Shown here: positions 1 to 64,000 of the stretch, piece by piece | How the letters are laid out: each line of letters starts with the position of its first letter | How positions within the stretch are numbered: position 1 is the stretch's first letter | Assembly: GCF_030406605.1 (NCBI RefSeq) | Contig: NZ_CP129104.1 | Location: 3,615,617-3,679,616, forward strand | Reading direction: 5' to 3' | Length of the DNA stretch: 64,000 bases | Origin: Curtobacterium sp. 458 | GTDB lineage: Bacteria > Actinomycetota > Actinomycetes > Actinomycetales > Microbacteriaceae | The notes under the pieces: generated by a model | Told to the model about the DNA's origin: nothing | Databases searched by the model: none | What the model saw: the letters and a program-made list of their open reading frames with translations, nothing else | Program-made: the position numbers and the translations under genes

Positions 1-2
1 CC

Positions 3-95
3 CAGACCACCGCGGCGATCGCGGGCGACGCGTCGCCCGCGGGCCACGCACGCCGGGCCGCCGCGGTCCTGATCGACGCGGCCACACGCGCCTGA
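3..95 (+). CDS. C-terminal end of a truncated unknown protein
   Basis: The window opens inside a reading frame that stays open from the left edge to a TGA at 93-95. Only the last 30 residues are visible; they end in an alanine-rich amphipathic stretch (HARRAAAVLIDAATRA) typical of a terminal helix. No catalytic or binding motif is present, so the family cannot be named. A strong hairpin starts 16 nt after the stop, which fits the end of a transcription unit. The frame could be chance in such GC-rich DNA, but the stop followed directly by a terminator-like hairpin favours a real gene. Confidence 0.45.
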   Translation, partial: QTTAAIAGDASPAGHARRAAAVLIDAATRA

Positions 96-110
96 GACGC
101 GGGCCGACGA

Positions 111-154
111 CGGACTGGAGGCGCGGGTCGGGTCCGCCCCGCGCCTCCAGTCCG
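111..154. terminator. Hairpin terminator of the GCGCCTCC repeat family
   Basis: A 16-bp perfect inverted repeat (111-126 with 139-154, arms CGGACTGGAGGCGCGG) with a 12-nt loop. It follows the truncated upstream gene and precedes the dcp promoter. The arm sequence recurs at many other gene ends in the window. Confidence 0.7.
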
Positions 155-214
155 ACCCGGCGCAACGCCACGAGCGCCCGCCCGACCGCAGCCTGCAGTC
201 CGTAGGGTGGCGAC

Positions 215-2242
215 ATGGCAACCCCGTTCGACGAACCGAGCACCCTTCCCTACGCCCTCCCGCCGTTCACCGACGTCCGGCTCGAGCACTTCCGACCGGC
301 CTTCGACGCCGGCATGGCCGAGCAGCGCGCCGAGGTCGAGGCGATCGCCACCGACCCCGACGAGCCGACGTTCGAGAACACCCTCGTGGCCCTCGAACGG
401 TCAGGGCAGCGTCTCGCGCGCGTGAGCCACGTGTTCTTCACGCTGTCCTCGGCGGACTCGACGCCCGAGCTGCACGACCTCGAGGCCGAGGTCTCGCCGC
501 TCCTCGCCGCCCACCGTGACGCGATCACGCTCGACGGCCGCCTCTACGCCCGCATCGACGCGGTCCGTGGTGGGCTCGACGCGCGGGACGACCTCACGGA
601 CGAGGACCGTCGCCTCGTCGAGCGCACGCACACCGAGATGACCCTCGCCGGCGCGGGACTCGACGAAGCCGGCAAGGAGCGCCTCACCGCGATCAACCAG
701 GAGCTCTCGACGCTCACCACCACCTTCGAGCGGAACCTGCTCGAGGACACGAACGACCTCGCCGTGCACGTCACCGACGAGGACGAGCTCGCAGGGCTCG
801 ACGACGGCGCGAAGTCCGCGGCCGCCGGAGCCGCAGCGGACCGCGGGCTCGACGGCTGGCTCATCACGCTGCCGCTCTACACCGGGCACCCGTGGCTCGG
901 GTCGCTCGCCGACCGAGGGCTGCGCCAGCGGATCATGGAGGCGTCGCTCTCCCGCGGACGTCGCGGCAACGAGCACGACAACCGGGACGTCCTGCTGCGG
1001 ATCGTCCGGCTCCGTGCCGAGCGCGCGGAGCTGCTCGGCTTCCCGAACCACGCGGCGGTCGTCACTGCCGACGAGACCGCGGGGACGCCAGAGGCCGTCG
1101 ACGGGCTGCTCTCCTCGCTCGTCGGGGCCGCCGCCGCCAACGCGGACGACGAGCGGGCCGTGCGGTCCCAGGTCGTCGGGTTCGACGTCGAGGCGTGGGA
1201 CTGGGCGTACGCGACCGAGCTCCTCCGCGGCCAGCAGTTCGCCGCCGACAGCTCGGCCCTCCGCCCGTACTTCGAAGCCGACCGGGTGCTGCACGACGGC
1301 GTCTTCCACGCCGCGAACGCCCTCTACGGCTTGACGTTCACCGAGCGCCCGTACCTGCACGGCTACAACGACGAGGTCCGGGTCTTCGAGGTCCGTGACG
1401 AGTCCGGGGACGAGGTCGGGCTCTACCTGCTCGACCTCTACACGCGGGACGGCAAGCGCGGCGGCGCGTGGATGAACCCGGTCGTGGAGCAGTCCCACCT
1501 GCTCGGCACCCTGCCCGTCGTGGTGAACAACCTCAACGTCGCGAAGCCCGCCGCCGGCTCCCCCACCCTGCTCATCCAGGACGAGGTCGAGACGCTCTTC
1601 CACGAGTTCGGGCACGCGCTGCACGGGCTCATCGCTCGCACCACGTACCCGCGGTTCTCGGGCACGAACGTCGAGCGCGACTTCGTCGAGTTCCCGTCGC
1701 AGGTGAACGAGATGTGGGTGTCGTGGCCGTCGGTCCTCGCGAACTACGCGAAGCACCACGAGACCGGGGAGCCGCTGCCGCCCGAGCTCGTCCTGGGGCT
1801 CAGCGAGTCCGAGGGGTTCAACGAGGGGTTCTCGACGACGGAGTACCTCGCCGCCGCACTCCTCGACCAGGCGTGGCACCGACTCTCGGCTGCGTCGGCC
1901 GCTGCGGTCACCGACGTCGAGGCCTTCGAGCGTCAGGCGCTGCAGGACGCGGGCATCGCCGTCGAGGCCGTCCCGCCGCGCTACTCGTCGACGTACTTCG
2001 CGCACACGTTCTCGGGCGGGTACGACGCCGGCTACTACGGGTACATCTGGTCCGAGGTGCTCGACGCCGACACCGTGGAGTGGTTCCGCGACAACGGCGG
2101 GCTCTCACGCTCGGCCGGCGCGCGCTTCGCGGAGAAGCTGCTCGGCGTCGGCGGATCGAAGGACCCGCTCGAGGCGTACCGCGACTTCCGCGGGCGCGAT
2201 GCCGAGGTCGGGCCGCTGCTCCGTCGCCGCGGGCTCGAGTAG
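215..2242 (+). CDS. dcp: M3 family peptidyl-dipeptidase (Dcp-like)
   Basis: A 675-residue cytoplasmic zinc metallopeptidase of family M3, expected to remove dipeptides from the C-termini of oligopeptides as part of peptide turnover. The gluzincin signature HEFGHALHG lies at about residue 465; the glutamate about 25 residues further on, in FVEFPSQ, would be the third zinc ligand. The C-terminal FSGGYDAGYYGYIWSEV block is the conserved M3 substrate-binding region. Length matches bacterial Dcp (about 680 residues). There is no signal peptide. The ATG at 215 was chosen because a TAGGGT box (203-208) sits 6 nt upstream, the leaderless arrangement seen throughout this window. It converges on clpX across a 24-bp hairpin. 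Oligopeptidase A is the closest alternative; the fold and chemistry are the same. Confidence 0.93.
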   Translation: MATPFDEPSTLPYALPPFTDVRLEHFRPAFDAGMAEQRAEVEAIATDPDEPTFENTLVALERSGQRLARVSHVFFTLSSADSTPELHDLEAEVSPLLAAHRDAITLDGRLYARIDAVRGGLDARDDLTDEDRRLVERTHTEMTLAGAGLDEAGKERLTAINQELSTLTTTFERNLLEDTNDLAVHVTDEDELAGLDDGAKSAAAGAAADRGLDGWLITLPLYTGHPWLGSLADRGLRQRIMEASLSRGRRGNEHDNRDVLLRIVRLRAERAELLGFPNHAAVVTADETAGTPEAVDGLLSSLVGAAAANADDERAVRSQVVGFDVEAWDWAYATELLRGQQFAADSSALRPYFEADRVLHDGVFHAANALYGLTFTERPYLHGYNDEVRVFEVRDESGDEVGLYLLDLYTRDGKRGGAWMNPVVEQSHLLGTLPVVVNNLNVAKPAAGSPTLLIQDEVETLFHEFGHALHGLIARTTYPRFSGTNVERDFVEFPSQVNEMWVSWPSVLANYAKHHETGEPLPPELVLGLSESEGFNEGFSTTEYLAAALLDQAWHRLSAASAAAVTDVEAFERQALQDAGIAVEAVPPRYSSTYFAHTFSGGYDAGYYGYIWSEVLDADTVEWFRDNGGLSRSAGARFAEKLLGVGGSKDPLEAYRDFRGRDAEVGPLLRRRGLE

Positions 2243-2282
2243 CGCGCGGCGCTGCGGCGCGCCGCGTCGGCGCCAGCGGATC

Positions 2283-2343
2283 GAACCACGAAACCGACGT
2301 CGAACCCACCTGCGGGGGCGGTTCGACGTCGGTTTCGTGGTTC
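2283..2343. terminator. 24-bp perfect hairpin between convergent dcp and clpX
   Basis: Positions 2283-2306 and 2320-2343 are perfect reverse complements around a 13-nt loop. The arms (GAACCACGAAACCGACGTCG...) do not belong to the GCGCCTCC hairpin family used elsewhere. It lies 40 nt from both stop codons, so it can terminate transcription from either side. Confidence 0.75.
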
Positions 2344-2382
2344 TACGCGACGGGACGCGACGCGGCGCCCCCGGGCCGTGCG

Positions 2383-3663
<1,281 letters not shown>

Positions 3664-3827
3664 GTGCGTGCCCTCCCTCGGCCGTGCGACGACTCCGTCG
3701 GAACCGACGCCTGACGATCCTCCCGGTGCTGATCCACCGGCTGTGTCCGAGCCTAACCGCAACCGACGACAGCCACCGCGACGCCCGGCCGGTTTCGCGA
3801 TGCGCGTTCGCCCAGGGCGTTCGATCC

Positions 3828-3862
3828 TGCTACCGTGTCCGAGTCTTCTCTACAAGTTGTAG
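3828..3862 (+). promoter_or_regulatory. ycnI promoter with overlapping TACA/TGTA palindrome
   Basis: An extended -10-like TGCTACCGT (3828-3836) is followed by the palindrome CTACAA-G-TTGTAG (3850-3862) at the predicted transcription start, 19 nt before the ycnI ATG. The TACA...TGTA half-sites resemble operators of CopY/BlaI-type repressors, which would suit a copper-linked operon. The spacing differs by one base from the classic cop box (TACA-N2-TGTA), so the assignment is an inference. Confidence 0.5.
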
Positions 3863-3881
3863 AAGTCCGGGAAGGAACACC

Positions 3882-4601
3882 ATGCCCAAGCGCGTCGCCG
3901 TCCTCGGTGCGGCAACCCTCGGCGTCACCGCCGCGATCGTCCTCGGCACCGCCGCGGCCGCGAGCGCCCACGTCGAGGCCACCGCCACCTCCACCGCGGC
4001 GGACTCCTACACGACCGCGACGTTCTCGGTCCCGCACGGCTGCGACGGCTCCCCCACGACGAAGCTGACGTTCCACGTCCCGGAGAGCATCATCGAGGTG
4101 ACCCCGACCGTCAACCCGAACTGGACCATCACGAAGACCACCGAGCCGTACACCAGCCCCTCGGCCTCCGCGGACGATGAGTCCACCGAGGACGCCGGCC
4201 AGCGCGTCACCAGCGTCACCTACGCGGCGAAGACCCCGCTCCCCGCCGACGAGCGCGACACGTTCTCGCTGTCGTTCTCCCTGCCCGACGGCAAGGCCGG
4301 CGACCGCGTCGAGATCCCCGTCACGCAGACCTGCGAGAAGGGCTCCACCGAGTGGGACCAGCAGCAGCAGGACGGCAAGGCGGAGCCCGAGCACCCCGCC
4401 CCGTCGATCGTCCTGACCAAGGCCGTCGCCACCGAGGCCGACGGTGACCCGGTGGAGACCTCGACCGCCGCCTCCGAGACGTCGAGCACGGCCAGCGGAC
4501 CGGACCTCGTCGGGCGCTTCCTCGGCCTCGGCGGACTCGTGCTCGGCGCGGCCGCCCTGGTCGTCGCGGTCGCCTCGACCCGCCGACGGACCGGCAAGTG
4601 A
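3882..4601 (+). CDS. ycnI: YcnI-family (DUF1775) copper-binding membrane-anchored protein
   Basis: A secreted, membrane-anchored domain linked to copper handling at the cell surface. Residues 1-29 form a signal peptide ending in SA; cleavage exposes His30 in HVEATA, the N-terminal histidine that YcnI-family proteins use to bind Cu(II). The DUF1775 beta-sandwich covers about residues 30-175 (FSVPHGCDGSPTTKL, TFHVPE). A Pro/Thr-rich linker leads to one C-terminal membrane helix (about 208-232) and a positively charged tail. The ATG at 3882 has GGAAGGA upstream and fits the signal peptide; a longer frame reaching to 3657 is not plausible. copC starts inside its stop codon, so the two are co-translated. 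Its position between clpX and clpP2 is unusual. Confidence 0.9.
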   Translation: MPKRVAVLGAATLGVTAAIVLGTAAAASAHVEATATSTAADSYTTATFSVPHGCDGSPTTKLTFHVPESIIEVTPTVNPNWTITKTTEPYTSPSASADDESTEDAGQRVTSVTYAAKTPLPADERDTFSLSFSLPDGKAGDRVEIPVTQTCEKGSTEWDQQQQDGKAEPEHPAPSIVLTKAVATEADGDPVETSTAASETSSTASGPDLVGRFLGLGGLVLGAAALVVAVASTRRRTGK

Positions 4602-5278
4602 CGACTCGCCTCCAGCGACCGGCTGCGCGTGCACCGCACGGTCGGTTCCGTGCGGCCGGGAGGCTCGTGGCCGTGTCTGCCACGGCCCTCACGATCGCGG
4701 GCGGTGCGGTCCTCGGTCTCGCGGCTCCTGCCAGCGCCCACAACTACATGATCGCCTCGACGCCGAAGGTCGACGGGACGCTCACGTCCCTGCCGAAGGC
4801 GTTCGAGATCACGACGAACGACAAGCTCCTCGACATCGGCGGATCGAACGCCGGGTTCGCGTACCGGATCGTCGGTCCCGACGGGAAGTACTACGAGGAC
4901 GGCTGCCTCGACGTCGACGGGCCCTCGATGACCACGAAGGCCGCGCTCGGCTCCTCGGGCAAGTACACGGTCGAGTGGCAGATCGTCTCCGCAGACGGGC
5001 ACACCGTGTCGGACGAGTACACCTTCACCTGGAAGGCACCGTCTGGGTTCTCCCCGGCGTCGGGCGCGTCCGAGCCACCCACGTGTGCGACGGCGTCCGG
5101 CGGGTCCTCCGAGGCACCGACGAACGGCACCGCGTCGGGCTCGGGCGACTCGGCGACCACGGACGCGCTGTTCATCGGCGCGGGCGGGGTCGTCCTGGTC
5201 GGCGCGGTCGTCGCGGTGCTGCTGCTCCTCCGCCGACGCCCGGCAGCGCCGTCGCCCGACGAACCCGACGAGGACTGA
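4598..5278 (+). CDS. copC: CopC-domain copper resistance protein, membrane-anchored
   Basis: A 226-residue extracytoplasmic protein with a long basic N-terminus and signal peptide (cleavage after APASA, about residue 47) that leaves an N-terminal histidine, His48, as expected for CopC copper ligands. The CopC/YobA beta-barrel spans about 48-150, ending in the family motif VEWQIVSADGHTVSDEYTF. A Ser/Gly-rich linker precedes one C-terminal membrane helix (about 186-208) and an acidic tail. Its GTG start overlaps the ycnI TGA (GTGA), which indicates translational coupling. Together the pair looks like a surface copper-binding module. No copper pump or CopD permease is adjacent, so the route across the membrane is not visible here. 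Confidence 0.9.
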   Translation: MTTRLQRPAARAPHGRFRAAGRLVAVSATALTIAGGAVLGLAAPASAHNYMIASTPKVDGTLTSLPKAFEITTNDKLLDIGGSNAGFAYRIVGPDGKYYEDGCLDVDGPSMTTKAALGSSGKYTVEWQIVSADGHTVSDEYTFTWKAPSGFSPASGASEPPTCATASGGSSEAPTNGTASGSGDSATTDALFIGAGGVVLVGAVVAVLLLLRRRPAAPSPDEPDED

Positions 5279-5324
5279 CGCCGACGCGCCGGACCCGCAC
5301 CGTGCCTCCCGGCCGGCCCGCAAC

Positions 5325-5364
5325 GCACGAAGGCCCCGCACCGGACGGTGCGGGGCCTTCGTGC
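5325..5364. terminator. 18-bp bidirectional hairpin between copC and clpP2
   Basis: Perfect arms 5325-5342 and 5347-5364 (GCACGAAGGCCCCGCACC) around a GGAC loop, between convergent copC and clpP2. A single half-copy of the GCGCCTCC family lies just upstream at 5302-5316. Confidence 0.85.
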
Positions 5365-5371
5365 TGCAGCG

Positions 5372-6031
5372 CTACTTGACGAGCGCCGGCAGGTTCTTGC
5401 GGCTGGTCAGGACCTGGTCGATCAGGCCGTACTCCAACGCCTCTTCCGCGGACATGATCTTGTCGCGCTCGATGTCGTTGTTGACCTGCTCCGGCGTGCG
5501 GTTCGAGTGCTTCGACAGCGTCTCCTCGAGCCAGGTGCGCATGCGGAGGATCTCCGCCGCCTGGATCTCGATGTCGGACGCCTGCCCGCCACCCTGCTGG
5601 GTCGCCGGCTGGTGGATGAGCACGCGGGCGTTCGGGAGCGCCAGTCGTTTGCCGGGGGTCCCGGCAGCGAGGAGCACCGACGCCGCCGAGGCAGCCTGAC
5701 CGAGGCAGACCGTCTGGATCTGCGGACGGATGTACTGCATCGTGTCGTAGATCGCCGTCATCGCGGTGAACGAGCCACCGGGCGAGTTGATGTACATGAC
5801 GATGTCGCGGTCCGGGTCCATCGACTCGAGCACGAGCAACTGCGCCATGACGTCGTCGGCCGACGCGTCGTCGACCTGGACACCGAGGAACACGATCCGG
5901 TCCTCGAAGAGCTTCGCGTACGGGTCCTGCCGCTTGTAGCCGTAGGCCGTGCGCTCCTCGAAGCTCGGGAGGATGTAGCGGTCGGACGGAGCCGGGACGT
6001 TCTGCGCGCCACCGAGCATGGGGAGGTGCAT
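5372..6031 (-). CDS. clpP2: ATP-dependent Clp protease proteolytic subunit ClpP2
   Basis: A 219-residue serine protease subunit of the actinobacterial mixed ClpP1P2 tetradecamer, working with ClpX or ClpC. The catalytic triad is recognisable: Ser115 in GQAASAAS, His140 in VLIHQP, and an Asp near residue 190. The handle-region motif YINSPGG is intact. The N-terminus is longer than in ClpP1, as usual for ClpP2 ([20 protein letters not shown]). The ATG at 6031 was preferred over the internal Met5 because AAGGA lies 9 nt upstream. It sits 26 nt behind clpP1, so the two share a transcript. Confidence 0.97.
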
Positions 6032-6057
6032 TCTCGTTTCCTTTTCTTCGGTGGTGG

Positions 6058-6684
6058 TCAGTTGGACTCGGGCTCGGCAGCCGAGGTGGGGGTCTCACCG
6101 TCACCGACGGTGCCACCGCCGCCCACGACCTCGTTCGAGGACGCCCGGAGGTGGTCGACGAAGCCGTACTCGAGGGCCTCCTGCGCCGTGAACCAGTTGT
6201 CCCGGTCGTTGTCCTTGAGGATCTGCTCGATCGACTTGCCGGTCTGCTCCGCCGTGAGCTCGGCCATCCGCTGCTTCATGTCGAGGATGACCTTCGCCTG
6301 CGTCTGGATGTCGGCAGCGGTGCCGCCGAAGCCACCCGACGGCTGGTGCAGCAGCACGCGCGCGTTCGGGGTGATGTAGCGCTTGCCCGGGGTGCCCGAC
6401 GAGAGCAGGAACTGCCCCATCGAGGCCGCGAGGCCGATGCCCACCGTGACGATGTCGTTCGGCACGAACTGCATCGTGTCGTAGATCGCCATGCCGGCGG
6501 TGATCGAGCCACCGGGCGAGTTGATGTAGAGGTAGATGTCCTTCTCAGGGTCCTCGGCCGCGAGCATCAGCAGCTTCGCTGCGATCTCGTTCGAGTTGTC
6601 GTCGCGGACCTCGGAGCCGAGCCACACGATCCGGTCTCTCAGAAGGCGGTCAAAAACACTGGGGTTCAGTGTCGCTTCGGCCAT
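6058..6684 (-). CDS. clpP1: ATP-dependent Clp protease proteolytic subunit ClpP1
   Basis: The first ClpP paralogue, 208 residues, with catalytic Ser88 (GLAASMG), His113 (LLHQP) and an Asp near 160. The C-terminal tail is Gly/Thr/Glu-rich and probably disordered. An in-frame extension to 6876 runs back through the tig terminator hairpin and is rejected; the ATG at 6684 opens the conserved [15 protein letters not shown] sequence and has GGGAG about 9 nt upstream. clpP1 and clpP2 form a two-gene operon separated from tig by a strong palindromic hairpin, so tig and the protease genes are probably separate transcripts. Confidence 0.97.
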
Positions 6685-6786
6685 GGAAAAGCTCCCGTTC
6701 AGTTGTCGCTTGATGTCGAACTTATCGGGTGCAACGCACCACTTCGCGTCTGTTCGCTCTGGGCGGTTCCACCGCCCCGGAAACGG

Positions 6787-6824
6787 ACGGGAGGCGCGGT
6801 GCCAGCTGGCACCGCGCCTCCCGT
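6787..6824. terminator. 38-bp perfect palindrome after tig (GCGCCTCC family)
   Basis: ACGGGAGGCGCGGTGCC (6787-6803), a palindromic AGCT centre, then the exact complement (6808-6824). The whole 38 bp is one perfect palindrome 18 nt after the tig stop, so it should terminate tig before clpP1. Confidence 0.85.
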
Positions 6825-6841
6825 TCGGAGGGTGGGGACGC

Positions 6842-8149
6842 TTACTCAGCGTCCTCCGCCGGGGTCTGCGCGACACCAGCCGTGAAGGCGGAGAGGTCGA
6901 CGTCGCCGCCGTTGGAGTCCTTGACGGTCACCTTGGAGAGGACGGTCGCGACGGCCTTCGAGCGGGCCACCTCGCCGACCATGCCCGGGATCTGCCCGTT
7001 CTGGTCGATGACGCGGATGAACTCGGCCGGCTCCATGCCGTACTGCGCAGCGGCCTGGATGAGGTACTGCGTGAGCTCCTCCTGCGAGACCTGGATCTCT
7101 TCCTTCTCGGCGATCGCGTCGAGGAGGATCTGCGAGCGGAAGGCCTTCTCGCTGGACTCGGAGACCTCCTTGCGGTGCTCGTCGTCCTCGAGGCGGTTCT
7201 CCTGCTCGAGGTGACGGTGCACCTCGTCCTCGATGAGCTTCTCCGAGATCGGGATGTTGACGTCCTCGATGAGCTTCTCGACGAGCTTGTCGCGGGCGGC
7301 GGCGCCCTGACCGAAGGTCTTCGACTTCGCGATCTGCTCCTTGAGGTCCGCCTTGAGCTCGTCGATCGTGTCGAACTGGCTCGCGATCTGCGCGAACTCG
7401 TCGTCGGCCTCGGGGAGCTCGCGCTCCTTGACTGCGGTGACGGTCACGGCGATCTGGGCGGTCTCGCCCTCGCGGTCGCCACCGACGAGCGTCGACTCGA
7501 AGGTCGTCGACTCACCGGCGGTGAGGGACTCGAGCGCCTCGTCGATGCCCTCGAGCAGGTCGCCCGAGCCGAGCTCGTAGGAGACGCCGGTGGCCGAGTC
7601 GACCTCGTCGTCGCCGATCGTGGCGGTGAGGTCGATCTGCGCGAAGTCGCCCTTCGTCGCCGGACGGTCGACCGTGACGAGCGTGCCGAAGCGGGTGCGC
7701 AGGTTCTGCAGCTCCTCCTCGATCTCCTCGTCGGTGACGTCCACGGCGTCGACCGTGAGCTCGTAGTTCGAGTAGTCCGGGAGGTCGAACTCCGGACGGA
7801 CGTCGACCTCGAACGTGAGGACGAGGTCGCCCGTGAAGTCCTTCACGTTCGGGAGCTCGGCGACGTCGGCCTCGGCGCGGCCGAGGATGCGCAGCTCCTG
7901 CTCCTCCACCGCCTGGCGGTAGAAGTTGTCGATCGCGTCGCCGACGGCGTGGTTCAGGACCTCGCCACGGCCGACACGCTGGTCGACGATCGCCGGCGGG
8001 ACCTTGCCCTTGCGGAAGCCCGGGATGTTGATCTGCTCGGCGATGTGCTTGTACGCGTGGTCGATGCTCGGCTTGAGGTCTTCCGGCGTCACGTTCACGG
8101 TGAGCTTGACGCGGGTGTCGCTCAGCTTGTCGACGGTGCTGGTGGCCAA
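6842..8149 (-). CDS. tig: Trigger factor, ribosome-associated chaperone
   Basis: A 435-residue peptidyl-prolyl isomerase and chaperone at the ribosomal exit tunnel. The N-terminal ribosome-binding domain carries the signature GFRKGKVPP (residues 44-52, family consensus GFRxGKxP). The FKBP-like domain lies at about 155-240 (KGDFAQIDL ... [19 protein letters not shown]) and the helical C-terminal arms follow. Length is normal. The start codon is TTG at 8149, supported by AGGAG 8 nt upstream and by alignment of the [16 protein letters not shown] start; no ATG lies nearby. It is transcribed downstream of the tRNA-Pro gene on the same strand. Confidence 0.97.
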
Positions 8150-8185
8150 GGGATGTACTCCTGTTGGTTGACGTTCTTGTGGACC

Positions 8186-8262
8186 TGGTCGGGGCGACAG
8201 GATTTGAACCTGCGACCTCCCGCTCCCAAAGCGGGCGCTCTACCAAGCTGAGCTACGCCCCG
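8186..8262 (-). tRNA. tRNA-Pro (anticodon TGG), CCA encoded
   Basis: On the minus strand a full cloverleaf can be drawn. The acceptor stem is CGGGGCG/CGCCCCG, with a D arm GCTCAGCTTGGTAGAGC, an anticodon stem CCCGC/GCGGG with loop TTTGGGA, and a T arm CAGGTTCAAATCCTG. The anticodon TGG reads proline. The discriminator A is followed by an encoded CCA (8188-8186). It lies 36 nt upstream of tig. Confidence 0.97.
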
Positions 8263-8400
8263 TTTGACTGGGCCAGGGGTGGCCGGACACGCCTGACGGC
8301 GCGGACGACCCCGATGAGTCTAGCGGTCCGTGGGTGCCCGGTTCCCGGCAGCTGTGGAGCGTCGTGGGTCCGGGGTGGTCGGCGAGCAACCGCGGAGGGA

Positions 8401-8676
8401 TCAGTCGTCCTCGGCGCGGCGTCGGAGCCCGCGTCGCCAGCGGATGCCGACGAGCACCTGCACGGCCGCCGCGGCGAGCACCAGGACGATGCCGAGGACG
8501 ACGCGCCAGACGTGCAGGAGCGCGTGGACGGGTTGGCCCTGGGGATCGCCGAACAGCGCCGGGCGGAGCGAGAACACGACCGCGGCGAGGACCACCAGGG
8601 TGTACGAGACGACCCGCGACCACCGGATCCGACGGGCATCACGGTCGCTCGGCGGGAGCGTCACGAGGGGTGGCAT
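8401..8676 (-). CDS. Small two-helix membrane protein of unknown function
   Basis: A 91-residue protein with a short basic N-terminus, two hydrophobic segments (about residues 22-42, VVSYTLVVLAAVVF, and about 53-75, VVLGIVLVLAAAAV) and a charged RRGLRRRAEDD tail. This is a small integral membrane protein with both ends predicted inside. I do not recognise a family. The ATG at 8676 was chosen because the longer frame to 8745 would run into the divergent tRNA-Gly gene. No clear ribosome site is visible, so the start is uncertain. It lies between two tRNA genes, with the tRNA-Pro gene downstream on the same strand. Confidence 0.6.
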   Translation of the reverse strand: MPPLVTLPPSDRDARRIRWSRVVSYTLVVLAAVVFSLRPALFGDPQGQPVHALLHVWRVVLGIVLVLAAAAVQVLVGIRWRRGLRRRAEDD

Positions 8677-8730
8677 GTCGGTCGCTGTTCGTCCGCTACG
8701 ATGATGGGGCTGCGACTCGTTCGCGGCCGC

Positions 8731-8804
8731 GGGGATGTAGCTCAATGGTAGAGCCCCAGTCTTCCAAACTGGCTACGCGGGTTCGATTCCCGTCATCCCC
8801 TCCA
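8731..8804 (+). tRNA. tRNA-Gly (anticodon TCC), CCA encoded
   Basis: The acceptor stem is GGGGATG/CATCCCC, with a D arm GCTCAATGGTAGAGC, an anticodon stem CCAGT/ACTGG with loop CTTCCAA, and a T arm CGGGTTCGATTCCCG. The anticodon TCC reads glycine; CCA is encoded (8802-8804). Its 3' end is repeated four more times immediately downstream. Confidence 0.97.
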
Positions 8805-8808
8805 CTTC

Positions 8809-9040
8809 CGCAACCGGCACTGCGCCGATGCTCGATCCCCGTCATCCCCTCCACTACGGAGCACCCCGTCTCGAACCGGCACTGCGCCGATGCTCGATTC
8901 CCGTCATCCCCTCCACCACGGAGCACCCCGTCTCGAACCGGCACTGCGCCGATGCTCGATTCCCGTCATCCCCTCCACTACGGAGCACCCCGTCTCGAAC
9001 CGGCACTGCGCCGATGCTCGACTCCCGTCGCCCCCTCCGA
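8809..9040 (+). repeat. 62-bp tandem repeat carrying copies of the tRNA-Gly 3' end
   Basis: Four units (8809-8870, 8871-8932, 8933-8994, 8995-about 9040, the last partial). Units 2 and 3 are nearly identical. Each carries about 24 nt matching the 3' end of the tRNA-Gly gene, from the T loop through the acceptor strand to CCA (for example CTCGATTCCCGTCATCCCC). The remaining 38 nt (ACGGAGCACCCCGTCTCGAA...CCGATG) do not match the tRNA. No 5' tRNA half is present, so these are not extra tRNA genes. Confidence 0.9.
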
Positions 9041-9045
9041 TCCGA

Positions 9046-9072
9046 GAGCGCCGGCACATCGTGCCGGCGCTC
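9046..9072 (+). terminator. Terminator after the tRNA-Gly array
   Basis: 12-bp perfect stem GAGCGCCGGCAC / GTGCCGGCGCTC around a 3-nt loop, placed between the repeat array and the next promoter. Confidence 0.7.
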
Positions 9073-9107
9073 GCTCGTTCGTCTCCGCGAGGTCGCAAGG
9101 GAACGTT

Positions 9108-9148
9108 CGCAAAGAAGTGTTTGCAAACAGTTCTTTGCGGTGTACGCT
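9108..9148 (+). promoter_or_regulatory. Promoter and 32-bp palindromic operator of the ArsR-like gene
   Basis: Positions 9108-9139 form a near-perfect palindrome: arms CGCAAAGAA/TTCTTTGCG, inner GTGTTTGCAAACAG, with one mismatched pair. The -35 TTGCAA (9121-9126) is its exact centre, and the -10 TACGCT (9143-9148) follows after 16 bp. The start codon GTG is 6 nt beyond, so the transcript is leaderless. A repressor dimer or tetramer on this site would block RNA polymerase directly. Confidence 0.75.
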
Positions 9149-9154
9149 CGCCCC

Positions 9155-9757
9155 GTGACCGACGAGCTCCGCATCCTCGACGTCGCCGCCCTCAAGGCCC
9201 TGGCGCACCCGCTCCGAGCGCGCCTCCTCGACCTCCTGTCGCAGTACGGGCCGTCGACGGCGACCACCCTCGGCGAGCGGCTCGGCGAGTCGAGCGGCTC
9301 GACGAGCTACCACCTCCGTCAGCTCGAGAAGCACGGTCTCGTGCACGAGCTCCCCGACCGCGGGACCGCCCGTGACCGCTGGTGGCAGCGGACCGAGGGC
9401 CGGTTCAGCATCGGCGGACCGGGCACCGACCTCCCGTCGACCGCGCAGCAGACCGCGACGCAGCTCGCGGGGCTCTCGGTGATGGACTCCGAGAACGACC
9501 TCGTCCGCGACTGGATGACCCGCGACCAGTCGACCGTGCCCGCCGAGTGGCGCGGGACGTCCGGCTCGGTCACCTACGTCGCGTTGACGCCCGAGGAGTA
9601 CGAGGCGATGTGGCAAGAGTTCGACGCCGTCATCGACCGGTACCGGGCCGTCCGGGGTCGCGTCGCCGACCTCCCCGAGGGCGTCCGTCGCGTCTTCACC
9701 CAGATCCGCACCGTCCCGATCATCGACGACGACCAGCCGCAGGAGCCGACACCGTGA
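9155..9757 (+). CDS. ArsR-type winged-helix transcriptional regulator
   Basis: A 200-residue DNA-binding protein. The N-terminal winged helix (residues 8-75) reads ALKALAHPLRARLLDLL, then GSTSYHLRQLEKHGLVHEL, the recognition helix of the ArsR/HTH_20 group that acts without an obvious metal site. The C-terminal half is helical (YEAMWQEFDAVIDRYR) and probably makes contacts between subunits or with a ligand. A long upstream frame exists but overlaps the tRNA-derived repeats; the GTG at 9155 sits at the predicted transcription start. The palindrome over its own promoter indicates autorepression. The downstream 78-residue gene is coupled by GTGA overlap. In relatives such regulators often control an adjacent MFS exporter; none is present here. 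Confidence 0.88.
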   Translation: MTDELRILDVAALKALAHPLRARLLDLLSQYGPSTATTLGERLGESSGSTSYHLRQLEKHGLVHELPDRGTARDRWWQRTEGRFSIGGPGTDLPSTAQQTATQLAGLSVMDSENDLVRDWMTRDQSTVPAEWRGTSGSVTYVALTPEEYEAMWQEFDAVIDRYRAVRGRVADLPEGVRRVFTQIRTVPIIDDDQPQEPTP

Positions 9758-9990
9758 CCACGTTCCAGCCCCGCACCATCCCGACTCCACCCGTCTCCCC
9801 CGTCGAGATCCTCACCAACCGACTCGGCACCGCCCTCGTCCGCTGGAGCCTCCGCCACGCAGAGCTCCGGGCCGTGCGTGCCGTCGTCGATCGCGAGCGA
9901 GCACTGCGACGAGCTGTCGGCACCGGATCGCCGACACTGACGAGCACGAACACCGACGTCGTACTCGCCGAGGTCACCCGCTACCGGTGA
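9754..9990 (+). CDS. Small hypothetical protein coupled to the ArsR-like gene
   Basis: A 78-residue soluble protein starting at a GTG that overlaps the stop of the regulator (GTGA). The first 20 residues are Pro/Thr-rich (FQPRTIPTPPVSPVE). A basic amphipathic helix follows (about 24-58, many Arg and Ala) and then a Thr/Ser-rich end. No known domain is recognisable. Its only functional clue is translational coupling to the repressor, so it may be part of the same response. Codon use matches the neighbours. Confidence 0.55.
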   Translation: MTTFQPRTIPTPPVSPVEILTNRLGTALVRWSLRHAELRAVRAVVDRERALRRAVGTGSPTLTSTNTDVVLAEVTRYR

Positions 9991-10020
9991 TCGGCCGCGA
10001 CCGGCCGTCCCCTGCAGCGG

Positions 10021-10311
10021 TCAGGCGTCGCCGAAGGTGAGCGTGACGTGCGGGCGGTCGCCGAGCTCGACCCCCGCCTGTCGACGCTCCGCCGCCCGGA
10101 GCGGCACGAGGTACCCGCCGTCCTTCGGGAACAGCGAGGTCGTCCAGGACACCCTGCCGATCGTCACCCGGGCGGGGATGACACCCCAGCCGTAGGTGAG
10201 CATCGGAGCGAGCTCGTGGATCGTCTCCGCGGCGTCGGGCGGGACGACGGCGTAGAAGAACGGCGCCGGGCCGCGCCACTCGATGACCTCGCCGTCGAAC
10301 TCGATCTCCAC
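10021..10311 (-). CDS. DUF1905 domain protein
   Basis: A 96-residue single-domain protein. The DUF1905 pattern is clear: FDGEVIEWRGPAPFFYAVVP at the start, a PMLTYGWGVIPARVTIG core with its conserved Gly-rich turn, SLFPKDGGYLVPL, and RPHVTLTF near the end. DUF1905 is a small beta-barrel fold of unknown biochemical function found alone or fused to YdeI-like domains. The frame can be extended to 10374, but the GTG at 10311 has TACGAT exactly 6 nt upstream (10318-10323), the leaderless spacing common here, and gives the usual family length. It converges on the ArsR-like pair. Confidence 0.85.
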   Translation of the reverse strand: MEIEFDGEVIEWRGPAPFFYAVVPPDAAETIHELAPMLTYGWGVIPARVTIGRVSWTTSLFPKDGGYLVPLRAAERRQAGVELGDRPHVTLTFGDA

Positions 10312-10450
10312 GCGGCGATCGTACGACGTCGGGCGAGCCGGTCTCCGGATCCGGAGATGGCCGTTCCGGTGCACGGATCCCGAGGATCGCGCACCGGATC
10401 GGCCACGACCGAACGCGAAGTCACCGTCCGACGCGAGCGGCGGGACGGGC

Positions 10451-10491
10451 GCGCCCCGCGCCTCCAGGCCGGTGCCGGAGCCGCGGGGCGC
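10451..10491 (-). terminator. Hairpin after the Endo-H-like gene, with a repeat-family half-site in its loop
   Basis: Stem GCGCCCCGCG (10451-10460) with CGCGGGGCGC (10482-10491). The loop holds CTCCAGGCCGG from a GCGCCTCC-family half-site (10456-10472). It lies just downstream of the GH18 stop. Confidence 0.55.
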
Positions 10492-10521
10492 ACGAGGCGA
10501 GTCGCCGGAGCGACGCGCGCG

Positions 10522-11481
10522 TCACTGGTACGACGCGGCCTGCCCGTAGAGCACCTGCGTCAACGACGACACGTAGGGCGAGACGTCACCGTCCGGCAGG
10601 TTGTACGTCATGAAGACGCCGTAGCCGTCTGCCTTCGTCCGTTGTGCCAGCGAGACGGCCGCGGACTGCGACGTGTTCTGGATGTCGACGGCGGCCGCGG
10701 ACAGGCGGTCCTTGCCGAGCCCCGGGATCGACGGCGCCGAGTAGGTGCCGTAGTACGGGTTCCAGGCGTAGTCGAGCTGCGAGCCGATCGTCGAGCTCGA
10801 CGAGGCCAGGGCGGAGGACGCCGGGCCGATGTCGTAGAACGAGATGAGCTTGCCGGGCATGTCGGCGCGGAGGGCGCTGATGAGCCACCCGATCGACTGC
10901 TGGTTCGGCTGCGGGGTGCCGTTCACCCCGTAGTCGGAGTACTCGTCGTCGAGGTCCACGCCGTCGAGCCCGTACTTCGCCACGGTCGCCGAGACCTGGG
11001 CCGCGAAGTCGGCAGCAGCCGCCTGCGTCGGGAAGTTCGCGATGCCGGCGCCCTGGTGGTTGCCGAGGATCGACAGCGAGACCTTGATGCCCTTCGCCTG
11101 CAGCGGCCGGATCTGGGTCGCGGCGTCGTCGAGGGTGCGCTGGACGTTCTCGTTGTTGTACAGGACGGCCTTCGACCCGTCCCAGTTGATGTTCGCGGCG
11201 AAGATGATCGCGACGTCGAACGCGTTCGCGCCGTTCGCCAGGGTGTACCGGCCGACGTTCGACAGCTGGTCGTTGTTCACCTCGACGTAGGCGATGCTGG
11301 TCGGCCCGCTCTTCGTGGGCGTCGAGTGCGGCTGTGCTCCGTGCCCGACGCCGTGGTGGGCGCCGACGCCGTGTGACGAACCAGTGGGCGACGGCGCTGC
11401 CGACGCGGCGGAGGGCACGAGCGGTGCCGCCACCATCGCGGCGATGGCCGCCACGATCCCGAACTTCATGGACTTCTTCAT
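10522..11481 (-). CDS. Secreted endo-beta-N-acetylglucosaminidase (GH18, Endo H type)
   Basis: A 319-residue exported enzyme predicted to cut between the two core GlcNAc residues of high-mannose N-glycans and release the glycan from glycoprotein. A signal peptide covers about residues 1-28 (MKKSMKFGIVAAIAAM...). A His/Gly/Pro-rich linker (SHGVGAHHGVGHGAQPH) follows. The TIM barrel starts at about residue 62 (TSIAYVEVNNDQL). The GH18 active-site strand reads DGVDLDDEYSDYG, matching the Endo H form of DxxDxDxE, with the catalytic Glu at its end. The conserved neighbour NGTPQPNQQS supports Endo H rather than chitinase. The ATG at 11481 has GAGGAG 6 nt upstream. Its position beside GH38, a GH-A enzyme and an importer supports a glycan-harvesting role. 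Confidence 0.9.
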   Translation of the reverse strand: MKKSMKFGIVAAIAAMVAAPLVPSAASAAPSPTGSSHGVGAHHGVGHGAQPHSTPTKSGPTSIAYVEVNNDQLSNVGRYTLANGANAFDVAIIFAANINWDGSKAVLYNNENVQRTLDDAATQIRPLQAKGIKVSLSILGNHQGAGIANFPTQAAAADFAAQVSATVAKYGLDGVDLDDEYSDYGVNGTPQPNQQSIGWLISALRADMPGKLISFYDIGPASSALASSSSTIGSQLDYAWNPYYGTYSAPSIPGLGKDRLSAAAVDIQNTSQSAAVSLAQRTKADGYGVFMTYNLPDGDVSPYVSSLTQVLYGQAASYQ

Positions 11482-11550
11482 GACACTCCTCTTCGAGTGA
11501 CGAACCGACCGGCGGATGCCGACCGGGGGCCGGCGGCTGCCGACCGGGGA

Positions 11551-11583
11551 CCGCCGCCGGGGCACCCGAAGCCCCGGCGGCGG
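11551..11583 (-). terminator. Hairpin between the GH38 and Endo-H-like genes
   Basis: 13-bp perfect stem CCGCCGCCGGGGC (11551-11563) with 11571-11583 around a 7-nt loop, 5 nt after the GH38 stop. It suggests that the GH18 gene has its own or attenuated transcription. Confidence 0.65.
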
Positions 11584-11587
11584 AGTC

Positions 11588-14500
11588 TCAGGCGCGCGGG
11601 TACCGGAAGGTGCGCACCTCGTAGGCGTCGACCGGGAACGCGACGACGCCGACGCTGACCGAGGCCGTACCCGGCAGGGCCGCGTCGGGCTCCTCGAGCA
11701 GCGTGACCTCGGCCGGAGCGGACCAGGGGCCGTCCACCGCGATGCCGCCGGTGCCGCGACGGCCGGACGGCTCGTACACGCGCACGATCAGGTCACCGGA
11801 ACGGTCGTCGGCGAGCTTGACGCTCGACAGGACGACGTCGCCGGACACCTGCACGAGCGGCTCGAACCCGTGCGCACCCCTGACGGTCCGTGCGCCCGCG
11901 TTCATGACGACGCCGGCCTCCGTGGCTCCGAGCTGGTCGGTCCCGATGACGATGCCGTACCGGTGGGTCTGCTCGCCCTGGTCGGTCTCGGGGTCGGGGA
12001 ACCGCGGTGCCCGGAGCAGCGAGAGCCGGACGGTGGTGGTGACGTGGCCGTCGACCGCGTCGCGCGTGGTGTCGAACCCGTGGATCGAGTCGTTCACGAG
12101 CGCCACTCCGAACCCCGGCTCCTCGACGAGCACGTACCGGTGCATCGAGGTCTCGAACTTCGCGGCCTCCCACGAGGTGTTCGTGTGCGTCACCCGCTTC
12201 TGTGCGCCGAACTGCGTCTCGGCGACGGTGTGCTCGGCGCGGACGTCGAGGGGGAACGCGACCTTGAGGAACTTCTCGGTCTCGTGCCAGTCCGTCACCT
12301 GCGCGAACTCCAGCGTGCGGGACCCGGGCGCGAGCGTGATCTCCTGTGTCACGGTCGAATCGCCGAAGGCGCGCGACACCACGACCCGTGCGACGCCGCG
12401 GTCGTCGACCGATGCGTCGATCGTCTCGACCGCGACGAGGTCCTCGACCCGGTTGCGGTAGTACCGGTCGACGTCCCAGGCGTCCCACATGTTCGGGAAG
12501 TCCTGGTGCAGCTGCAGCAGGTTCGCGACCTGGCCGGGCGCGATCGCCTCGCGTCCGGTGGTGAGGTCGACCGCGCTCGTCACGAGGCCACGCGCGTCGA
12601 CGACCACGCGGACGAGGTCGTTCGTCAGCACGTACCCGCCGTCCTGTGCGGTCAGCGACACCGGGGTCGCCGCCGGCACGTCGGTCGCCAGGAGGGCGCC
12701 CTGCGCGGGTGCGCCGGCCTGGAGGAACGGGGCGGGGTTCACGACGACGGTCGCGTCACCGGCACCCGTCAGTGCCGACAGGGCGTCGGCGATGACCGCT
12801 TCGAGGCGTGCGGCCGTCTCGGCGTACTTCGCCACCGCTTCGCGGTGCACCCAGGCGATCGAGGTGCCCGGGAGGATGTCGTGGAACTGCTGCAGGAGGA
12901 CCTGCTGCCAGAGGGCGTCGAGCTCGTCGTACGGGTACGCGAAGTCGGTGCGTGCGGCCGCGGTCGCCGCCCACAGCTCCGCCTCGATCAGCAGCTGCTC
13001 GCTCCGGCGGTTGCCCTGCTTCGTCTGGTGCTGGCTCGTGAGCGTCGCGCGGTGCAGCTCGAGGTAGAGCTCCCCCACCCACACCGGCGGGTTCGGCAGC
13101 TCGGCCTTCGCCCGGTCGAAGAACGTGTCCGGGTGCTCCCAGCGGACCTTGGCGCTGCCCTCGAGGTCGGCGAGGCGTGCGGCCGTGCCGGTCATCTCGC
13201 GGGTCGTGCCACCACCGCCGTCACCCCAGCCGACGGGTGCGATCGACCCGGTGGCGAGGCGGTTCTCGCGGAACTGCCGTGAGGCCTTCGCCACCTCTTC
13301 CCCGGACAGCCGGGAGTTGTACGTGTCCATCGACGGGAAGTGCGAGAACACCCGCGACCCGTCGATGCCCTCCCAGAGGAACGTGTGGTGCGGGAACTTG
13401 TTGACCTGGTTCCACGAGATCTTCTGCGTGAAGAACCACTCGAAGCCCGCGCGGCGCATGAGCTGCGGCAGCGCCGGCGAGTACCCGAAGCTGTCCGGCA
13501 GCCAGACGCCCTTCGGTCGGATGCCGAACTCCCGCTCGAAGAACCGCTGTCCCTGCGAGAACTGCCGCACGATGCTCTCGCCCGTGGGCATCACCGTGTC
13601 TGACTCGACCCACATGCCGCCGAGCGGCAGGAACCGGCCGGCCTCGACCGCGGCCTGCACCCGGGCGTACACCTCGGGACGGTGCTCCTTGATCCAGGCG
13701 TACTGCTGCGCGCTCGACATGCCGTAGAGGAAGTCGTCGGTCTGGTCGATGAGCTCGGTCATCGTCGAGGTGGTGCGAGCGACCTTCCGGATCGTCTCGC
13801 GCACCGGCCACAGCCAGGCGGAGTCGATGTGGGCGTGCCCGACCGCCGAGATCGTGTGCGCCGAGGCGTCGGCCGGTGCGGCGAGGACGTCGGCGAGCGC
13901 ACCGCGGGCGTCGGCGGCGGTCTCCGCGATGTGCTGCAGGTCGAGTCGGTCGAGGGCGTCGTCCAGCGCCTGCAGGATCCGCATCCGCCGGGGTCCCTCG
14001 GGCAGCTGCGCCTGGAGCTCGAGGAGCACCTCGAGGTCGAGCGCGAGCTCGTGCACGTCGGACTCGAAGACCGCGAGGTCCATCCGACGCGACGTGTAGA
14101 GGCGCTTCGGGGACGAGGTCTCGATGTCGCCCTCGTGCGTGACGAGGAAGGGGTGGTAGTCGAGCAGGACCGGGTTCGACGCGGCCTCGACGAAGAGCTC
14201 GACCGTCTCACCGCCCGCTGCTTCCTCGGCGATGAGCACCCACTGGTTCCGCGGGTTGATCGACTTCACCGGGGTGCCGTCGGCGAGGTACACGAGCCCC
14301 TCGCACTGGAAGCCCGGCATGTTCTTGTCGAACCCGAGGTCGATCACGGCCTCGACGCGCCGTCCGGCCCAGTCCGCCGGCACGGTCCCGGTCAGCCGGA
14401 ACCACGTCGTGCCCCACGCAGCACCCCACGTCGTGCCGACCTCGTACGGCTCGAAGTCGAGCGCGAGCCCGGCCGCCGGCGGGATCGGCTCACCCGGGAG

Positions 14501-14611
14501 TTCGTGCCAGGCGGTGTCGAGCGGCGTCGCCGTCGCGTGCACCGCGGGCAGGATGCGCTCGTCGAGGACCCGTCGGGCGCGTCCGGTGGTGAGGGGGATG
14601 TCGTCGTGCAT
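11588..14611 (-). CDS. Cytoplasmic alpha-mannosidase, GH38
   Basis: A 1007-residue retaining alpha-mannosidase without signal peptide, so it should act on imported oligosaccharides. An N-terminal beta domain (1-250) precedes the catalytic domain. The first metal-binding motif GHAHIDSAWLWP supplies His261 and Asp263; Asp373 in WLPDSFGYS is the expected nucleophile and zinc ligand. QQFHDILPGTS, near residue 590, carries the fourth ligand. C-terminal beta-sandwich domains follow (GREAIAPGQVANLLQLHQDFPN...). Length and order match bacterial GH38 enzymes of about 1000 residues. It belongs to the minus-strand sugar cluster, 117 nt behind the GH-A gene. Mannose linkage specificity cannot be read from the sequence. 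Confidence 0.95.
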   Translation of the reverse strand: MHDDIPLTTGRARRVLDERILPAVHATATPLDTAWHELPGEPIPPAAGLALDFEPYEVGTTWGAAWGTTWFRLTGTVPADWAGRRVEAVIDLGFDKNMPGFQCEGLVYLADGTPVKSINPRNQWVLIAEEAAGGETVELFVEAASNPVLLDYHPFLVTHEGDIETSSPKRLYTSRRMDLAVFESDVHELALDLEVLLELQAQLPEGPRRMRILQALDDALDRLDLQHIAETAADARGALADVLAAPADASAHTISAVGHAHIDSAWLWPVRETIRKVARTTSTMTELIDQTDDFLYGMSSAQQYAWIKEHRPEVYARVQAAVEAGRFLPLGGMWVESDTVMPTGESIVRQFSQGQRFFEREFGIRPKGVWLPDSFGYSPALPQLMRRAGFEWFFTQKISWNQVNKFPHHTFLWEGIDGSRVFSHFPSMDTYNSRLSGEEVAKASRQFRENRLATGSIAPVGWGDGGGGTTREMTGTAARLADLEGSAKVRWEHPDTFFDRAKAELPNPPVWVGELYLELHRATLTSQHQTKQGNRRSEQLLIEAELWAATAAARTDFAYPYDELDALWQQVLLQQFHDILPGTSIAWVHREAVAKYAETAARLEAVIADALSALTGAGDATVVVNPAPFLQAGAPAQGALLATDVPAATPVSLTAQDGGYVLTNDLVRVVVDARGLVTSAVDLTTGREAIAPGQVANLLQLHQDFPNMWDAWDVDRYYRNRVEDLVAVETIDASVDDRGVARVVVSRAFGDSTVTQEITLAPGSRTLEFAQVTDWHETEKFLKVAFPLDVRAEHTVAETQFGAQKRVTHTNTSWEAAKFETSMHRYVLVEEPGFGVALVNDSIHGFDTTRDAVDGHVTTTVRLSLLRAPRFPDPETDQGEQTHRYGIVIGTDQLGATEAGVVMNAGARTVRGAHGFEPLVQVSGDVVLSSVKLADDRSGDLIVRVYEPSGRRGTGGIAVDGPWSAPAEVTLLEEPDAALPGTASVSVGVVAFPVDAYEVRTFRYPRA

Positions 14612-14688
14612 GGGGTCCTTCCGGGAGGGAGGGCCGGCGTCGCTGCCGGCAGCAGGGCGGATGGTCGGGACTGGCGGTGGTGAGTGCT

Positions 14689-14736
14689 GCCGAGGGTCAG
14701 GGCAGCCGAGGGTCAGGGCAGCCGAGGGTCAGGGCA
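14689..14736. repeat. Three perfect 16-bp tandem copies at the end of the GH-A gene
   Basis: GCCGAGGGTCAGGGCA occurs at 14689-14704, 14705-14720 and 14721-14736 without mismatch. The copy nearest the gene contains its stop codon (14729-14731). Confidence 0.95.
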
Positions 14737-16111
14737 TGGTCGCGGGGTGCGCGACGGTCAGTGCGGTGCCGTCGAGGTCCGTCGGCACCTCCACGATGCT
14801 CGTGACCCCCCGTGCGGTGCGGAGCGTCTCGTCGGCGAGTCGGGAACGCAGGACCACCTGCGGCCCACGGCCGTCCTCCGACGACTCGGCGAGTGCGAGC
14901 CACGCGGCGGCGAACCGGCCACCGGGCGCGCAGTCGGCTCGGGTGCCGTAGCGGGGCGACCCGTCGGCCAGCACGTCGTCGAGGACGAGCGCGGTCGACG
15001 GCGGTGCCACCGGTGCGGCGATCCCCTTGCGGGCGAGGGCGGCGAAGGCCTCCCCCGCCGGCTTGAGCGCGCCGTCGTTGGTGAACAGGCCGAGGTCGTA
15101 CTCGAGCTCGGGGAAGTCCGCGAGCGACCGGGAGACGTCGTGCGAGCACCACCACGTGACGCCGAGGACGTCCTGCGCGCCGGCGACGTGGCGGATCGTC
15201 TGCTCCGTGAACGCCGCGGCGTCCGCGGGTGGGACGACGTTCGTCGGCGCGCCGACCTCCTGCAACCAGTTCGGCCGACGGGGCTCCCGGTTCCAGGCCG
15301 CCGCGAGCTGCAGCAGGTACTCCCCGTGCCGGACCGACCCGGCGCCGAGCGGGCCGTGCAGCGCCGCCGTCCCGTTGAACACCCACGAGTGCGTGACCGT
15401 GGCGTCGCCGTGGTCCGCCGCGTGCTCCGGGCCGAAGGGCTGTGCGTCGTCGTACCAGGCCGCGTCGTACTGCGCGACGGTGACCAGCGGACCCGGACGC
15501 GACCCGGCGAGGGCGGAGGCCGACGGGTCGGAGCCGAGCCGCGCCTCCAGGCCGGACGCACCGGACGCGCCGGACGCACCGGACGCGAGCCCGGAACGCG
15601 CAGCCGCGACCATCGCCGCGGCCCAGGCGTGCCCCTGCTCCGCCGTGGTGTCGTGCGGGGCCGGGTGCGGGGCGTGCGCGAACTGGTTGACCTCGTTGCC
15701 GATCGAGATGCCGAGCAGGTTCGGCTGGTCCGCGACCGCTGCGGCGAGCGCCTCGACGTACGCGGCGGTCGATGCGACGACGTCCGGGTCGGTGAACATG
15801 TTCCGTCGGTGCCAGCTGTCGAGCCAGGACGGCACGAAGTCGAAGCTCGACAGGTGGCCCTGCAACGCGTCGACGTTCACGTCGAGGCCGAACGACCCCG
15901 CGATGTCGACGACGGTCGCGACGTCGCGCAGCGCCGAGGCCCGGATGAGCGTCCGGTTCGGCTGCACGACCGGCCAGAGCGGGAAGATCCGCACGTGGTC
16001 CGCGCCGAGTGACGCGATCGCCTCGAGGTCGCGCGCGGTGTCCGACGGCGAGAAGTCGAGCCAGGAGTGGAACCAGCCGACGGCCGGTGTGTAGTTGACG
16101 CCGAAGCGCAT
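14729..16111 (-). CDS. Clan GH-A glycoside hydrolase, GH5-like (candidate beta-mannosidase)
   Basis: A 460-residue TIM-barrel enzyme with no signal peptide. The two clan GH-A carboxylates are visible 145 residues apart: acid/base Glu140 in LLGISIGNEVNQF and nucleophile Glu285 in NWLQEVGAP. Barrel strands such as GADHVRIFPLWP fit GH5. In the cytoplasm beside an alpha-mannosidase and Endo-H-like enzyme, cleaving the Man-beta-1,4-GlcNAc left after trimming is the natural role, as for GH5_18 enzymes in bifidobacterial N-glycan loci; this is an inference. Its ATG overlaps the permease stop (TGATG). Residues 172-200 (GASGASGASGLEAR) are a low-complexity insertion that contains a copy of the dispersed repeat at 15541-15555. 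Other GH5 beta-glycosidase specificities remain possible. Confidence 0.8.
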   Translation of the reverse strand: MRFGVNYTPAVGWFHSWLDFSPSDTARDLEAIASLGADHVRIFPLWPVVQPNRTLIRASALRDVATVVDIAGSFGLDVNVDALQGHLSSFDFVPSWLDSWHRRNMFTDPDVVASTAAYVEALAAAVADQPNLLGISIGNEVNQFAHAPHPAPHDTTAEQGHAWAAAMVAAARSGLASGASGASGASGLEARLGSDPSASALAGSRPGPLVTVAQYDAAWYDDAQPFGPEHAADHGDATVTHSWVFNGTAALHGPLGAGSVRHGEYLLQLAAAWNREPRRPNWLQEVGAPTNVVPPADAAAFTEQTIRHVAGAQDVLGVTWWCSHDVSRSLADFPELEYDLGLFTNDGALKPAGEAFAALARKGIAAPVAPPSTALVLDDVLADGSPRYGTRADCAPGGRFAAAWLALAESSEDGRGPQVVLRSRLADETLRTARGVTSIVEVPTDLDGTALTVAHPATMP

Positions 16112-17088
16112 CAGCCCTTCACCCCGCCCTCTTCGACGCCCTTGAAGAAGAAGCGCTGCAGCACCGCGAAGATCACCGCGATCGGGATGAACGCGATCAT
16201 CGTGCCGGCCGCGATCATGCGCTGGTCGGTGGCGAACGTGCCCTGGAGGTACTGCAGACCGACCGTGAGCGTCAGGTTCTGCGGCGACTGCAGCACGATG
16301 AGCGGCCAGAGGAAGTCGTCCCACGCCCCGATGAACGAGAAGATCGCGATCACGGCGATGGTGCCCTGCACGGCGGGCAGCGAGATGTACCGCAGGCGCT
16401 GCATCGCGTTCGCACCATCCATCACCGCGGCCTGGTCGATCTCCTCGGGGATCTGCCGGAACGCGTTGAACATGAGCAGCACGTTGAGCGCCGCGATCAT
16501 GCCGGGCAGCGCGACACCGACGAGGTTGTCGGCGAGGCCGAGGTCCTTCACGGTGACGAACTGGCTGATGATCGTGGCCTCGCCCGGCAGCACGAGGGTG
16601 GCGAGGAAGAGCCCGAGGACGGCCTTCCGGAAGCGCCACTGCAGGCGAGCGAGGGCGAAGCCGGCGAGCGTCGCGAACACGATGTTGCCGAACACGTCGA
16701 TCGCGGCGACGAGCAGCGAGTTGCCGATGTACCGCCAGACCGGGATCGCGGCCGCCACCTTGAGGTAGTTCTCGATGGTCGGCTCGGTCGGGATGAACGA
16801 CGGGTTCGCGGTGTAGATGTCCTCGCCGGCGCCCTTGAGCGAGGTCGAGAGCTGCCAGAGGAACGGGCCGATCGTGATGAAGAGGACGACGATCAGCAGG
16901 ACGTAGCGGACCACCTTCTCGCGGGTGGACATGACGCCCCACACCTGGCGGCGGCGGCGCCGTCCATCGCGTCCGTCCGGCCTGGAGGCGCGGTCCGGTT
17001 CCGTCGCGCCGGTCACGTCCGGCGCGGGGGCCGCCACGCCGGCGGCGCCTCCGATGACCGGCTCGGTCGTGTTGGTCGTGTTCGTCAC
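16111..17088 (-). CDS. ABC sugar transporter permease (MalG type)
   Basis: A 325-residue inner-membrane subunit with six predicted helices and the binding-protein-dependent permease signature EEIDQAAVMDGANAMQR (EAA loop) that docks the ATPase. The GTG at 17088 overlaps the upstream permease stop (GTGA) and gives a 52-residue hydrophilic N-terminus before the first helix. That extension contains a dispersed-repeat copy (16979-16993), read here as DRASRPDG. An internal ATG at 16932 (MSTREKVVRYV) would give the usual 273 residues, so the true start is uncertain. It pairs with the MalF-type permease. No ATPase gene is in the cluster, so a shared MsiK-like ATPase encoded elsewhere is expected. Confidence 0.93.
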   Translation of the reverse strand: MTNTTNTTEPVIGGAAGVAAPAPDVTGATEPDRASRPDGRDGRRRRRQVWGVMSTREKVVRYVLLIVVLFITIGPFLWQLSTSLKGAGEDIYTANPSFIPTEPTIENYLKVAAAIPVWRYIGNSLLVAAIDVFGNIVFATLAGFALARLQWRFRKAVLGLFLATLVLPGEATIISQFVTVKDLGLADNLVGVALPGMIAALNVLLMFNAFRQIPEEIDQAAVMDGANAMQRLRYISLPAVQGTIAVIAIFSFIGAWDDFLWPLIVLQSPQNLTLTVGLQYLQGTFATDQRMIAAGTMIAFIPIAVIFAVLQRFFFKGVEEGGVKG

Positions 17089-17957
17089 TTGTCGGCCTTG
17101 CTGTTCATGCGGGCGAGGGCGAGCATCGGGATGAGCGTCACGACGAAGAGCAGGAGGCTCAGGGCGGACGCGTAGCCGAGGTTGCCGGTGAACCCGCGGG
17201 CGTACTGCTGGATGAGCATGACGAGCGAGTTGTCCTGCCCGCCGGGCCCACCCGTGCCGTTGGTGAGGATGTAGAGCTCGCTGAACACCCGGAGCGCGCT
17301 GACGCACACCAGGATGCCGACGAGCGTCATCGTCCCGCGGACCCCGGGCATCGTGACCGACCAGAACCGCCGCACGGCACCGGCGCCGTCGAGCGCCGCG
17401 GCCTCGTGCAGGTCCTTGCCGACGTTCCCGAGGGCCGCGAGGAAGATGATCATGTAGTAGCCGAGGCCCTTCCAGACCGTCAGGCTGATCGCGCTGATGA
17501 GCAGCAGCCACCGGTCGGTGAGGAACGGGATGCCCGCGCCTCCGAGGGCCTTCACGATCTCGTTGATGACCCCGCGGTCGTCGAGGATCCAGGTCCAGAT
17601 GAGGCCGACGACGACCGCGGAGGCGATCACGGGCGTGTAGTACGCCGTGCGGAAGAACGCGATGCCGGGGAGCTTCTGCTGCACGAGCACCGCGATGAGC
17701 AGCGGCAGCACGGTCAGCAGCGGCAGGCAGACCGCCATGTAGATGACGCTGTTGAGGAGCGCCTCCCACACCTGCGGATCGCCGAGCAGGGTCCTGAAGT
17801 TCGCGAGACCCACCCACTGGCTCACGCCCCCGAGGGGGCTGGCGTTGGTGAACGACAGCCGGACGGTGTTGATCGACGGCCAGAGGCTGAACGCGAGCAG
17901 CCAGACGAGTGCCGGCAGGACGAGCAGCCAGGGCGTGAACCAGCGGTTGGCGCGCAT
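17085..17957 (-). CDS. ABC sugar transporter permease (MalF type)
   Basis: A 290-residue permease with six predicted membrane helices, beginning MRANRWFTPWLLVLPALVW. The EAA loop reads LHEAAALDGAGAVRRFWSVT. It is sandwiched between the binding protein and the second permease with overlapping stop and start codons on both sides, so the three are translationally coupled and should be made in fixed ratio. The predicted cargo is an oligosaccharide; the cluster enzymes suggest mannose-containing N-glycan fragments. Confidence 0.95.
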   Translation of the reverse strand: MRANRWFTPWLLVLPALVWLLAFSLWPSINTVRLSFTNASPLGGVSQWVGLANFRTLLGDPQVWEALLNSVIYMAVCLPLLTVLPLLIAVLVQQKLPGIAFFRTAYYTPVIASAVVVGLIWTWILDDRGVINEIVKALGGAGIPFLTDRWLLLISAISLTVWKGLGYYMIIFLAALGNVGKDLHEAAALDGAGAVRRFWSVTMPGVRGTMTLVGILVCVSALRVFSELYILTNGTGGPGGQDNSLVMLIQQYARGFTGNLGYASALSLLLFVVTLIPMLALARMNSKADK

Positions 17958-19246
17958 CAGCCGTTGGCCAGGAGGGTGTTCATCTTGGTCTGCGCCGTCT
18001 GGAGGGCCTTCTCCGGCGAGACCTGGCCCTTCATGGCGAGGGCGATCTGCTGGTCGAGGAAGTCCGTCATCGCGGAGTTCGCCTCGACCGGGTTGAGCAC
18101 CTTCGCCTGCTTGAGCGCCTCGTTCGCGAGGACGCGCGCCTTGCCGTTCACGGTGCCGTCGTCCTTCGAGAAGTACGGGTCGGACTGCGACGACGTGGTC
18201 GAGGGGAAGATGTTCACCAGGTGCGCGAACGCCTCCTGGTTCTTCGCGTTCGTCATGTACTGCGCGAACGCCTCGGCCGTGGCGAGGTGCTTCGACTTCG
18301 ACGACACGGACAGGCCCTGCACGTAGAGCGGCGGGGTGTCGAGCGCGGGGCTCACCGTGACGTTGCCCTTGAGCGACGGGTTGTTCTTGACCATGTCGGA
18401 CAGGGCCGTCGCGCCGCCGGTGGTCCAGGCGACCTTCTGCTGGGTGAACAGCGTCGAGTTGCCCAGGTAGTCGCTGTTCAGGACGTTCGAGGGCATGTAG
18501 CCGTCCTGGTACGCGGTCTTGTAGCGGCCGATGAGGTCGGCGGCCTTCGACGAGTCGGCGAAGGTGAACTTCGTGCCGTCGCTGTTGAGGACCTTGACGC
18601 CGGCGAGGGTGAAGTCACCGAGGCCGGGCTTGCGGCTCATCAGGTAGTCGTCGGGGCACTTCTCGTGCATCGTCTTCGCCTGCGTGAAGAGGTCGTCGGT
18701 GGTCTTCGGCGGGTTGTCCGCGTCGAGGCCGCACTTGTCGAACATCGTCGTGTTCCAGTAGTCGACGTCGGTGTTGAGGTACCAGGGGTAGCCGTACGTG
18801 CCGTCGAGCCCCTTGTACTCGTACGAGTCGAGCGCACCGGAGACGTAGGTGCTCGCGAGCTTGCTGTCGTCCTTCGACACGTCCTGCAGGAACCCGCGCT
18901 TGGCGAGCGGCAGGGCGATGTCCGGCGGCAGGTTGATGACGTCCGGCAGCGTGTTCGAGGACGCCTGGCTGAGCACCTTGTCCGCGTAGCCGTCGCCGGG
19001 CTGGTCCTGCAGCTTGACCTTCGCGTCGGGGTGCTCCTTCTCGAAGCCCTTGATGACCCCGTTGAGGTAGTCCGTGTAGGTCGGCGTCAGCGCCCAGGTC
19101 TGGAGCGTGATCGTGCCATCGATCTTCCCGCTGCTGCCGGTGGCCGCGCCGCCGCCGCTCGAGCAACCGGTCAGGGCGAGTGCTGCCGCTGCAGCCGTGG
19201 CGAGCAGGGCGACGGCGCCGCCCCGCTTGCGTGTCGTGGTCCTCAT
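17957..19246 (-). CDS. Sugar ABC transporter substrate-binding lipoprotein
   Basis: A 429-residue extracellular solute-binding protein (family 1). The first 28 residues form a lipoprotein signal ending in the lipobox LTGC, so the mature protein is anchored by a lipidated cysteine. The two-lobe fold reads TITLQTWALTPTYTDYLNGV, LPDVINLPP, TYGYPWYLNTDVDYWN and WTTGGATALSDM. The many aromatic residues in the presumed cleft suit a carbohydrate ligand. The ATG at 19246 has AAGGAG about 10 nt upstream; the longer frame is not plausible. It is the first gene of the cluster and is preceded by a LacI-type operator, so sugar induction is expected. Confidence 0.94.
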   Translation of the reverse strand: MRTTTRKRGGAVALLATAAAAALALTGCSSGGGAATGSSGKIDGTITLQTWALTPTYTDYLNGVIKGFEKEHPDAKVKLQDQPGDGYADKVLSQASSNTLPDVINLPPDIALPLAKRGFLQDVSKDDSKLASTYVSGALDSYEYKGLDGTYGYPWYLNTDVDYWNTTMFDKCGLDADNPPKTTDDLFTQAKTMHEKCPDDYLMSRKPGLGDFTLAGVKVLNSDGTKFTFADSSKAADLIGRYKTAYQDGYMPSNVLNSDYLGNSTLFTQQKVAWTTGGATALSDMVKNNPSLKGNVTVSPALDTPPLYVQGLSVSSKSKHLATAEAFAQYMTNAKNQEAFAHLVNIFPSTTSSQSDPYFSKDDGTVNGKARVLANEALKQAKVLNPVEANSAMTDFLDQQIALAMKGQVSPEKALQTAQTKMNTLLANG

Positions 19247-19272
19247 GGGATGTGACTCCTTCGTCATCGTGC

Positions 19273-19284
19273 TCAAACGGTTCA
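19273..19284. promoter_or_regulatory. LacI-family operator upstream of the binding-protein gene
   Basis: TCAAACGGTTCA fits the NNAANCGNTTNN pattern bound by LacI/GalR regulators, with central CG. It lies 27 nt from the binding-protein start codon, in the region shared with the divergent lacI-type gene. Confidence 0.65.
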
Positions 19285-19324
19285 GTTGCTGTCGCCGAAC
19301 CAGCGCGTGGCAGCGACGATGCAC

Positions 19325-19342
19325 GACTAAAACGCTATAGTC
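19325..19342. promoter_or_regulatory. Second LacI-type operator overlapping the regulator's -10 box
   Basis: GACTAAAACGCTATAGTC is an 18-bp imperfect palindrome (14 of 18 symmetric) centred on CG. It contains the regulator's -10 TATAGT (19336-19341), 6 nt before its GTG, which points to autorepression. With the site at 19273 it could form a repression loop. Confidence 0.6.
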
Positions 19343-19347
19343 AAGCC

Positions 19348-20385
19348 GTGGCCCCGAAACGCCGGACGACGATCGCCGACATCGCAGCGCGTGCCGGCGT
19401 GTCCATCAGCGCGGTCTCCTTCGCGCTCAACGACCGTCCCGGGGTCTCCCCCGAGACCCGGCTCCGGGTGCAGCAGATCGCCCGCGAGCTCGACTGGCAG
19501 CCGCACACCGCTGCGCGCGCACTCGGTGGCGCGAAGGCGGGGTCGATCGGCTTCGTGCTGAACCGCCCCGCGCGCACACTCGGCACCGAGTCGTTCTTCG
19601 GCGACCTCATCTCCGGCATCCAGCTCGGGCTCGCCGGCAGCCACGTCGGCATGAACCTCCTCGTCGCCCGTGACGCGGACGAGGAACTGGCGACCTACCG
19701 CGACTGGTGGCGCGGGCACCGGGTCGACGGCGTCATCGTCATCGACCCGCGCCGCGACGACCCGCGGCTGGCCCTGCTCGCCGAGCTCGGGATGCCGACC
19801 GTCGTCGTGGGGTCGCACCCGTCCCCCGCGGGCTCGGCCCCGTCGGTCTGGATCGACGACTCCGACGCGACCGACACCGTCCTGCGCTACCTGCTCGCGC
19901 TCGGACACCGGCGGATCGCGCACGTCGCCGGGCGTCCGGAGTACGAGCACACCGCGATGCGGATCGAGCGGGTGCGGTCCTTCGCCGTCGCCGGCGACCT
20001 CGAGGACGCGGTGTCCGTGCCGACCGACTACTCGGCCGAGGCGGGCGCCCGGGCCACCCGGGAGCTCCTGTCCCGCCGGGACCGCCCGACCGCGATCGTC
20101 TACGACAACGACGTCCTCGCCGTCGCCGGGCTCGGGGTGGCGAGCGAGATGGGCGTGCACGTCCCCGGCGACGTGTCGATCGTGTCGTTCGACGACTCCG
20201 CGATGGTCCGGCTCGTGCGGCCGGCGATCACCTCGCTCACCCGCGACACGGTCGAGCTCGGGCAGCGTGCGGCCACCCTGCTCCGCGCCCAGATCGACGC
20301 ACCGGGACCCCTGCCGTCCCAGCCCGGACCGGCCCTGACGCTCAGTGTGCGCGAGTCCACGGGGACGGTCCGCGACGCACGGTGA
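19348..20385 (+). CDS. LacI-family transcriptional regulator of the glycan cluster
   Basis: A 345-residue repressor. The N-terminal HTH reads TTIADIAARAGVSISAVSFA with the hinge helix TAARALGG near residue 55. The periplasmic-binding-protein-like effector domain follows (GSIGFVLNRP, DGVIVIDPRRDDPRL, VSIVSFDDSAMVRLVRPAITSL). It starts at a GTG 6 nt after a TATAGT box, so it is probably leaderless. It is divergent from the sugar importer, and two LacI-type operators lie between them. The inducer is likely a mannose-containing saccharide, inferred from the neighbours only. Confidence 0.94.
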   Translation: MAPKRRTTIADIAARAGVSISAVSFALNDRPGVSPETRLRVQQIARELDWQPHTAARALGGAKAGSIGFVLNRPARTLGTESFFGDLISGIQLGLAGSHVGMNLLVARDADEELATYRDWWRGHRVDGVIVIDPRRDDPRLALLAELGMPTVVVGSHPSPAGSAPSVWIDDSDATDTVLRYLLALGHRRIAHVAGRPEYEHTAMRIERVRSFAVAGDLEDAVSVPTDYSAEAGARATRELLSRRDRPTAIVYDNDVLAVAGLGVASEMGVHVPGDVSIVSFDDSAMVRLVRPAITSLTRDTVELGQRAATLLRAQIDAPGPLPSQPGPALTLSVRESTGTVRDAR

Positions 20386-20415
20386 CGCCTACCGGAGTCC
20401 GCACAACGCACTGCA

Positions 20416-20444
20416 TTGACATGTGCGGACATCCCGAGGATCGT
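20416..20444 (+). promoter_or_regulatory. Promoter-like sequence for the 50-residue gene
   Basis: A consensus -35 TTGACA (20416-20421) and, 17 bp on, the weak -10 GATCGT (20439-20444). About 70 nt of leader follow before a strong ribosome site. Confidence 0.45.
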
Positions 20445-20522
20445 TTACGCCACACCGGTACTGCAAGTAACTCGATGATCGAGACTTTCGGTCACGCGAG
20501 CAACGTACTGGAAGGAGGCACC

Positions 20523-20675
20523 ATGAAGAAGAGCGAGGTGCCGTCCTGGGTCGCGCACGTGCTCACCCCGCCCGAGGTCATCTCGGCCTACGTCGAACGT
20601 CGGGTCAACGACCCGTCGCTCCTGTCGGGTGAGTCGTCAGAACCCACGTACGCGGACTTCCTCCGCGACGAGTAG
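20523..20675 (+). CDS. Small 50-residue hypothetical protein
   Basis: The ATG is preceded by GGAAGGAGGCACC, the best ribosome site in this part of the window, and a TTGACA-type promoter lies upstream. The product begins MKKSEVPSWVAHVLTPPEV and ends in an acidic segment; it has no membrane helix and no recognised domain. The tryptophan- and proline-containing first half could fold into a small helical unit. The combination of promoter, ribosome site, stop and following hairpin argues for a real small gene rather than a chance frame. Function unknown; it lies just downstream of the LacI-type gene. Confidence 0.6.
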   Translation: MKKSEVPSWVAHVLTPPEVISAYVERRVNDPSLLSGESSEPTYADFLRDE

Positions 20676-20687
20676 GCGGGTCTTGTC

Positions 20688-20747
20688 CGGACTGGAGGCC
20701 CTGCTCGCGTTCCGTCCGTACGGAACGTGGTGCGGGCCTCCGGTCCG
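20688..20747. terminator. Compound hairpin of the GCGCCTCC family
   Basis: Outer stem CGGACTGGAGGCCC (20688-20701) with 20734-20747 (one G-T pair), and an inner stem GTTCCGT/ACGGAAC (20709-20726). It separates the 50-residue gene from the convergent EamA gene. Confidence 0.65.
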
Positions 20748-20798
20748 AGTCCGGGCCACTTCCCCCCGCACTGTCCCTGACCACCGTCTCCGGCAGCT

Positions 20799-21644
20799 TC
20801 AGGCGCGCCTGCGGCGTGCGGACAGCGTGACGCCGACGCTCGCGGCCGTCACGCAGGCGAGCGCCGCCACCTCCTGGGCCGACAGTCCCTCGGCGAGGAC
20901 GACCAGTCCTGCCAGCGCCGCGATCGCCGGCCCGAGGCTCTGCAGCACACCGAACACCCGTGTCGGCATCCGGCGGAGCGCGAGCATCTCCAGCGCGTAG
21001 GGCAGCACGCTCGACAGGACCGCGACGGCGCCGAACACGAGCAGCAGCGACGGATCCGCCGCGACACCACGCACGGCCTCGCCAGCACCGAACGGCAGCG
21101 CCACCAGCATCGCGACGAGCATCGACACCGCGAGGCCGTCCACGCCGGGGATCGCCTGCCCGACGTGCCGGTTCATCACGATGTAGCCCGCCCAGCACCC
21201 CGCCGCGAGGACCGCGAAGAGCACCCCGGCCACGGACGTGACGGCGGACGGCCCGACCCCGAGCAGCACGACGCCGGCGAGCGCGAGCAGGGCCCAGAGC
21301 GCGTCCCGCCAACGTCTGGTGTGCACGAGCGAGAGGGTGAGCGGCCCCAGGAACTCGATCGTCACCGCGACCCCGATGGGGATGCTCGCGAACGCGACGT
21401 AGATGAAGACGTTCATGCCGCCGAGCGCGACCCCGAGTGCGACGGCGCCGAGCCACTGCGCTCGTGTCCAGTGCCGCACCCGTGGCCGCACGACGAGGGC
21501 GAGGACGACGGCACCGATCACCAGGCGGAGCGCCGCGGCCCCGACGGAACCGACCTCGTCGAAGCGGGTCTTCGCGATCGCCGCACCGAGCTGGACGGAG
21601 ACGATCGCCGCGAGGGCGAGGAGCGGGGCGGGGACGCGCGTCAC
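20799..21644 (-). CDS. EamA/DMT-family transporter (RhtA-like)
   Basis: A 281-residue membrane protein with ten predicted helices arranged as two EamA repeats. The N-terminal half shows VSVQLGAAIAKTRFDEVGSVGAAALRLV, and each repeat ends in the family's glycine-rich helix pairs. The IPIGVAVTIEFLGPL and LPYALEMLALRRMPT segments resemble the RhtA/YdcZ-type exporters of amino acids or other small metabolites. It starts at a GTG 11 nt after the response-regulator stop and so probably belongs to that operon, which would make it a target or output of the two-component system. Substrate cannot be predicted. Confidence 0.88.
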   Translation of the reverse strand: MTRVPAPLLALAAIVSVQLGAAIAKTRFDEVGSVGAAALRLVIGAVVLALVVRPRVRHWTRAQWLGAVALGVALGGMNVFIYVAFASIPIGVAVTIEFLGPLTLSLVHTRRWRDALWALLALAGVVLLGVGPSAVTSVAGVLFAVLAAGCWAGYIVMNRHVGQAIPGVDGLAVSMLVAMLVALPFGAGEAVRGVAADPSLLLVFGAVAVLSSVLPYALEMLALRRMPTRVFGVLQSLGPAIAALAGLVVLAEGLSAQEVAALACVTAASVGVTLSARRRRA

Positions 21645-21655
21645 GGGTGTCGCGC

Positions 21656-22318
21656 TCAGCCGAGGTAGGCGAGCACGGCGAGGACGCGGCGGTGGTCCTC
21701 CCCGGTGTCCTCGAGGGCGAGCTTGCCGAAGATGCTCGACACGTGCTTCTCCACGGCCCCGGTGCCGATGACGAGCGCGCGGGCGATGGCCGCGTTCGTG
21801 CGCCCCTCGGCCATGAGTCCCAGGACCTCCCGTTCACGCGGTGTGAGGGCCGCGAGCGGGTCGCGGCGGCGGCTCATGAGCTGCGTGACGACCTCGGGGT
21901 CGAGGACCGTCCCGCCGGAGGCGATCCGACGCACCGCGTCGTCGATCTCCTCGAGCCGGGTCACGCGGTCCTTGAGGAGGTAGCCGATGCCGGTCGCCCC
22001 GGCGGCGAGGACGTCCTCGGCGTAGGTGGCCTCCACGTACTGGGAGAGCAGGAGGACACCGGTGCGCGGGCTCACACGTCGGGTCTCGACCGCTGCCCGG
22101 ACCCCCTCGTCCGTGAAGGTCGGGGGCATCCGGACGTCCATCACCACCACGTCGGGGGCGTCCTCCGGCAGCGTTGCCAGGAACGAGGCCGCGTCGGCGT
22201 GCTGTCCGACGACGTCGATGCCTGCCTCGTCGAGCACGCGCGCCAGGCCCTCGCGGAGGAGCACGGCATCGTCGACGACGACGGCCCGGATGCGTGCTGC
22301 ACCCGGGCCGTCGCTCAT
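21656..22318 (-). CDS. NarL/LuxR-family response regulator
   Basis: A 220-residue two-component regulator. The receiver domain (1-125) has the acidic pair VVVDDAVLL and the phospho-acceptor Asp in DVVVMDVRMPP (about residue 60), with Lys in YLLKDRV. The LuxR-type HTH (about 150-215) reads LTPREREVLGLMAEGRTNAAIA followed by KHVSSIFGKL. It is immediately downstream of the histidine kinase (18 nt apart), its likely partner, and is followed by the EamA exporter. Confidence 0.95.
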   Translation of the reverse strand: MSDGPGAARIRAVVVDDAVLLREGLARVLDEAGIDVVGQHADAASFLATLPEDAPDVVVMDVRMPPTFTDEGVRAAVETRRVSPRTGVLLLSQYVEATYAEDVLAAGATGIGYLLKDRVTRLEEIDDAVRRIASGGTVLDPEVVTQLMSRRRDPLAALTPREREVLGLMAEGRTNAAIARALVIGTGAVEKHVSSIFGKLALEDTGEDHRRVLAVLAYLG

Positions 22319-22336
22319 GCCGACGATCCTACCGAC

Positions 22337-23848
22337 CTACCGGTGCTGGACCGGCACCCCGTTCAGCGCACCGAGCGGGATGCGGGCGGTGGCCTCGGTC
22401 GGGCCACCCTCCGGGCTCGACACGGTGAGTTCGCCGTCGAGGGCGCGCATCCGGCCCATCAGCCCCTCGATGCCGTGGCCCTCCTCGGGACGGGCACCGC
22501 CGCGGCCGTCGTCGGTGACGCTGACGGTGAGGTACCAGACACCCGAGGCATCGACCACGAGGCCGAGGTACACCGCCGCCGTGGAGGCTCCGGCGTGCTT
22601 CGTCGTGTTCGTGAGCAGCTCGCTCACGGTGAAGTACACGTTGCGCTGGATCTCGGTCGCGAGCTCCAGGCCGTCCGGCAGGCGGACCTCGAGCCCGACG
22701 GGGATCGGCGTCCGGGCGACGAGGGCCTCGAGGGCGGCGACGAGCCCGCGGTCGAGCAGGATCGGCGGTGCGAACCCGCGGGACAGCGCCCGCAGCTCGT
22801 CGAGGGCGTCCTGCGCGTGCGTCGAGGCCTCGCCGATGAGCTGCCGGGCCTTCGCCGGGTCCTTGTCGATCGCACGCTCGGCCGCGGAGAGGTCCATCCG
22901 GAGCCGGACGAGGCGCTGCTGCGGGCCGTCGTGCAGGTCGCGCTCGATCTGCCGGAGCGCCTGCCCCTCGGCGGTCACGGCGCCGGCACGGGACGCCTGG
23001 AGTCCCGCCACGCGGCGCTCGAGGACCTCGGCACGGAAGCCGCCGAGCAGGCCGAAGTCGATCCACCAGTGCGCGAGTACGGAGCCGCGCGCCCAGAGCG
23101 GGAACAGCGCGACCGACGCCGCCATCGAGAGCAGGCCGAGGAACCCGAGCGTCACGACCGAGGCGCTGTCGAGACCGCCGAAGTACCCGGCCGACGCCCG
23201 GTTCAGGACGGCGATCCCGCCGACGACGATCGGCCAGGTGAAGCCGGCGATGAGGAGAGCACCGACACCGACGGTGACGAGCGCGGCGATCGGGTAGACC
23301 ACGGCGGCGTGCAGCAGGTACAGCCAGTAGTGCGGGTTGGCGACGGCCGAACCGGTGCGGGTCCACCAGTTCTGCTGCCACCGGGGCGTCCAGTCCACCG
23401 GACGGATCGGGCGCTTGTCGGCCCAGCCGATGCGGAGCTTCTCGAACTGCCCGAGCCACCGCGCGATGAACAGCGCGATGAAGAACATGAGCAGGACGAA
23501 CGGGTTGAACAGGTCGCGGAAGCCACCGCCGAACACCGCCGCGGGGAACGCCGCGTAGAGGGTGCAGAGCAGCACCGCGGTGAGGGCCATGTAGCCGAAG
23601 TCGCGGGGCAGGCGACGCCAGGCATCACGGTAGAACGCCCCGGCGGTCATCCCGGAGCCGGTACCCCCGACGCCTGCGCTCCCCGCACCCGGACCGCCGG
23701 TCACGGGCGGTTGCTGGGACGGCGGCGGAGTGCCCTGCCAGCCGGGTGGCGGGGTCGGCTGCTCGGGCATGGGTCGTGTGGCTCCTGTCGGCAGCGAGTC
23801 GTTGAGCGGGACGGTCTCGGCCTGGTCGAGGCGGGCGGTGTCGGTCAT
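22337..23848 (-). CDS. Sensor histidine kinase with multi-helix sensor domain
   Basis: A 503-residue membrane kinase. A Pro/Gly/Thr-rich cytoplasmic N-terminus (about 75 residues) precedes a sensor region with about six predicted helices (about 85-265), a membrane-embedded sensor type rather than a large extracellular one. The HisKA_3 phospho-acceptor motif is IERDLHDGPQQRLV, followed by an HATPase domain with NTTKHAG (N box), DDGRGG (G1) and GIEGLMGRM. This is the LiaS/DesK class that pairs with NarL-type regulators such as the one directly downstream. The membrane-bound sensor and the co-transcribed exporter suggest a response to envelope stress or a membrane-active compound, an inference only. 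Confidence 0.93.
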   Translation of the reverse strand: MTDTARLDQAETVPLNDSLPTGATRPMPEQPTPPPGWQGTPPPSQQPPVTGGPGAGSAGVGGTGSGMTAGAFYRDAWRRLPRDFGYMALTAVLLCTLYAAFPAAVFGGGFRDLFNPFVLLMFFIALFIARWLGQFEKLRIGWADKRPIRPVDWTPRWQQNWWTRTGSAVANPHYWLYLLHAAVVYPIAALVTVGVGALLIAGFTWPIVVGGIAVLNRASAGYFGGLDSASVVTLGFLGLLSMAASVALFPLWARGSVLAHWWIDFGLLGGFRAEVLERRVAGLQASRAGAVTAEGQALRQIERDLHDGPQQRLVRLRMDLSAAERAIDKDPAKARQLIGEASTHAQDALDELRALSRGFAPPILLDRGLVAALEALVARTPIPVGLEVRLPDGLELATEIQRNVYFTVSELLTNTTKHAGASTAAVYLGLVVDASGVWYLTVSVTDDGRGGARPEEGHGIEGLMGRMRALDGELTVSSPEGGPTEATARIPLGALNGVPVQHR

Positions 23849-23943
23849 GACACCAAGCCTCGCGTCGGGGCCGTCCCCGTCCCATCCTGCCGTCTCCCGG
23901 ACTCGGGGTGGGGTTATCCCCCGCCCGGGCGTACGCTGCGGTC

Positions 23944-24519
23944 ATGCACAGGAGCACGGGGGAACGCTGGATCGCACTCGCTGCCGTGGTCGCGGCCCTC
24001 GCTCCGGCGGCCCGGGGTGCGCTGGAGGCGACGATCGTGTTCGTCCCGCAGACCTGGCTCGTCACCGGCGCGGTCCTCGGCGGCCTCGGCGCCGTGGTCG
24101 TCCTCGTGGCGGCCTGGCGGACCCGCGCTCGGGCGACGGTGACCTTCGCGCTCGCCACGCTCCTGTACGCGGTCTCGTGGCCCGTGCCCGGCATCGTGGG
24201 GTCGTTCGTGGCGCTCGTCGCGGTCGTGCTCCTCCTGGCGTTCGGTGTCCAGGTGGTCCGCGGTTCGTCGGGCTTCCGACGGGCCCTCGGGTGGATCGTG
24301 GCCCTCGGCGGCGGGCTCCTGGTGGTGGCGCACTTCGCACTGAGCTGGTTCGCGCCGCTCGCGGCGGTGTCGCAGGCCGCCCTGAACGTCATCGTCCTGG
24401 CGCCCGGTGTCGTGCAGGCCGTGGCCTACGCTGCCGCAGCCGTGCTCTTCCTGCCGCCGCTCCTGCGCCCGGTGCGCGACGTCGCACGCACGCTCTGGTC
24501 GACCGCCGAGGTCCGCTGA
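23944..24519 (+). CDS. Multi-pass membrane protein of unknown function
   Basis: A 191-residue hydrophobic protein with five or six predicted helices (for example VAALAPAARGALEA, GAVLGGLGAVVVLVAAW, SFVALVAVVLLLAF). No family motif is recognised. The ATG at 23944 is 6 nt after a TACGCT box (23932-23937), a leaderless start. It is divergent from the histidine kinase across 95 nt, which may mean that the two-component system controls it. It converges on the serine hydrolase gene. Confidence 0.75.
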   Translation: MHRSTGERWIALAAVVAALAPAARGALEATIVFVPQTWLVTGAVLGGLGAVVVLVAAWRTRARATVTFALATLLYAVSWPVPGIVGSFVALVAVVLLLAFGVQVVRGSSGFRRALGWIVALGGGLLVVAHFALSWFAPLAAVSQAALNVIVLAPGVVQAVAYAAAAVLFLPPLLRPVRDVARTLWSTAEVR

Positions 24520-24582
24520 CCGGTCCTCAACACCCGCCGGGCAGCGTCGCGGACGCCGCGCGGTTCGGCGGGCGCCGGGACG

Positions 24583-25986
24583 TCAGGCGAGTGCCGCGGC
24601 AGTCTCCGGGGACTCGTCGGGGAGCGTCCACGCCGACTCGGTCATGCCGCCGCCGCCCCGGATCGAGCGGACGGAGCCGTCGGCCGCTCGGTCGTAGGTC
24701 ACGTCCTCGTCGATCGAGCCGAAGCGCGGACCGGCCGTCATGCGCAGGGTGTCGGCGTCGACCACCTCGAGTCGGGTGACCCCTTCGAGCGGTGCTGGCG
24801 TCATCGGGTCGATCGCGAGCAGGCGGTCCCCGACCCGGGCGACGTCGGTGATGCCCCACGGGTTCGCGAACCGACCGGTGTACGTCTCCGGGTCGACGCC
24901 CGTCGGGATGGGCGTCCCCGGTGCCGAGGCGTCCGCGGCCGCGTCGAGCAGGGCGATGGCCGCGTTCGCGATGAGGGTCGCTGGGCCGGCCGCGGCGCTC
25001 GTGAGGACCGAGACGACGAGCCCGGACTCCGGGTCGAACCAGGACTGCGTGATGTGTCCCGGGAACCCGCCCGAGTGCCCGCGGACGGCCCGGCCGCCCT
25101 GGGTGTCGGTGATGAAGCCGGCACCGTAGCCGCGGGTGCCCTCGGTGTCGGTCGGGCTCCACGCCACGCGCTGGGCAAGGCGCTTCGAGTGGTCCGTCAG
25201 CAGGTCGCCCTGACCGATGACGTGCGCGGAGAAGTACCGGACCAGGTCGGACGCGGTGCCGTGGAACCCCGTCGCCGCTGCCAACGCCCGGGTGTCGACG
25301 TGTTCGAGGCGGTGCCGGGTCCGGCTGTCGTGCAGGCCCGAGTAGCCGACGACGAACTCGTCGGCGCGGGTCGGGTCCCAGTCGGGGCCGGTGCCGGTCA
25401 GCCCGAGCGGGTCGACGATCGAGCTCCGGACGAACTCGCCGTACGACTGCCCGCTCGCCGCCTGGACGACGAGCCCGAGCAGCGCGTAGCCGAGGTTCGA
25501 GTAGCCGAACGACGACCCTGCCGGCGCCTTCTGCCCACGGTCGAGCACCAGCGCGAGCAGCTCGTCCTCGTCGGGGAACGGGCGGAGCTGCGACCAGTGG
25601 TCCCCGTCGTGCCCGTCCCGGATGACGCCGGCGCCCATCTCCATGAGCTCCCGGATCGTCGCGTCGGCGATCGGCGATCCGCCCTCCACCAGTGCGGGGA
25701 CGTACCGACCGACCGGGTCGTCGAGCCGGATCGCCCCGCGCTCGGCGAGCTGCAGGAGTGCGGTGGCGGTGAACGTCTTCGAGTGCGAGGCGATCCGGAA
25801 GATGCTCGTCGTGGTGAGGGGTCGCCGCGCCTCGACGTCGGCCCAGCCCCACGCCTCCGAGAACAGCTCCTCACCGCGGAACCCGATCGCGACCTGCACG
25901 CCGGGCACCCGGAGCTGCCAGACCTTGTACGACACCCACTCGCGGATGTACGGCAGGACGGTCTCGTACGCGGCGCGGTTCGTCAT
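24583..25986 (-). CDS. Serine hydrolase of the beta-lactamase/penicillin-binding-protein-like family
   Basis: A 467-residue cytoplasmic class C beta-lactamase-fold hydrolase. The catalytic SxxK motif is SHSK in FRIASHSKTFTATALLQLAE (about residue 67). The YxN motif is YSN in FGYSNLGYALLGLV, and the third motif is HSGG (GHSGGFPGH). No signal peptide is present, so it is not a typical secreted beta-lactamase; members of this group are often D-amino-acid peptidases or esterases. A C-terminal beta-rich domain (about 350-467) resembles the barrel appended to such hydrolases. A longer in-frame extension is rejected because the ATG at 25986 has GGTGGAG upstream. It is divergent from the PaiB-like gene by 33 nt. 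Confidence 0.9.
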   Translation of the reverse strand: MTNRAAYETVLPYIREWVSYKVWQLRVPGVQVAIGFRGEELFSEAWGWADVEARRPLTTTSIFRIASHSKTFTATALLQLAERGAIRLDDPVGRYVPALVEGGSPIADATIRELMEMGAGVIRDGHDGDHWSQLRPFPDEDELLALVLDRGQKAPAGSSFGYSNLGYALLGLVVQAASGQSYGEFVRSSIVDPLGLTGTGPDWDPTRADEFVVGYSGLHDSRTRHRLEHVDTRALAAATGFHGTASDLVRYFSAHVIGQGDLLTDHSKRLAQRVAWSPTDTEGTRGYGAGFITDTQGGRAVRGHSGGFPGHITQSWFDPESGLVVSVLTSAAAGPATLIANAAIALLDAAADASAPGTPIPTGVDPETYTGRFANPWGITDVARVGDRLLAIDPMTPAPLEGVTRLEVVDADTLRMTAGPRFGSIDEDVTYDRAADGSVRSIRGGGGMTESAWTLPDESPETAAALA

Positions 25987-26019
25987 GTGCTCCACCCTGG
26001 CATGTGCCACGCTCGACCC

Positions 26020-26715
26020 ATGCGGCACACACCCCACTTCCTCATGACCGACGTCGCCGAGGTCCGTCGGCTCATCGCCGCGAGTCCGTGGGCCACGATC
26101 GTGTCGCACACCGACGCCGGGCTCGTCGCCTCGCACTACCCGGTGCTGCTCGACACCACGGCGGGCGGCGACGACGAGATCGTCCTCGTCTCCCACGTCG
26201 GCCGCCCCGACGAGGTCGCGCACGAGCTCGGGCAGCACGAGGTCCTCGTCGTGTTCCAGGGACCGCACGGCTACGTCTCCCCCGCCTGGTACCCGCCCGA
26301 GCAGTTCGTCCCGACCTGGAACCACGTCACCGCCCACTGCTGGGGCACGCCGGAGATCCTCTCGGACGACGAGAACTTCCGCGTCCTCGGCGAACTCGTC
26401 GACCACTTCGAGCAGCGCATGCCGGAACCGGTCTCCCTCGACGTCGACCAGGAGACCGCCCGCCGCATCGCCCTCGGCACCGTGGGCATCCGCATCCGCG
26501 TCACCCGGTTCGACGCCCGCGCCAAGCTGTCGCAGAACAAGGCACCCGAGGTCGTCGAGCGGATCATCGCGGGCCTCCGTGGCGACGGCCCCTACGCGTC
26601 GCCGGCGCTCGGCGACGAGATGGCCAGAGCACACGCCGTACGCGTGACCGGCCGGGAGGCGCAGGGCCCACGCCGCCGGTTCCGGGCCGACGCGCCAGCG
26701 GCGGACCGGCCGTGA
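26020..26715 (+). CDS. PaiB-family FMN-binding protein
   Basis: A 231-residue protein of the PaiB type (negative regulator / FMN-binding split barrel). Recognisable blocks are VRRLIAASPWATIVSH, LVASHYPVLLD, GPHGYVSPAWYP and VPTWNHVTAHCWGTP, the conserved segments of the family, followed by KLSQNKAPEV. A CACGCT box lies 6 nt before the ATG at 26020, a leaderless start. The last 25 residues (TGREAQGPRRRF...) are basic, proline-rich and not part of the domain; they include a dispersed-repeat copy at 26650-26662. Its stop overlaps the next gene (GTGA), so it is coupled to the amidohydrolase. Whether it binds DNA, flavin or both is not shown by the sequence. Confidence 0.9.
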   Translation: MRHTPHFLMTDVAEVRRLIAASPWATIVSHTDAGLVASHYPVLLDTTAGGDDEIVLVSHVGRPDEVAHELGQHEVLVVFQGPHGYVSPAWYPPEQFVPTWNHVTAHCWGTPEILSDDENFRVLGELVDHFEQRMPEPVSLDVDQETARRIALGTVGIRIRVTRFDARAKLSQNKAPEVVERIIAGLRGDGPYASPALGDEMARAHAVRVTGREAQGPRRRFRADAPAADRP

Positions 26716-28199
26716 CGGTGGGGATGACCGAGACACTGCTCCGCACCGTCCGCCGGGTGGGCACCTCGGGCGCCCCGTCCGACGTCCGTGTCGTCGACGG
26801 GCGGGTCACCGCGATCGCCCCGGCCGGGACGCTCGAGCCGTCCGGCCCCGACACCGACGTCGTCGAGGCGTCCGGCGCGTGGCTCGGCCCTGGGCTCGTC
26901 GACCACCACGTGCACTTCGACCAGTGGGCGCTCGTGCGCCGGCGGGTCGACGTCTCCGGCTGTGACTCCGCCGAGGCGACCGCCGCCCTCCTGGCGGACG
27001 CGGCCCGGACCGGCGTGACGGACCGTGTGCTCGTCGCCCACGGCTACCGAGACGGGATGTGGCCACGCCCCGCGCGACGTGCGCTGCTCGACCAGGCCGC
27101 ACCGGGCCTCCCGGTCGTCGTGATCAGTGCGGACCTGCACGCCGTGTGGTGCAACGCCCTCGCGCTGCAGCACTTCGCCGCGCTCGTCGGCCGGCCGCTC
27201 GCGGCGGGCGAGGACGGCGTCCTGCGCGAGCAGGACGCGTTCGACGTGACCGGCGCGTTGTCGCGTGTGCCGGACGACGTGCTCGACGGTTACGTCGCGG
27301 ACGCCGTCGAGGCCGCTGCGGCGCGCGGCGTGACGCGGGTGCGCGACCTCGAGATGGTGTTCGGGATCGACCGGTGGACGCGGCGCGTGCAGGCCGGCAC
27401 CGACGGCCTGCGGGTCGACTCCGGCGTGTACCCGGGCGAGCTCGACGCGGCGATCGAGCGGGGGCTGCGGAGCGGCGACGGCGTCCCGGGCACCCGGGGC
27501 CTCGTCCGGATGGGTCCGTTCAAGGTGATCACCGACGGGTCGCTCGGCACGAGGACCGCGGCGATGGCCTCGGGCGAGGGTGTGCTCGCGTACGCGTTCG
27601 AGGACCTCGTCGCGATGGTCCGCCGCGCCGTCGATGCCGGACTCGTCCCCGCGGTGCACGCGATCGGCGACCGGGCGAACACCCTCGCGCTCGACGTGTT
27701 CGAGGCCGTCGGTGCCCGCGGCACGATCGAGCACGCCCAGCTCCTCGAGGTGGACGACGTCGAGCGGTTCGCCCGGCTCGGCGTGGCGGCGTCCGTGCAG
27801 CCCGAGCACGCGATGGACGACCGGGACATCGCGGACCGCCACTGGGCTGGTGCGACGGACCGGGCGTTCCCGTTCGCGTCCCTCGACCGTGCCGGTGCGA
27901 CGCTGTTGCTCGGGTCGGACGCGCCCGTCGCACCGCTCGACCCCTGGGTGTCGATGGCTGCCGCGGTGGGGCGCGACCGTGACGGCCGCGAGCCGTGGCA
28001 CCCCGCCGAGCGACTCGCTGCGGTGACCGCGTGGCGCGGGTCGACCGAGGGCCGGCGGGTCGGTGTGTCCGTCGGTGACGCGGCGGACCTGGTGCTGCTC
28101 GGGGCCGATCCGCTCGCGGCGTCCTCGTCGACCGAGCTGCGCGGGATGCCCGTGCTCGGGACGGCGATCGCGGGGCGGTTCACGTACCTCGACGTGTGA
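26712..28199 (+). CDS. Amidohydrolase family protein (YtcJ-like)
   Basis: A 495-residue metal-dependent hydrolase of the amidohydrolase_3 group. The first metal motif is HxH in GLVDHHVHFDQW (about residue 64). The metal-bridging residue is expected in MGPFKVITDGSLGTRTAAM (Lys), and later metal ligands lie in VPAVHAIGD, RGTIEHAQLL and LLGSDAPV. YtcJ-like enzymes hydrolyse amide or formamide bonds; the substrate is unknown. The chosen GTG at 26712 overlaps the PaiB stop; an ATG at 26724, also in frame, is possible. Its C-terminus converges on the Nei-type gene with only 6 nt between stops and no terminator. Confidence 0.9.
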   Translation: MTVGMTETLLRTVRRVGTSGAPSDVRVVDGRVTAIAPAGTLEPSGPDTDVVEASGAWLGPGLVDHHVHFDQWALVRRRVDVSGCDSAEATAALLADAARTGVTDRVLVAHGYRDGMWPRPARRALLDQAAPGLPVVVISADLHAVWCNALALQHFAALVGRPLAAGEDGVLREQDAFDVTGALSRVPDDVLDGYVADAVEAAAARGVTRVRDLEMVFGIDRWTRRVQAGTDGLRVDSGVYPGELDAAIERGLRSGDGVPGTRGLVRMGPFKVITDGSLGTRTAAMASGEGVLAYAFEDLVAMVRRAVDAGLVPAVHAIGDRANTLALDVFEAVGARGTIEHAQLLEVDDVERFARLGVAASVQPEHAMDDRDIADRHWAGATDRAFPFASLDRAGATLLLGSDAPVAPLDPWVSMAAAVGRDRDGREPWHPAERLAAVTAWRGSTEGRRVGVSVGDAADLVLLGADPLAASSSTELRGMPVLGTAIAGRFTYLDV

Positions 28200-28205
28200 C
28201 CCGGG

Positions 28206-29135
28206 CTACTTCTGGTCCTTCGGGCACCAGTACAGCTTGCGGCCGGCCATGTCCGCCATCCGGACCTCGGTGCCGCAGACCCGGCAGGGCTCGCCCTGGC
28301 GGTGGTACACCCAGTGGCGGTCCTTCCGCGACCGCACGGCTTTGGCGTGCTCGGCCTTCGAGAGGCCGTCCATTGTGAGCATGAGGCCGTCACGGACACC
28401 CGCGTGGAGGAGCACCGACCAGTCCTGCCACAGTGCCTTCGCCTGCTTGACCGTCAGCGTGTTCCCCGGCTTGTACGGGTCGATGCGCTGCCGGAACAGC
28501 AGCTCGGCACGGTAGATGTTGCCGATCCCGCTCACCACCGACTGGTCCATGAGCAGCTGCCCGATCGCGACGCGGCGCTTTCGGACGTTCTCCACGAAGG
28601 TCTTCTCGGCCTCTGGCCCGTCGTCGTTGATCGGGTCCGGGCCGAGCTTGTCGAGCGCCTGCTGCACGCCGGCCGGGTCCTCGACGACGCACGCCGTCGG
28701 GCCGCGGAGGTCGGCGACGGTGTCCTCCGTGAGGATGCGGACGCGCACCTGTCCGACCGGGTCCGGCGGGAACGACTCGATCGGGTCCTCCGCCTTCTCC
28801 TGCTCGGCCATCCGGTAGCGGGCCAGCCGCGGCGCGCCGATGGACGAGAGCGACTCCTCGCCGTCGCCGTCCTCGGACAGCGCCTCGGCCGAGGAGATCA
28901 CGCCCGCGAAGTCCCACGCGCCGTACAGGCCGAGGTGCACGCGGAGGAACAGGTCGCCCTCGAACTCGAGGAACATCTGCTTGCCGACCGCGCGGGCCGC
29001 GACCATCCGCGCGCCGTCGAGCCGTTCGGCCCCGGCGGCGAAGCGCCCCTGCGGACTGGAGACCTCGCAGCGCTTGCCGACGAAGTGCCGGGTGAACTGG
29101 TTGGCGATGCGGTGGACGGAGTGACCCTCGGGCAT
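28206..29135 (-). CDS. Fpg/Nei-family DNA glycosylase
   Basis: A 309-residue base-excision repair enzyme that should remove oxidised bases and nick the abasic site. The mature catalytic N-terminus is Pro2-Glu3 in MPEGHSVHR, the endonuclease-VIII (Nei2-like) form. The helix-two-turn-helix signature is VSGIGNIYRAELLFRQRI. The C-terminal zinc finger keeps Cys284, Cys287 (CRVC) and Cys304 (WCPKDQK), but the expected fourth cysteine is Asp307 and the chain ends two residues later. That is unusual for a four-Cys finger. It lies 18 nt behind rpiB and is probably co-transcribed. Confidence 0.93.
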   Translation of the reverse strand: MPEGHSVHRIANQFTRHFVGKRCEVSSPQGRFAAGAERLDGARMVAARAVGKQMFLEFEGDLFLRVHLGLYGAWDFAGVISSAEALSEDGDGEESLSSIGAPRLARYRMAEQEKAEDPIESFPPDPVGQVRVRILTEDTVADLRGPTACVVEDPAGVQQALDKLGPDPINDDGPEAEKTFVENVRKRRVAIGQLLMDQSVVSGIGNIYRAELLFRQRIDPYKPGNTLTVKQAKALWQDWSVLLHAGVRDGLMLTMDGLSKAEHAKAVRSRKDRHWVYHRQGEPCRVCGTEVRMADMAGRKLYWCPKDQK

Positions 29136-29153
29136 GGAGCCTGTCTACCCGGC

Positions 29154-29642
29154 CTACTCGTCGATCTGCTTACCGGCGATGTGCCCCGTCGTCTCGTACT
29201 CCGCCAGCTGCGCGATGCGACGGGCGTGGCGCTCCTCGCCCGAGAAGGGCTCCGCGACGAAGAGGTCGACGAAGCGCATGGCCTCGTCCTCGGTGTGCTG
29301 GCGGGCGCCGATCGAGATGACGTTCGCGTCGTTGTGCTGGCGGGCGAGCAGCGCGGTCGACTCGTTCCAGACGAGCGCGGCGCGGACGCCCTCGACCTTG
29401 TTCGCGGCGATCTGCTCGCCGTTGCCCGAGCCGCCGAACACGACGCCGAGGGCCTCGACCCCGGCACGCTGGTCCTGCACCACGGCGTGCGCGGCGTTGA
29501 TGCAGAACGAGGGGTAGTCGTCGAGCGCGTCGTACTCGGTCGGCCCGTGGTCCACCACCTCGTGCCCGGCCTCCGTCAGGTGCTGGGCGAGGGTCTTGTT
29601 GAACTCGAGGCCGGCGTGGTCCGTTCCGAGGTGGATGCGCAT
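29154..29642 (-). CDS. rpiB: Ribose-5-phosphate isomerase B
   Basis: A 162-residue LacAB/RpiB-type isomerase interconverting ribose 5-phosphate and ribulose 5-phosphate in the pentose phosphate pathway. The N-terminal phosphate-binding MRIHLGTDHAGLEF, the catalytic Asp in DYPSFCINA and the GGSGNGEQIAANKV active-site loop are intact. The ATG at 29642 has TAGGAT 7 nt upstream (29650-29655), a leaderless start. It leads the rpiB-nei pair. Confidence 0.97.
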   Translation of the reverse strand: MRIHLGTDHAGLEFNKTLAQHLTEAGHEVVDHGPTEYDALDDYPSFCINAAHAVVQDQRAGVEALGVVFGGSGNGEQIAANKVEGVRAALVWNESTALLARQHNDANVISIGARQHTEDEAMRFVDLFVAEPFSGEERHARRIAQLAEYETTGHIAGKQIDE

Positions 29643-29664
29643 GGCCTCGATCCTATTCCCGCGC

Positions 29665-30273
29665 CTACCGACCCCTGACCACGACCACGACGTACCGCGT
29701 GGGCTCGTCGCCGGTGTTCCGGTAGACGACGTCGGCCGGCTCGCCGAGCTCGATCCGGTCCCCCGTCCCGAGGCGGGTCACCGCGTCGCCGACGACGAGT
29801 TCGAGGGTGCCGTCGAGCACCCAGATGCAGTGCCGCAGGAAGGCGTACGCGGACGCCGGGTAGGCCACTTCGCGGCCGGCCGGGAGGCGCACCTCGGTCA
29901 CGTCCGCGGGGAAGTCCGCACTCGAGACGGGACGGCGCCGGTACCCGGTGTCGGGGTCGGTCCAGGAATCCGCGGTCGCGCCGCGTTGGACGCCGCGCGC
30001 CTCGTCGGGATCGCTCGCCCTGGGCACCTCGTGTTCGAGGCTCTCGTCGAGGAGCTGTGACACCGTGAGCCCGAACGCCCCGGAGAGCCGCCCGAGGATC
30101 GTCGCGGTCGGGCTGGACACCCCGCGTTCGACGCGGTTGATCATGGCGCGGGAGACGCCCGACTCCTCGGCGAGCTCGGTGAGGCTCCACTTCCGCTCGG
30201 TCCGCAGCCGCTGGAGTCGCTCGCCGAGGGCCCGTTCCGCGAGGTCCGACTCGTCGTCTACGATGTGAGACAT
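29665..30273 (-). CDS. XRE-family regulator with C-terminal cupin domain
   Basis: A 202-residue regulator. The N-terminal HTH reads LGERLQRLRTERKWSLTELA then GVSRAMINRVERG, a standard Cro/C1 fold. The cupin barrel (about 105-200) is visible in LPAGREVAYPASAY, CIWVLDGTLELVVG and LGTGDRIELGEPADV, which would bind a small effector. This is the PuuR-like layout. The ATG at 30273 shares its CATG with the start of the divergent acetyltransferase, and a TATGCT box (30280-30285) sits 6 nt upstream, inside the acetyltransferase reading frame. It may therefore repress both its own gene and the neighbour. An in-frame extension to 30429 is rejected. Confidence 0.92.
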   Translation of the reverse strand: MSHIVDDESDLAERALGERLQRLRTERKWSLTELAEESGVSRAMINRVERGVSSPTATILGRLSGAFGLTVSQLLDESLEHEVPRASDPDEARGVQRGATADSWTDPDTGYRRRPVSSADFPADVTEVRLPAGREVAYPASAYAFLRHCIWVLDGTLELVVGDAVTRLGTGDRIELGEPADVVYRNTGDEPTRYVVVVVRGR

Positions 30274-30285
30274 GGCGACAGCATA
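30259..30285. promoter_or_regulatory. Facing -10 boxes of two divergent leaderless genes
   Basis: TACGAT (30259-30264, plus) and TATGCT (30280-30285, minus) face each other. The plus-strand ATG (30272-30274) and minus-strand ATG (30273-30271) share the tetranucleotide CATG. Each transcript would begin at its own start codon, and polymerase binding at one site would cover the other. Confidence 0.6.
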
Positions 30286-30799
30286 TGCGACGAACGGAGT
30301 GGGCCCGGTCTCGGTGCGGGACTGCGAGCCGCGCGACCTCGACGTCGTCCACGCGCTGCACGTCGATGCCGTCCTGCACTCCACCGCGATCTGGCAGGAC
30401 GAGCCGCAGCCGCGCGCGTGGTTCGACACCTGGCTCGCGGAGCGACGAGCCGACGGCTTCCCGGTCCTCGTCGCGGAGGTCGACGGCGTCGTCGCCGGGT
30501 ACTCGACCTACGGGCCGTTCCGACCGAAGGAGGGCTACCGGCACACGGTCGAGCACAGCGTCTACGTGGTCGACCGGTTCCGCGGGCGCGGTGTCGCGAC
30601 GGTGCTCATGCGCGCCCTGGTCGACCGGGCACGAGCGGACGGCCACCACGTCATGATGGCGGGGATCTGCTCGTCGAACACCGGATCGATCGCGCTGCAC
30701 GAGCGCCTCGGGTTCACCACCGTGGGCGTGCTGCCCGAGGTGGGGCGGAAGTTCGACCGCTGGCTCGACCTGACGCTCATGCGGTTGTCGCTCGACTGA
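30272..30799 (+). CDS. GNAT-family N-acetyltransferase
   Basis: A 175-residue acetyltransferase resembling phosphinothricin acetyltransferase. The acetyl-CoA motif A reads VYVVDRFRGRGVATVLMRAL (R/QxxGxG/A as RFRGRGVA) and motif B HVMMAGICSSNTGSIALHER with the FTTVG end. Substrate is uncertain; the YSTYGPFRPKEGYRHTVEH block is that of PAT/YncA-type enzymes acting on small amines or methionine derivatives. The ATG at 30272 follows TACGAT by 7 nt. A GTG at 30299, still in frame and closer to the conserved VSVRDCEPRD start, is an alternative. Confidence 0.9.
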   Translation: MATAYATNGVGPVSVRDCEPRDLDVVHALHVDAVLHSTAIWQDEPQPRAWFDTWLAERRADGFPVLVAEVDGVVAGYSTYGPFRPKEGYRHTVEHSVYVVDRFRGRGVATVLMRALVDRARADGHHVMMAGICSSNTGSIALHERLGFTTVGVLPEVGRKFDRWLDLTLMRLSLD

Positions 30800-31035
30800 A
30801 CCGCCCCCGGGAGCCGCAGCCGCGCGGCGGGAGCGATCCGTGCCTCCCGGCCGCCCCGCGCTCCTGCGCTCCCGCGCTCCCGCGCCCATGCGCTCCTGCG
30901 CTCCTGCACAACCAAAGTCAGACCGAACCGGACGATCACATGGTTCCGCGCGTCTTCGGTTGTGCGGCGACCATCCGCACCACGCGTGCGGCGGGGCGGG
31001 GGCGACCCGCGCCTCCCGGCCGACCGCCCCGCGCG
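30800..31035. other. Gene-free convergent region with two repeat-family half-sites
   Basis: No coding potential is seen. It contains two single copies of the dispersed repeat, CGTGCCTCCCGGCCG (30839-30853) and CGCGCCTCCCGGCCG (31008-31022). Between them is a low-complexity run of CGCTCCTG/CGCTCCCG direct repeats (about 30860-30905). It probably serves as a termination zone between the convergent GNAT and DsbA-like genes. Confidence 0.5.
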
Positions 31036-31677
31036 TCAGGCGGTGGTGTCGAAGATCGGGCCGACGGTCCTCGAGCGCTTGAGCTCGAAGAAGCCCGGGT
31101 ACTTCGCGACCGCGACGACGCCGTCCCAGAGGTCGAGCGCCTCCTGGCCCTTCGGAGCCGGGGAGATGACCGGTCCGAAGAACGCGGTGCCGTCGACGGC
31201 GATCACCGGCGTCCCCACGTCCTGACCGACGCGGTCGATGCCGTCCTGGTGGCTCGCGCGGACGGCCTGGTCGACCTCGTCCGTCCAGGCGTACTCGAGC
31301 AGGTCCGCGTCGAGGTCGAGCTCCGCGAGCACGGCGGGGACGACCTGCTCGGGGTCGCTCTCCTGGCGGTGGTGGACGTGCTCCCCGAGGGCGTCGTAGA
31401 GCGGCTTCACGACCTGGTCCCCGTGCCGGAGCCGCGCGGCGGCGACGATGCGCGGGTAGACCTGCCCCTTCGTGAGGCGCTCGCGGTAGTCCTCCGGGAC
31501 GTCCTGGTGCTCGTTCAGCACGAACAGGCTCATCACGTGCCAGGTGACGTCGATCGGGCGCTGCCGCTCGACCTCGCCCACCCACCGGCTCGTCATCCAG
31601 GCCCACGGGCAGTTCGGGTCGAACCAGAAGTCCACGGCGGTTCGTTGGGAGGTGTTGTCCACAGTCGTGTCGGTCAC
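31036..31677 (-). CDS. DsbA-family protein, mycothiol-dependent nitroreductase (Rv2466c) type
   Basis: A 213-residue cytoplasmic thioredoxin-fold protein. The active-site motif near the N-terminus is DPNCPWAW, with Cys23 followed by Ala26, so it has a single active-site thiol. The Mycobacterium tuberculosis relative Rv2466c, a mycothiol-dependent oxidoreductase, has CPWC. The helical insertion and the GTPVIAVDGTAFFGPVISP segment near the cis-proline are as in that family. The GTG at 31677 has TACGCT 7 nt upstream (31685-31690), a leaderless start. It is divergent from pepN across about 125 nt. Confidence 0.88.
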   Translation of the reverse strand: MTDTTVDNTSQRTAVDFWFDPNCPWAWMTSRWVGEVERQRPIDVTWHVMSLFVLNEHQDVPEDYRERLTKGQVYPRIVAAARLRHGDQVVKPLYDALGEHVHHRQESDPEQVVPAVLAELDLDADLLEYAWTDEVDQAVRASHQDGIDRVGQDVGTPVIAVDGTAFFGPVISPAPKGQEALDLWDGVVAVAKYPGFFELKRSRTVGPIFDTTA

Positions 31678-31801
31678 GGATGCGAGCGTACGCGCGCTCG
31701 CTAGGCTGGAGTCGACCGTCCCGCCGGTGCACGACGCCGCGCCGGGACCCCTCGCACGCGGACAACGACCGTCCGCGTCCACAGTGGAAGTTGGAGCGTC
31801 C

Positions 31802-34342
31802 GTGCCCGGAGAGAACCTCACCCGAATCGAAGCCCAGGAACGCGCGAACGTCGTCGACGTGCAGTCGTACGACGTCGAGCTCGACCTCACCCGCGGCGCC
31901 GAGACCTTCGGCAGCACCACGCGCGTGCGGTTCACCGCGACCGCCGGGGCCTCGACCTTCATCGACGCGATCACGAAGACCGTGCACTCCGTCACCCTGA
32001 ACGGCACCGCGCTCGACGTCGCCGCGGTGAACGACGGCGTCCGCATCCAGCTCGACGGGCTGCAGGAGCAGAACGAGCTCGTCGTCGTCGCCGACGCGCT
32101 GTACACGAACACGGGCGAGGGCCTGCACCGCTTCGTGGACCCCGTCGACGACGAGGTGTACCTGTACTCCCAGTTCGAGGTCCCGGACTCGCGACGCATG
32201 TTCGCCGTGTTCGAGCAGCCCGACCTCAAGGCCGAGTTCTCCTTCACCGTCACGGCACCCGCCCGCTGGCAGGTCGTGTCGAACTCCCCCACGCCCGAGC
32301 CGCACGTCGACGGCGACGTCGCGACGTGGTCGTTCGCCCCGACCGCGACGATCTCGAGCTACATCACCGCGCTGGTCGCCGGCCCGTACGAGGTCGTGCG
32401 GGACGAGCTGACGAGCCGTGACGGCCGGACGATCCCCCTCGGCGTGTTCGCGCGGAAGTCGCTCGCCGAGTACCTCGACCCCGAGTACGTGTTCGACATC
32501 ACGAAGAAGGGCTTCGCCTACTACGAGGAGAAGTTCGACGTCCCGTACCCGTTCGAGAAGTACGACCAGCTCTTCGTGCCGGAGTTCAACGCCGGCGCCA
32601 TGGAGAACGCGGGCGCGGTGACCTTCACCGAGACCTACGTGTTCCGCTCCAAGGTCACCGACGCCATCAAGGAGCGCCGGGTCGTCACGATCCTGCACGA
32701 GCTCGCGCACATGTGGTTCGGCGACCTCGTCACGATGAAGTGGTGGAACGACCTCTGGCTCAACGAGTCCTTCGCCGAGTGGGCCTCCACCATCGCGACG
32801 GCCGAGGCCACCGAGTGGACCGAGGCGTGGACCACGTTCCAGGCGATGGAGAAGTCGTGGGCGTACCGGCAGGACCAGCTGCCCTCGACGCACCCGATCG
32901 TCGCGACGATCAACGACCTCGAGGACGTCCAGGTCAACTTCGACGGCATCACCTACGCGAAGGGCGGCTCGGTCCTCAAGCAGCTCGTCGCGTGGGTCGG
33001 CATCGACGCCTTCTTCGCCGGGGTCTCGGCGTACTTCAAGAAGCACCACCACGGGAACACCGAGCTGCGTGACCTGCTCGTCGAGCTCGAGGCCACGAGC
33101 GGCCGCGACCTCTCGGACTGGTCGGCGCTGTGGCTCGAGACCGCGGGCGTGAACACGCTCCGCCCGGAGTTCGACGTCGACGCGGACGGCACCATCACGT
33201 CGTTCGCGGTCCTGCAGGAGGCTCCTTCCGAGTACCCGACGCTCCGCCCGCACCGTCTGGCGATCGGCGTCTACGCGGCGGCCGAGGGCGGCAAGCTCGA
33301 GCGCACCCACCGCGTCGAGATCGACGTCGACGGCGCTCGCACGGAGGTCCCGGAGCTCGTCGGCGTCCACCGCGGCGACCTCGTGCTGCTCAACGACGAC
33401 GACCTCGCCTACGCGAAGATCCGCCTCGACGAGCAGTCCCGCCAGACCGCGATCGCGCACCTCGCCGACATCGCGAACCCGCTCGCGCGCTCGATCGTCT
33501 GGGGTGCCATCTGGGACGCCACGCGCGACGCCGAGGCCCCCGCGAGCGACTACGTGCGCCTCGTCCTCGGCAACATCGCGAGCGAGACCGAGTCGACGAC
33601 GATCCGCACGACGCTGTCGCAGCTGCTGCTCACCGCCCGCAACTACGTCGCACCGGCGAAGTCCGAGGCGACGATCCGGCAGGTCGGCGACACGCTGTGG
33701 ACCCTCGCGACCGAGGCCGAGGCCGGCTCGGACGCACAGTTCCAGTTCGTGAAGTTCTTCGCGCAGATCCCGTCGACTCCCGAGCACGTCGCGACCCTCC
33801 GTGGGCTGCGGGACGGTTCGGTCGCGCTCGACGGGCTCGAGGTCGACACCGACCTCCGCTGGGAGCTGCTGGAGGGCCTCGTGCTCGCCGGTGCTGCCGA
33901 CGGGTCGGACGTCGACACCGAGCTCGCGGCGGACAAGACCGCGTCCGGCGAGCAGGCCGCTGCCCGCGCCCGCGCGTCGATCCCGACGGCGGAGGGCAAG
34001 CTCGCCGCGTTCTCGTCGCTCGTCGACTCGGACGCGCTGCCGAACGCGATCGTCCGCCAGACCACGGTCGGGTACCAGCACGTCAACAGCCCGGTCGTGC
34101 TCGAGGGCCTCGTGCCGAAGTACTTCGACGTCCTCACCCGCATCTGGGCCGAGCGCAGCTACCACATGGCCGACACGATCGTCACCGGGCTCTACCCGGC
34201 GCCGCTCGCCTCGGTCGAGCTGCGGGACGCCGCTCGGGCCTGGCTCGACGCGAACCCGGAGACGCCGGCGCTGCGCCGCATCGTGACCGAGAACCTCGCG
34301 GGCACCGAGCGGGCGCTCCGAGTCCAGGCGGCGGACGCCTGA
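31802..34342 (+). CDS. pepN: Aminopeptidase N (M1 family)
   Basis: An 846-residue zinc aminopeptidase that trims N-terminal residues from peptides in the cytoplasm. The exopeptidase motif GAMENAG at about residue 263 and the zinc motif HELAHMWFGD with the distal Glu in WLNESFAEW are intact. The C-terminal ERAP1-like helical domain fills residues 470-846. Length is typical (about 850). The start is GTG at 31802, with GGAG 6 nt upstream and the conserved N-terminus MPGENLTRIEAQERAN; a longer frame to 31544 overlaps the divergent DsbA-like gene and is rejected. Confidence 0.96.
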   Translation: MPGENLTRIEAQERANVVDVQSYDVELDLTRGAETFGSTTRVRFTATAGASTFIDAITKTVHSVTLNGTALDVAAVNDGVRIQLDGLQEQNELVVVADALYTNTGEGLHRFVDPVDDEVYLYSQFEVPDSRRMFAVFEQPDLKAEFSFTVTAPARWQVVSNSPTPEPHVDGDVATWSFAPTATISSYITALVAGPYEVVRDELTSRDGRTIPLGVFARKSLAEYLDPEYVFDITKKGFAYYEEKFDVPYPFEKYDQLFVPEFNAGAMENAGAVTFTETYVFRSKVTDAIKERRVVTILHELAHMWFGDLVTMKWWNDLWLNESFAEWASTIATAEATEWTEAWTTFQAMEKSWAYRQDQLPSTHPIVATINDLEDVQVNFDGITYAKGGSVLKQLVAWVGIDAFFAGVSAYFKKHHHGNTELRDLLVELEATSGRDLSDWSALWLETAGVNTLRPEFDVDADGTITSFAVLQEAPSEYPTLRPHRLAIGVYAAAEGGKLERTHRVEIDVDGARTEVPELVGVHRGDLVLLNDDDLAYAKIRLDEQSRQTAIAHLADIANPLARSIVWGAIWDATRDAEAPASDYVRLVLGNIASETESTTIRTTLSQLLLTARNYVAPAKSEATIRQVGDTLWTLATEAEAGSDAQFQFVKFFAQIPSTPEHVATLRGLRDGSVALDGLEVDTDLRWELLEGLVLAGAADGSDVDTELAADKTASGEQAAARARASIPTAEGKLAAFSSLVDSDALPNAIVRQTTVGYQHVNSPVVLEGLVPKYFDVLTRIWAERSYHMADTIVTGLYPAPLASVELRDAARAWLDANPETPALRRIVTENLAGTERALRVQAADA

Positions 34343-34364
34343 GCCGCCGGCACTGACCGCTGAC

Positions 34365-34408
34365 GGGCGGGGTCTCGGTGTTCCTCACGGGACGCCAAGG
34401 CCCCGCCC
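34365..34408 (+). terminator. Weak hairpin after pepN
   Basis: GGGCGGGG (34365-34372) with CCCCGCCC (34401-34408) around a 28-nt loop, between pepN and the MscS gene. Confidence 0.4.
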
Positions 34409-34423
34409 TCTAGCATCGTTCGG

Positions 34424-35485
34424 ATGATGTTGTTGGCTGCAGGGACCGACGAGACCTCGAAGTGGATCTCGAACAACTTCACCGAGTTCGTCACGGTGTG
34501 GCGCATCCCGATCGTCATCGTGGTGACGATCGTGGTCGCGATCATCGTCCGGCTGCTCCTCCGTCGGACGATCAAGGGCGTCGTGGACCGGGTCGTGCTC
34601 GGTGTGAAGAAGCGACAGGGAACGGACGACACCCAGGCCCTGATCGCCTCACCGGTGCAGGCCGCACGCGTCGTGCAGCGCACCCGCACGCTCGGGAGCG
34701 TGCTCGAGAACCTCGCGACCGTGGTCGTGGTGATCATCGCGCTCGCGGTCATCATCCCCCAGGTACTCCCGAACGCCGCCGTCGGCATCGTCGGTGGCGC
34801 CTCACTCGTGGCCGCCGGCCTGGCGGTCGGCGCGCAGAGCATCGTGAAGGACCTGCTGTCCGGCGTCTTCATGATCCTCGAGGACCAGGCGGGCGTCGGC
34901 GACGTCGTCGACACCGGGCAGGCCACCGGCGTCGTCGAGAACGTCGGACTCCGCGTGATGCAGATCCGCGACGTGAACGGCATCCTCTGGTTCGTGCCGA
35001 ACGGCCAGATCCTCCGCGTCGGCAACCTCTCGCAGGGGTGGTCGCGCGTCCTCGTGGACATCACCGTCCCGTACGACACCGACATCGACGCCGTGCAGGA
35101 TGCCCTCCTCAAGGCAGCGGTGACGATGTCGCAGGAGCCCCGCTGGCGGCAGCGCATCGTCGAGAAGCCGGAGATCTGGGGCCTGCAGTCGATCACCGAC
35201 GCCGGCATGGTGTTCCGCCTGGTCGTCAAGACCCGCGCGTCCGAGCTCGACGCCGTCGGCCGCGAGCTCCGGATCCGGCTGAAGCGCTCGGTCGACGAGC
35301 TCGGGGTGACCCTGCCCGCGATGGCGATGATCATGCCCGCCGGCTGGGAGAACGCGACCTCGATCAACGGCCTCCGCACCGTCCGGACCCAGCCGACCCC
35401 CGCCCCGACGAAGTCACGGAAGCCGAAGCGCAACCTGCTCGGTCAGGCCATCCGCACCGACGACGACACGACCGACCAGAAGTGA
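34424..35485 (+). CDS. MscS-family small-conductance mechanosensitive channel
   Basis: A 353-residue inner-membrane channel that should open under membrane tension and release solutes after osmotic downshift. Three membrane helices are predicted: about 26-46 (IPIVIVVTIVVAIIV), about 93-115, and the Gly/Ala-rich pore helix GGASLVAAGLAVGAQSIVKD. The MscS beta domain follows (GDVVDTGQATGVVENVGLRVMQIRDVNG, VPNGQILRVGNLSQ). A TAGCAT box lies 7 nt before the ATG, a leaderless start. The truncated haemoglobin gene follows after 10 nt, so they form one transcript. Confidence 0.94.
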   Translation: MMLLAAGTDETSKWISNNFTEFVTVWRIPIVIVVTIVVAIIVRLLLRRTIKGVVDRVVLGVKKRQGTDDTQALIASPVQAARVVQRTRTLGSVLENLATVVVVIIALAVIIPQVLPNAAVGIVGGASLVAAGLAVGAQSIVKDLLSGVFMILEDQAGVGDVVDTGQATGVVENVGLRVMQIRDVNGILWFVPNGQILRVGNLSQGWSRVLVDITVPYDTDIDAVQDALLKAAVTMSQEPRWRQRIVEKPEIWGLQSITDAGMVFRLVVKTRASELDAVGRELRIRLKRSVDELGVTLPAMAMIMPAGWENATSINGLRTVRTQPTPAPTKSRKPKRNLLGQAIRTDDDTTDQK

Positions 35486-35495
35486 GCCGCACCGC

Positions 35496-35966
35496 ATGAC
35501 CGACGACGTCGCCCCGACCAGCACGCCCCGCCCCGGTGGCGTACCCGCACAGCCGATCACCCTCCGCGTCGGTGAGCACGGCGTCTCGGCGACCGGCTCG
35601 CTGTACGACCGCATCGGCGGTGCGCCGACCTTCGACCGGCTCGTCCGGCGGTTCTACGAGGGTGTGCAGCAGGACGACGTCATCTGGCCGATGTACCCGG
35701 CCGACGACCTCGAGGGCGCGATCTGGCGGCTGTCGGCCTTCCTGCAGCAGTACTGGGGCGGTCCGGGCACCTACAGCGAGGAGCGCGGTCACCCGCGCCT
35801 CCGCATGCGGCACAACCCCTTCCGCATCACGCCGGAGGCCCGCGAGCGCTGGCTCCACCACATGCACGAGGCGGTCGAGTCGCTGGGGCTCGCGCCCCTC
35901 GACGAGGCCGAGCTCTGGGGCTACCTCGACCGCGCCGCGCACGCGATGACGAACACGTTCGACTGA
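35496..35966 (+). CDS. glbO: Group II truncated haemoglobin (GlbO-like)
   Basis: A 156-residue globin. After a 33-residue disordered N-terminus the 2-on-2 fold shows LYDRIGGAPTFDRLVRRFYE, the group II signature RLSAFLQQYWGGP and the proximal-histidine region RGHPRLRMRHNPFRI; the distal Trp is expected in RERWLHHM. Group II globins bind oxygen tightly and act in oxygen or nitric-oxide chemistry; the role here is not specified by context. It follows the MscS gene by 10 nt and is terminated by a strong hairpin. Confidence 0.94.
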   Translation: MTDDVAPTSTPRPGGVPAQPITLRVGEHGVSATGSLYDRIGGAPTFDRLVRRFYEGVQQDDVIWPMYPADDLEGAIWRLSAFLQQYWGGPGTYSEERGHPRLRMRHNPFRITPEARERWLHHMHEAVESLGLAPLDEAELWGYLDRAAHAMTNTFD

Positions 35967-35989
35967 CGTCCGTCGGACGGTCATCAGAC

Positions 35990-36037
35990 ACCGGACGGGA
36001 GGCGCGGGGCGGCGACGACCCGCGCCTCCCGTCCGGT
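35990..36037. terminator. 18-bp hairpin of the GCGCCTCC family
   Basis: Perfect arms 35990-36007 and 36020-36037 (ACCGGACGGGAGGCGCGG) around a 12-nt loop, between the convergent globin and SDR genes. Confidence 0.85.
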
Positions 36038-36066
36038 GGGTGGCCGGGACGACGCCGGGGGCGACG

Positions 36067-36909
36067 TCAGCGCACGTACGACCCGTCGGCCATGTCCTCG
36101 ACGAGCGAGGGGCGAGTCGGGTTCCACCCGAACGCGGCGCGCGCGTGCGCGCCGGACGCCTCCTGGTGGAGCAGCAGCGCGTCCGCGAAGGCGTCACCGA
36201 GGCGGCTGCGGGACTCGTCGACCCTCTCCGCGACCACCGGCGACCCGTGCGCTCCGGCCTCCGCGATCTCGCGCAGCGTCGGGTTGTCCCCGGTCGCGGC
36301 GACGACGTAGCCGTCCTGCTCGGCACGGTGGAGCGCCAGCACGTACAGCTCGCCGAGGTCGTCGATGTGCACCGTCGTCCACCGCTGCGAGCCGTCGCCG
36401 ACGAGTCGGACCTCGTGCTCGCCGTCGCCGACGAACATCGCCGGGATGCCGGCACCGCGGCCGTAGACGATGCCGGGGGCGACGATGGTCGTGTGCGCCG
36501 AGCTCGACCGGACGGCGGCCTCGTTCGCGACGCGCCAGGCGGTCAGCGAGGGCGGGTCGATCGGCGACTGCTCGGAGATATCCGTCGAGTTGCCGAAGGT
36601 GAAGATCCCGCCGGTGTGCACGAACGGCTTCGGGGTGCCCTCGAACGCGCGGAGGACCGTGGCGGTGAACCCGGGGTCGACGTCCTCGGCCGAGGCGGTG
36701 TGCACGACGCCGCCGCTCTCGTGCGCGAGTCGCTCGACGACGTCCGTGTCCGTGACGTCCCCGACGATCGCGTGGCCGCCGGCGTCACGGACCCGCTGGG
36801 CCTTCTCGTCGGAGCGGACGATCGCGGTGACCTCGTGCCCGTGGGCGATGAGGGCACGGAGGACGGAGGAACCGATGTAGCCGGAGGCGCCGGTGAGGAA
36901 GACGTGCAT
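36067..36909 (-). CDS. Atypical extended SDR, NAD(P)-binding epimerase-like protein
   Basis: A 280-residue Rossmann-fold protein. The nucleotide-binding motif is LTGASGYIGSSVL at the N-terminus, followed by VGDVTD and VVHTASAE. The catalytic YxxxK of extended SDRs is not visible: the corresponding region reads TAWRVANEAAV, with Trp and Asn where Tyr and Lys are expected. It therefore belongs with the atypical or NmrA-like SDRs and may sense or bind NAD(P) rather than catalyse. The ATG at 36909 was preferred over an in-frame TTG at 36921. No functional link to its neighbours is evident. Confidence 0.88.
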   Translation of the reverse strand: MHVFLTGASGYIGSSVLRALIAHGHEVTAIVRSDEKAQRVRDAGGHAIVGDVTDTDVVERLAHESGGVVHTASAEDVDPGFTATVLRAFEGTPKPFVHTGGIFTFGNSTDISEQSPIDPPSLTAWRVANEAAVRSSSAHTTIVAPGIVYGRGAGIPAMFVGDGEHEVRLVGDGSQRWTTVHIDDLGELYVLALHRAEQDGYVVAATGDNPTLREIAEAGAHGSPVVAERVDESRSRLGDAFADALLLHQEASGAHARAAFGWNPTRPSLVEDMADGSYVR

Positions 36910-37009
36910 GCGTCCAGCCAACCACGCCGTTCCCGGTGCGCGCTGGCGGTCGCGCTGGTCGTCGTGCTCGTGGTCACGCTGGTCGCCGCCGGCGCGGACG
37001 CGCGGTCCG

Positions 37010-37711
37010 TCAGGAGCTGAGGGACCAGGCCCGGCGCTTCACGAGCACGTGTCCTCGGGACGTCGTGAGGCGGCTCCACGGGCCGGTCTCGAACACCCGG
37101 ACGGGGTCGTGCCCGAGGAACCCGAGGCTCTCCCCCGCGAACCCGGCGCCCGCCGGCAGGTGCTCGATCATCGGGATCGGTCGGCCCCAGACCTCGGAGC
37201 GGACCCGGCGGACGATGGCGTCCCCGGCGTTCGACGGGACGGCCTCGGCGACCTCGGCGATGCCGGCCTTCGCGGCGCGCTTGAGGAGCTCCGACGAGAC
37301 GTCGGGCAGCGGGACCCACCCACCGCGCGGCGGGGAGATCGCTGCCCAGGTGACCGTGTTGACCTCGAGCGGCAGTTCGACCTCGATGGGGGTCGCTCGG
37401 GTCGGGTCGGCACCCTCGGCGTGCTCGGCGTCCTGCGCCTCGGCCAGCAGCCGGAGGCGCTCCTGCAGCGAGGCGAGCGGCACGACCGCGTCGATCGTGG
37501 TGGGTTCGGCGAGCGAGAACGTGCGGAGCCCGAGGACGGTCGGCAGTTCGTCGAGCAGCCCCAGCGGGTAGAGGATCGCCGTGTAGACCGCCAGGACGCC
37601 GGAGTCGGCGATGAGTCGGACCGAGCCGTCCTCGACCCGGGCGGCGCGTCCGAGGTAGGTGCGGAGGTCACCGAGCGAGGCGACGTCGGGGAGGGTGAAG
37701 GTGGTGCCCAT
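37010..37711 (-). CDS. Conserved hypothetical protein
   Basis: A 233-residue soluble protein without signal peptide or membrane helix. The N-terminal half is rich in short beta and helix segments (LPDVASLGDLRTYLGRAARV, LAVYTAILYPLGLLDELPTVLGL), and the C-terminal half is alternating (IPMIEHLPAGAGFAGESLGFLG). No known domain is recognised. A TAGGAT box 9 nt upstream of the ATG and AGAGGAC close to the start support it. It is divergent from the TesB-like gene, with start codons 45 nt apart and a TAGGAT box on each strand. Confidence 0.8.
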   Translation of the reverse strand: MGTTFTLPDVASLGDLRTYLGRAARVEDGSVRLIADSGVLAVYTAILYPLGLLDELPTVLGLRTFSLAEPTTIDAVVPLASLQERLRLLAEAQDAEHAEGADPTRATPIEVELPLEVNTVTWAAISPPRGGWVPLPDVSSELLKRAAKAGIAEVAEAVPSNAGDAIVRRVRSEVWGRPIPMIEHLPAGAGFAGESLGFLGHDPVRVFETGPWSRLTTSRGHVLVKRRAWSLSS

Positions 37712-37755
37712 GTCCTCTGGATCCTACCGGGGCGCCCGCTTCGTAGGATGTGCCC

Positions 37756-38610
37756 GTGAGCGAACCGGACTTCCTGCGGACCCTGCGGCTCGACGACACC
37801 GGCGCGAGCACGGGTGAGACGATCCTGACCGGGGCCAGCCACTGGTCACCGAACGGCCGCGTCTTCGGTGGGCAGGTGCTCGCGCAGTGCATCGTCGCGG
37901 CACAGGCGACCATCGATGACCGCGACATCCACTCGATGCACGGGTACTTCCTCCGACCCGGTGACACCGAGCTCCCGATCACGTTCGGCGTCGAACGGAT
38001 CCACGACGGCCGGTCGTTCGCGACCCGGCGGGTGCAGGCGTACCAGCGGGGCGTACCCATCTTCTCGATGATCGCCTCGTTCCAGCGGCCCGACGACGGC
38101 GTCGAGCACCAGGACCCGTTCCCGGTCGACACCCCGGCTCCGGAGGACCTGCCGTCGGCGGCCTCGATCCTGAGCGCGATCGACCACCCGGTCGCCCGAG
38201 CCTGGGCCGAGCGCTCGATCGACCTCCGGCACGTCGAGGGTCCGGTGTTCGTCGACGTGGAGGGCGAGCGTCTCCCCCACCAGGCCGTGTGGTTCCGGGT
38301 GGACGGCGACCTGCCGGAGGACCCGGCACTGCACCGCGCAGTCCTCGGGTACGCGAGCGACCTCTCGATCCTCGAGCCCGTGATGCGTCGCCACGGGGTG
38401 GCCTGGGGCACGCCCGGAGTGAAGAGCGCGAGCCTCGACCACGCGATGTGGTGGCACCGGGACGGCCGCGCCGACGACTGGATCCTCTACACGCAGGAGT
38501 CCCCGAGCGCGCAGGGCGGTCGGGGACTCGCGTTCGGCCGGATGTTCTCGCGCGACGGTCGGCTGCTGGCGAGCGTCGCGCAGGAGGGGATGATGCGCGT
38601 CCCGCGCTGA
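37756..38610 (+). CDS. tesB: Acyl-CoA thioesterase II (TesB-like)
   Basis: A 284-residue double-hotdog thioesterase hydrolysing acyl-CoA to free fatty acid and CoA. The first hotdog shows NGRVFGGQVLAQCIVAAQ and the HGYFLRPGDTELPI substrate strand; the second ends in SLDHAMWWHRDGRADDWILY with the catalytic Asp, followed by GRGLAFGRMFSRDGRL. The GTG at 37756 lies 6 nt after TAGGAT (37744-37749); an in-frame GTG at 37750 overlaps that box and is less likely. The downstream thioesterase on the opposite strand is not part of its operon. Confidence 0.95.
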   Translation: MSEPDFLRTLRLDDTGASTGETILTGASHWSPNGRVFGGQVLAQCIVAAQATIDDRDIHSMHGYFLRPGDTELPITFGVERIHDGRSFATRRVQAYQRGVPIFSMIASFQRPDDGVEHQDPFPVDTPAPEDLPSAASILSAIDHPVARAWAERSIDLRHVEGPVFVDVEGERLPHQAVWFRVDGDLPEDPALHRAVLGYASDLSILEPVMRRHGVAWGTPGVKSASLDHAMWWHRDGRADDWILYTQESPSAQGGRGLAFGRMFSRDGRLLASVAQEGMMRVPR

Positions 38611-38687
38611 CACTGGACGACAGGCCGGTCCGGGCCGGACGGGGCCGGGCAGGGCCGGACCGGGCCGGTGTCGGTCGCCGGTGCGGG

Positions 38688-39170
38688 TCAGGGGCGGGAG
38701 AACCGCACCGGGTCCTGGATGTACGGTTCGCAGGCCGCACGCTCGGCCTCGGTCAGGCGCCGCGGCCGGTTCGTCTCGGCGTCGACCATCACGAGGGCCG
38801 TCGTCGCACGGGTGTAGAGCTCGGCGGGCTCGTGACCGACCGGGGTCCACACCTCGTACGACACGTCGATGCTCGCGCCACCGATCCGGCCGATCCACAT
38901 CCGGATGTCGAGCGGCTGGCGGAAGTACGGGATCGACGCGAGGTACTCGAGCCGCTGCGCCGCGATCACGGTCATCGTGCCCGAACCCGGTCGGCCGTCG
39001 ATGATCGGCTCGGGGATCGAGCCGTCCGCACCGACCTCGTCCGGGTCGGCACCCCAGAACCCCACGATGCGCGCCTCCTCGAGGAGACGCAGCATCGCGG
39101 AGTTGTTGACGTGCCCGTACGCGTCGATGTCGCTCCACCGCATGCGGATCGGAGCGTGCAACACCGCCAC
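38688..39170 (-). CDS. Single-hotdog acyl-CoA thioesterase (4HBT/FAT-like)
   Basis: A 160-residue hotdog-fold thioesterase. The motif MRWSDIDAYGHVNNSAMLRLLEEAR is the 4-hydroxybenzoyl-CoA thioesterase signature, with the catalytic Asp in SDIDAYGHVNN. It starts at a GTG 3 nt after the ettA stop, so it is translated from the ettA transcript. The substrate acyl chain cannot be predicted. Co-transcription with a translation factor looks incidental. Confidence 0.92.
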   Translation of the reverse strand: MAVLHAPIRMRWSDIDAYGHVNNSAMLRLLEEARIVGFWGADPDEVGADGSIPEPIIDGRPGSGTMTVIAAQRLEYLASIPYFRQPLDIRMWIGRIGGASIDVSYEVWTPVGHEPAELYTRATTALVMVDAETNRPRRLTEAERAACEPYIQDPVRFSRP

Positions 39171-39173
39171 GGG

Positions 39174-40859
<1,686 letters not shown>

Positions 40860-41040
40860 ATCGCGGTCAAGTGTAGTGACCCGAGCGACGGACCGCGCGG
40901 CGGGCGGTGCCAGGACGGGGTGACCGGGTCCGCCGGAACACGCACGGACCCGTTCGGGGGCTGACAGGCCGCGGTCGGCCGACGTACGGTACCTGCATCA
41001 CTCGCCGGCGGGACCCGAAACCACCAGCACGGCTTCGATC

Positions 41041-41058
41041 AGGACCAGGACCAGGACC
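41041..41058 (+). repeat. Three tandem AGGACC copies forming the ribosome-binding region
   Basis: AGGACC repeats at 41041-41046, 41047-41052 and 41053-41058, ending 2 nt before an ATG. The AGGA cores give several possible Shine-Dalgarno registers; the one at 41047 has normal spacing. Confidence 0.85.
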
Positions 41059-41060
41059 TC

Positions 41061-41786
41061 ATGGCGAACAACCGACTCCGACGCCTCATGCTGCCCCTCA
41101 TCGGCGCGCTCGCGCTGGGCATCGCGGTGTCCACCCCAGCAGCCCCCGCGTCGGCCATCACGACCCCGTCGGGCACGCCCTACGTGACCTACACGGCGAA
41201 CATCAGCGCCAAGGGGTCCGGCACGGGCTACTCCTCCTACATCAACATCCACGACGCGCACAACAACGCGATCTCGTTCGGCATCCAGTCCGACTCCGGT
41301 TCACCCCAGAGCAAGGGCAAGCCCCGCTACATCTGGGAGCGCGTGCAGAACGGCAAGTTCACGTACGGCTACCTCAACGCGGCGTCGAACAACCTCACCC
41401 CGGTGGGCCTCCGCTGGTGGACGAACGACACCGTCGCGCTGAGTGTCAACCACCGAACGGTCGCCACCGTGAAGGTCAACCTCGAGCCGCGGCTGTTCTT
41501 CAACGCCGAGGCGAACGCCCGCCTGAACGGCGACGTCGTCCACTCGACGGTGCAGAACGTCAGCATCGCCGTCGGCAACGTCTCGGGACGCAAGGGTCTG
41601 AACGGCACCTGGAACACGGGCTTCTCCTTCCACGGACTCAAGGCGAAGCAGACGAACTCCGCCAAGCAGCAAGGAGCGAGCTTCGCGATCGACGGCCGGG
41701 TCTCGGGCCTCGGGTCGGGTCGCAACTGGGACACGGACCAGGTCTCGGGCATCGCGATGATCGCCCAGTACTGGAACGGCCGCTGA
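41061..41786 (+). CDS. Secreted beta-rich protein of unknown function
   Basis: A 241-residue exported protein. Residues 1-32 are a signal peptide (basic start, hydrophobic core, cleavage after ASA). The mature part is Asn, Ser, Thr and Tyr-rich with regular beta-strand alternation (TPYVTYTANISAKGSG, SYINIHDAHNNAISFGI, VALSVNHRTVATVKVNLEP), compatible with a jelly-roll or lectin-like domain. No catalytic motif is seen and no cysteines are present. I do not recognise the family. It stands alone, with its own leader containing the AGGACC repeats and a 12-bp terminator hairpin. Confidence 0.75.
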   Translation: MANNRLRRLMLPLIGALALGIAVSTPAAPASAITTPSGTPYVTYTANISAKGSGTGYSSYINIHDAHNNAISFGIQSDSGSPQSKGKPRYIWERVQNGKFTYGYLNAASNNLTPVGLRWWTNDTVALSVNHRTVATVKVNLEPRLFFNAEANARLNGDVVHSTVQNVSIAVGNVSGRKGLNGTWNTGFSFHGLKAKQTNSAKQQGASFAIDGRVSGLGSGRNWDTDQVSGIAMIAQYWNGR

Positions 41787-41802
41787 ACCGCTGAACACCC
41801 GT

Positions 41803-41840
41803 CCGGAGTGCCGGCCACCTACGAGTGACCGGCACTCCGG
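41803..41840. terminator. 12-bp hairpin between convergent genes
   Basis: CCGGAGTGCCGG (41803-41814) with 41829-41840 around a 14-nt loop, 16 nt after the secreted-protein stop and 21 nt before the end of the ssb-type gene on the other strand. Confidence 0.7.
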
Positions 41841-41861
41841 TACGCGGGATGTCGGACGGGT

Positions 41862-42560
41862 TCAGGCCGCAGCCCCGCCGACGTACGGGTCCTCCGGCTC
41901 GTGCCCGTCGACGTCCTCCGCATCGGGCCCGACCGGCCGGAGCGCGTGGGCCGGACCAGCGGTGGCGAAGCCCATGCCTGGTGCAGGCTCGCCGAGTATC
42001 GCCGCCGCGTGTCGATCCGCCTCGGCCGGGTCCGGGAGCCGCTCGACGTCGGGCTCGTCGCCCGCGCGGGTACCAGACTGGTCGTCCGGACCGACGCCCG
42101 GGTCGTCGTCGGGCAGGGCCGGGTCGTGCTGGCCGTGGACCTCGCCCGTCTGGGGGTCCACCCGCGAGCTGTCCACGGGCGAGACCGCGACCTCGTTCGC
42201 CTGGCGCGGGACACGGATCCAGTTGCTGATGCCCCACGCGAGGTCGTGCCCGATGCCCTCGGCGTCGACCTCGACCGAGGTGCCGCCGCGACCGTCCCGC
42301 TCCCACGTGCGGATGCGCACCCGGCCGGTCACCACGATGCGGTCGCCCTTCTTCAGGGACTTGTGGACGTTCGCCGCGAGCGACCGGAAGGCCGTGACGG
42401 TGAACCAGTTGGTCGCGCCGTTCGTCCAGACGCCGGTGGCGCGGTCGAACCGGCGCGACGGTGAGGCCAGACGGAGGCTCGTGATGGCGACGCCGGTGTC
42501 GGTGACCAGGTGCCGGGGTTCGGTGGCGACGATGCCGCAGATCGTGATCGTGTCGTTCAT
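41862..42560 (-). CDS. ssb: Single-stranded DNA-binding protein paralogue
   Basis: A 232-residue SSB-type protein. The OB fold covers residues 1-110: ITICGIVATEPRHLVT, NWFTVTAFRSLAANVHKSLKKGDRIVVTGRVRIRTW, SVEVDAEGIGHDLAWG. The last 120 residues are a disordered Asp/Pro/Glu-rich tail ending EDPYVGGAAA, not the acidic DDDIPF-like tip that canonical SSB uses to recruit partners. It is probably a second SSB, as found in actinobacteria, with a role other than replication. The ATG at 42560 has only a weak ribosome site and follows a 15-bp hairpin. Confidence 0.88.
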   Translation of the reverse strand: MNDTITICGIVATEPRHLVTDTGVAITSLRLASPSRRFDRATGVWTNGATNWFTVTAFRSLAANVHKSLKKGDRIVVTGRVRIRTWERDGRGGTSVEVDAEGIGHDLAWGISNWIRVPRQANEVAVSPVDSSRVDPQTGEVHGQHDPALPDDDPGVGPDDQSGTRAGDEPDVERLPDPAEADRHAAAILGEPAPGMGFATAGPAHALRPVGPDAEDVDGHEPEDPYVGGAAA

Positions 42561-42573
42561 GGTCCGATCGTCG

Positions 42574-42607
42574 CGAGGCCCGGGCCGCGTCAGCGGCCCG
42601 GGCCTCG
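42574..42607 (-). terminator. 15-bp hairpin just upstream of the ssb start codon
   Basis: Perfect arms 42574-42588 and 42593-42607 (CGAGGCCCGGGCCGC) with loop GTCA, ending 13 nt before the ATG. It may terminate transcription from the upstream DUF2188-like gene or act as a leader hairpin in the ssb message. Confidence 0.6.
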
Positions 42608-42717
42608 ATCTGTGAGTCGTGAAGCACTCAGAGCGACCTGTGCAGGAACGGCGAACCGTGCCCCCAGGCCGGGTCAGCGTGTGGACCACGGCGCCGCGGT
42701 GCCGGTGGTCCGCACCC

Positions 42718-42963
42718 TCAGTGCGCGCGGAACTCCGGACGGTCCGCGAGCGGACCCATCGCCGAGTGGACCGCGCTCTTGGCGGAGTCCAGCGACGGGA
42801 ACACCGATCCGGTACCGCGTCGCCCGAACAGCTCCACGTGGAAGCCGTCCGGCTCGCGGTGGATGCTGCCGACCGCGCCGGCCGGGCCCACCGCCACCCA
42901 GGTGCCTGCGTCACTCGTCGTCGAGTCACCCGTCGTGCTGTTCGTCATCGTGTTGTTCGTCAT
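42718..42963 (-). CDS. Small DUF2188-like protein
   Basis: An 81-residue protein. The Thr/Ser/Asn-rich N-terminus (20 residues) is disordered; the remaining domain reads VGSIHREPDGFHVELFGRRG and FPSLDSAKSAVHSAM, matching the DUF2188 pattern of a two-strand and helix unit. A strong GAGGAGG ribosome site precedes the ATG. Function unknown. It lies between msrA and the ssb paralogue on the same strand. Confidence 0.7.
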   Translation of the reverse strand: MTNNTMTNSTTGDSTTSDAGTWVAVGPAGAVGSIHREPDGFHVELFGRRGTGSVFPSLDSAKSAVHSAMGPLADRPEFRAH

Positions 42964-42999
42964 CGATCGACCACCTCCTCGTGGCCCCGACGCCCGTGG

Positions 43000-43527
43000 C
43001 TAGGACGCCAGGATGTACTGACTGTAGGCCTTGCGGACCTTGTTCACCTTCGGCAGCGCCACCGCGAGGCAGTAGCCCTGACCGGGGTTCTTCGCGAAGA
43101 AGTCCTGGTGGTACTCCTCCGCCCGGTGGAACGTCGTGAGCGGCTCGATGGTCGTCACGACACCGCCGTCCCAGACATCCGAGGCGCGTTCGACCGCGCG
43201 CTCGAACAGCGCACGCTGTCCGTCGTCCGCGGGGAACATCGCCGAGCGGTACTGCGTGCCGACATCGGCCCCCTGGCGGTTCAGCTGGCGCGGGTCGTGC
43301 AGCGTGAAGAAGACGTCGAGCACCACGTCGGCCGGCAGCACCGACTCGTCGAAGGTGACCGCGACGGCCTCGGCGTGACCGGTCGTGCCCGTGCAGACGG
43401 CTTCGTAGGTCGGGCCGTCGGTCGTCCCTCCGACGTACCCGGACACGACGTCCTGCACGCCCTGGAGCGTGCGGTACACCGCATCGAGGCACCAGAAGCA
43501 TCCACCAGCGAGCACGAAGGTCGTCAT
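43000..43527 (-). CDS. msrA: Peptide-methionine (S)-S-oxide reductase MsrA
   Basis: A 175-residue repair enzyme that reduces methionine S-sulfoxide. The catalytic motif GGCFWC lies at residues 8-13. The MsrA fold blocks are GVQDVVSGYVGG, TYEAVCTGTTGHAEAVAV, DPRQLNRQGADVGTQYRS and AEEYHQDFF. The ATG at 43527 has TAGCGT 7 nt upstream, a leaderless start. MsrB is not adjacent. Confidence 0.96.
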   Translation of the reverse strand: MTTFVLAGGCFWCLDAVYRTLQGVQDVVSGYVGGTTDGPTYEAVCTGTTGHAEAVAVTFDESVLPADVVLDVFFTLHDPRQLNRQGADVGTQYRSAMFPADDGQRALFERAVERASDVWDGGVVTTIEPLTTFHRAEEYHQDFFAKNPGQGYCLAVALPKVNKVRKAYSQYILAS

Positions 43528-43707
43528 GCCGCCCACGCTACCGCGCACGACGTCCGGGCCCACTGGGAGTCGGGAGACGCTCCTGCACAGCGAGCGGCCG
43601 GAGACGCAGGTCCACAGTTCCGGGCGCTCGCCCCGGCGTGTCGGTGGTCGCCCGTAGCGTCGTCCCCACGAACCACGGAGACATCGAACGCACCACAGGA
43701 GGACACC

Positions 43708-44004
43708 GTGCCGATCACGACCGTGCCGACCACGACCGAGCACACCTCTACCGAACCGGCCTTCCGGCTCCGCACGTCCTCCGTCGCCCGCAGTCGGGGC
43801 GACCTCCGCATCCTCGACGTGCGGGACGACCTCAGCCGCGTGACCCGGGCCAACGGCGAGATCGTCGGCTACGTGGACCGCGTGGACGTCGCCGGCGGGA
43901 CCGCCTACCGCGCACGGCGCTACGTCGCCACCGAGCGGCGCTTCGTCGAGTTCCCCGACGTGTGGTCCGCCGACGACGCCGTGGACTGCCTGCGGTGGGG
44001 ATGA
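43708..44004 (+). CDS. Small hypothetical protein
   Basis: A 98-residue soluble protein starting at GTG after a perfect AGGAGG. The first 20 residues are Thr-rich (PITTVPTTTEHTSTEP). The rest forms a compact domain rich in Arg and Val (RGDLRILDVRDDLSRVTRAN, GGTAYRARRYVATERRFVEF) ending in DAVDCLRWG. No known family is recognised. The strong ribosome site and normal codon use make it a credible gene. It is divergent from msrA across 180 nt and lies 88 nt before the anchored tail protein. Confidence 0.65.
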   Translation: MPITTVPTTTEHTSTEPAFRLRTSSVARSRGDLRILDVRDDLSRVTRANGEIVGYVDRVDVAGGTAYRARRYVATERRFVEFPDVWSADDAVDCLRWG

Positions 44005-44092
44005 TGCGCTCCACGCGGCGCCCGTCCGGCGGAAGTGCGGATCGCCGGGTGGCCTCCACGACGTCACGCCGCACGGTCGGTACGGTTCGCGC

Positions 44093-45268
44093 ATGAACTG
44101 GTGGAACGACCTGATGGACTGGACCGCGTCGGACGCGGGATGGCGGGTGCTGTCGGGCGCCATCATCCCCTTCGTCGCCATCGTGGTGGCCGGTGTCGTC
44201 GCCGCGCTCATCGGCCGCGGCGCGACCAAGCGGGTCGTCGCCCTGCAGGAGCGCGAGGCGAAGAACGCCGCCGTCGCGGCCATCATCTCCGCGGCACGGA
44301 AGGCTGCGACGTGGGGGTCGCTCGGGCACGACGAGCGCGCCTACGCCGACCACCTGGCCGAGGACGCCGACGTCCGGCTGCGGCTCCTGCCCGTGAGCGG
44401 TTCACCGATGGCCGCGAACTGGGCACAACACGAGATCGCCGACATCAAGAAGAACTCGTCGACCTTCTCGTTCCAGGCGGAACAGTCCCTCGCGGAGTTC
44501 CGCGACCGTCTCCTCGAGTGGCAGGCCCGGCCGAACCGGGCGCGCAAGCTCTTCAAGAGCGACCTCGAGCGGTGGAAGTTCGAGTCCCCGGACCCGGACG
44601 CTGAACTCGTGAAGCGGCAGCAGGACTGGAACGCCGACCAGGCTTCGGCTCGACAGTCCGACGCGCAGACGCCGTCCACGACGTCGCTGCGGCCCGCTCC
44701 CCGGTCGGGAGCCGGCGCTGCCCCGGCCCCGTCGGCTGCCGGCGCGTCGGGTGCCACGGCAGCGACCACGCCGCTCGGCGACGGCCTGACCCGCCCCTAC
44801 GGTGACGGACTGGCCCGGCCCGACGGCGACGGCTCGTCCGCACAGGCACCGATCCGGCCGGCGCTCGGCTCCCCGGCCTCCCGCTCGGCCTCCGCAGCGG
44901 CCGCTTCCGCACCGGCGACGTCCGCACCTGCGCCCGGCGCGTCGGCCGGTCCCGCACGGGCGGTGTCCGCCCACCCGGTCGCCCAGCGCCGTACCGACGA
45001 CGACGAGACCGACGTCGTGGACGACGCCGCACGACCCGGCACGCAGGACCGCGAGGTGCCTCCGCCCGTGGCTCGACCGACCGCTGCCGATGCACACGTC
45101 AACCGTCCCGCTGCCACGGTCTCGGCGCCGAGTACGAAGTCGGTCCCCACGCGGGTCGACGGCGCTGCCGCCGAGCCGGCCGACGCACACGAGACCGACG
45201 AAGCGCCCTACACGCAACCGATCAGCGCGAACGAGATCCGCCGCCGCGCGTCCGACGACGACGAGTGA
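44093..45268 (+). CDS. Membrane-anchored protein with long disordered tail
   Basis: A 391-residue protein with one N-terminal membrane helix (about 21-41, GAIIPFVAIVVAGVVAALIG) followed by a helical, charged cytoplasmic domain of about 145 residues (VVALQEREAKNAAVAAIISAAR, SLAEFRDRLLEWQARPNRAR). About 200 residues of Ala/Pro/Ser/Asp-rich low complexity then extend to the end, which reads ISANEIRRRASDDDE. No known domain is recognised. The ATG lies 6 nt after TACGGT (44081-44086), a leaderless start. The layout (short anchor, coiled domain, long flexible tail) suits a cytoplasmic scaffold or cell-envelope-associated factor; this is speculation. Confidence 0.8.
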   Translation: MNWWNDLMDWTASDAGWRVLSGAIIPFVAIVVAGVVAALIGRGATKRVVALQEREAKNAAVAAIISAARKAATWGSLGHDERAYADHLAEDADVRLRLLPVSGSPMAANWAQHEIADIKKNSSTFSFQAEQSLAEFRDRLLEWQARPNRARKLFKSDLERWKFESPDPDAELVKRQQDWNADQASARQSDAQTPSTTSLRPAPRSGAGAAPAPSAAGASGATAATTPLGDGLTRPYGDGLARPDGDGSSAQAPIRPALGSPASRSASAAAASAPATSAPAPGASAGPARAVSAHPVAQRRTDDDETDVVDDAARPGTQDREVPPPVARPTAADAHVNRPAATVSAPSTKSVPTRVDGAAAEPADAHETDEAPYTQPISANEIRRRASDDDE

Positions 45269-45309
45269 CCCGCGCGGGCACCAGACCCGCACCCGCACCG
45301 GCCCCGGCG

Positions 45310-45403
45310 CCGGACCCGCACGGACACCAGACGCGCACCGCCACCGGACCCGCACGGACACCAGACGCGCACCGCCACCGGACCCGCACCGCCACCAGAC
45401 GCG
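45310..45403. repeat. 34-bp tandem repeat in a gene-free spacer
   Basis: Two perfect units at 45310-45343 and 45344-45377 (CCGGACCCGCACGGACACCA...), then a shorter variant to 45403. No gene lies within. They fill the spacer between the tail-protein stop and the tRNA-Arg terminator. Confidence 0.85.
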
Positions 45404-45404
45404 A

Positions 45405-45436
45405 GAAGGCCGCCACCCCGAGGGGTGGCGGCCTTC
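45405..45436 (-). terminator. 15-bp hairpin downstream of tRNA-Arg
   Basis: GAAGGCCGCCACCCC (45405-45419) with 45422-45436, loop 2 nt, placed 8 nt past the tRNA 3' end on the minus strand. Confidence 0.85.
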
Positions 45437-45444
45437 GCCGTCGG

Positions 45445-45517
45445 TGCCCCCGGCAGGAATCGAACCCGCGACACGGAGGGTAGAAACCACCTGCTCTATC
45501 CACTGAGCTACGGAGGC
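45445..45517 (-). tRNA. tRNA-Arg (anticodon TCT), with a U-U pair in the anticodon stem
   Basis: The minus-strand cloverleaf has an acceptor GCCTCCG/CGGGGGC (one G-U), a D arm GCTCAGTGGATAGAGC and a T arm GCGGGTTCGATTCCTGC. The anticodon arm GGTGG-TTTCTAC-CCTCC gives TCT but has T opposite T in the middle of the stem. The CCA is not fully encoded (ACC then G). Confidence 0.93.
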
Positions 45518-45531
45518 GGACGGCGACGATT

Positions 45532-46092
45532 CTAGACCGCGGGTCGTGCCAGGCGCTCGACGAACACGTCGACCTCCCGCTGCGAGCGGAGGTGCACGAT
45601 GCGCAGGTGCGGCGCGGACCGTTCGAGCGGCGGCACCCGCTCCCGGAACTTGTTGCGGGTCGAGATCCCCCAGCGCAGGATGTGCTCGCGGTCGGTGAAG
45701 AACGTCCACAGCGACGGCTCGACGTTCCCGTTCCAGAGCTCGAGGCGGCGCAGGCGTCGCCGGAGGGTCCGTCGCAGCAGCCGCCAGAGCGCCACTCGGG
45801 TCGGCAGGTCCACCCACACGAGCGTGTCGGCGCGCTCCACGAGCAGTTCACGCACCGGGGCGTACATCCACTCCGTCACCCAGGCCGGCTCGCTCGTGAA
45901 GCGATCGACGTCGTCGACGAAGGTCGCCCGTGGTTCCCAGTCCGGCCCGTGGAACAGCGCGTCGATCTCGGTGTGCGGCACGCCGAGCACGTCCGCGATC
46001 CGACGGGCGGTGGTCGTCTTCCCGACACCGGACACCCCGGCGACGAGGATCCGGCGCGGCCGGGGGTCGAGGGCGTCGTCGGCAGTGAGCAC
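45532..46092 (-). CDS. P-loop kinase-like protein (adenylate kinase / FlaR topology type)
   Basis: A 186-residue nucleotide-binding protein. Walker A is GVSGVGKTT at residues 19-27, with the base-recognition EIDALFHGPDWEPR and a LID-like Arg cluster (RLLRRTLRRRLRRLELW). The pattern is that of AAA_17/FlaR-type kinases, whose substrates are mostly unknown. The GTG start has TAGGGT 6 nt upstream, a leaderless start. It is divergent from neuA. Confidence 0.88.
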   Translation of the reverse strand: MLTADDALDPRPRRILVAGVSGVGKTTTARRIADVLGVPHTEIDALFHGPDWEPRATFVDDVDRFTSEPAWVTEWMYAPVRELLVERADTLVWVDLPTRVALWRLLRRTLRRRLRRLELWNGNVEPSLWTFFTDREHILRWGISTRNKFRERVPPLERSAPHLRIVHLRSQREVDVFVERLARPAV

Positions 46093-46245
46093 CGCACGAC
46101 CCTAGCCCCGACGGCAGGTGGCGACCAGCCACGGCGCCGGCAGCCATCGACCACGACCCGGGGCAGCCGCGGCTTCCTGTGCGCTTCCACTGGTGGCCCC
46201 CTCGTGTTCGCCTCCGCGACACCGGCCCTCCGTAGCGTCCGGCGC

Positions 46246-46959
46246 ATGAGCTCCATCGGCCGCGTCCTCGCCGTCGTGCCCGCGCGCGCCGGCTCGAAGG
46301 GCGTCCCCGGCAAGAACCTCCGTCAGGTGGGCGGGCGGAGCCTCGTGGCGCGGGCGGTCGACGCCGCGCTGGCGACGCCCTCGATCGACACGGTCGTGGT
46401 CTCCACCGACGGACCCGACATCGCCGACGAGGCCCGAGCCGCGGGCGCCCGGGTGCTGCACCGACCGGCGGACCTCGCCGGGGACACGGCTTCGAGCGAA
46501 TCGGCGCTGCTGCACGTGCTGGACGTCCTCGAGCAGATCCACGACGAGGTACCCGAGGTCCTCGTGTTCCTGCAGGCGACCTCGCCGTTCACCGACCCCG
46601 CCGACCTCGACGCGGCGGTGCACCGCGTGCGCAGCGGCGCCGCGGACGTCGTGTTCGCCGCGGCGCCGTCGCACGCCTTCCTCTGGCGCGTGGACGCCGA
46701 CGGGCGGGCCCGCGCCGTGAACCACGACGCTGCGGTGCGCCCGCATCGGCAGGACCGCGCTGCGGAGTTCCGCGAGACCGGGTCCTTCTACGTCCTCCGC
46801 GTCGACGGGTTCCGGGAGCACGGGCACCGGTTCTTCGGCCGGACCGAACTCGCCGTCGTGGACGCCGCCACCGCCGTGGACGTCGACGACGAGACCGACC
46901 TCACCGTGGCCCAGGCACTCGCCACCGCGCTCGTCCCCGTACCGAACGGAGCACCATGA
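46246..46959 (+). CDS. neuA: Acylneuraminate cytidylyltransferase-like protein (NeuA type)
   Basis: A 237-residue nucleotidyltransferase that should couple CTP to a nonulosonic acid (sialic-acid-like sugar). The CMP-sugar synthetase signature VPARAGSKGVPGKN is at residues 11-24, followed by TVVVSTDGPDIAD and FLQATSPFTDPADLD. The ATG at 46246 lies 7 nt after TAGCGT. Its stop overlaps neuB (ATGA), so the two enzymes are coupled. No upstream epimerase (NeuC) is in the window, so the exact nonulosonate is open. Confidence 0.9.
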   Translation: MSSIGRVLAVVPARAGSKGVPGKNLRQVGGRSLVARAVDAALATPSIDTVVVSTDGPDIADEARAAGARVLHRPADLAGDTASSESALLHVLDVLEQIHDEVPEVLVFLQATSPFTDPADLDAAVHRVRSGAADVVFAAAPSHAFLWRVDADGRARAVNHDAAVRPHRQDRAAEFRETGSFYVLRVDGFREHGHRFFGRTELAVVDAATAVDVDDETDLTVAQALATALVPVPNGAP

Positions 46960-47828
46960 CCGTCACCATCGGCTCGTCCACGATCGGCGCCGGCCACCCG
47001 GCCTACCTGATCGGGGAGATCGGCCTGAACCACAACGGCGACGTCGACATCGCGAAGCGCCTCGTCGACGTCGCGGCCGACGCCGGACTCCAGGCCGTGA
47101 AGTTCCAGAAGCGCACGCCGGAGATCTCCACGCCGGAGCACATGAAGAACACCCCGCGCAGCACGCCGTGGGGCGACATGACGTACCTCGAGTACCGCTA
47201 CCGGGTCGAGTTCGACCGCGAGCAGTACATCGAGATCGGCGACCACGCCACGCTCCGCGGGCTCGACTGGTTCGCCTCTCCCTGGGACGTGCCCTCCGTG
47301 CACTTCCTCGAGGACCTCGGCGTCGTCGCGTACAAGATCGCCTCGGCGTCCGTGACCGACCTCGAGCTGCTCGAGGCCGTCGCCGCGACGGGGAAGCCCG
47401 TGATCCTGTCGACCGGCATGTCCACGCTGGAGCAGATCGACCGCGCGGTCGCGACGCTCGGGACCGCGCGGCTCGTCCTCATGCACGCGACGTCGACGTA
47501 CCCGCTCCCGGCGGAGGAGGCGAACCTCCGCATGATCGACACCCTCGCGAACCGGTACGCGGGCGTCCCCGTCGGGTACTCCGGCCACGAGCCCGGACTG
47601 CAGATCTCGATCGCCGCGGTCGCCCTGGGTGCCACCGCGGTGGAGCGGCACATCACGCTCGACCGCACCATGTGGGGCTCCGACCACGCGGCCTCGCTCG
47701 AGCCGCACGGGCTCGCGACGCTGGCCCGTGACGTGCGGATCATCGAGACCGCGCTCGGCGACGGCATCAAGCGGGTGTTCCCGGGCGAGGAGGCCCCGCT
47801 CGCCAAGCTCCGTCGGGTGGTCGCGTGA
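46956..47828 (+). CDS. neuB: N-acetylneuraminate synthase-family protein (NeuB type)
   Basis: A 290-residue TIM-barrel aldol synthase that would condense phosphoenolpyruvate with a C6 sugar to a nonulosonic acid. Conserved blocks are YLIGEIGLNHNGDVDIAKRL, QAVKFQKRTP, VAYKIASAS and PVILSTGMST. The C-terminal SAF antifreeze-like domain of longer NeuB proteins (about 340-350 residues) is absent. The ATG overlaps the neuA stop, and the next gene overlaps its own stop. Confidence 0.92.
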   Translation: MTVTIGSSTIGAGHPAYLIGEIGLNHNGDVDIAKRLVDVAADAGLQAVKFQKRTPEISTPEHMKNTPRSTPWGDMTYLEYRYRVEFDREQYIEIGDHATLRGLDWFASPWDVPSVHFLEDLGVVAYKIASASVTDLELLEAVAATGKPVILSTGMSTLEQIDRAVATLGTARLVLMHATSTYPLPAEEANLRMIDTLANRYAGVPVGYSGHEPGLQISIAAVALGATAVERHITLDRTMWGSDHAASLEPHGLATLARDVRIIETALGDGIKRVFPGEEAPLAKLRRVVA

Positions 47829-49225
47829 CGGACGTCGCGGACTCCTCGACGGTCGCCCTGGAGGCACGACCCGCCTCCGCCGTGCCGACCCGCCGCCGCC
47901 GCGTGGTCGGCCTGGTCGACACCGACTCCTTCGCGAAGTGGGGCGCCCACCTGCTGGCCACCGCCCCGGCACACTGGGACCTCGAACTCCTGACGGTGCG
48001 GACCCCACGGACCGCGAGCAGGGCACAGCTCCGCTCGGCCTTCCGGGGCCTCGACGCGCGTCTGGCGCACCTCGCCTCGCTGCCGCCGGAGCCGACCGAC
48101 CTCGACGTGGTCGTGCGCCGTCTCCGCGAGGATCCGCCGGACGCCGTGCTCGTCGCGCTCATCGGCCCGGTCGCGGAGCTCGTGGTCGACCAGGTGCACC
48201 GGCACGTCCGCGACCGACCGGTCCTCGTGACCGGACTCCCGGGCATCTCCTACCCGGCGAAGTGGAAGGGCGTGTTCCTCCGGGCGCGCGCCGACCTGTT
48301 CGTCCTGCACAGCCACCGCGAGGTCCGTGCCTACGAGGACCTCGCCCGCACCGGCGGCCTCGAACCCGCGTTCGCACTCGCGACGCTGCCGTTCGCCCGG
48401 CCGGCGCACACCCGCGGCACCCGGTCGGGCGGAGCGACACCAGTGCGTGACTCGGTCGTGTTCGCGGCGCAACCGAGCGTGCCGAGCGACCGGGCCGAGC
48501 GGCAGCGGATCGTGCACTGGCTCACTGCGACGGCGATCGCCCACCCCGAGTGGCGGGTCGTCGTCAAGATCCGGGCGACGACGGGCGAACAGCAGACCCA
48601 CCGCGAGGAGCACCCCTACGCGGAGCTCGTCCCCGCGGACGCCCCGGCGAACCTCGTGGTCGAATCGGGACCGATGGCCGAGCACCTCGCCCGTGCGGTG
48701 GCCCTCGTCACGGTGAGTTCGACGGCCGTCCTCGAGGCCGTGGCCGCCGGCGTCCCAGCACTGACGCTGACGGACTTCGGTGTCGGCCCGCAGCTCATCA
48801 ACGAGGTCTTCGAGGGCAGCGGCCTGCCGGGGGACGCCTCCGACCTCATCGCCGGGCGGTTCCGGACGGTCCGGCCCGAGTGGCTCCGGGACAACCACTT
48901 CCACCCGCCGTCGGACGACGACTGGGCGGTGCGCGCCGATGACCTCATGCTGCAGCGGGACGACGGCAGACTGGTCGACCGACCGGCCGCGCGGCGCAGC
49001 CGGGGCGGGGCACTGCGCCGGGCCTGGGAGCGCAAGAACGCGCTCGGCCGCGACGACCGATCGTTCCTCGGCAGCGTCGCACTCGTCGTGGGGACGCCCG
49101 TGCGCCGGACGAAACAGGTCGTGCGGAAGGTGATCCGTGCCTCCAGGCCGGGTTCACCCGTCGGCGGGCGGGAGGGCCTTCGCGACCGCGACCAGCAGCT
49201 GGTCGCGCGTCGGTACGCCCGGTGA
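47825..49225 (+). CDS. Putative glycosyltransferase (DUF6716-like) of the nonulosonate cluster
   Basis: A 466-residue protein translated from a GTG overlapping the neuB stop. It resembles actinobacterial glycosyltransferase-like proteins found behind neuB (I read it as DUF6716-like): a GT-B-type layout with VVGLVDTDSFAKWGAHLLA at the N-terminus and VESGPMAEHLARAVALVTVSSTAV in the C-terminal nucleotide-sugar half. It may transfer the CMP-activated sugar to a surface glycan. The last 30 residues (RASRPGSP...) come from a dispersed-repeat copy (49136-49152) and then from the antisense of the next gene, so the original stop was probably earlier. Family assignment is moderate. Confidence 0.75.
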   Translation: MTDVADSSTVALEARPASAVPTRRRRVVGLVDTDSFAKWGAHLLATAPAHWDLELLTVRTPRTASRAQLRSAFRGLDARLAHLASLPPEPTDLDVVVRRLREDPPDAVLVALIGPVAELVVDQVHRHVRDRPVLVTGLPGISYPAKWKGVFLRARADLFVLHSHREVRAYEDLARTGGLEPAFALATLPFARPAHTRGTRSGGATPVRDSVVFAAQPSVPSDRAERQRIVHWLTATAIAHPEWRVVVKIRATTGEQQTHREEHPYAELVPADAPANLVVESGPMAEHLARAVALVTVSSTAVLEAVAAGVPALTLTDFGVGPQLINEVFEGSGLPGDASDLIAGRFRTVRPEWLRDNHFHPPSDDDWAVRADDLMLQRDDGRLVDRPAARRSRGGALRRAWERKNALGRDDRSFLGSVALVVGTPVRRTKQVVRKVIRASRPGSPVGGREGLRDRDQQLVARRYAR

Positions 49226-49429
49226 GCGGAACACCTCGGCGCCGTCGTCGCCACGCACGATGATCGTGGGCGTCGACCGGATGCCGAGGCGTTCCGCGTG
49301 GTCGGGATGCGCCGCGACGTCCCGTTCGGACACGGTCAGGTCCGGCACGAGCGCCGCCGCCTCGGCTGCAACGCGCCGGGCCGCGGCACAGGGCGGGCAG
49401 AAGGCGGAGGTCCAGAGGTCGAGTCGCAC
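49154..49429 (-). CDS. Thioredoxin-like small protein
   Basis: A 91-residue thioredoxin-fold protein. The active site is AFCPPCAAARR (CPPC) near the N-terminus, and RSTPTIIVRGDDG carries the cis-proline segment. It lacks the second half of a full thioredoxin, like small glutaredoxin- or mycoredoxin-type proteins. The GTG at 49429 is the start that fits this fold; a longer frame overlaps the next gene. Its C-terminal 72 nt overlap the antisense end of the glycosyltransferase-like gene. Confidence 0.8.
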   Translation of the reverse strand: MRLDLWTSAFCPPCAAARRVAAEAAALVPDLTVSERDVAAHPDHAERLGIRSTPTIIVRGDDGAEVFRSPGVPTRDQLLVAVAKALPPADG

Positions 49430-49457
49430 GGCGGGGACAACGCGGCGCGGCGTCGGT

Positions 49458-49748
49458 CTACTCCCGGTCGAACTCGCCGGAACGGTCGCCACGGTCCTGG
49501 AGGTCGTCGACCGGGTCGGAGTCGGACGGGTCGTAGGTGTACTCGCCGGAGGTCTGGTCGAGCACCTGGCGCGACTTGGTGAGGCGGTAGGCGAAGGCCG
49601 TCTGGAGGCCCTCGACGTCGGCGTAGACGGTGATCTCGTCGTCCAGCGCACCACCCGTGGCGGTGCGGGTGTCGGTCGTGCCGTCGAAGGGGCCGCCGTG
49701 GAAGATCGCGGTGTACTCGTCACCCTCGGAGATCGTGATGTCACTCAT
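49458..49748 (-). CDS. Small hypothetical protein
   Basis: A 96-residue acidic soluble protein. The first part is beta-rich (ITISEGDEYTAIFHGGPFDG, DEITVYADVEGLQTAFAYRL) and the rest is an Asp/Ser-rich tail (DPSDSDPVDDLQDRGDRSGE). No known family. AAGGG precedes the ATG at 49748. It is divergent from the MarR promoter and lies 28 nt before the thioredoxin-like gene on the same strand. Confidence 0.65.
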   Translation of the reverse strand: MSDITISEGDEYTAIFHGGPFDGTTDTRTATGGALDDEITVYADVEGLQTAFAYRLTKSRQVLDQTSGEYTYDPSDSDPVDDLQDRGDRSGEFDRE

Positions 49749-49774
49749 GCATCCCTTGTACCAGGGCACACCTG

Positions 49775-49803
49775 TTGACTGATCCATAGCCGGGCTATAT
49801 AGT
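49775..49803 (+). promoter_or_regulatory. Near-consensus promoter with MarR-type palindrome in its spacer
   Basis: The -35 TTGACT (49775-49780), 17 bp spacer and -10 TATAGT (49798-49803) give one of the best promoters in the window, with the start codon ATG at 49810, 6 nt on. The spacer holds ATAGCC-G-GGCTAT (49786-49798), a perfect 13-bp palindrome; a second, wider inverted repeat CCATAGC...GCTATGG spans 49784-49813. A dimeric MarR protein bound here would block the promoter. Confidence 0.75.
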
Positions 49804-49809
49804 TTTGCT

Positions 49810-50256
49810 ATGGAAACATCCCGCGAGCAGACGGTCGAGACGCTCCTCGTCTCCGTGAACCGCCTGATCCGCACCGCGGTCCGGTCCACCGGCAACACGA
49901 CCTCCCCCGCGGTCTGGCGCACGCTCGGCATCCTCGAGACCGACCAGCCGCTCCGCCTCGGCGAGCTCGCCGAGGCATCCCGGGTCGCACAGCCCACGAT
50001 GACGCGCCTCGTCGCCGGCATGCTCGACGACGGCCTGGTCTCACGCACCGTGGACCCCGACGACTCGCGGGGCCAGCTCATCACGATCACGGACGCCGGG
50101 CGCGACCGCCTCGTCGCATGGCGCGCCACCCTCACACGGACGGTCGGGCCGCTCTTCGCCGACCTCACCGACGACGAGTGGGATGCACTGCACGAAGCAG
50201 CCGCCATCATCGCCGCCCGCAGCGCCACCACCACACGAACGGAGATCACCGCGTGA
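49810..50256 (+). CDS. MarR-family transcriptional regulator
   Basis: A 148-residue winged-helix repressor. The DNA-binding region reads LRLGELAEASRVAQPTMTRL with the wing DGLVSRTVDPDDSRGQLITI, the MarR signature. Short N- and C-terminal helices form the dimer. It begins at the predicted transcription start, so it is leaderless, and is coupled by GTGA overlap to the MFS gene. The palindrome over its promoter indicates autoregulation relieved by a ligand, probably a substrate of the exporter. Confidence 0.95.
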   Translation: METSREQTVETLLVSVNRLIRTAVRSTGNTTSPAVWRTLGILETDQPLRLGELAEASRVAQPTMTRLVAGMLDDGLVSRTVDPDDSRGQLITITDAGRDRLVAWRATLTRTVGPLFADLTDDEWDALHEAAAIIAARSATTTRTEITA

Positions 50257-51491
50257 ACGCCCACGCACCCGCCGCCTCCGGCAGCATCCTCAAGCAGTCC
50301 TCCGCGGTCTGGGCCATCGCCTTCGCCTGTGTCGTCGCCTTCATGGGCATCGGGCTCGTCGACCCGATCCTCCCCGCGATCGCGTCGTCCCTGCAGGCCA
50401 CGGCCGCACAGACCGAGCTGCTCTTCACCAGCTACCTCGCCGTCACGGGCGTCGCGATGTTCTTCACCAGCTGGGTGTCGAGCCGGATCGGTCCGAAGAA
50501 CACCCTACTCATCGGCCTCGCACTGATCGTGGCGTTCTCGGTGCTCGCCGCCACGTCGAACAGCGTGTCGAGCATCATCGACTTCCGCGCCGGCTGGGGC
50601 CTCGGCAACGCGCTCTTCATCTCGACCGCGCTCGCGACCATCGTCGGGGCGGCGTCCGGCGGCACCGCGTCCGCGATCATCCTGTACGAGGCGGCACTCG
50701 GCCTCGGCATCGCGATCGGACCGCTCGTCGGCGGTCTGCTCGGCAACGTGAGCTGGCGTGGGCCGTTCTTCGGCGTGACCACGCTCATGGCGATCGCGTT
50801 CATCGCCATCGTCACGCTGCTGAAGACGTCCGGCATCGAGAAGCCGACGCCGACGAAGCTCTCCGCACCGTTCCGCGCACTCGGCCGCCCGGCGCTCGCG
50901 GCCCTCGCCGTCACCGCGCTGTTCTACAACATCGGCTTCTTCGTGCTGCTCGCCTACACGCCCTTCCCGCTCGGCTTCGGCGCGATCGGCATCGGGTTCA
51001 CGTTCTTCGGATGGGGCGTCGGGCTGGCGATCACCTCGGTCTGGGTCGCGCCGATGCTCACCGCACGGCTCCGCCGCACGACGGTGCTCAAGATCGCGCT
51101 GCCGCTGCTCGCGCTCGACCTGTTCGCCGCGGCCGTGGTCGTGTCGTCGCAGGTCGGCCTGATCATCTGCGTCATCATCGGCGGCCTCGTGCTCGGCGTG
51201 CTCAACACCGTCCTGACCGAGTGCGTCATGGAGGCGACGGACCTCCCCCGCTCGGTGGCCTCCAGCGCGTACTCCGCGGTGCGGTTCATCGGTGGCGCGA
51301 TCGCGCCGCCCGTGGCGACCCTGCTGGCGGACGCCATCGCGCCGAGCGCCGCGTACGTGTTCGCCGGGGCATCGGTCGCGATCGCGTTCGTGGTCGTCGC
51401 CACCACCACGCGGGTGCTGCGCCGGGTCGACGACGGTCCGGAGCCGGTCCGCGTCGAGGCCGAGGCGGTCACCGCGGGCGAGATGGCCTGA
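50253..51491 (+). CDS. MFS transporter, multidrug-efflux type
   Basis: A 412-residue 12-helix MFS protein. The motif-A-like loop TSWVSSRIGPKNTLLIGL between helices 2 and 3 and the GLVDPILPAIASSLQATA segment after helix 1 are those of drug:H+ antiporters of the 12-helix group. The MarR-MFS gene pair and the GTG start overlapping the marR stop support a ligand-induced efflux role. Substrate cannot be read from sequence. Confidence 0.93.
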   Translation: MNAHAPAASGSILKQSSAVWAIAFACVVAFMGIGLVDPILPAIASSLQATAAQTELLFTSYLAVTGVAMFFTSWVSSRIGPKNTLLIGLALIVAFSVLAATSNSVSSIIDFRAGWGLGNALFISTALATIVGAASGGTASAIILYEAALGLGIAIGPLVGGLLGNVSWRGPFFGVTTLMAIAFIAIVTLLKTSGIEKPTPTKLSAPFRALGRPALAALAVTALFYNIGFFVLLAYTPFPLGFGAIGIGFTFFGWGVGLAITSVWVAPMLTARLRRTTVLKIALPLLALDLFAAAVVVSSQVGLIICVIIGGLVLGVLNTVLTECVMEATDLPRSVASSAYSAVRFIGGAIAPPVATLLADAIAPSAAYVFAGASVAIAFVVVATTTRVLRRVDDGPEPVRVEAEAVTAGEMA

Positions 51492-51510
51492 CACACCACC
51501 CACTCCACCC

Positions 51511-51545
51511 GGACGGCCCCGCCACCACCCGTGGAGGGGCCGTCC
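51511..51545 (+). terminator. Hairpin after the MFS gene
   Basis: GGACGGCCCC (51511-51520) with GGGGCCGTCC (51536-51545), loop 15 nt; ends before the orn promoter. Confidence 0.65.
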
Positions 51546-51569
51546 GCGCACGGGAATAGGATCGACGAC

Positions 51570-52205
51570 ATGGCAACTGCGAACGACCGCCTCGTCTGGA
51601 TCGACTGCGAGATGACGGGTCTCGACCTCGCGGTCGACGAACTCGTCGAGGTGGCCGTCGTCATCACCGACTTCGACCTCGTGCCGGTGCACCCCGGCTT
51701 CGACATCGTGATCAAGCCGGACCAGTCCGCGCTCGACAACATGAACGAGTTCGTCACGAACATGCACACGACCTCGGGGCTCATCGACGAGATCCCGGAC
51801 GGTGTGAGCCTCGCCGACGCCGAGTACCAGGTGCTCGAGTACATCCTCGCCCACGTGCCGGGTGAGGGCACCGCTCCCCTGGCGGGCAACACCATCGGCA
51901 CCGATCGGGCGTTCCTCGCCAAGTACATGCCGCGGGTCGACAACCACCTGCACTACCGGAGCGTCGACGTGTCGAGCATCAAGGAGCTGTGCCGACGGTG
52001 GTTCCCGCGCGTGTACTTCAACGCCCCGGAGAAGCACGGCGGCCACCGAGCCCTCGCCGACATCCTCGAGTCGATCCGCGAGCTCGAGTACTACCGCCGC
52101 GCCGGTTTCGTCGCCGACCCCGGCCCCTCGACCGACGACGTCCGGGCCGTCCAGGCCGAGGTCGTCGCGAAGTGGGAGCCGCGGCTCGCCCAGCCCACCG
52201 AGTGA
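51570..52205 (+). CDS. orn: Oligoribonuclease
   Basis: A 211-residue DEDDh 3'-5' exoribonuclease that clears di- to pentanucleotides (including pGpG) at the end of RNA decay. The three ExoI-III motifs are present: [21 protein letters not shown] and [16 protein letters not shown] with His as general base. A TAGGAT box (51557-51562) lies 7 nt before the ATG, a leaderless start; an in-frame extension to 51531 is not needed. Confidence 0.97.
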
Positions 52206-52279
52206 CGACACACGTGGTCGGAATCCGGCCGTGCATGTACTACTATTGAGTGGTCGCGCCGGTCACCCGGCCCGGACAT

Positions 52280-52356
52280 GGTGGATATAGCTCAGTTGGT
52301 AGAGCGCCTGGTTGTGGTCTAGGAGGTCGCGGGTTCGAGACCCGTTATTCACCCCA
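52280..52356 (+). tRNA. tRNA-His (anticodon GTG), with G-1 and encoded CCA
   Basis: The acceptor GTGGATA/TATTCAC has one G-U; the D arm is GCTCAGTTGGTAGAGC, the anticodon loop carries GTG, and the T arm is GCGGGTTCGAGACCCGT. A G at 52280 opposite discriminator C gives the extra G-1:C73 pair that defines histidine tRNA. CCA is encoded (52354-52356). Confidence 0.96.
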
Positions 52357-52360
52357 CGAT

Positions 52361-52392
52361 GAAGAGCCCCGGTCGTTCGGCCGGGGCTCTTC
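52361..52392 (+). terminator. Terminator after tRNA-His
   Basis: Perfect 12-bp stem GAAGAGCCCCGG (52361-52372) with 52381-52392, loop 8 nt, directly downstream of the tRNA. Confidence 0.9.
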
Positions 52393-52438
52393 GCATGCCG
52401 TACGGCGGCTCACGGACGCGGTGTGACACGATCGACTC

Positions 52439-52786
52439 GTGATGGAGATGTCCCCCGACGACTTCGAGCAGCTCGTCTCCGATGAGCTCGACCGGCTGCC
52501 GGACGACATGCTCGACGGGCTCGACAACGTCGCCTTCGTCGTCGAGGACGCCCCCGAGGACGGCTCCGACCTGTTCGGCGTGTACGACGGCGTCGCCGCG
52601 ACCGAGCGCGGGCAGTACGGGTTCGGCGAGCTCCCGGACCGGATCGTGGTGTTCCGCACGGCGCACCTCGCGGAGTGCGACACCGAGGACGAACTGCGCG
52701 ACGAGGTGCACACGACCCTCGTGCACGAGATCGGGCACTACTACGGCATCGACGACGAGCGCCTGCACGAGCTCGGCTGGGCCTGA
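52439..52786 (+). CDS. Small zincin-like metallopeptidase family protein
   Basis: A 115-residue protein of the minimal zincin group. The zinc motif is HEIGHYYGIDDERLHELG, HExxH plus a downstream acidic/His ligand. Short N-terminal helices (DDFEQLVSDELDRLPDDML) precede the VAFVVEDAP strand. Such proteins are widespread in actinobacteria and of unknown physiological role. Start GTG at 52439, directly followed by an in-frame ATG; a CACGAT box lies 7 nt upstream. Confidence 0.85.
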   Translation: MMEMSPDDFEQLVSDELDRLPDDMLDGLDNVAFVVEDAPEDGSDLFGVYDGVAATERGQYGFGELPDRIVVFRTAHLAECDTEDELRDEVHTTLVHEIGHYYGIDDERLHELGWA

Positions 52787-52846
52787 CTCGAGACGCGACA
52801 CCGCGCGCAGCGACGACGGTCCGAAATCGGGGCGAGCATCCGCGGA

Positions 52847-53614
52847 TCAGGTCCGGATGACCACGTCGGCCAAGGACGCCGGGTCCTCGGCCGCGATGAA
52901 CGCCTGCTCCTGGGCAGCCCACCGGTCCCACTCGCGGGCGAAGACCTCGCCGTCGCGGCCGATCGCCCGGCGCCACCGTTCGTCGTCGTCCGCCTCCAGC
53001 CACACGCGCAGGGTCGCCAGCGGCGCCGACGCTCGTGACAGGGCGCCGCACCCCTCGACGACGACCGGCAGGCCCGGATCGACCGCCGTCCAACCGGCGG
53101 GTGCCGAGGCGTCCCAGTCCCATCGGCGGTGTCCCGACGCCGGACCGAGCACGTCGGTGACGACGGCGTCCGCGGCGGCACGGAGGCCGTCCCACCCCGG
53201 GTAGACGTCGTCGAGGTGCACGAGCTGGGCGTCGAGTTCCTCGGCGAGCGCCTCCCCGAGCGTGGTCTTGCCCGTCCCCGACCGTCCGTCGAGCAGCACG
53301 ACGACGCGAGCAGAGGCCGGCGCCGCAGCCTGCGTCCGCGCCCGCGCCCGCGCCCGCGCTGCGAGGTTCGCGGCCAGCGCACCGACCGAGACGAACCCAC
53401 CGGCGCCACCGACCCCACCAGCACGTCCGCCCCGCGCGACCCCGTCGCCCCGCGCAGCCCCGTCGCCCCGCGCAGCCCCGTCGCCCCGCGCAGCCCCGTC
53501 GTCCCGCGGCGCCTCGTCACCGGGGGCGACCGCAGCCGCCGTGGCGGCCCGATCACCGACGCGGGTCGACGCTGCCCGAGCGACCCGCGCCTCCAGGCCG
53601 TCGCCGTCAGGCAC
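52847..53614 (-). CDS. P-loop kinase-like protein (uridine-kinase type) with repetitive N-terminus
   Basis: A 255-residue protein. Walker A is DGRSGTGKTTLG at about residue 108, followed by LVHLDDVYPGWDGL and VVVEGCGALS, as in small-molecule phosphotransferases of the uridine-kinase/AAA group. The first 75 residues are low complexity and include GAARGDG units encoded by 18-bp tandem repeats (53443-53496) and a dispersed-repeat copy (53585-53600, read as GLEAR). The true start may lie further in. Its start overlaps the end of ykoC (8 nt), so it is the last gene of the thiamine-transporter operon. A kinase for the imported pyrimidine or thiazole moiety is an attractive but unproved role. Confidence 0.75.
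   Translation of the reverse strand: MPDGDGLEARVARAASTRVGDRAATAAAVAPGDEAPRDDGAARGDGAARGDGAARGDGVARGGRAGGVGGAGGFVSVGALAANLAARARARARTQAAAPASARVVVLLDGRSGTGKTTLGEALAEELDAQLVHLDDVYPGWDGLRAAADAVVTDVLGPASGHRRWDWDASAPAGWTAVDPGLPVVVEGCGALSRASAPLATLRVWLEADDDERWRRAIGRDGEVFAREWDRWAAQEQAFIAAEDPASLADVVIRT
53443..53496 (-). repeat. 18-bp tandem repeat within the P-loop gene
   Basis: Three perfect units CGTCGCCCCGCGCAGCCC (53443-53460, 53461-53478, 53479-53496), flanked by degenerate copies. In the reading frame they encode six-residue GAARGD-type units, so copy number can change without a frameshift. Confidence 0.9.
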
Positions 53615-54428
53615 GCCACGTCCCCGCCGCGATCGCGACCGCGGTGGCGACCACGCCGATCCCGACGAGCACCGCGGCCATCGCCCACTCCGGGCCGGCG
53701 AAGCGGGCCGGACGCGCCCACGTGCGGCGTCCGGGCGCCCCGAACCCCCGGGACTCCATGGCGACCGCGAGGGTGGTCCCCCGCCGGAGCGCGAGCACGA
53801 GCAGCGCGAACGCCATCGACGCCGCTCGGCGGATGCGTCCGGTGTCGGCGAGGCCCCGCGCCCGGCGGGCCATGGCGAGCTGCCGCCAGTCGTCGCCGAG
53901 CAGCGTGATCATCCGCACGGCCGCGAGTGCTCCGAGCACGAACCGCGCGGGCAGCCGGAGCACCTGGGCGAGGCCGTCCGCGAGGTCGGTGGGGTCGGCC
54001 CGGATGAACAGCACGACGCCGGGCAGTCCGATCGCGAGCACCCGGAGCGCGGTCGCGAGCGCGAGCGTCAGGGAGCCGTCGGTCACGTGCGCGAAGCCGA
54101 GGTCGAACCACTCACGTCCGGAGGGTCGGCCGTACAGCGCGATGCTGAGCGCCGTGAGTGGGACCGCGAGGAGCACGGGCGACGTCCGGAGCAGCAGCGT
54201 GCGCGGTGGGATGCGGAGGAGCGGCAGCAGCGCGAGCTCGAGGGCGAGGGCGACGGCCGCGGACACGACGTCGAGGCTCAGGACGAGGAACACCCCGAGG
54301 CCGAGGACCCCCAGGAGCGAGGCGACGGGCTGGACGCCGCGGATCCCGCGGGCGGCGGGTGGCGGCAGGGGCCGGCCGGGAGGCACGGGTCGCGTCCGGC
54401 GTGCGGGCGCGGTCGACGGGGCGGTCAC
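53607..54428 (-). CDS. ykoC: ECF transporter transmembrane component (EcfT/YkoC type)
   Basis: A 273-residue membrane subunit with five or six helices that couples the S component to the ATPases. After a Pro/Arg-rich cytoplasmic N-terminus it shows the EcfT coupling motifs in ALAAVRMITLLGDDWRQLAMARRARGL (Ala-Arg-Gly type), plus MESRGFGAPGRRTW. The GTG start overlaps the ATPase stop (GTGA). The upstream TPP riboswitch and the YkoE-like S component identify this as the thiamine-precursor importer YkoEDC. Confidence 0.9.
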   Translation of the reverse strand: MTAPSTAPARRTRPVPPGRPLPPPAARGIRGVQPVASLLGVLGLGVFLVLSLDVVSAAVALALELALLPLLRIPPRTLLLRTSPVLLAVPLTALSIALYGRPSGREWFDLGFAHVTDGSLTLALATALRVLAIGLPGVVLFIRADPTDLADGLAQVLRLPARFVLGALAAVRMITLLGDDWRQLAMARRARGLADTGRIRRAASMAFALLVLALRRGTTLAVAMESRGFGAPGRRTWARPARFAGPEWAMAAVLVGIGVVATAVAIAAGTWRA

Positions 54429-55963
54429 CGCGGCACCCCCGGTGCCGTCGCGGCCGTCGCGTCGTCGGACCGCGCGGCCGAGACCCTGGTCACGCCGTCG
54501 GCGGCGAGCACCACCTCGTCGGCGTCGAGCGCCCGGACGAGGTCGCGGTCGTGCGTCACCGCGACGATCGCGGTACCCGCGTCGGCGAGCGCACCGAGGT
54601 GCTGCACGACGGACTCCCACGTGGCGCGGTCCTGACCGGACGTCGGCTCGTCGAGGACGACGACCGGCGGACTGCTCGCGACGACCGCGGCGATCGCGAG
54701 CCGCCGTTGCTCGCCGCCGGACAGGGTGAACGGGTTCGCGTCCGCGAGGTGGGCGAGGCCGAACTCGTCGAGCAGCTCGGCGACCCGTTCGTCGACGCCG
54801 TCCTGGTCGAGGGCTCGTGGGCCGGCGGCGAGTTCCTCGCGGACGGTCCGTGCGACGAACTGGTGCTCGGGGTCCTGGAACACCGTGCCGATCCGCGCCG
54901 CGAGGGCCCGGCTCGACCACGCGTGCGGGGCGGTGCCGGCGCCGGCGTCCCCGGCGAGCTCGGGTGCGGCCGTCAGCGTGCCGTCCGTGGGACGGAGGAG
55001 TCCGGCGAGCGTCAGGCCGAGCGTCGACTTGCCGATGCCGTTCGGCCCCGTGACGGCGACGACGTTCCCGGACCGCACCGCGAGGTCGATGCCCCTCCCG
55101 ACGGGCTGTCGCCGGCCGCGCGCCGTCCCGAGGCGTGCGGCGCGGAGGAGTTCCGTCGGGGTTCCGGGACGGTCGTGCCGGACGCTCCCCCGGCCGGGCT
55201 CCGCACCGGGCACCCACACCCCGGCAGCGGTCAGCGCGGCTCCGTGCGTCGCGAGCACCGTGTCGGGAGCCCCGTCCGCGACCACCCCACCGCCCGGTTC
55301 GAGCAGCACGAGCCGGTCGACGAGGTCGAGCCAGGTGCCGATCCGGTGCTCGACGACCAGGAGGGTCGCCCCGGTGGCGTCGAGCAGGGAACGGACGGCG
55401 GCGTGGACCTGCTCGACGCCGGACGGGTCGAGGTTGGCGCAGGGTTCGTCGAGCACGAGGGCGCCGGGTTGCATGGCGAGCACCCCGGCCAGAGCGAGTC
55501 GCTGCCGCTGCCCGCCGGAGAGCTGCGCGGTGCTGCGGTCGAGCGGCAGGTCGAGGCCGACGACCTCCAAGGCGTCCCGGACACGTTCCCAGGTCTCCGC
55601 GCGCGGCACGCCGGCGTTCTCGCAGCCGAACGCCACGTCGTCGCCGATGCGCGACATGACCGTGTGCGCCTCGGGGTCCTGCATGACGAGGCCGACCCGG
55701 CCGCGGGCGTCGCGCGGGTCGGTGCCGTCGACGAGCAGCGTGCCCTCCACCTCGGCGGCGGCGTCGTCGGTCGCATCGGGCTCGTCCGGGAGCACGGCGG
55801 CCACGGCTCGGAGGAGCGTGGACTTCCCGGCGCCGGACGGTCCGACGACCGCCACCCGTTCGCCGGGCTCGACGACGAGGTCGACGCCGCGGACCGCCCA
55901 CTCGGCGCGTTCCGGGTACCGCCAGCCCCAGCCCGCGAACGCGATCCGGGTGCCGCTGGTCAC
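54425..55963 (-). CDS. ykoD: ECF transporter fused double ATPase (YkoD type)
   Basis: A 512-residue soluble protein with two ABC ATPase domains in one chain. Domain 1: Walker A GPSGAGKST, signature LSGGQRQRLALAG, Walker B LVLDEPCANLDPSG. Domain 2: GPNGIGKST, LSGGEQRRLAIAAV, VVVLDEPTSGQDR. The fusion of the two EcfA units is the YkoD arrangement. GTG start at 55963 overlapping the ykoE stop; a longer frame is rejected. Confidence 0.94.
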   Translation of the reverse strand: MTSGTRIAFAGWGWRYPERAEWAVRGVDLVVEPGERVAVVGPSGAGKSTLLRAVAAVLPDEPDATDDAAAEVEGTLLVDGTDPRDARGRVGLVMQDPEAHTVMSRIGDDVAFGCENAGVPRAETWERVRDALEVVGLDLPLDRSTAQLSGGQRQRLALAGVLAMQPGALVLDEPCANLDPSGVEQVHAAVRSLLDATGATLLVVEHRIGTWLDLVDRLVLLEPGGGVVADGAPDTVLATHGAALTAAGVWVPGAEPGRGSVRHDRPGTPTELLRAARLGTARGRRQPVGRGIDLAVRSGNVVAVTGPNGIGKSTLGLTLAGLLRPTDGTLTAAPELAGDAGAGTAPHAWSSRALAARIGTVFQDPEHQFVARTVREELAAGPRALDQDGVDERVAELLDEFGLAHLADANPFTLSGGEQRRLAIAAVVASSPPVVVLDEPTSGQDRATWESVVQHLGALADAGTAIVAVTHDRDLVRALDADEVVLAADGVTRVSAARSDDATAATAPGVPR

Positions 55964-56607
55964 CGGTCGGCGCGCCGGTTGTGCTCGCGTCCGGCGGCGA
56001 AGGACGACAGCACACCGGTGCGGGCGAGTGCCCGGACCAGGAACCACGAGCCGACCCCGGCGATCACCGCGCCGGAGATGACCGCGCAAACGATGTAGAC
56101 GACCTTGAACCCGAGCGCGTAGCCGGGGTACCAGAGGATCGAGTCGTTGATGCCGAGCGCGAGGCCGGCGGCGGCCCCGGCGAGCGCGACGACCGGCAGG
56201 CGGTACACGCGGTACAGGAACAGTGCCAGGACCAGTTCGGCGCCGAGGCCCTGCACGAGTCCGGCCTCGAGCGTGCCCCAGCCCCACTGGGTACCGAAGA
56301 GGGCCTCGACGGACGCGGCGACGATCTCGCCGTAGAGCGCGGCGCCGGGCTTCCGGACGACGATGGCGACGACGGGCCCGGCGAGCAGCCAGACACCGCC
56401 GAACAGCGCCTGGGTGCCCGGGAGCAGGAGCTTCATCGCCGCGCTGAGGGGCTCGTAGGGGAACTCCCAGACCCTGAAGACGACGCCGAGCGCGACGGCG
56501 AGGACGCTCGCCACGACGATGTCGACGACCCGCCAGCGCAGCGAGCGCCTGGGGGCCGGGACCGTCTGGCCGGTGGACGGAACGGTTGACTGGATGCGCG
56601 AAGGCAT
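55960..56607 (-). CDS. ykoE: ECF transporter S component, YkoE type (thiamine precursor)
   Basis: A 215-residue membrane protein with five or six helices that binds the vitamin or its precursor. Features of YkoE are VLAVALGVVFRVWEF in the first helix, then the loop KPGAALYGEIVAASVEALFGTQWG with the conserved aromatic and acidic residues near the binding site. The ATG at 56607 is preceded by GGGAGGAG at the 3' edge of the TPP riboswitch. It heads the ykoE-D-C operon. Confidence 0.92.
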   Translation of the reverse strand: MPSRIQSTVPSTGQTVPAPRRSLRWRVVDIVVASVLAVALGVVFRVWEFPYEPLSAAMKLLLPGTQALFGGVWLLAGPVVAIVVRKPGAALYGEIVAASVEALFGTQWGWGTLEAGLVQGLGAELVLALFLYRVYRLPVVALAGAAAGLALGINDSILWYPGYALGFKVVYIVCAVISGAVIAGVGSWFLVRALARTGVLSSFAAGREHNRRADR

Positions 56608-56617
56608 GGTGGTGACT

Positions 56618-56703
56618 CCTCCCTGCGCCGGCATGATCCGGATCAGGTTCGACGGTCGGAGCGCCGTTCGCTCCCTCTCAGCCCGGTGACCGGACTCCCG
56701 TGT
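56618..56703 (-). promoter_or_regulatory. TPP (THI-box) riboswitch
   Basis: The minus-strand leader of ykoE carries the conserved TPP aptamer elements: CGGGAGTCCGG, GGGCTGAGAGGGAG (pyrimidine-binding CUGAGA) and CGAACCTGATCCGGATCATG plus GCCGGCGCAGGGAGGA. The ribosome site GGGAGGAG is at its 3' end, so ligand binding probably blocks translation directly. A TACACT -10 box (56714-56719) lies just upstream. Confidence 0.95.
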
Positions 56704-56756
56704 GTGTGCCAGCAGTGTACTGCGCGCTGCGCTCGCGTTGCGCGTGGTGCGCATGA

Positions 56757-56804
56757 GACGGCCTGGAGGCACGTGGCGGGCTCGCCACGTGCCTCCAGGC
56801 CGTC
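56757..56804. terminator. 22-bp perfect hairpin of the GCGCCTCC family
   Basis: Arms 56757-56778 and 56783-56804 (GACGGCCTGGAGGCACGTGG...) with loop GGCT; the longest perfect stem of the family in this window. It ends the GerW-like gene (stop at 56810) before the riboswitch promoter. Confidence 0.9.
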
Positions 56805-56809
56805 GTCCG

Positions 56810-57133
56810 CTACTTCTTGAGGACCCGCACCAGCTTGCGGAGGACCGTGCCGGTCACCCAGATCACCGGGATGCTCACCGCGAGCAGCGAGATGAGGTTC
56901 GGCTCGAACTCGAGGTCCTTGCCGGGGCGCCGGACGTAGGCGCCGACCGGGATCGAGGTGCCGCCACCGCCACCGCCGCCGCCGTTCTCGTCGTCCCCGC
57001 CGCCGCCGAAGCCGAACCAGGCGATGGAGACCGGGATGAGCGTCTGGTCGCCGACCTCGACGGGCTCCCCGTAGTTCGTGCTGACCCCGGCGGGGCGCAC
57101 CTTGTCTGCGATCTGCGTCACGATGTTGGCCAT
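56810..57133 (-). CDS. GerW-family (YtfJ-like) protein
   Basis: A 107-residue protein matching the GerW/YtfJ family, known from sporulation in Bacillus but common in non-sporulating actinobacteria: ANIVTQIADKVRPAGVSTNY, PVEVGDQTLIPVSIAWFGFG. A Gly-rich loop (GGGGGGGG) and a C-terminal hydrophobic segment (NLISLLAVSIPVIWVTG) follow. The ATG at 57133 has TAGCCT 7 nt upstream, a leaderless start. Function in this organism is unknown. Confidence 0.85.
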   Translation of the reverse strand: MANIVTQIADKVRPAGVSTNYGEPVEVGDQTLIPVSIAWFGFGGGGDDENGGGGGGGGTSIPVGAYVRRPGKDLEFEPNLISLLAVSIPVIWVTGTVLRKLVRVLKK

Positions 57134-57263
57134 GCGCGCGAGGCTACTCGGCGCTCCCTCCACAGGCGGGCGAGCACGGGGTGTTCATCCACCGCTGGGG
57201 CTTGTCTGCGGACGTGGAGGGGTGGCGCCGATATGTTGGCGCAACCCACACCTGGAGGACCGC

Positions 57264-59467
<2,204 letters not shown>

Positions 59468-59471
<4 letters not shown>

Positions 59472-61954
59472 GCGCCAGGCGCGTCCCCACCTCGACCTAC
59501 CGACTCCAGATCACGCCCGACTTCGACCTGTCGCGTGCGCGGGAGGTCGTCGACTACGTGCACGACCTCGGCGCGGACTGGCTGTACCTGTCGCCCGTGC
59601 TCCAGGCGGAGCCCGGTTCGCAGCACGGCTACGACGTGGTGGACCACACCCGCGTCGACGTCGAGCGTGGCGGTGACGAGGCCTTCCGTGCGCTGGCGGA
59701 GGCCGCGCACGCGGCGGGGCTCGGCGTGCTCGTCGACGTCGTCCCGAACCACGTCGGGGTCGCCACCCCGTCGGCGAACCCGTGGTGGTGGTCGCTGCTC
59801 GAGCAGGGGCAGGGCTCACCGGTCGCGTGGGCGTTCGACGTCGACTGGGAGGCCGCCGACGGTCGCATCCGGGTGCCGGTGCTCGACGACCGGCTGCTCG
59901 ACGCCGTCGAACTCCGTGACGACCGGCTGTACGTCGGCGAGACCGCGTACCCGACCGCGCCGGGCACGGTGCACGCGGGCGGCTCCGTCGCGGACGTGCA
60001 CGCCCGGCAGCACTACGAGTTCGTGCACTGGAAGCGCGCCGACCACGAGCTGAACTACCGCCGGTTCTTCGCGGTGAACACGTTGGCGGCGATCCGGGTC
60101 GAGGAACCCGAGGTCTTCGCCGCGTCGCACGGCGTGATCGGTGGGTGGTTCCGGGACGGCCTCGTGGACGGTCTGCGCATCGACCACCCGGACGGCCTGT
60201 ACGACCCGGCCGGGTACCTCGACGACCTCGCCGGCCTGACCGGCGGCGCCTACACGCTCGTCGAGAAGATCCTCGAACCGGGTGAGGAACTCCCGGCGTC
60301 GTGGCCGGTCGACGGCACGACGGGCTACGACGCCCTCGGGGTGGTCGACCGCGTGTTCGTGGACCCCGCCGGGCAGGAGGCCCTGACCGCCGCGTCGGGC
60401 GCCGAACCGGCCGACTGGCAGCATCTCACGCACGACACCCGACGCGGCATCGCCGACGGCATCCTCGGGAGCGAGGTCCGACGCCTCGCGCGGCTGCTCG
60501 CCCCGACGACCGAGGGCCTCCCCGAGGACCGCGTCGTCGACGCACTGGCCGAGGTCATCGCGTCCTTCGACGTCTACCGGACCTACCTGCCCGAGGGCGG
60601 GCACCACCTCATCGACGCGCTCGAGGGCGCTGCCGAGGCACGTCCGGACCTCGACGACGTGATCGACCGGATCGCGCCGACCCTCATCGACCCCGACTCC
60701 GCCGCTGCGGTGCGCCTGCAACAGACCTCCGGCATGGTGATGGCGAAGGGCGTCGAGGACACCGCGTTCTACCGCACCTCCCGCCTGACGAGCCTGAGCG
60801 AGGTCGGCGGCGACCCGAGCGTGTTCGCGGTGTCGGTCGCGGACTTCCACCGGGCGCAGCGTGATCGTCTCGGCAGCTGGCCGCACACGATGACGACGTT
60901 GACGACGCACGACACGAAACGGAGCGAGGACACCCGCGCCCGAATCGCCGTGCTCGCCGAGATCGCGGACGAGTGGTCGTCGACCCTCGACCGGCTGCAG
61001 TCCCTCGCCCCGCTCGAGGACGCGGTGCTCGCCGACCTGCTCTGGCAAGCGATCGTAGGAGCACGGCCGGCCAGCCGTGAGCGTCTGCACGCCTACGCCG
61101 AGAAGGCGTCGCGCGAGGCCGGCGACAGCACCACCTGGACGGAGCCGGACGAGGACTTCGAGCGTCGGATGCACGCGCTCGTCGACGCGGCGTTCGACGA
61201 CCCGGCCGTGGTCGCCGTGCTCGACGCACTGGACGAGCGGATCGATCAGGCCGGCTGGTCGAACGGCCTCGGCGCCAAGCTCGTGCAGCTCACCGCACCG
61301 GGGGTCCCGGACGTCTACCAGGGCACGGAGACGTGGGACCGCTCCCTCGTCGACCCCGACAACCGTCGCCCCGTCGACTACGCCGAGCGCCGCCACACGC
61401 TCGCGACCCTCGACGGACCGGAGGAGTCCGGGCCCGAGCAGCTGCCAGCGATCGGGCTCGACGGTGCCGCGAAGGTGCTCGTCACGAGCCGCGCACTCCG
61501 GCTCCGCCGCGACCACCCGGAGCTGTTCACCCGGTACCTCGGTCTCGAGGCCAGTGGCGTCGCCGCCGACCACGTGCTCGCGTTCGACCGCGGCGGTGCC
61601 GTCACCATAGCGACGCGCCTGCCGATCGGCCTCGAGCGCGTCGGTGGCTGGGGTGACACCCTGGTGCACGCGGCCCCCGTGGAGCGCGTGGACCTGCTGA
61701 CCGGGAGGCGCGTGCCGGCTTCCCGGGGCATCCCCCTGGCCGAGGTGCTCGCCGACCTCCCCGTCGCCCTCCTCGTGCCCGCGGCCGTCGCCGACGGCAC
61801 GGAGCGCGAGTCCGCGGGCGCCGACACCACGGCAGACACCGCGTCCGGCTCCCGGGCCACGACCGGCTCCACCACCACGTCCGGCGGCACGAGCCCCGAC
61901 GAACCCGAGTCCGAGGCGCAGGCCGAGGTCGACATCCTGGAAGGCCACGCATGA
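59468..61954 (+). CDS. treY: Malto-oligosyltrehalose synthase TreY
   Basis: An 828-residue GH13 enzyme that turns the reducing-end linkage of maltodextrins into a trehalose linkage. Recognisable blocks: [54 protein letters not shown] (nucleophile), [11 protein letters not shown] (acid/base) and [20 protein letters not shown]. Residues 778-828 are a Thr/Ser/Ala-rich linker-like tail. Overlaps glgX and treZ by ATGA at both ends, so translation is coupled. Confidence 0.96.
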
Positions 61955-63705
61955 CCGTCCCCGCCCGCTACGCCGTCTGGGCGCCGGAGCCCGACCGGGT
62001 CCGGCTCGTCGTCGACGACGTCGAGTACCCACTGACCCGCGGCACCGACGACTGGTGGACCACCGACGCGGTGCTCCCCCACGTCGGTGCGCGCTACGGC
62101 TTCCGCATCGACGACGACGACGCGCTCCGCCCGGACCCCCGCAGCCGGTTCCAGCCCGAGGGGGTGCACGGCCCGTCCGAGGTCGTCGACCCCGAGCGCT
62201 TCGCATGGACCGACGACGCCTGGACCGGTCGCCCGGCCCGCGGTGGCGTCGTCTACGAGATGCACGTCGGCACCTTCACGCCGGAGGGCACGCTCGACGC
62301 CGCGGCCGCACGCCTCGAGCACCTCGTCGAACTCGGGGTGTCCTTCGTCGAGGTCCTCCCCGTCAACGGCTTCAACGGCGAGTGGAACTGGGGCTACGAC
62401 GGCGTCGCCTGGTACGCGGTGCAGCACTCCTACGGCGGGCCGGACGCGTACGACCGCTTCGTCGACCGGGCGCACGCGCTCGGCCTCGGCGTCATCCAGG
62501 ACGTCGTCTACAACCACCTCGGGCCGAGCGGCAACTACCTGCCGCTGTTCGGGCCGTACCTGCTCCAAGGGCTCGGCAACACGTGGGGCGACTCCGTCAA
62601 CGTGGAGCACCCCGAGGTGCGGCGGTACGTGCTCGACAACGTGCGGATGTGGTTCCGTGACCACCACGTCGACGGGCTCCGGCTCGACGCCGTGCACGCC
62701 ATCCGCGACACCACCCGGCCGCACGTCCTGGCCGACATGGCATCCGAGACGGACGCCTACTCGGCGTTCGTCGGTCGGCCCCTGTCGCTCATCGCTGAGT
62801 CGGACCTCAACGACCCGGTCATGTTCCGTCCGCGGGAGTCCGCCGGGTACGGGCTCGCCGGGCAGTGGTCCGACGACTTCCACCACGCCGTGCACGTCGC
62901 CCTCACCGGTGAGACCAACGGCTACTACGGGGACTTCGCGCCGCTCGGGGCGCTCGCGAAGGTGCTCGAGCACGGGTTCTTCCACGACGGCACGTGGTCG
63001 TCGTTCCGGAAGAAGCGGCACGGTCGTCCGATCGACCGCGGGACCTCGCCGACCACGGCGCTCGTGATCGCGAACCAGAACCACGACCAGATCGGCAACC
63101 GTGCCGCGGGCGACCGGCTCGCGGCGACCCTCGACGACGAGCAGCTCGTCATCGCGGCGGCCCTGACCCTGCTCGGACCGTTCACGCCGATGCTGTTCAT
63201 GGGCGAGGAGTTCGCGGCCTCGACACCCTGGCAGTTCTTCACCTCGCACCCGGAGCCGGAGCTCGGCAAGGTCACCGCCGAGGGTCGCATCAAGGAGTTC
63301 GCGGAGCACGGCTGGGACGAGTCGGTCGTGCCGGACCCGCAGGACCCCGAGACCTTCCGTCGGTCGAAGCTCGACTGGTCGTCGCTCTCCGGGGAACGCG
63401 AGTCGACGATCCTCACCGCGTACCGGGTGCTCATCGCGCTGCGTCGCACGGAGCAGGCGTTCGTGGACCACCGCTACGAGGCGAACGCCGTCCGGTTCAG
63501 CGAGGACCGACGCTGGCTCGTGCTGTCGCGCGGGCTCCTCGGCCCGGACGCCGCTCCCGTGCACGTCGTCGTGAACTTCCTCGACGACGTCGCCGAGGTG
63601 CCGGTACCGACGGCCTCCGGTGAGGAGCTCTACCGCTTCGGCGAGGCCACGGTCGAGCGCGGGTGCGTGCGCTTCACCGGTCGAGGCGTGGTCGTCGTGC
63701 GCTGA
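61951..63705 (+). CDS. treZ: Malto-oligosyltrehalose trehalohydrolase TreZ
   Basis: A 584-residue GH13 enzyme releasing trehalose from the TreY product. After an N-terminal beta domain ([20 protein letters not shown]) the barrel shows [48 protein letters not shown] (nucleophile Asp), [10 protein letters not shown] (acid/base Glu) and [15 protein letters not shown]. With GlgX and TreY it forms the glycogen-to-trehalose route, a common osmoprotection pathway. Confidence 0.96.
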
Positions 63706-63720
63706 CGACCCCACCACCGA

Positions 63721-63772
63721 CGACGAGCGCCCCGTCGACCGATCCGGAGATCGGCCGCCGGGGCGCTCGTCG
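63721..63772 (+). terminator. Nested hairpin after treZ
   Basis: Outer stem CGACGAGCGCCCCG (63721-63734) with 63759-63772 and an inner CCGATC/GATCGG stem, 15 nt after the treZ stop. Confidence 0.75.
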
Positions 63773-63779
63773 TTCGGTC

Positions 63780-63828
63780 CCGCCTCGTCGTCGATCCCGC
63801 CTCGTCGTCGGTTCCGCCTCGTCGTCGG
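63780..63828. repeat. Three 17-bp direct repeats in the spacer
   Basis: CCGCCTCGTCGTCG recurs with 17-bp period at 63780, 63797 and 63814. No gene lies here. Confidence 0.8.
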
Positions 63829-63842
63829 TTCGCCGGGGGACG

Positions 63843-64000
63843 TCAGGCGGCGCGGCCCGACACCGCGTGGGCGTTCCGTCGGACGGAGGGCAGGGGTCGG
63901 TGGTCGCGGACGAGGGCGAGGACTTCGCGGAGGCGTCGGTCGATGCCCCACTTCGTGACCAGGGTGAGTGATTCGCGGACGATGTTGCCGCTCATCTTCG
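63843..64000 (-). CDS. C-terminal part of a GT2 glycosyltransferase, polyprenol-phosphate-mannose-synthase-like
   Basis: The frame enters from the right edge and ends at a TGA (63845-63843). The 51 visible residues read KMSGNIVRESLTLVTKWG followed by a basic helical tail (IDRRLREVLALVRDH). The KMSGNIV segment matches the end of dolichol/polyprenol-phosphate mannose synthases (family GT2), in which SKMSG precedes a terminal amphipathic region. The catalytic half lies outside the window. Confidence 0.7.
   Translation of the reverse strand, partial: KMSGNIVRESLTLVTKWGIDRRLREVLALVRDHRPLPSVRRNAHAVSGRAA

Follow-up and report, generated by a model that had tools for sequence, protein, structure and literature searches.

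We identified a seven-gene locus in the window, which forms the terminal 64 kb of a complete chromosome (3.68 Mb). Among named organisms, those closest by the GH5_18 gene belong to Curtobacterium, with C. luteum first at 91% identity. A divergent LacI-family regulator (Pfam accessions PF00356 and PF13377) is encoded on the plus strand at 19348–20385. The other genes are on the minus strand and start with a lipoprotein extracellular sugar-binding protein (SBP; Pfam accessions PF01547 and PF13416; 17957–19246), in which the lipobox LTGC was recognised by eye. Two ABC sugar permeases follow: permease 1, of the MalF/UgpA type (PF00528, with NF007852 below its cut-off; 17085–17957), and permease 2, of the MalG/UgpE type (PF00528, with NF008210 below its cut-off; 16111–17088). 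The stop codon of permease 2 overlaps the start of a gene for a GH5_18-like beta-mannosidase of cytoplasmic type (460 aa, 14729–16111). Last come a cytoplasmic-type GH38 alpha-mannosidase (1007 aa, 11588–14611) and a predicted secreted GH18 enzyme, Endo H (319 aa, 10522–11481), in which a signal peptide recognised by eye precedes a His-rich linker.

The coordinates and strands of all seven genes were rechecked and agree with the original prediction. The locus brings together GH5_18, GH38, a sugar ABC importer and a regulator, the combination by which an actinobacterial N-glycan locus is recognised. The SBP, the permeases and LacI match broad families only, below equivalog cut-offs, and the family models yield no substrate clue for the SBP. 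Pfam and NCBIfam models detected neither an ATPase gene nor a mannose or GlcNAc catabolic gene among the seven. Outside the window, the same genome encodes one GH92 and two more GH38 proteins.

Endo H is a long-standing laboratory reagent for trimming glycoproteins. The GH18 protein passes the NCBI Endo H model (NF045482) with 399.5 bits, at an equivalog cut-off of 300, and its best solved structure is Endo H itself (PDB 1edt, 332 bits over residues 54–316). Residues 173–181 (DGVDLDDEY) align to DGVDFDDEY of 1edt, and we take the Asp and Glu of this motif to be the GH18 catalytic residues. Together with the signal peptide seen by eye, the model score and the 1edt match bear out the earlier description of a secreted, Endo-H-like GH18. 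GH18 is at the same time a chitinase family, Pfam gives the protein this family name and no finer one, and a genome paper on Curtobacterium, in the part of its text available to us, places the GH18 genes of this genus in its chitin category (PMC8565777). The enzyme could on these grounds serve chitin or peptidoglycan turnover instead of N-glycans, but this is extremely unlikely. The ChiD chitinase model scores 20.7 bits against a cut-off of 750, the best chitinase chain in the solved-structure search reaches 36 bits against 332 for Endo H, and the GH18 gene has its operon or operator in common with alpha- and beta-mannosidase genes. The protein therefore groups with Endo H and not with chitinases, and identification as a chitinase was ruled out by model and structure scores alike.

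No Pfam or NCBIfam family scored above its cut-off for the GH-A protein encoded between permease 2 and GH38, and we classed it as GH5_18-like by pairwise scores against solved structures. Nine solved sequences match it at 433 to 327 bits; the next, a mannanase, scores 65 bits. Eight of the nine are named GH5_18, BlMan5B or exo-beta-1,4-mannosidase, and the ninth (9y4v, 389 bits) is named ‘Glycosyl hydrolase’. The ScGH5_18 entries score 433 (7lr7, the best) and 430 bits, BlGH5_18 and BlMan5B score 334–347 bits, and the exo-beta-1,4-mannosidase 6gvb scores 327 bits. Among solved sequences, this drop from GH5_18-like proteins to 65 bits places the protein with GH5_18 and not with unrelated GH5 subfamilies. 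Glu140 (in GNE) and Glu285 (in WLQE), the residues singled out in the original prediction, were both confirmed and align with the catalytic positions of ScGH5_18; another ScGH5_18 entry, 7lr8, has Ala at the GNE position. Judged by sequence, the protein is GH5_18-like, with Glu140 as the predicted acid/base and Glu285 as the predicted nucleophile, and it is predicted to split Man-beta-1,4-GlcNAc. Two Actinoplanes proteins, GimA and GimB, share a clade with BlGH5_18 yet have a role in sporangium opening, according to the part of the source available to us (PMC12691653), so membership of this clade is by itself no proof of substrate.

The GH38 protein contains the N-terminal, middle and C-terminal Pfam domains of its family, all above their cut-offs. 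Its closest solved chains are 7ufr–7ufu (822 to 690 bits, with 7ufr best at 822), which the search tool labels ‘Alpha-mannosidase’ and which we take to be the B. longum Man38 enzymes.

Gene order was compared across relatives, a check suggested alongside the original prediction, and the order found in the window recurs in Curtobacterium. With the GH5_18 protein as query, the best 80 of 440 confirmed loci comprise 29 from Microbacteriaceae, 7 of Actinoplanes type and 44 from Streptomycetaceae. Most of these 80 have the order LacI, SBP, permease, permease, GH5_18, GH38; contig ends cut some, and L029, L042, L043, L053, L061, L072 and L074 deviate. Within the same best 80, some of them cut by contig ends, Endo H lies no more than 10 kb from the core in 26/29 Microbacteriaceae loci versus 0/51 others. 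Endo H is located elsewhere in the three Microbacteriaceae exceptions (L023, L025 and L029), about 15 kb away in the case of L029 (read as L152).

Streptomyces core loci have the same core order as the Curtobacterium locus. The Streptomycetaceae loci differ in that a GH85 gene follows GH5_18 in 25/44 of them and Endo H is found within 10 kb in 0/44 (best 80 of 440 loci). In 20 of these 25 loci, GH85 is in turn located before a GH38. Three of the 19 Streptomycetaceae loci without GH85 (L049, L055 and L057) stop soon past GH5_18. Pfam named the GH85 in L047, and the remaining GH85s were found by their likeness to it. The L047 protein has a twin-arginine-like start, as judged by eye. Bifidobacteria release N-glycans by GH85, and a bifidobacterial-type locus is defined by that enzyme; no GH85 match was found anywhere in the window's genome. 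The contrast drawn earlier between GH85-based release in bifidobacterial loci and GH18-based release here thus holds for this genome, but GH85 is not peculiar to bifidobacteria, as the Streptomycetaceae loci demonstrate.

We identified Endo H in 55 of 66 same-genus genomes (over the cut-off in 54 and in pieces in G010). An orthologous GH5_18 is present in those same 55 genomes (the Fisher values for this co-occurrence take no account of genome kinship); the raw GH5_18 count of 58 additionally includes a paralogue at 53–54% (G011 and G047) and a weak match (G050). Endo H lies 3184–3742 bp downstream of GH5_18 on the same strand in 51/55 genomes. It is set apart in G024, G043 and G044, and in G065 the two genes are on separate contigs. 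Among 299 sampled genomes of the family, Endo H passes the cut-off in 10, six of which are same-genus, and each of the 10 also encodes a GH5_18 at E ≤ 1e-40. Conversely, 9 of the 19 family genomes that encode GH5_18 have no Endo H over the cut-off, which indicates that the core does not require Endo H. For Streptomycetaceae, Endo H is present in 7/14 genomes without GH85 in the locus versus 2/21 with it (Fisher p 0.015, for 35 genomes of related species out of the 44 loci, with the test chosen after seeing the data). This difference is no more than suggestive.

Two operator-like sites had been claimed along with the divergent LacI gene, and both are present. O2 (CTGAACCGTTTGAG; 19272–19285, minus strand) is a LacI-type near-palindrome recognised by sequence pattern. 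The candidate operator O1 (TTGACTATAGCGTTTTAGTC; 19325–19344, minus strand), likewise recognised by sequence pattern, forms the near-palindrome TTGACTATAGCGcTTTAGTC in the gap between LacI and SBP. O1 contains a -35-like TTGACT by eye, although a consensus scan did not call a promoter at this site. The exact O2 pattern occurs in 26/144 loci, namely the window's genome and 25 among L003–L030, where its carriers are Curtobacterium and one other member of Microbacteriaceae (L018). Many Curtobacterium loci have the perfect O2 palindrome CTGAACCGGTTCAG, and looser forms occur in L146, L148, L151 and L153.

For O1, we scanned the 66 same-genus genomes with a degenerate 20-base pattern that allowed up to two mismatches and had been drawn after the unlinked Endo H promoters were read. 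Of the sites it returned, 55 belong to the core, 3 lie at the promoters of unlinked Endo H genes and 5 are two-mismatch strays, against 4 sites for the reversed control; the frequency of O1 is far above chance. Core O1 sites occur in the same 55 genomes as Endo H and lie 3201–3375 bp before GH5_18 in 54 of them, with the G065 site on another contig. In G024, G043 and G044, the sole site beyond core O1 is at the promoter of the unlinked Endo H gene. Beyond the genus, loci from Leifsonia and of Actinoplanes type contain a recognisable O1 motif, and the variant CTAAAGCGCATTAG is found in 10/16 Streptomycetaceae loci scanned. The window's genome showed no sign of further O1 regulon members: with up to three mismatches, the search gave one perfect site, which was matched on the other strand too, and one three-mismatch site, and the control gave one per strand.

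Nine Endo H genes lie outside the usual operon position (L027, L038, L145, L147, L149, L151, L152, L153 and L154). They are not independent, since those of L145 and L147 are almost identical and two others, L027 and L038, come from Leifsonia. An O1-like site precedes eight of the nine, and six of these eight sites match the core motif with at most two mismatches when A or T is allowed at two positions. At Endo H the L154 site reads TTGACTTACCCGATTAAGTC, and its counterpart at the core reads TTGACTTACCCGGTTTAGTC. The L153 and L154 sites were chosen by eye against the core operator of the same locus, and the likeness in L153 is weak; in L152, the likeness to its own core operator is only partial. 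A GH92 alpha-mannosidase gene adjoins Endo H in L153 and L154 and is one gene away in L152. None of the nine Streptomyces Endo H genes drawn from the 35 Streptomycetaceae genomes has an O1-type site (up to three mismatches, 600 bp upstream). On this sample, the recruitment of Endo H to this regulon thus looks like a Microbacteriaceae trait.

Of the new evidence that Endo H is part of the regulon wherever it is encoded, the operator at separated Endo H genes carries the most weight. The release enzyme (ENGase) is thus found with the core genes either by its place in the operon or through putative O1-like sites. From these sequence patterns, Endo H looks like a member of the regulon rather than a chance neighbour. 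The opposite reading, a general mannoside or beta-mannan oligosaccharide operon that Endo H accompanies as a chance passenger, would fit the broad family matches of the importer and LacI, as well as the conservation of the core without an adjoining Endo H in other genera. It is very unlikely, given that the 55/66 genomes with Endo H are also the ones with the orthologous core GH5_18, that unlinked Endo H genes have a core-like operator and that GH85, another N-glycan endoglycosidase family, takes the place after GH5_18 in the 25/44 Streptomycetaceae loci noted above. Chance adjacency was also rejected as an account of the position of Endo H, against both its co-occurrence in 55 genomes and the operator at unlinked copies.

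A hairpin with a 13-bp stem and no U-run (11551–11583, minus strand) lies between the GH38 and Endo H genes. Among 25 relatives with Endo H downstream (L027 was left out, as its Endo H is elsewhere), 14 have a perfect 13- or 14-bp stem, three a shorter stem and eight none. Eight distinct versions of the 13-bp stem differ on both sides in 6/13 pairs; because only perfect stems were chosen, their full pairing follows from the selection, and the covariation alone is informative. No O1 was seen by eye in the GH38–Endo H gap, and a consensus scan of the gap called neither a promoter nor a U-tailed terminator. Endo H is thus probably read through the hairpin, perhaps at another level. The hairpin may act as a leaky terminator or an RNA stabiliser, and it may limit read-through into Endo H.

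Our computations established the enzyme families and the gene order, the joint presence of Endo H and the core across genomes, and the operator-like sites that the two have in common. On this basis, the locus is very probably an operon under LacI control that serves to feed on high-mannose N-glycans. By eye, Endo H has a signal-peptide-like start and the SBP a lipobox, and GH38 and GH5_18 have neither. These N-termini are consistent with the order of compartments proposed originally, in which release outside the cell precedes import and trimming inside it. Secreted Endo H would cut the chitobiose core of high-mannose glycoproteins extracellularly to yield Man(n)GlcNAc, which the lipoprotein SBP and the two permeases would take up, probably with a housekeeping ATPase. 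Cytoplasmic GH38 would then strip the alpha-linked mannoses, and cytoplasmic GH5_18 would hydrolyse the leftover Man-beta-1,4-GlcNAc to mannose and GlcNAc. Until an N-glycan fragment, the presumed inducer, arrives, a LacI repressor bound to O1, and perhaps to O2 too, would hold the operon off.

Curtobacterium is a mostly plant-associated genus, and plant or fungal glycoproteins would be the natural source of these glycans. The same association, with an Endo H that looks secreted, could also point to deglycosylation of host or competitor glycoproteins as the main purpose (in colonisation or immune evasion), with feeding secondary. The rest of Endo H's operon or regulon consists of import and catabolic genes, which makes this very improbable; we favour feeding on N-glycans as the primary role. 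The Curtobacterium genome paper gives isolation sources of the genus, and the term N-glycan is absent from its main text as far as that text was available to us (PMC8565777). Within our partial coverage of the literature, we found no publication that links Curtobacterium to Endo H/GH18 or to high-mannose N-glycans.

Actinobacterial N-glycan core loci, in which GH5_18 occurs with an ABC importer, GH38 and a LacI-type regulator, were reportedly described by Higgins and colleagues in 2021. Streptomyces Endo H belongs to the same equivalog family as the Curtobacterium enzyme but lies more than 10 kb from the core or apart from it (best 80 of 440 loci) and has an O1-type operator in 0/9 cases. A Cutibacterium acnes locus proposed for N-glycans resembles the one described here in combining GH38, GH5_18, ABC genes and a GH18 predicted endoglycosidase, and also contains GH20 (PMC6160142, in the part available to us). 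In that text, the C. acnes GH18 is EndoT-like (41.7% to 4AC1), is listed with no secretion signal and is missing in phylotypes IB, II and III (PMC6160142). The Curtobacterium Endo H, by comparison, has a signal-peptide-like start, and no GH20 is among the seven genes. The B. longum high-mannose operon, as given in the available part of a review, shares the use of GH38 for high-mannose trimming but has three GH38 genes and one GH125 where the Curtobacterium locus has one GH38 (PMC10154615).

The original prediction of a distinct architecture stands for the Endo H version, which is undescribed as far as our searches reach; it must be narrowed for the remainder, since GH38, GH5_18 and ABC genes with another GH18 have been proposed in C. 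acnes (PMC6160142, in part). The GH5_18/GH38/ABC core is already published, and what is new is the use of Endo H in a release-enzyme slot that is exchangeable and under a single predicted switch of LacI type. There is about an even chance that a broader account is correct, in which Endo H was drawn, in Microbacteriaceae, into a strict regulon of two units, the core operon and Endo H, that takes high-mannose N-glycans off the glycoproteins of plants or fungi, living or dying. Only five weak stray sites were found elsewhere in 66 genomes. The release-enzyme slot would swap between Endo H and GH85 with the operator recognisably the same, and the switch rather than the enzyme would define the system. 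For Endo H, the locus predicts both a biological role and a mode of control in a genus associated mostly with plants, and it suggests glycoproteins of plants or fungi as a carbon source for these bacteria. The common operator also offers a direct route to finding the regulon in other genomes. In one Microbacteriaceae locus (L157), GH85 and GH5_18 genes flank a LacI gene, and O1-like sites lie upstream of both.

We identified a Microbacteriaceae variant of the locus (L157, positions 6057-13520) that combines GH5_18 and LacI genes with genes for a GH85 enzyme and a GH84-type (NAGidase) beta-N-acetylglucosaminidase. The GH5_18 and GH85 genes of this variant are each preceded by a site resembling O1, the LacI-type operator-like near-palindrome found between the LacI and SBP genes of the window. 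Among nine Streptomyces Endo H genes, seven (L193-L198 and L200) share a GCTTTCGAACAGGTCGGGCGCCG stretch immediately 5' of the gene, which is exact in five of these loci and slightly altered in L194 and L197. This stretch is a candidate for a different control site.

A second GH5_18-like gene, with 53-55% identity in the N-terminal half, was detected in 10 of the 66 same-genus genomes. In L156 (genome G034), the only one of the ten examples that we read, this gene (8191-9393) adjoins a different LacI, and neither O1 nor GH38 is found in the 16 kb examined.

The gap between the window's GH38 and Endo H genes contains a hairpin with a covarying 13-bp stem (11551-11583), and a stem of 13 or 14 bp is present in 14 of 25 relatives. 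The hairpin could possibly tune the secreted enzyme relative to the cytoplasmic ones. In the Endo H protein (gene 10522-11481), the putative signal peptide is followed by a His-rich linker (residues about 30-55), which is also found in L145 and is absent from L149.

Several repeats were also observed in the window. A 9/18-bp repeat within the GH5_18 gene (15551-15587) encodes a GASGAS-type loop, and three perfect copies of a 16-bp repeat (14689-14736) span the end of this gene and the gap beyond. Elsewhere, a tRNA-Gly gene (8731-8804) is directly followed by 3.7 tandem copies of a 62-bp unit (8812-9038), and by eye the repeat unit appears to include a tRNA 3' end.
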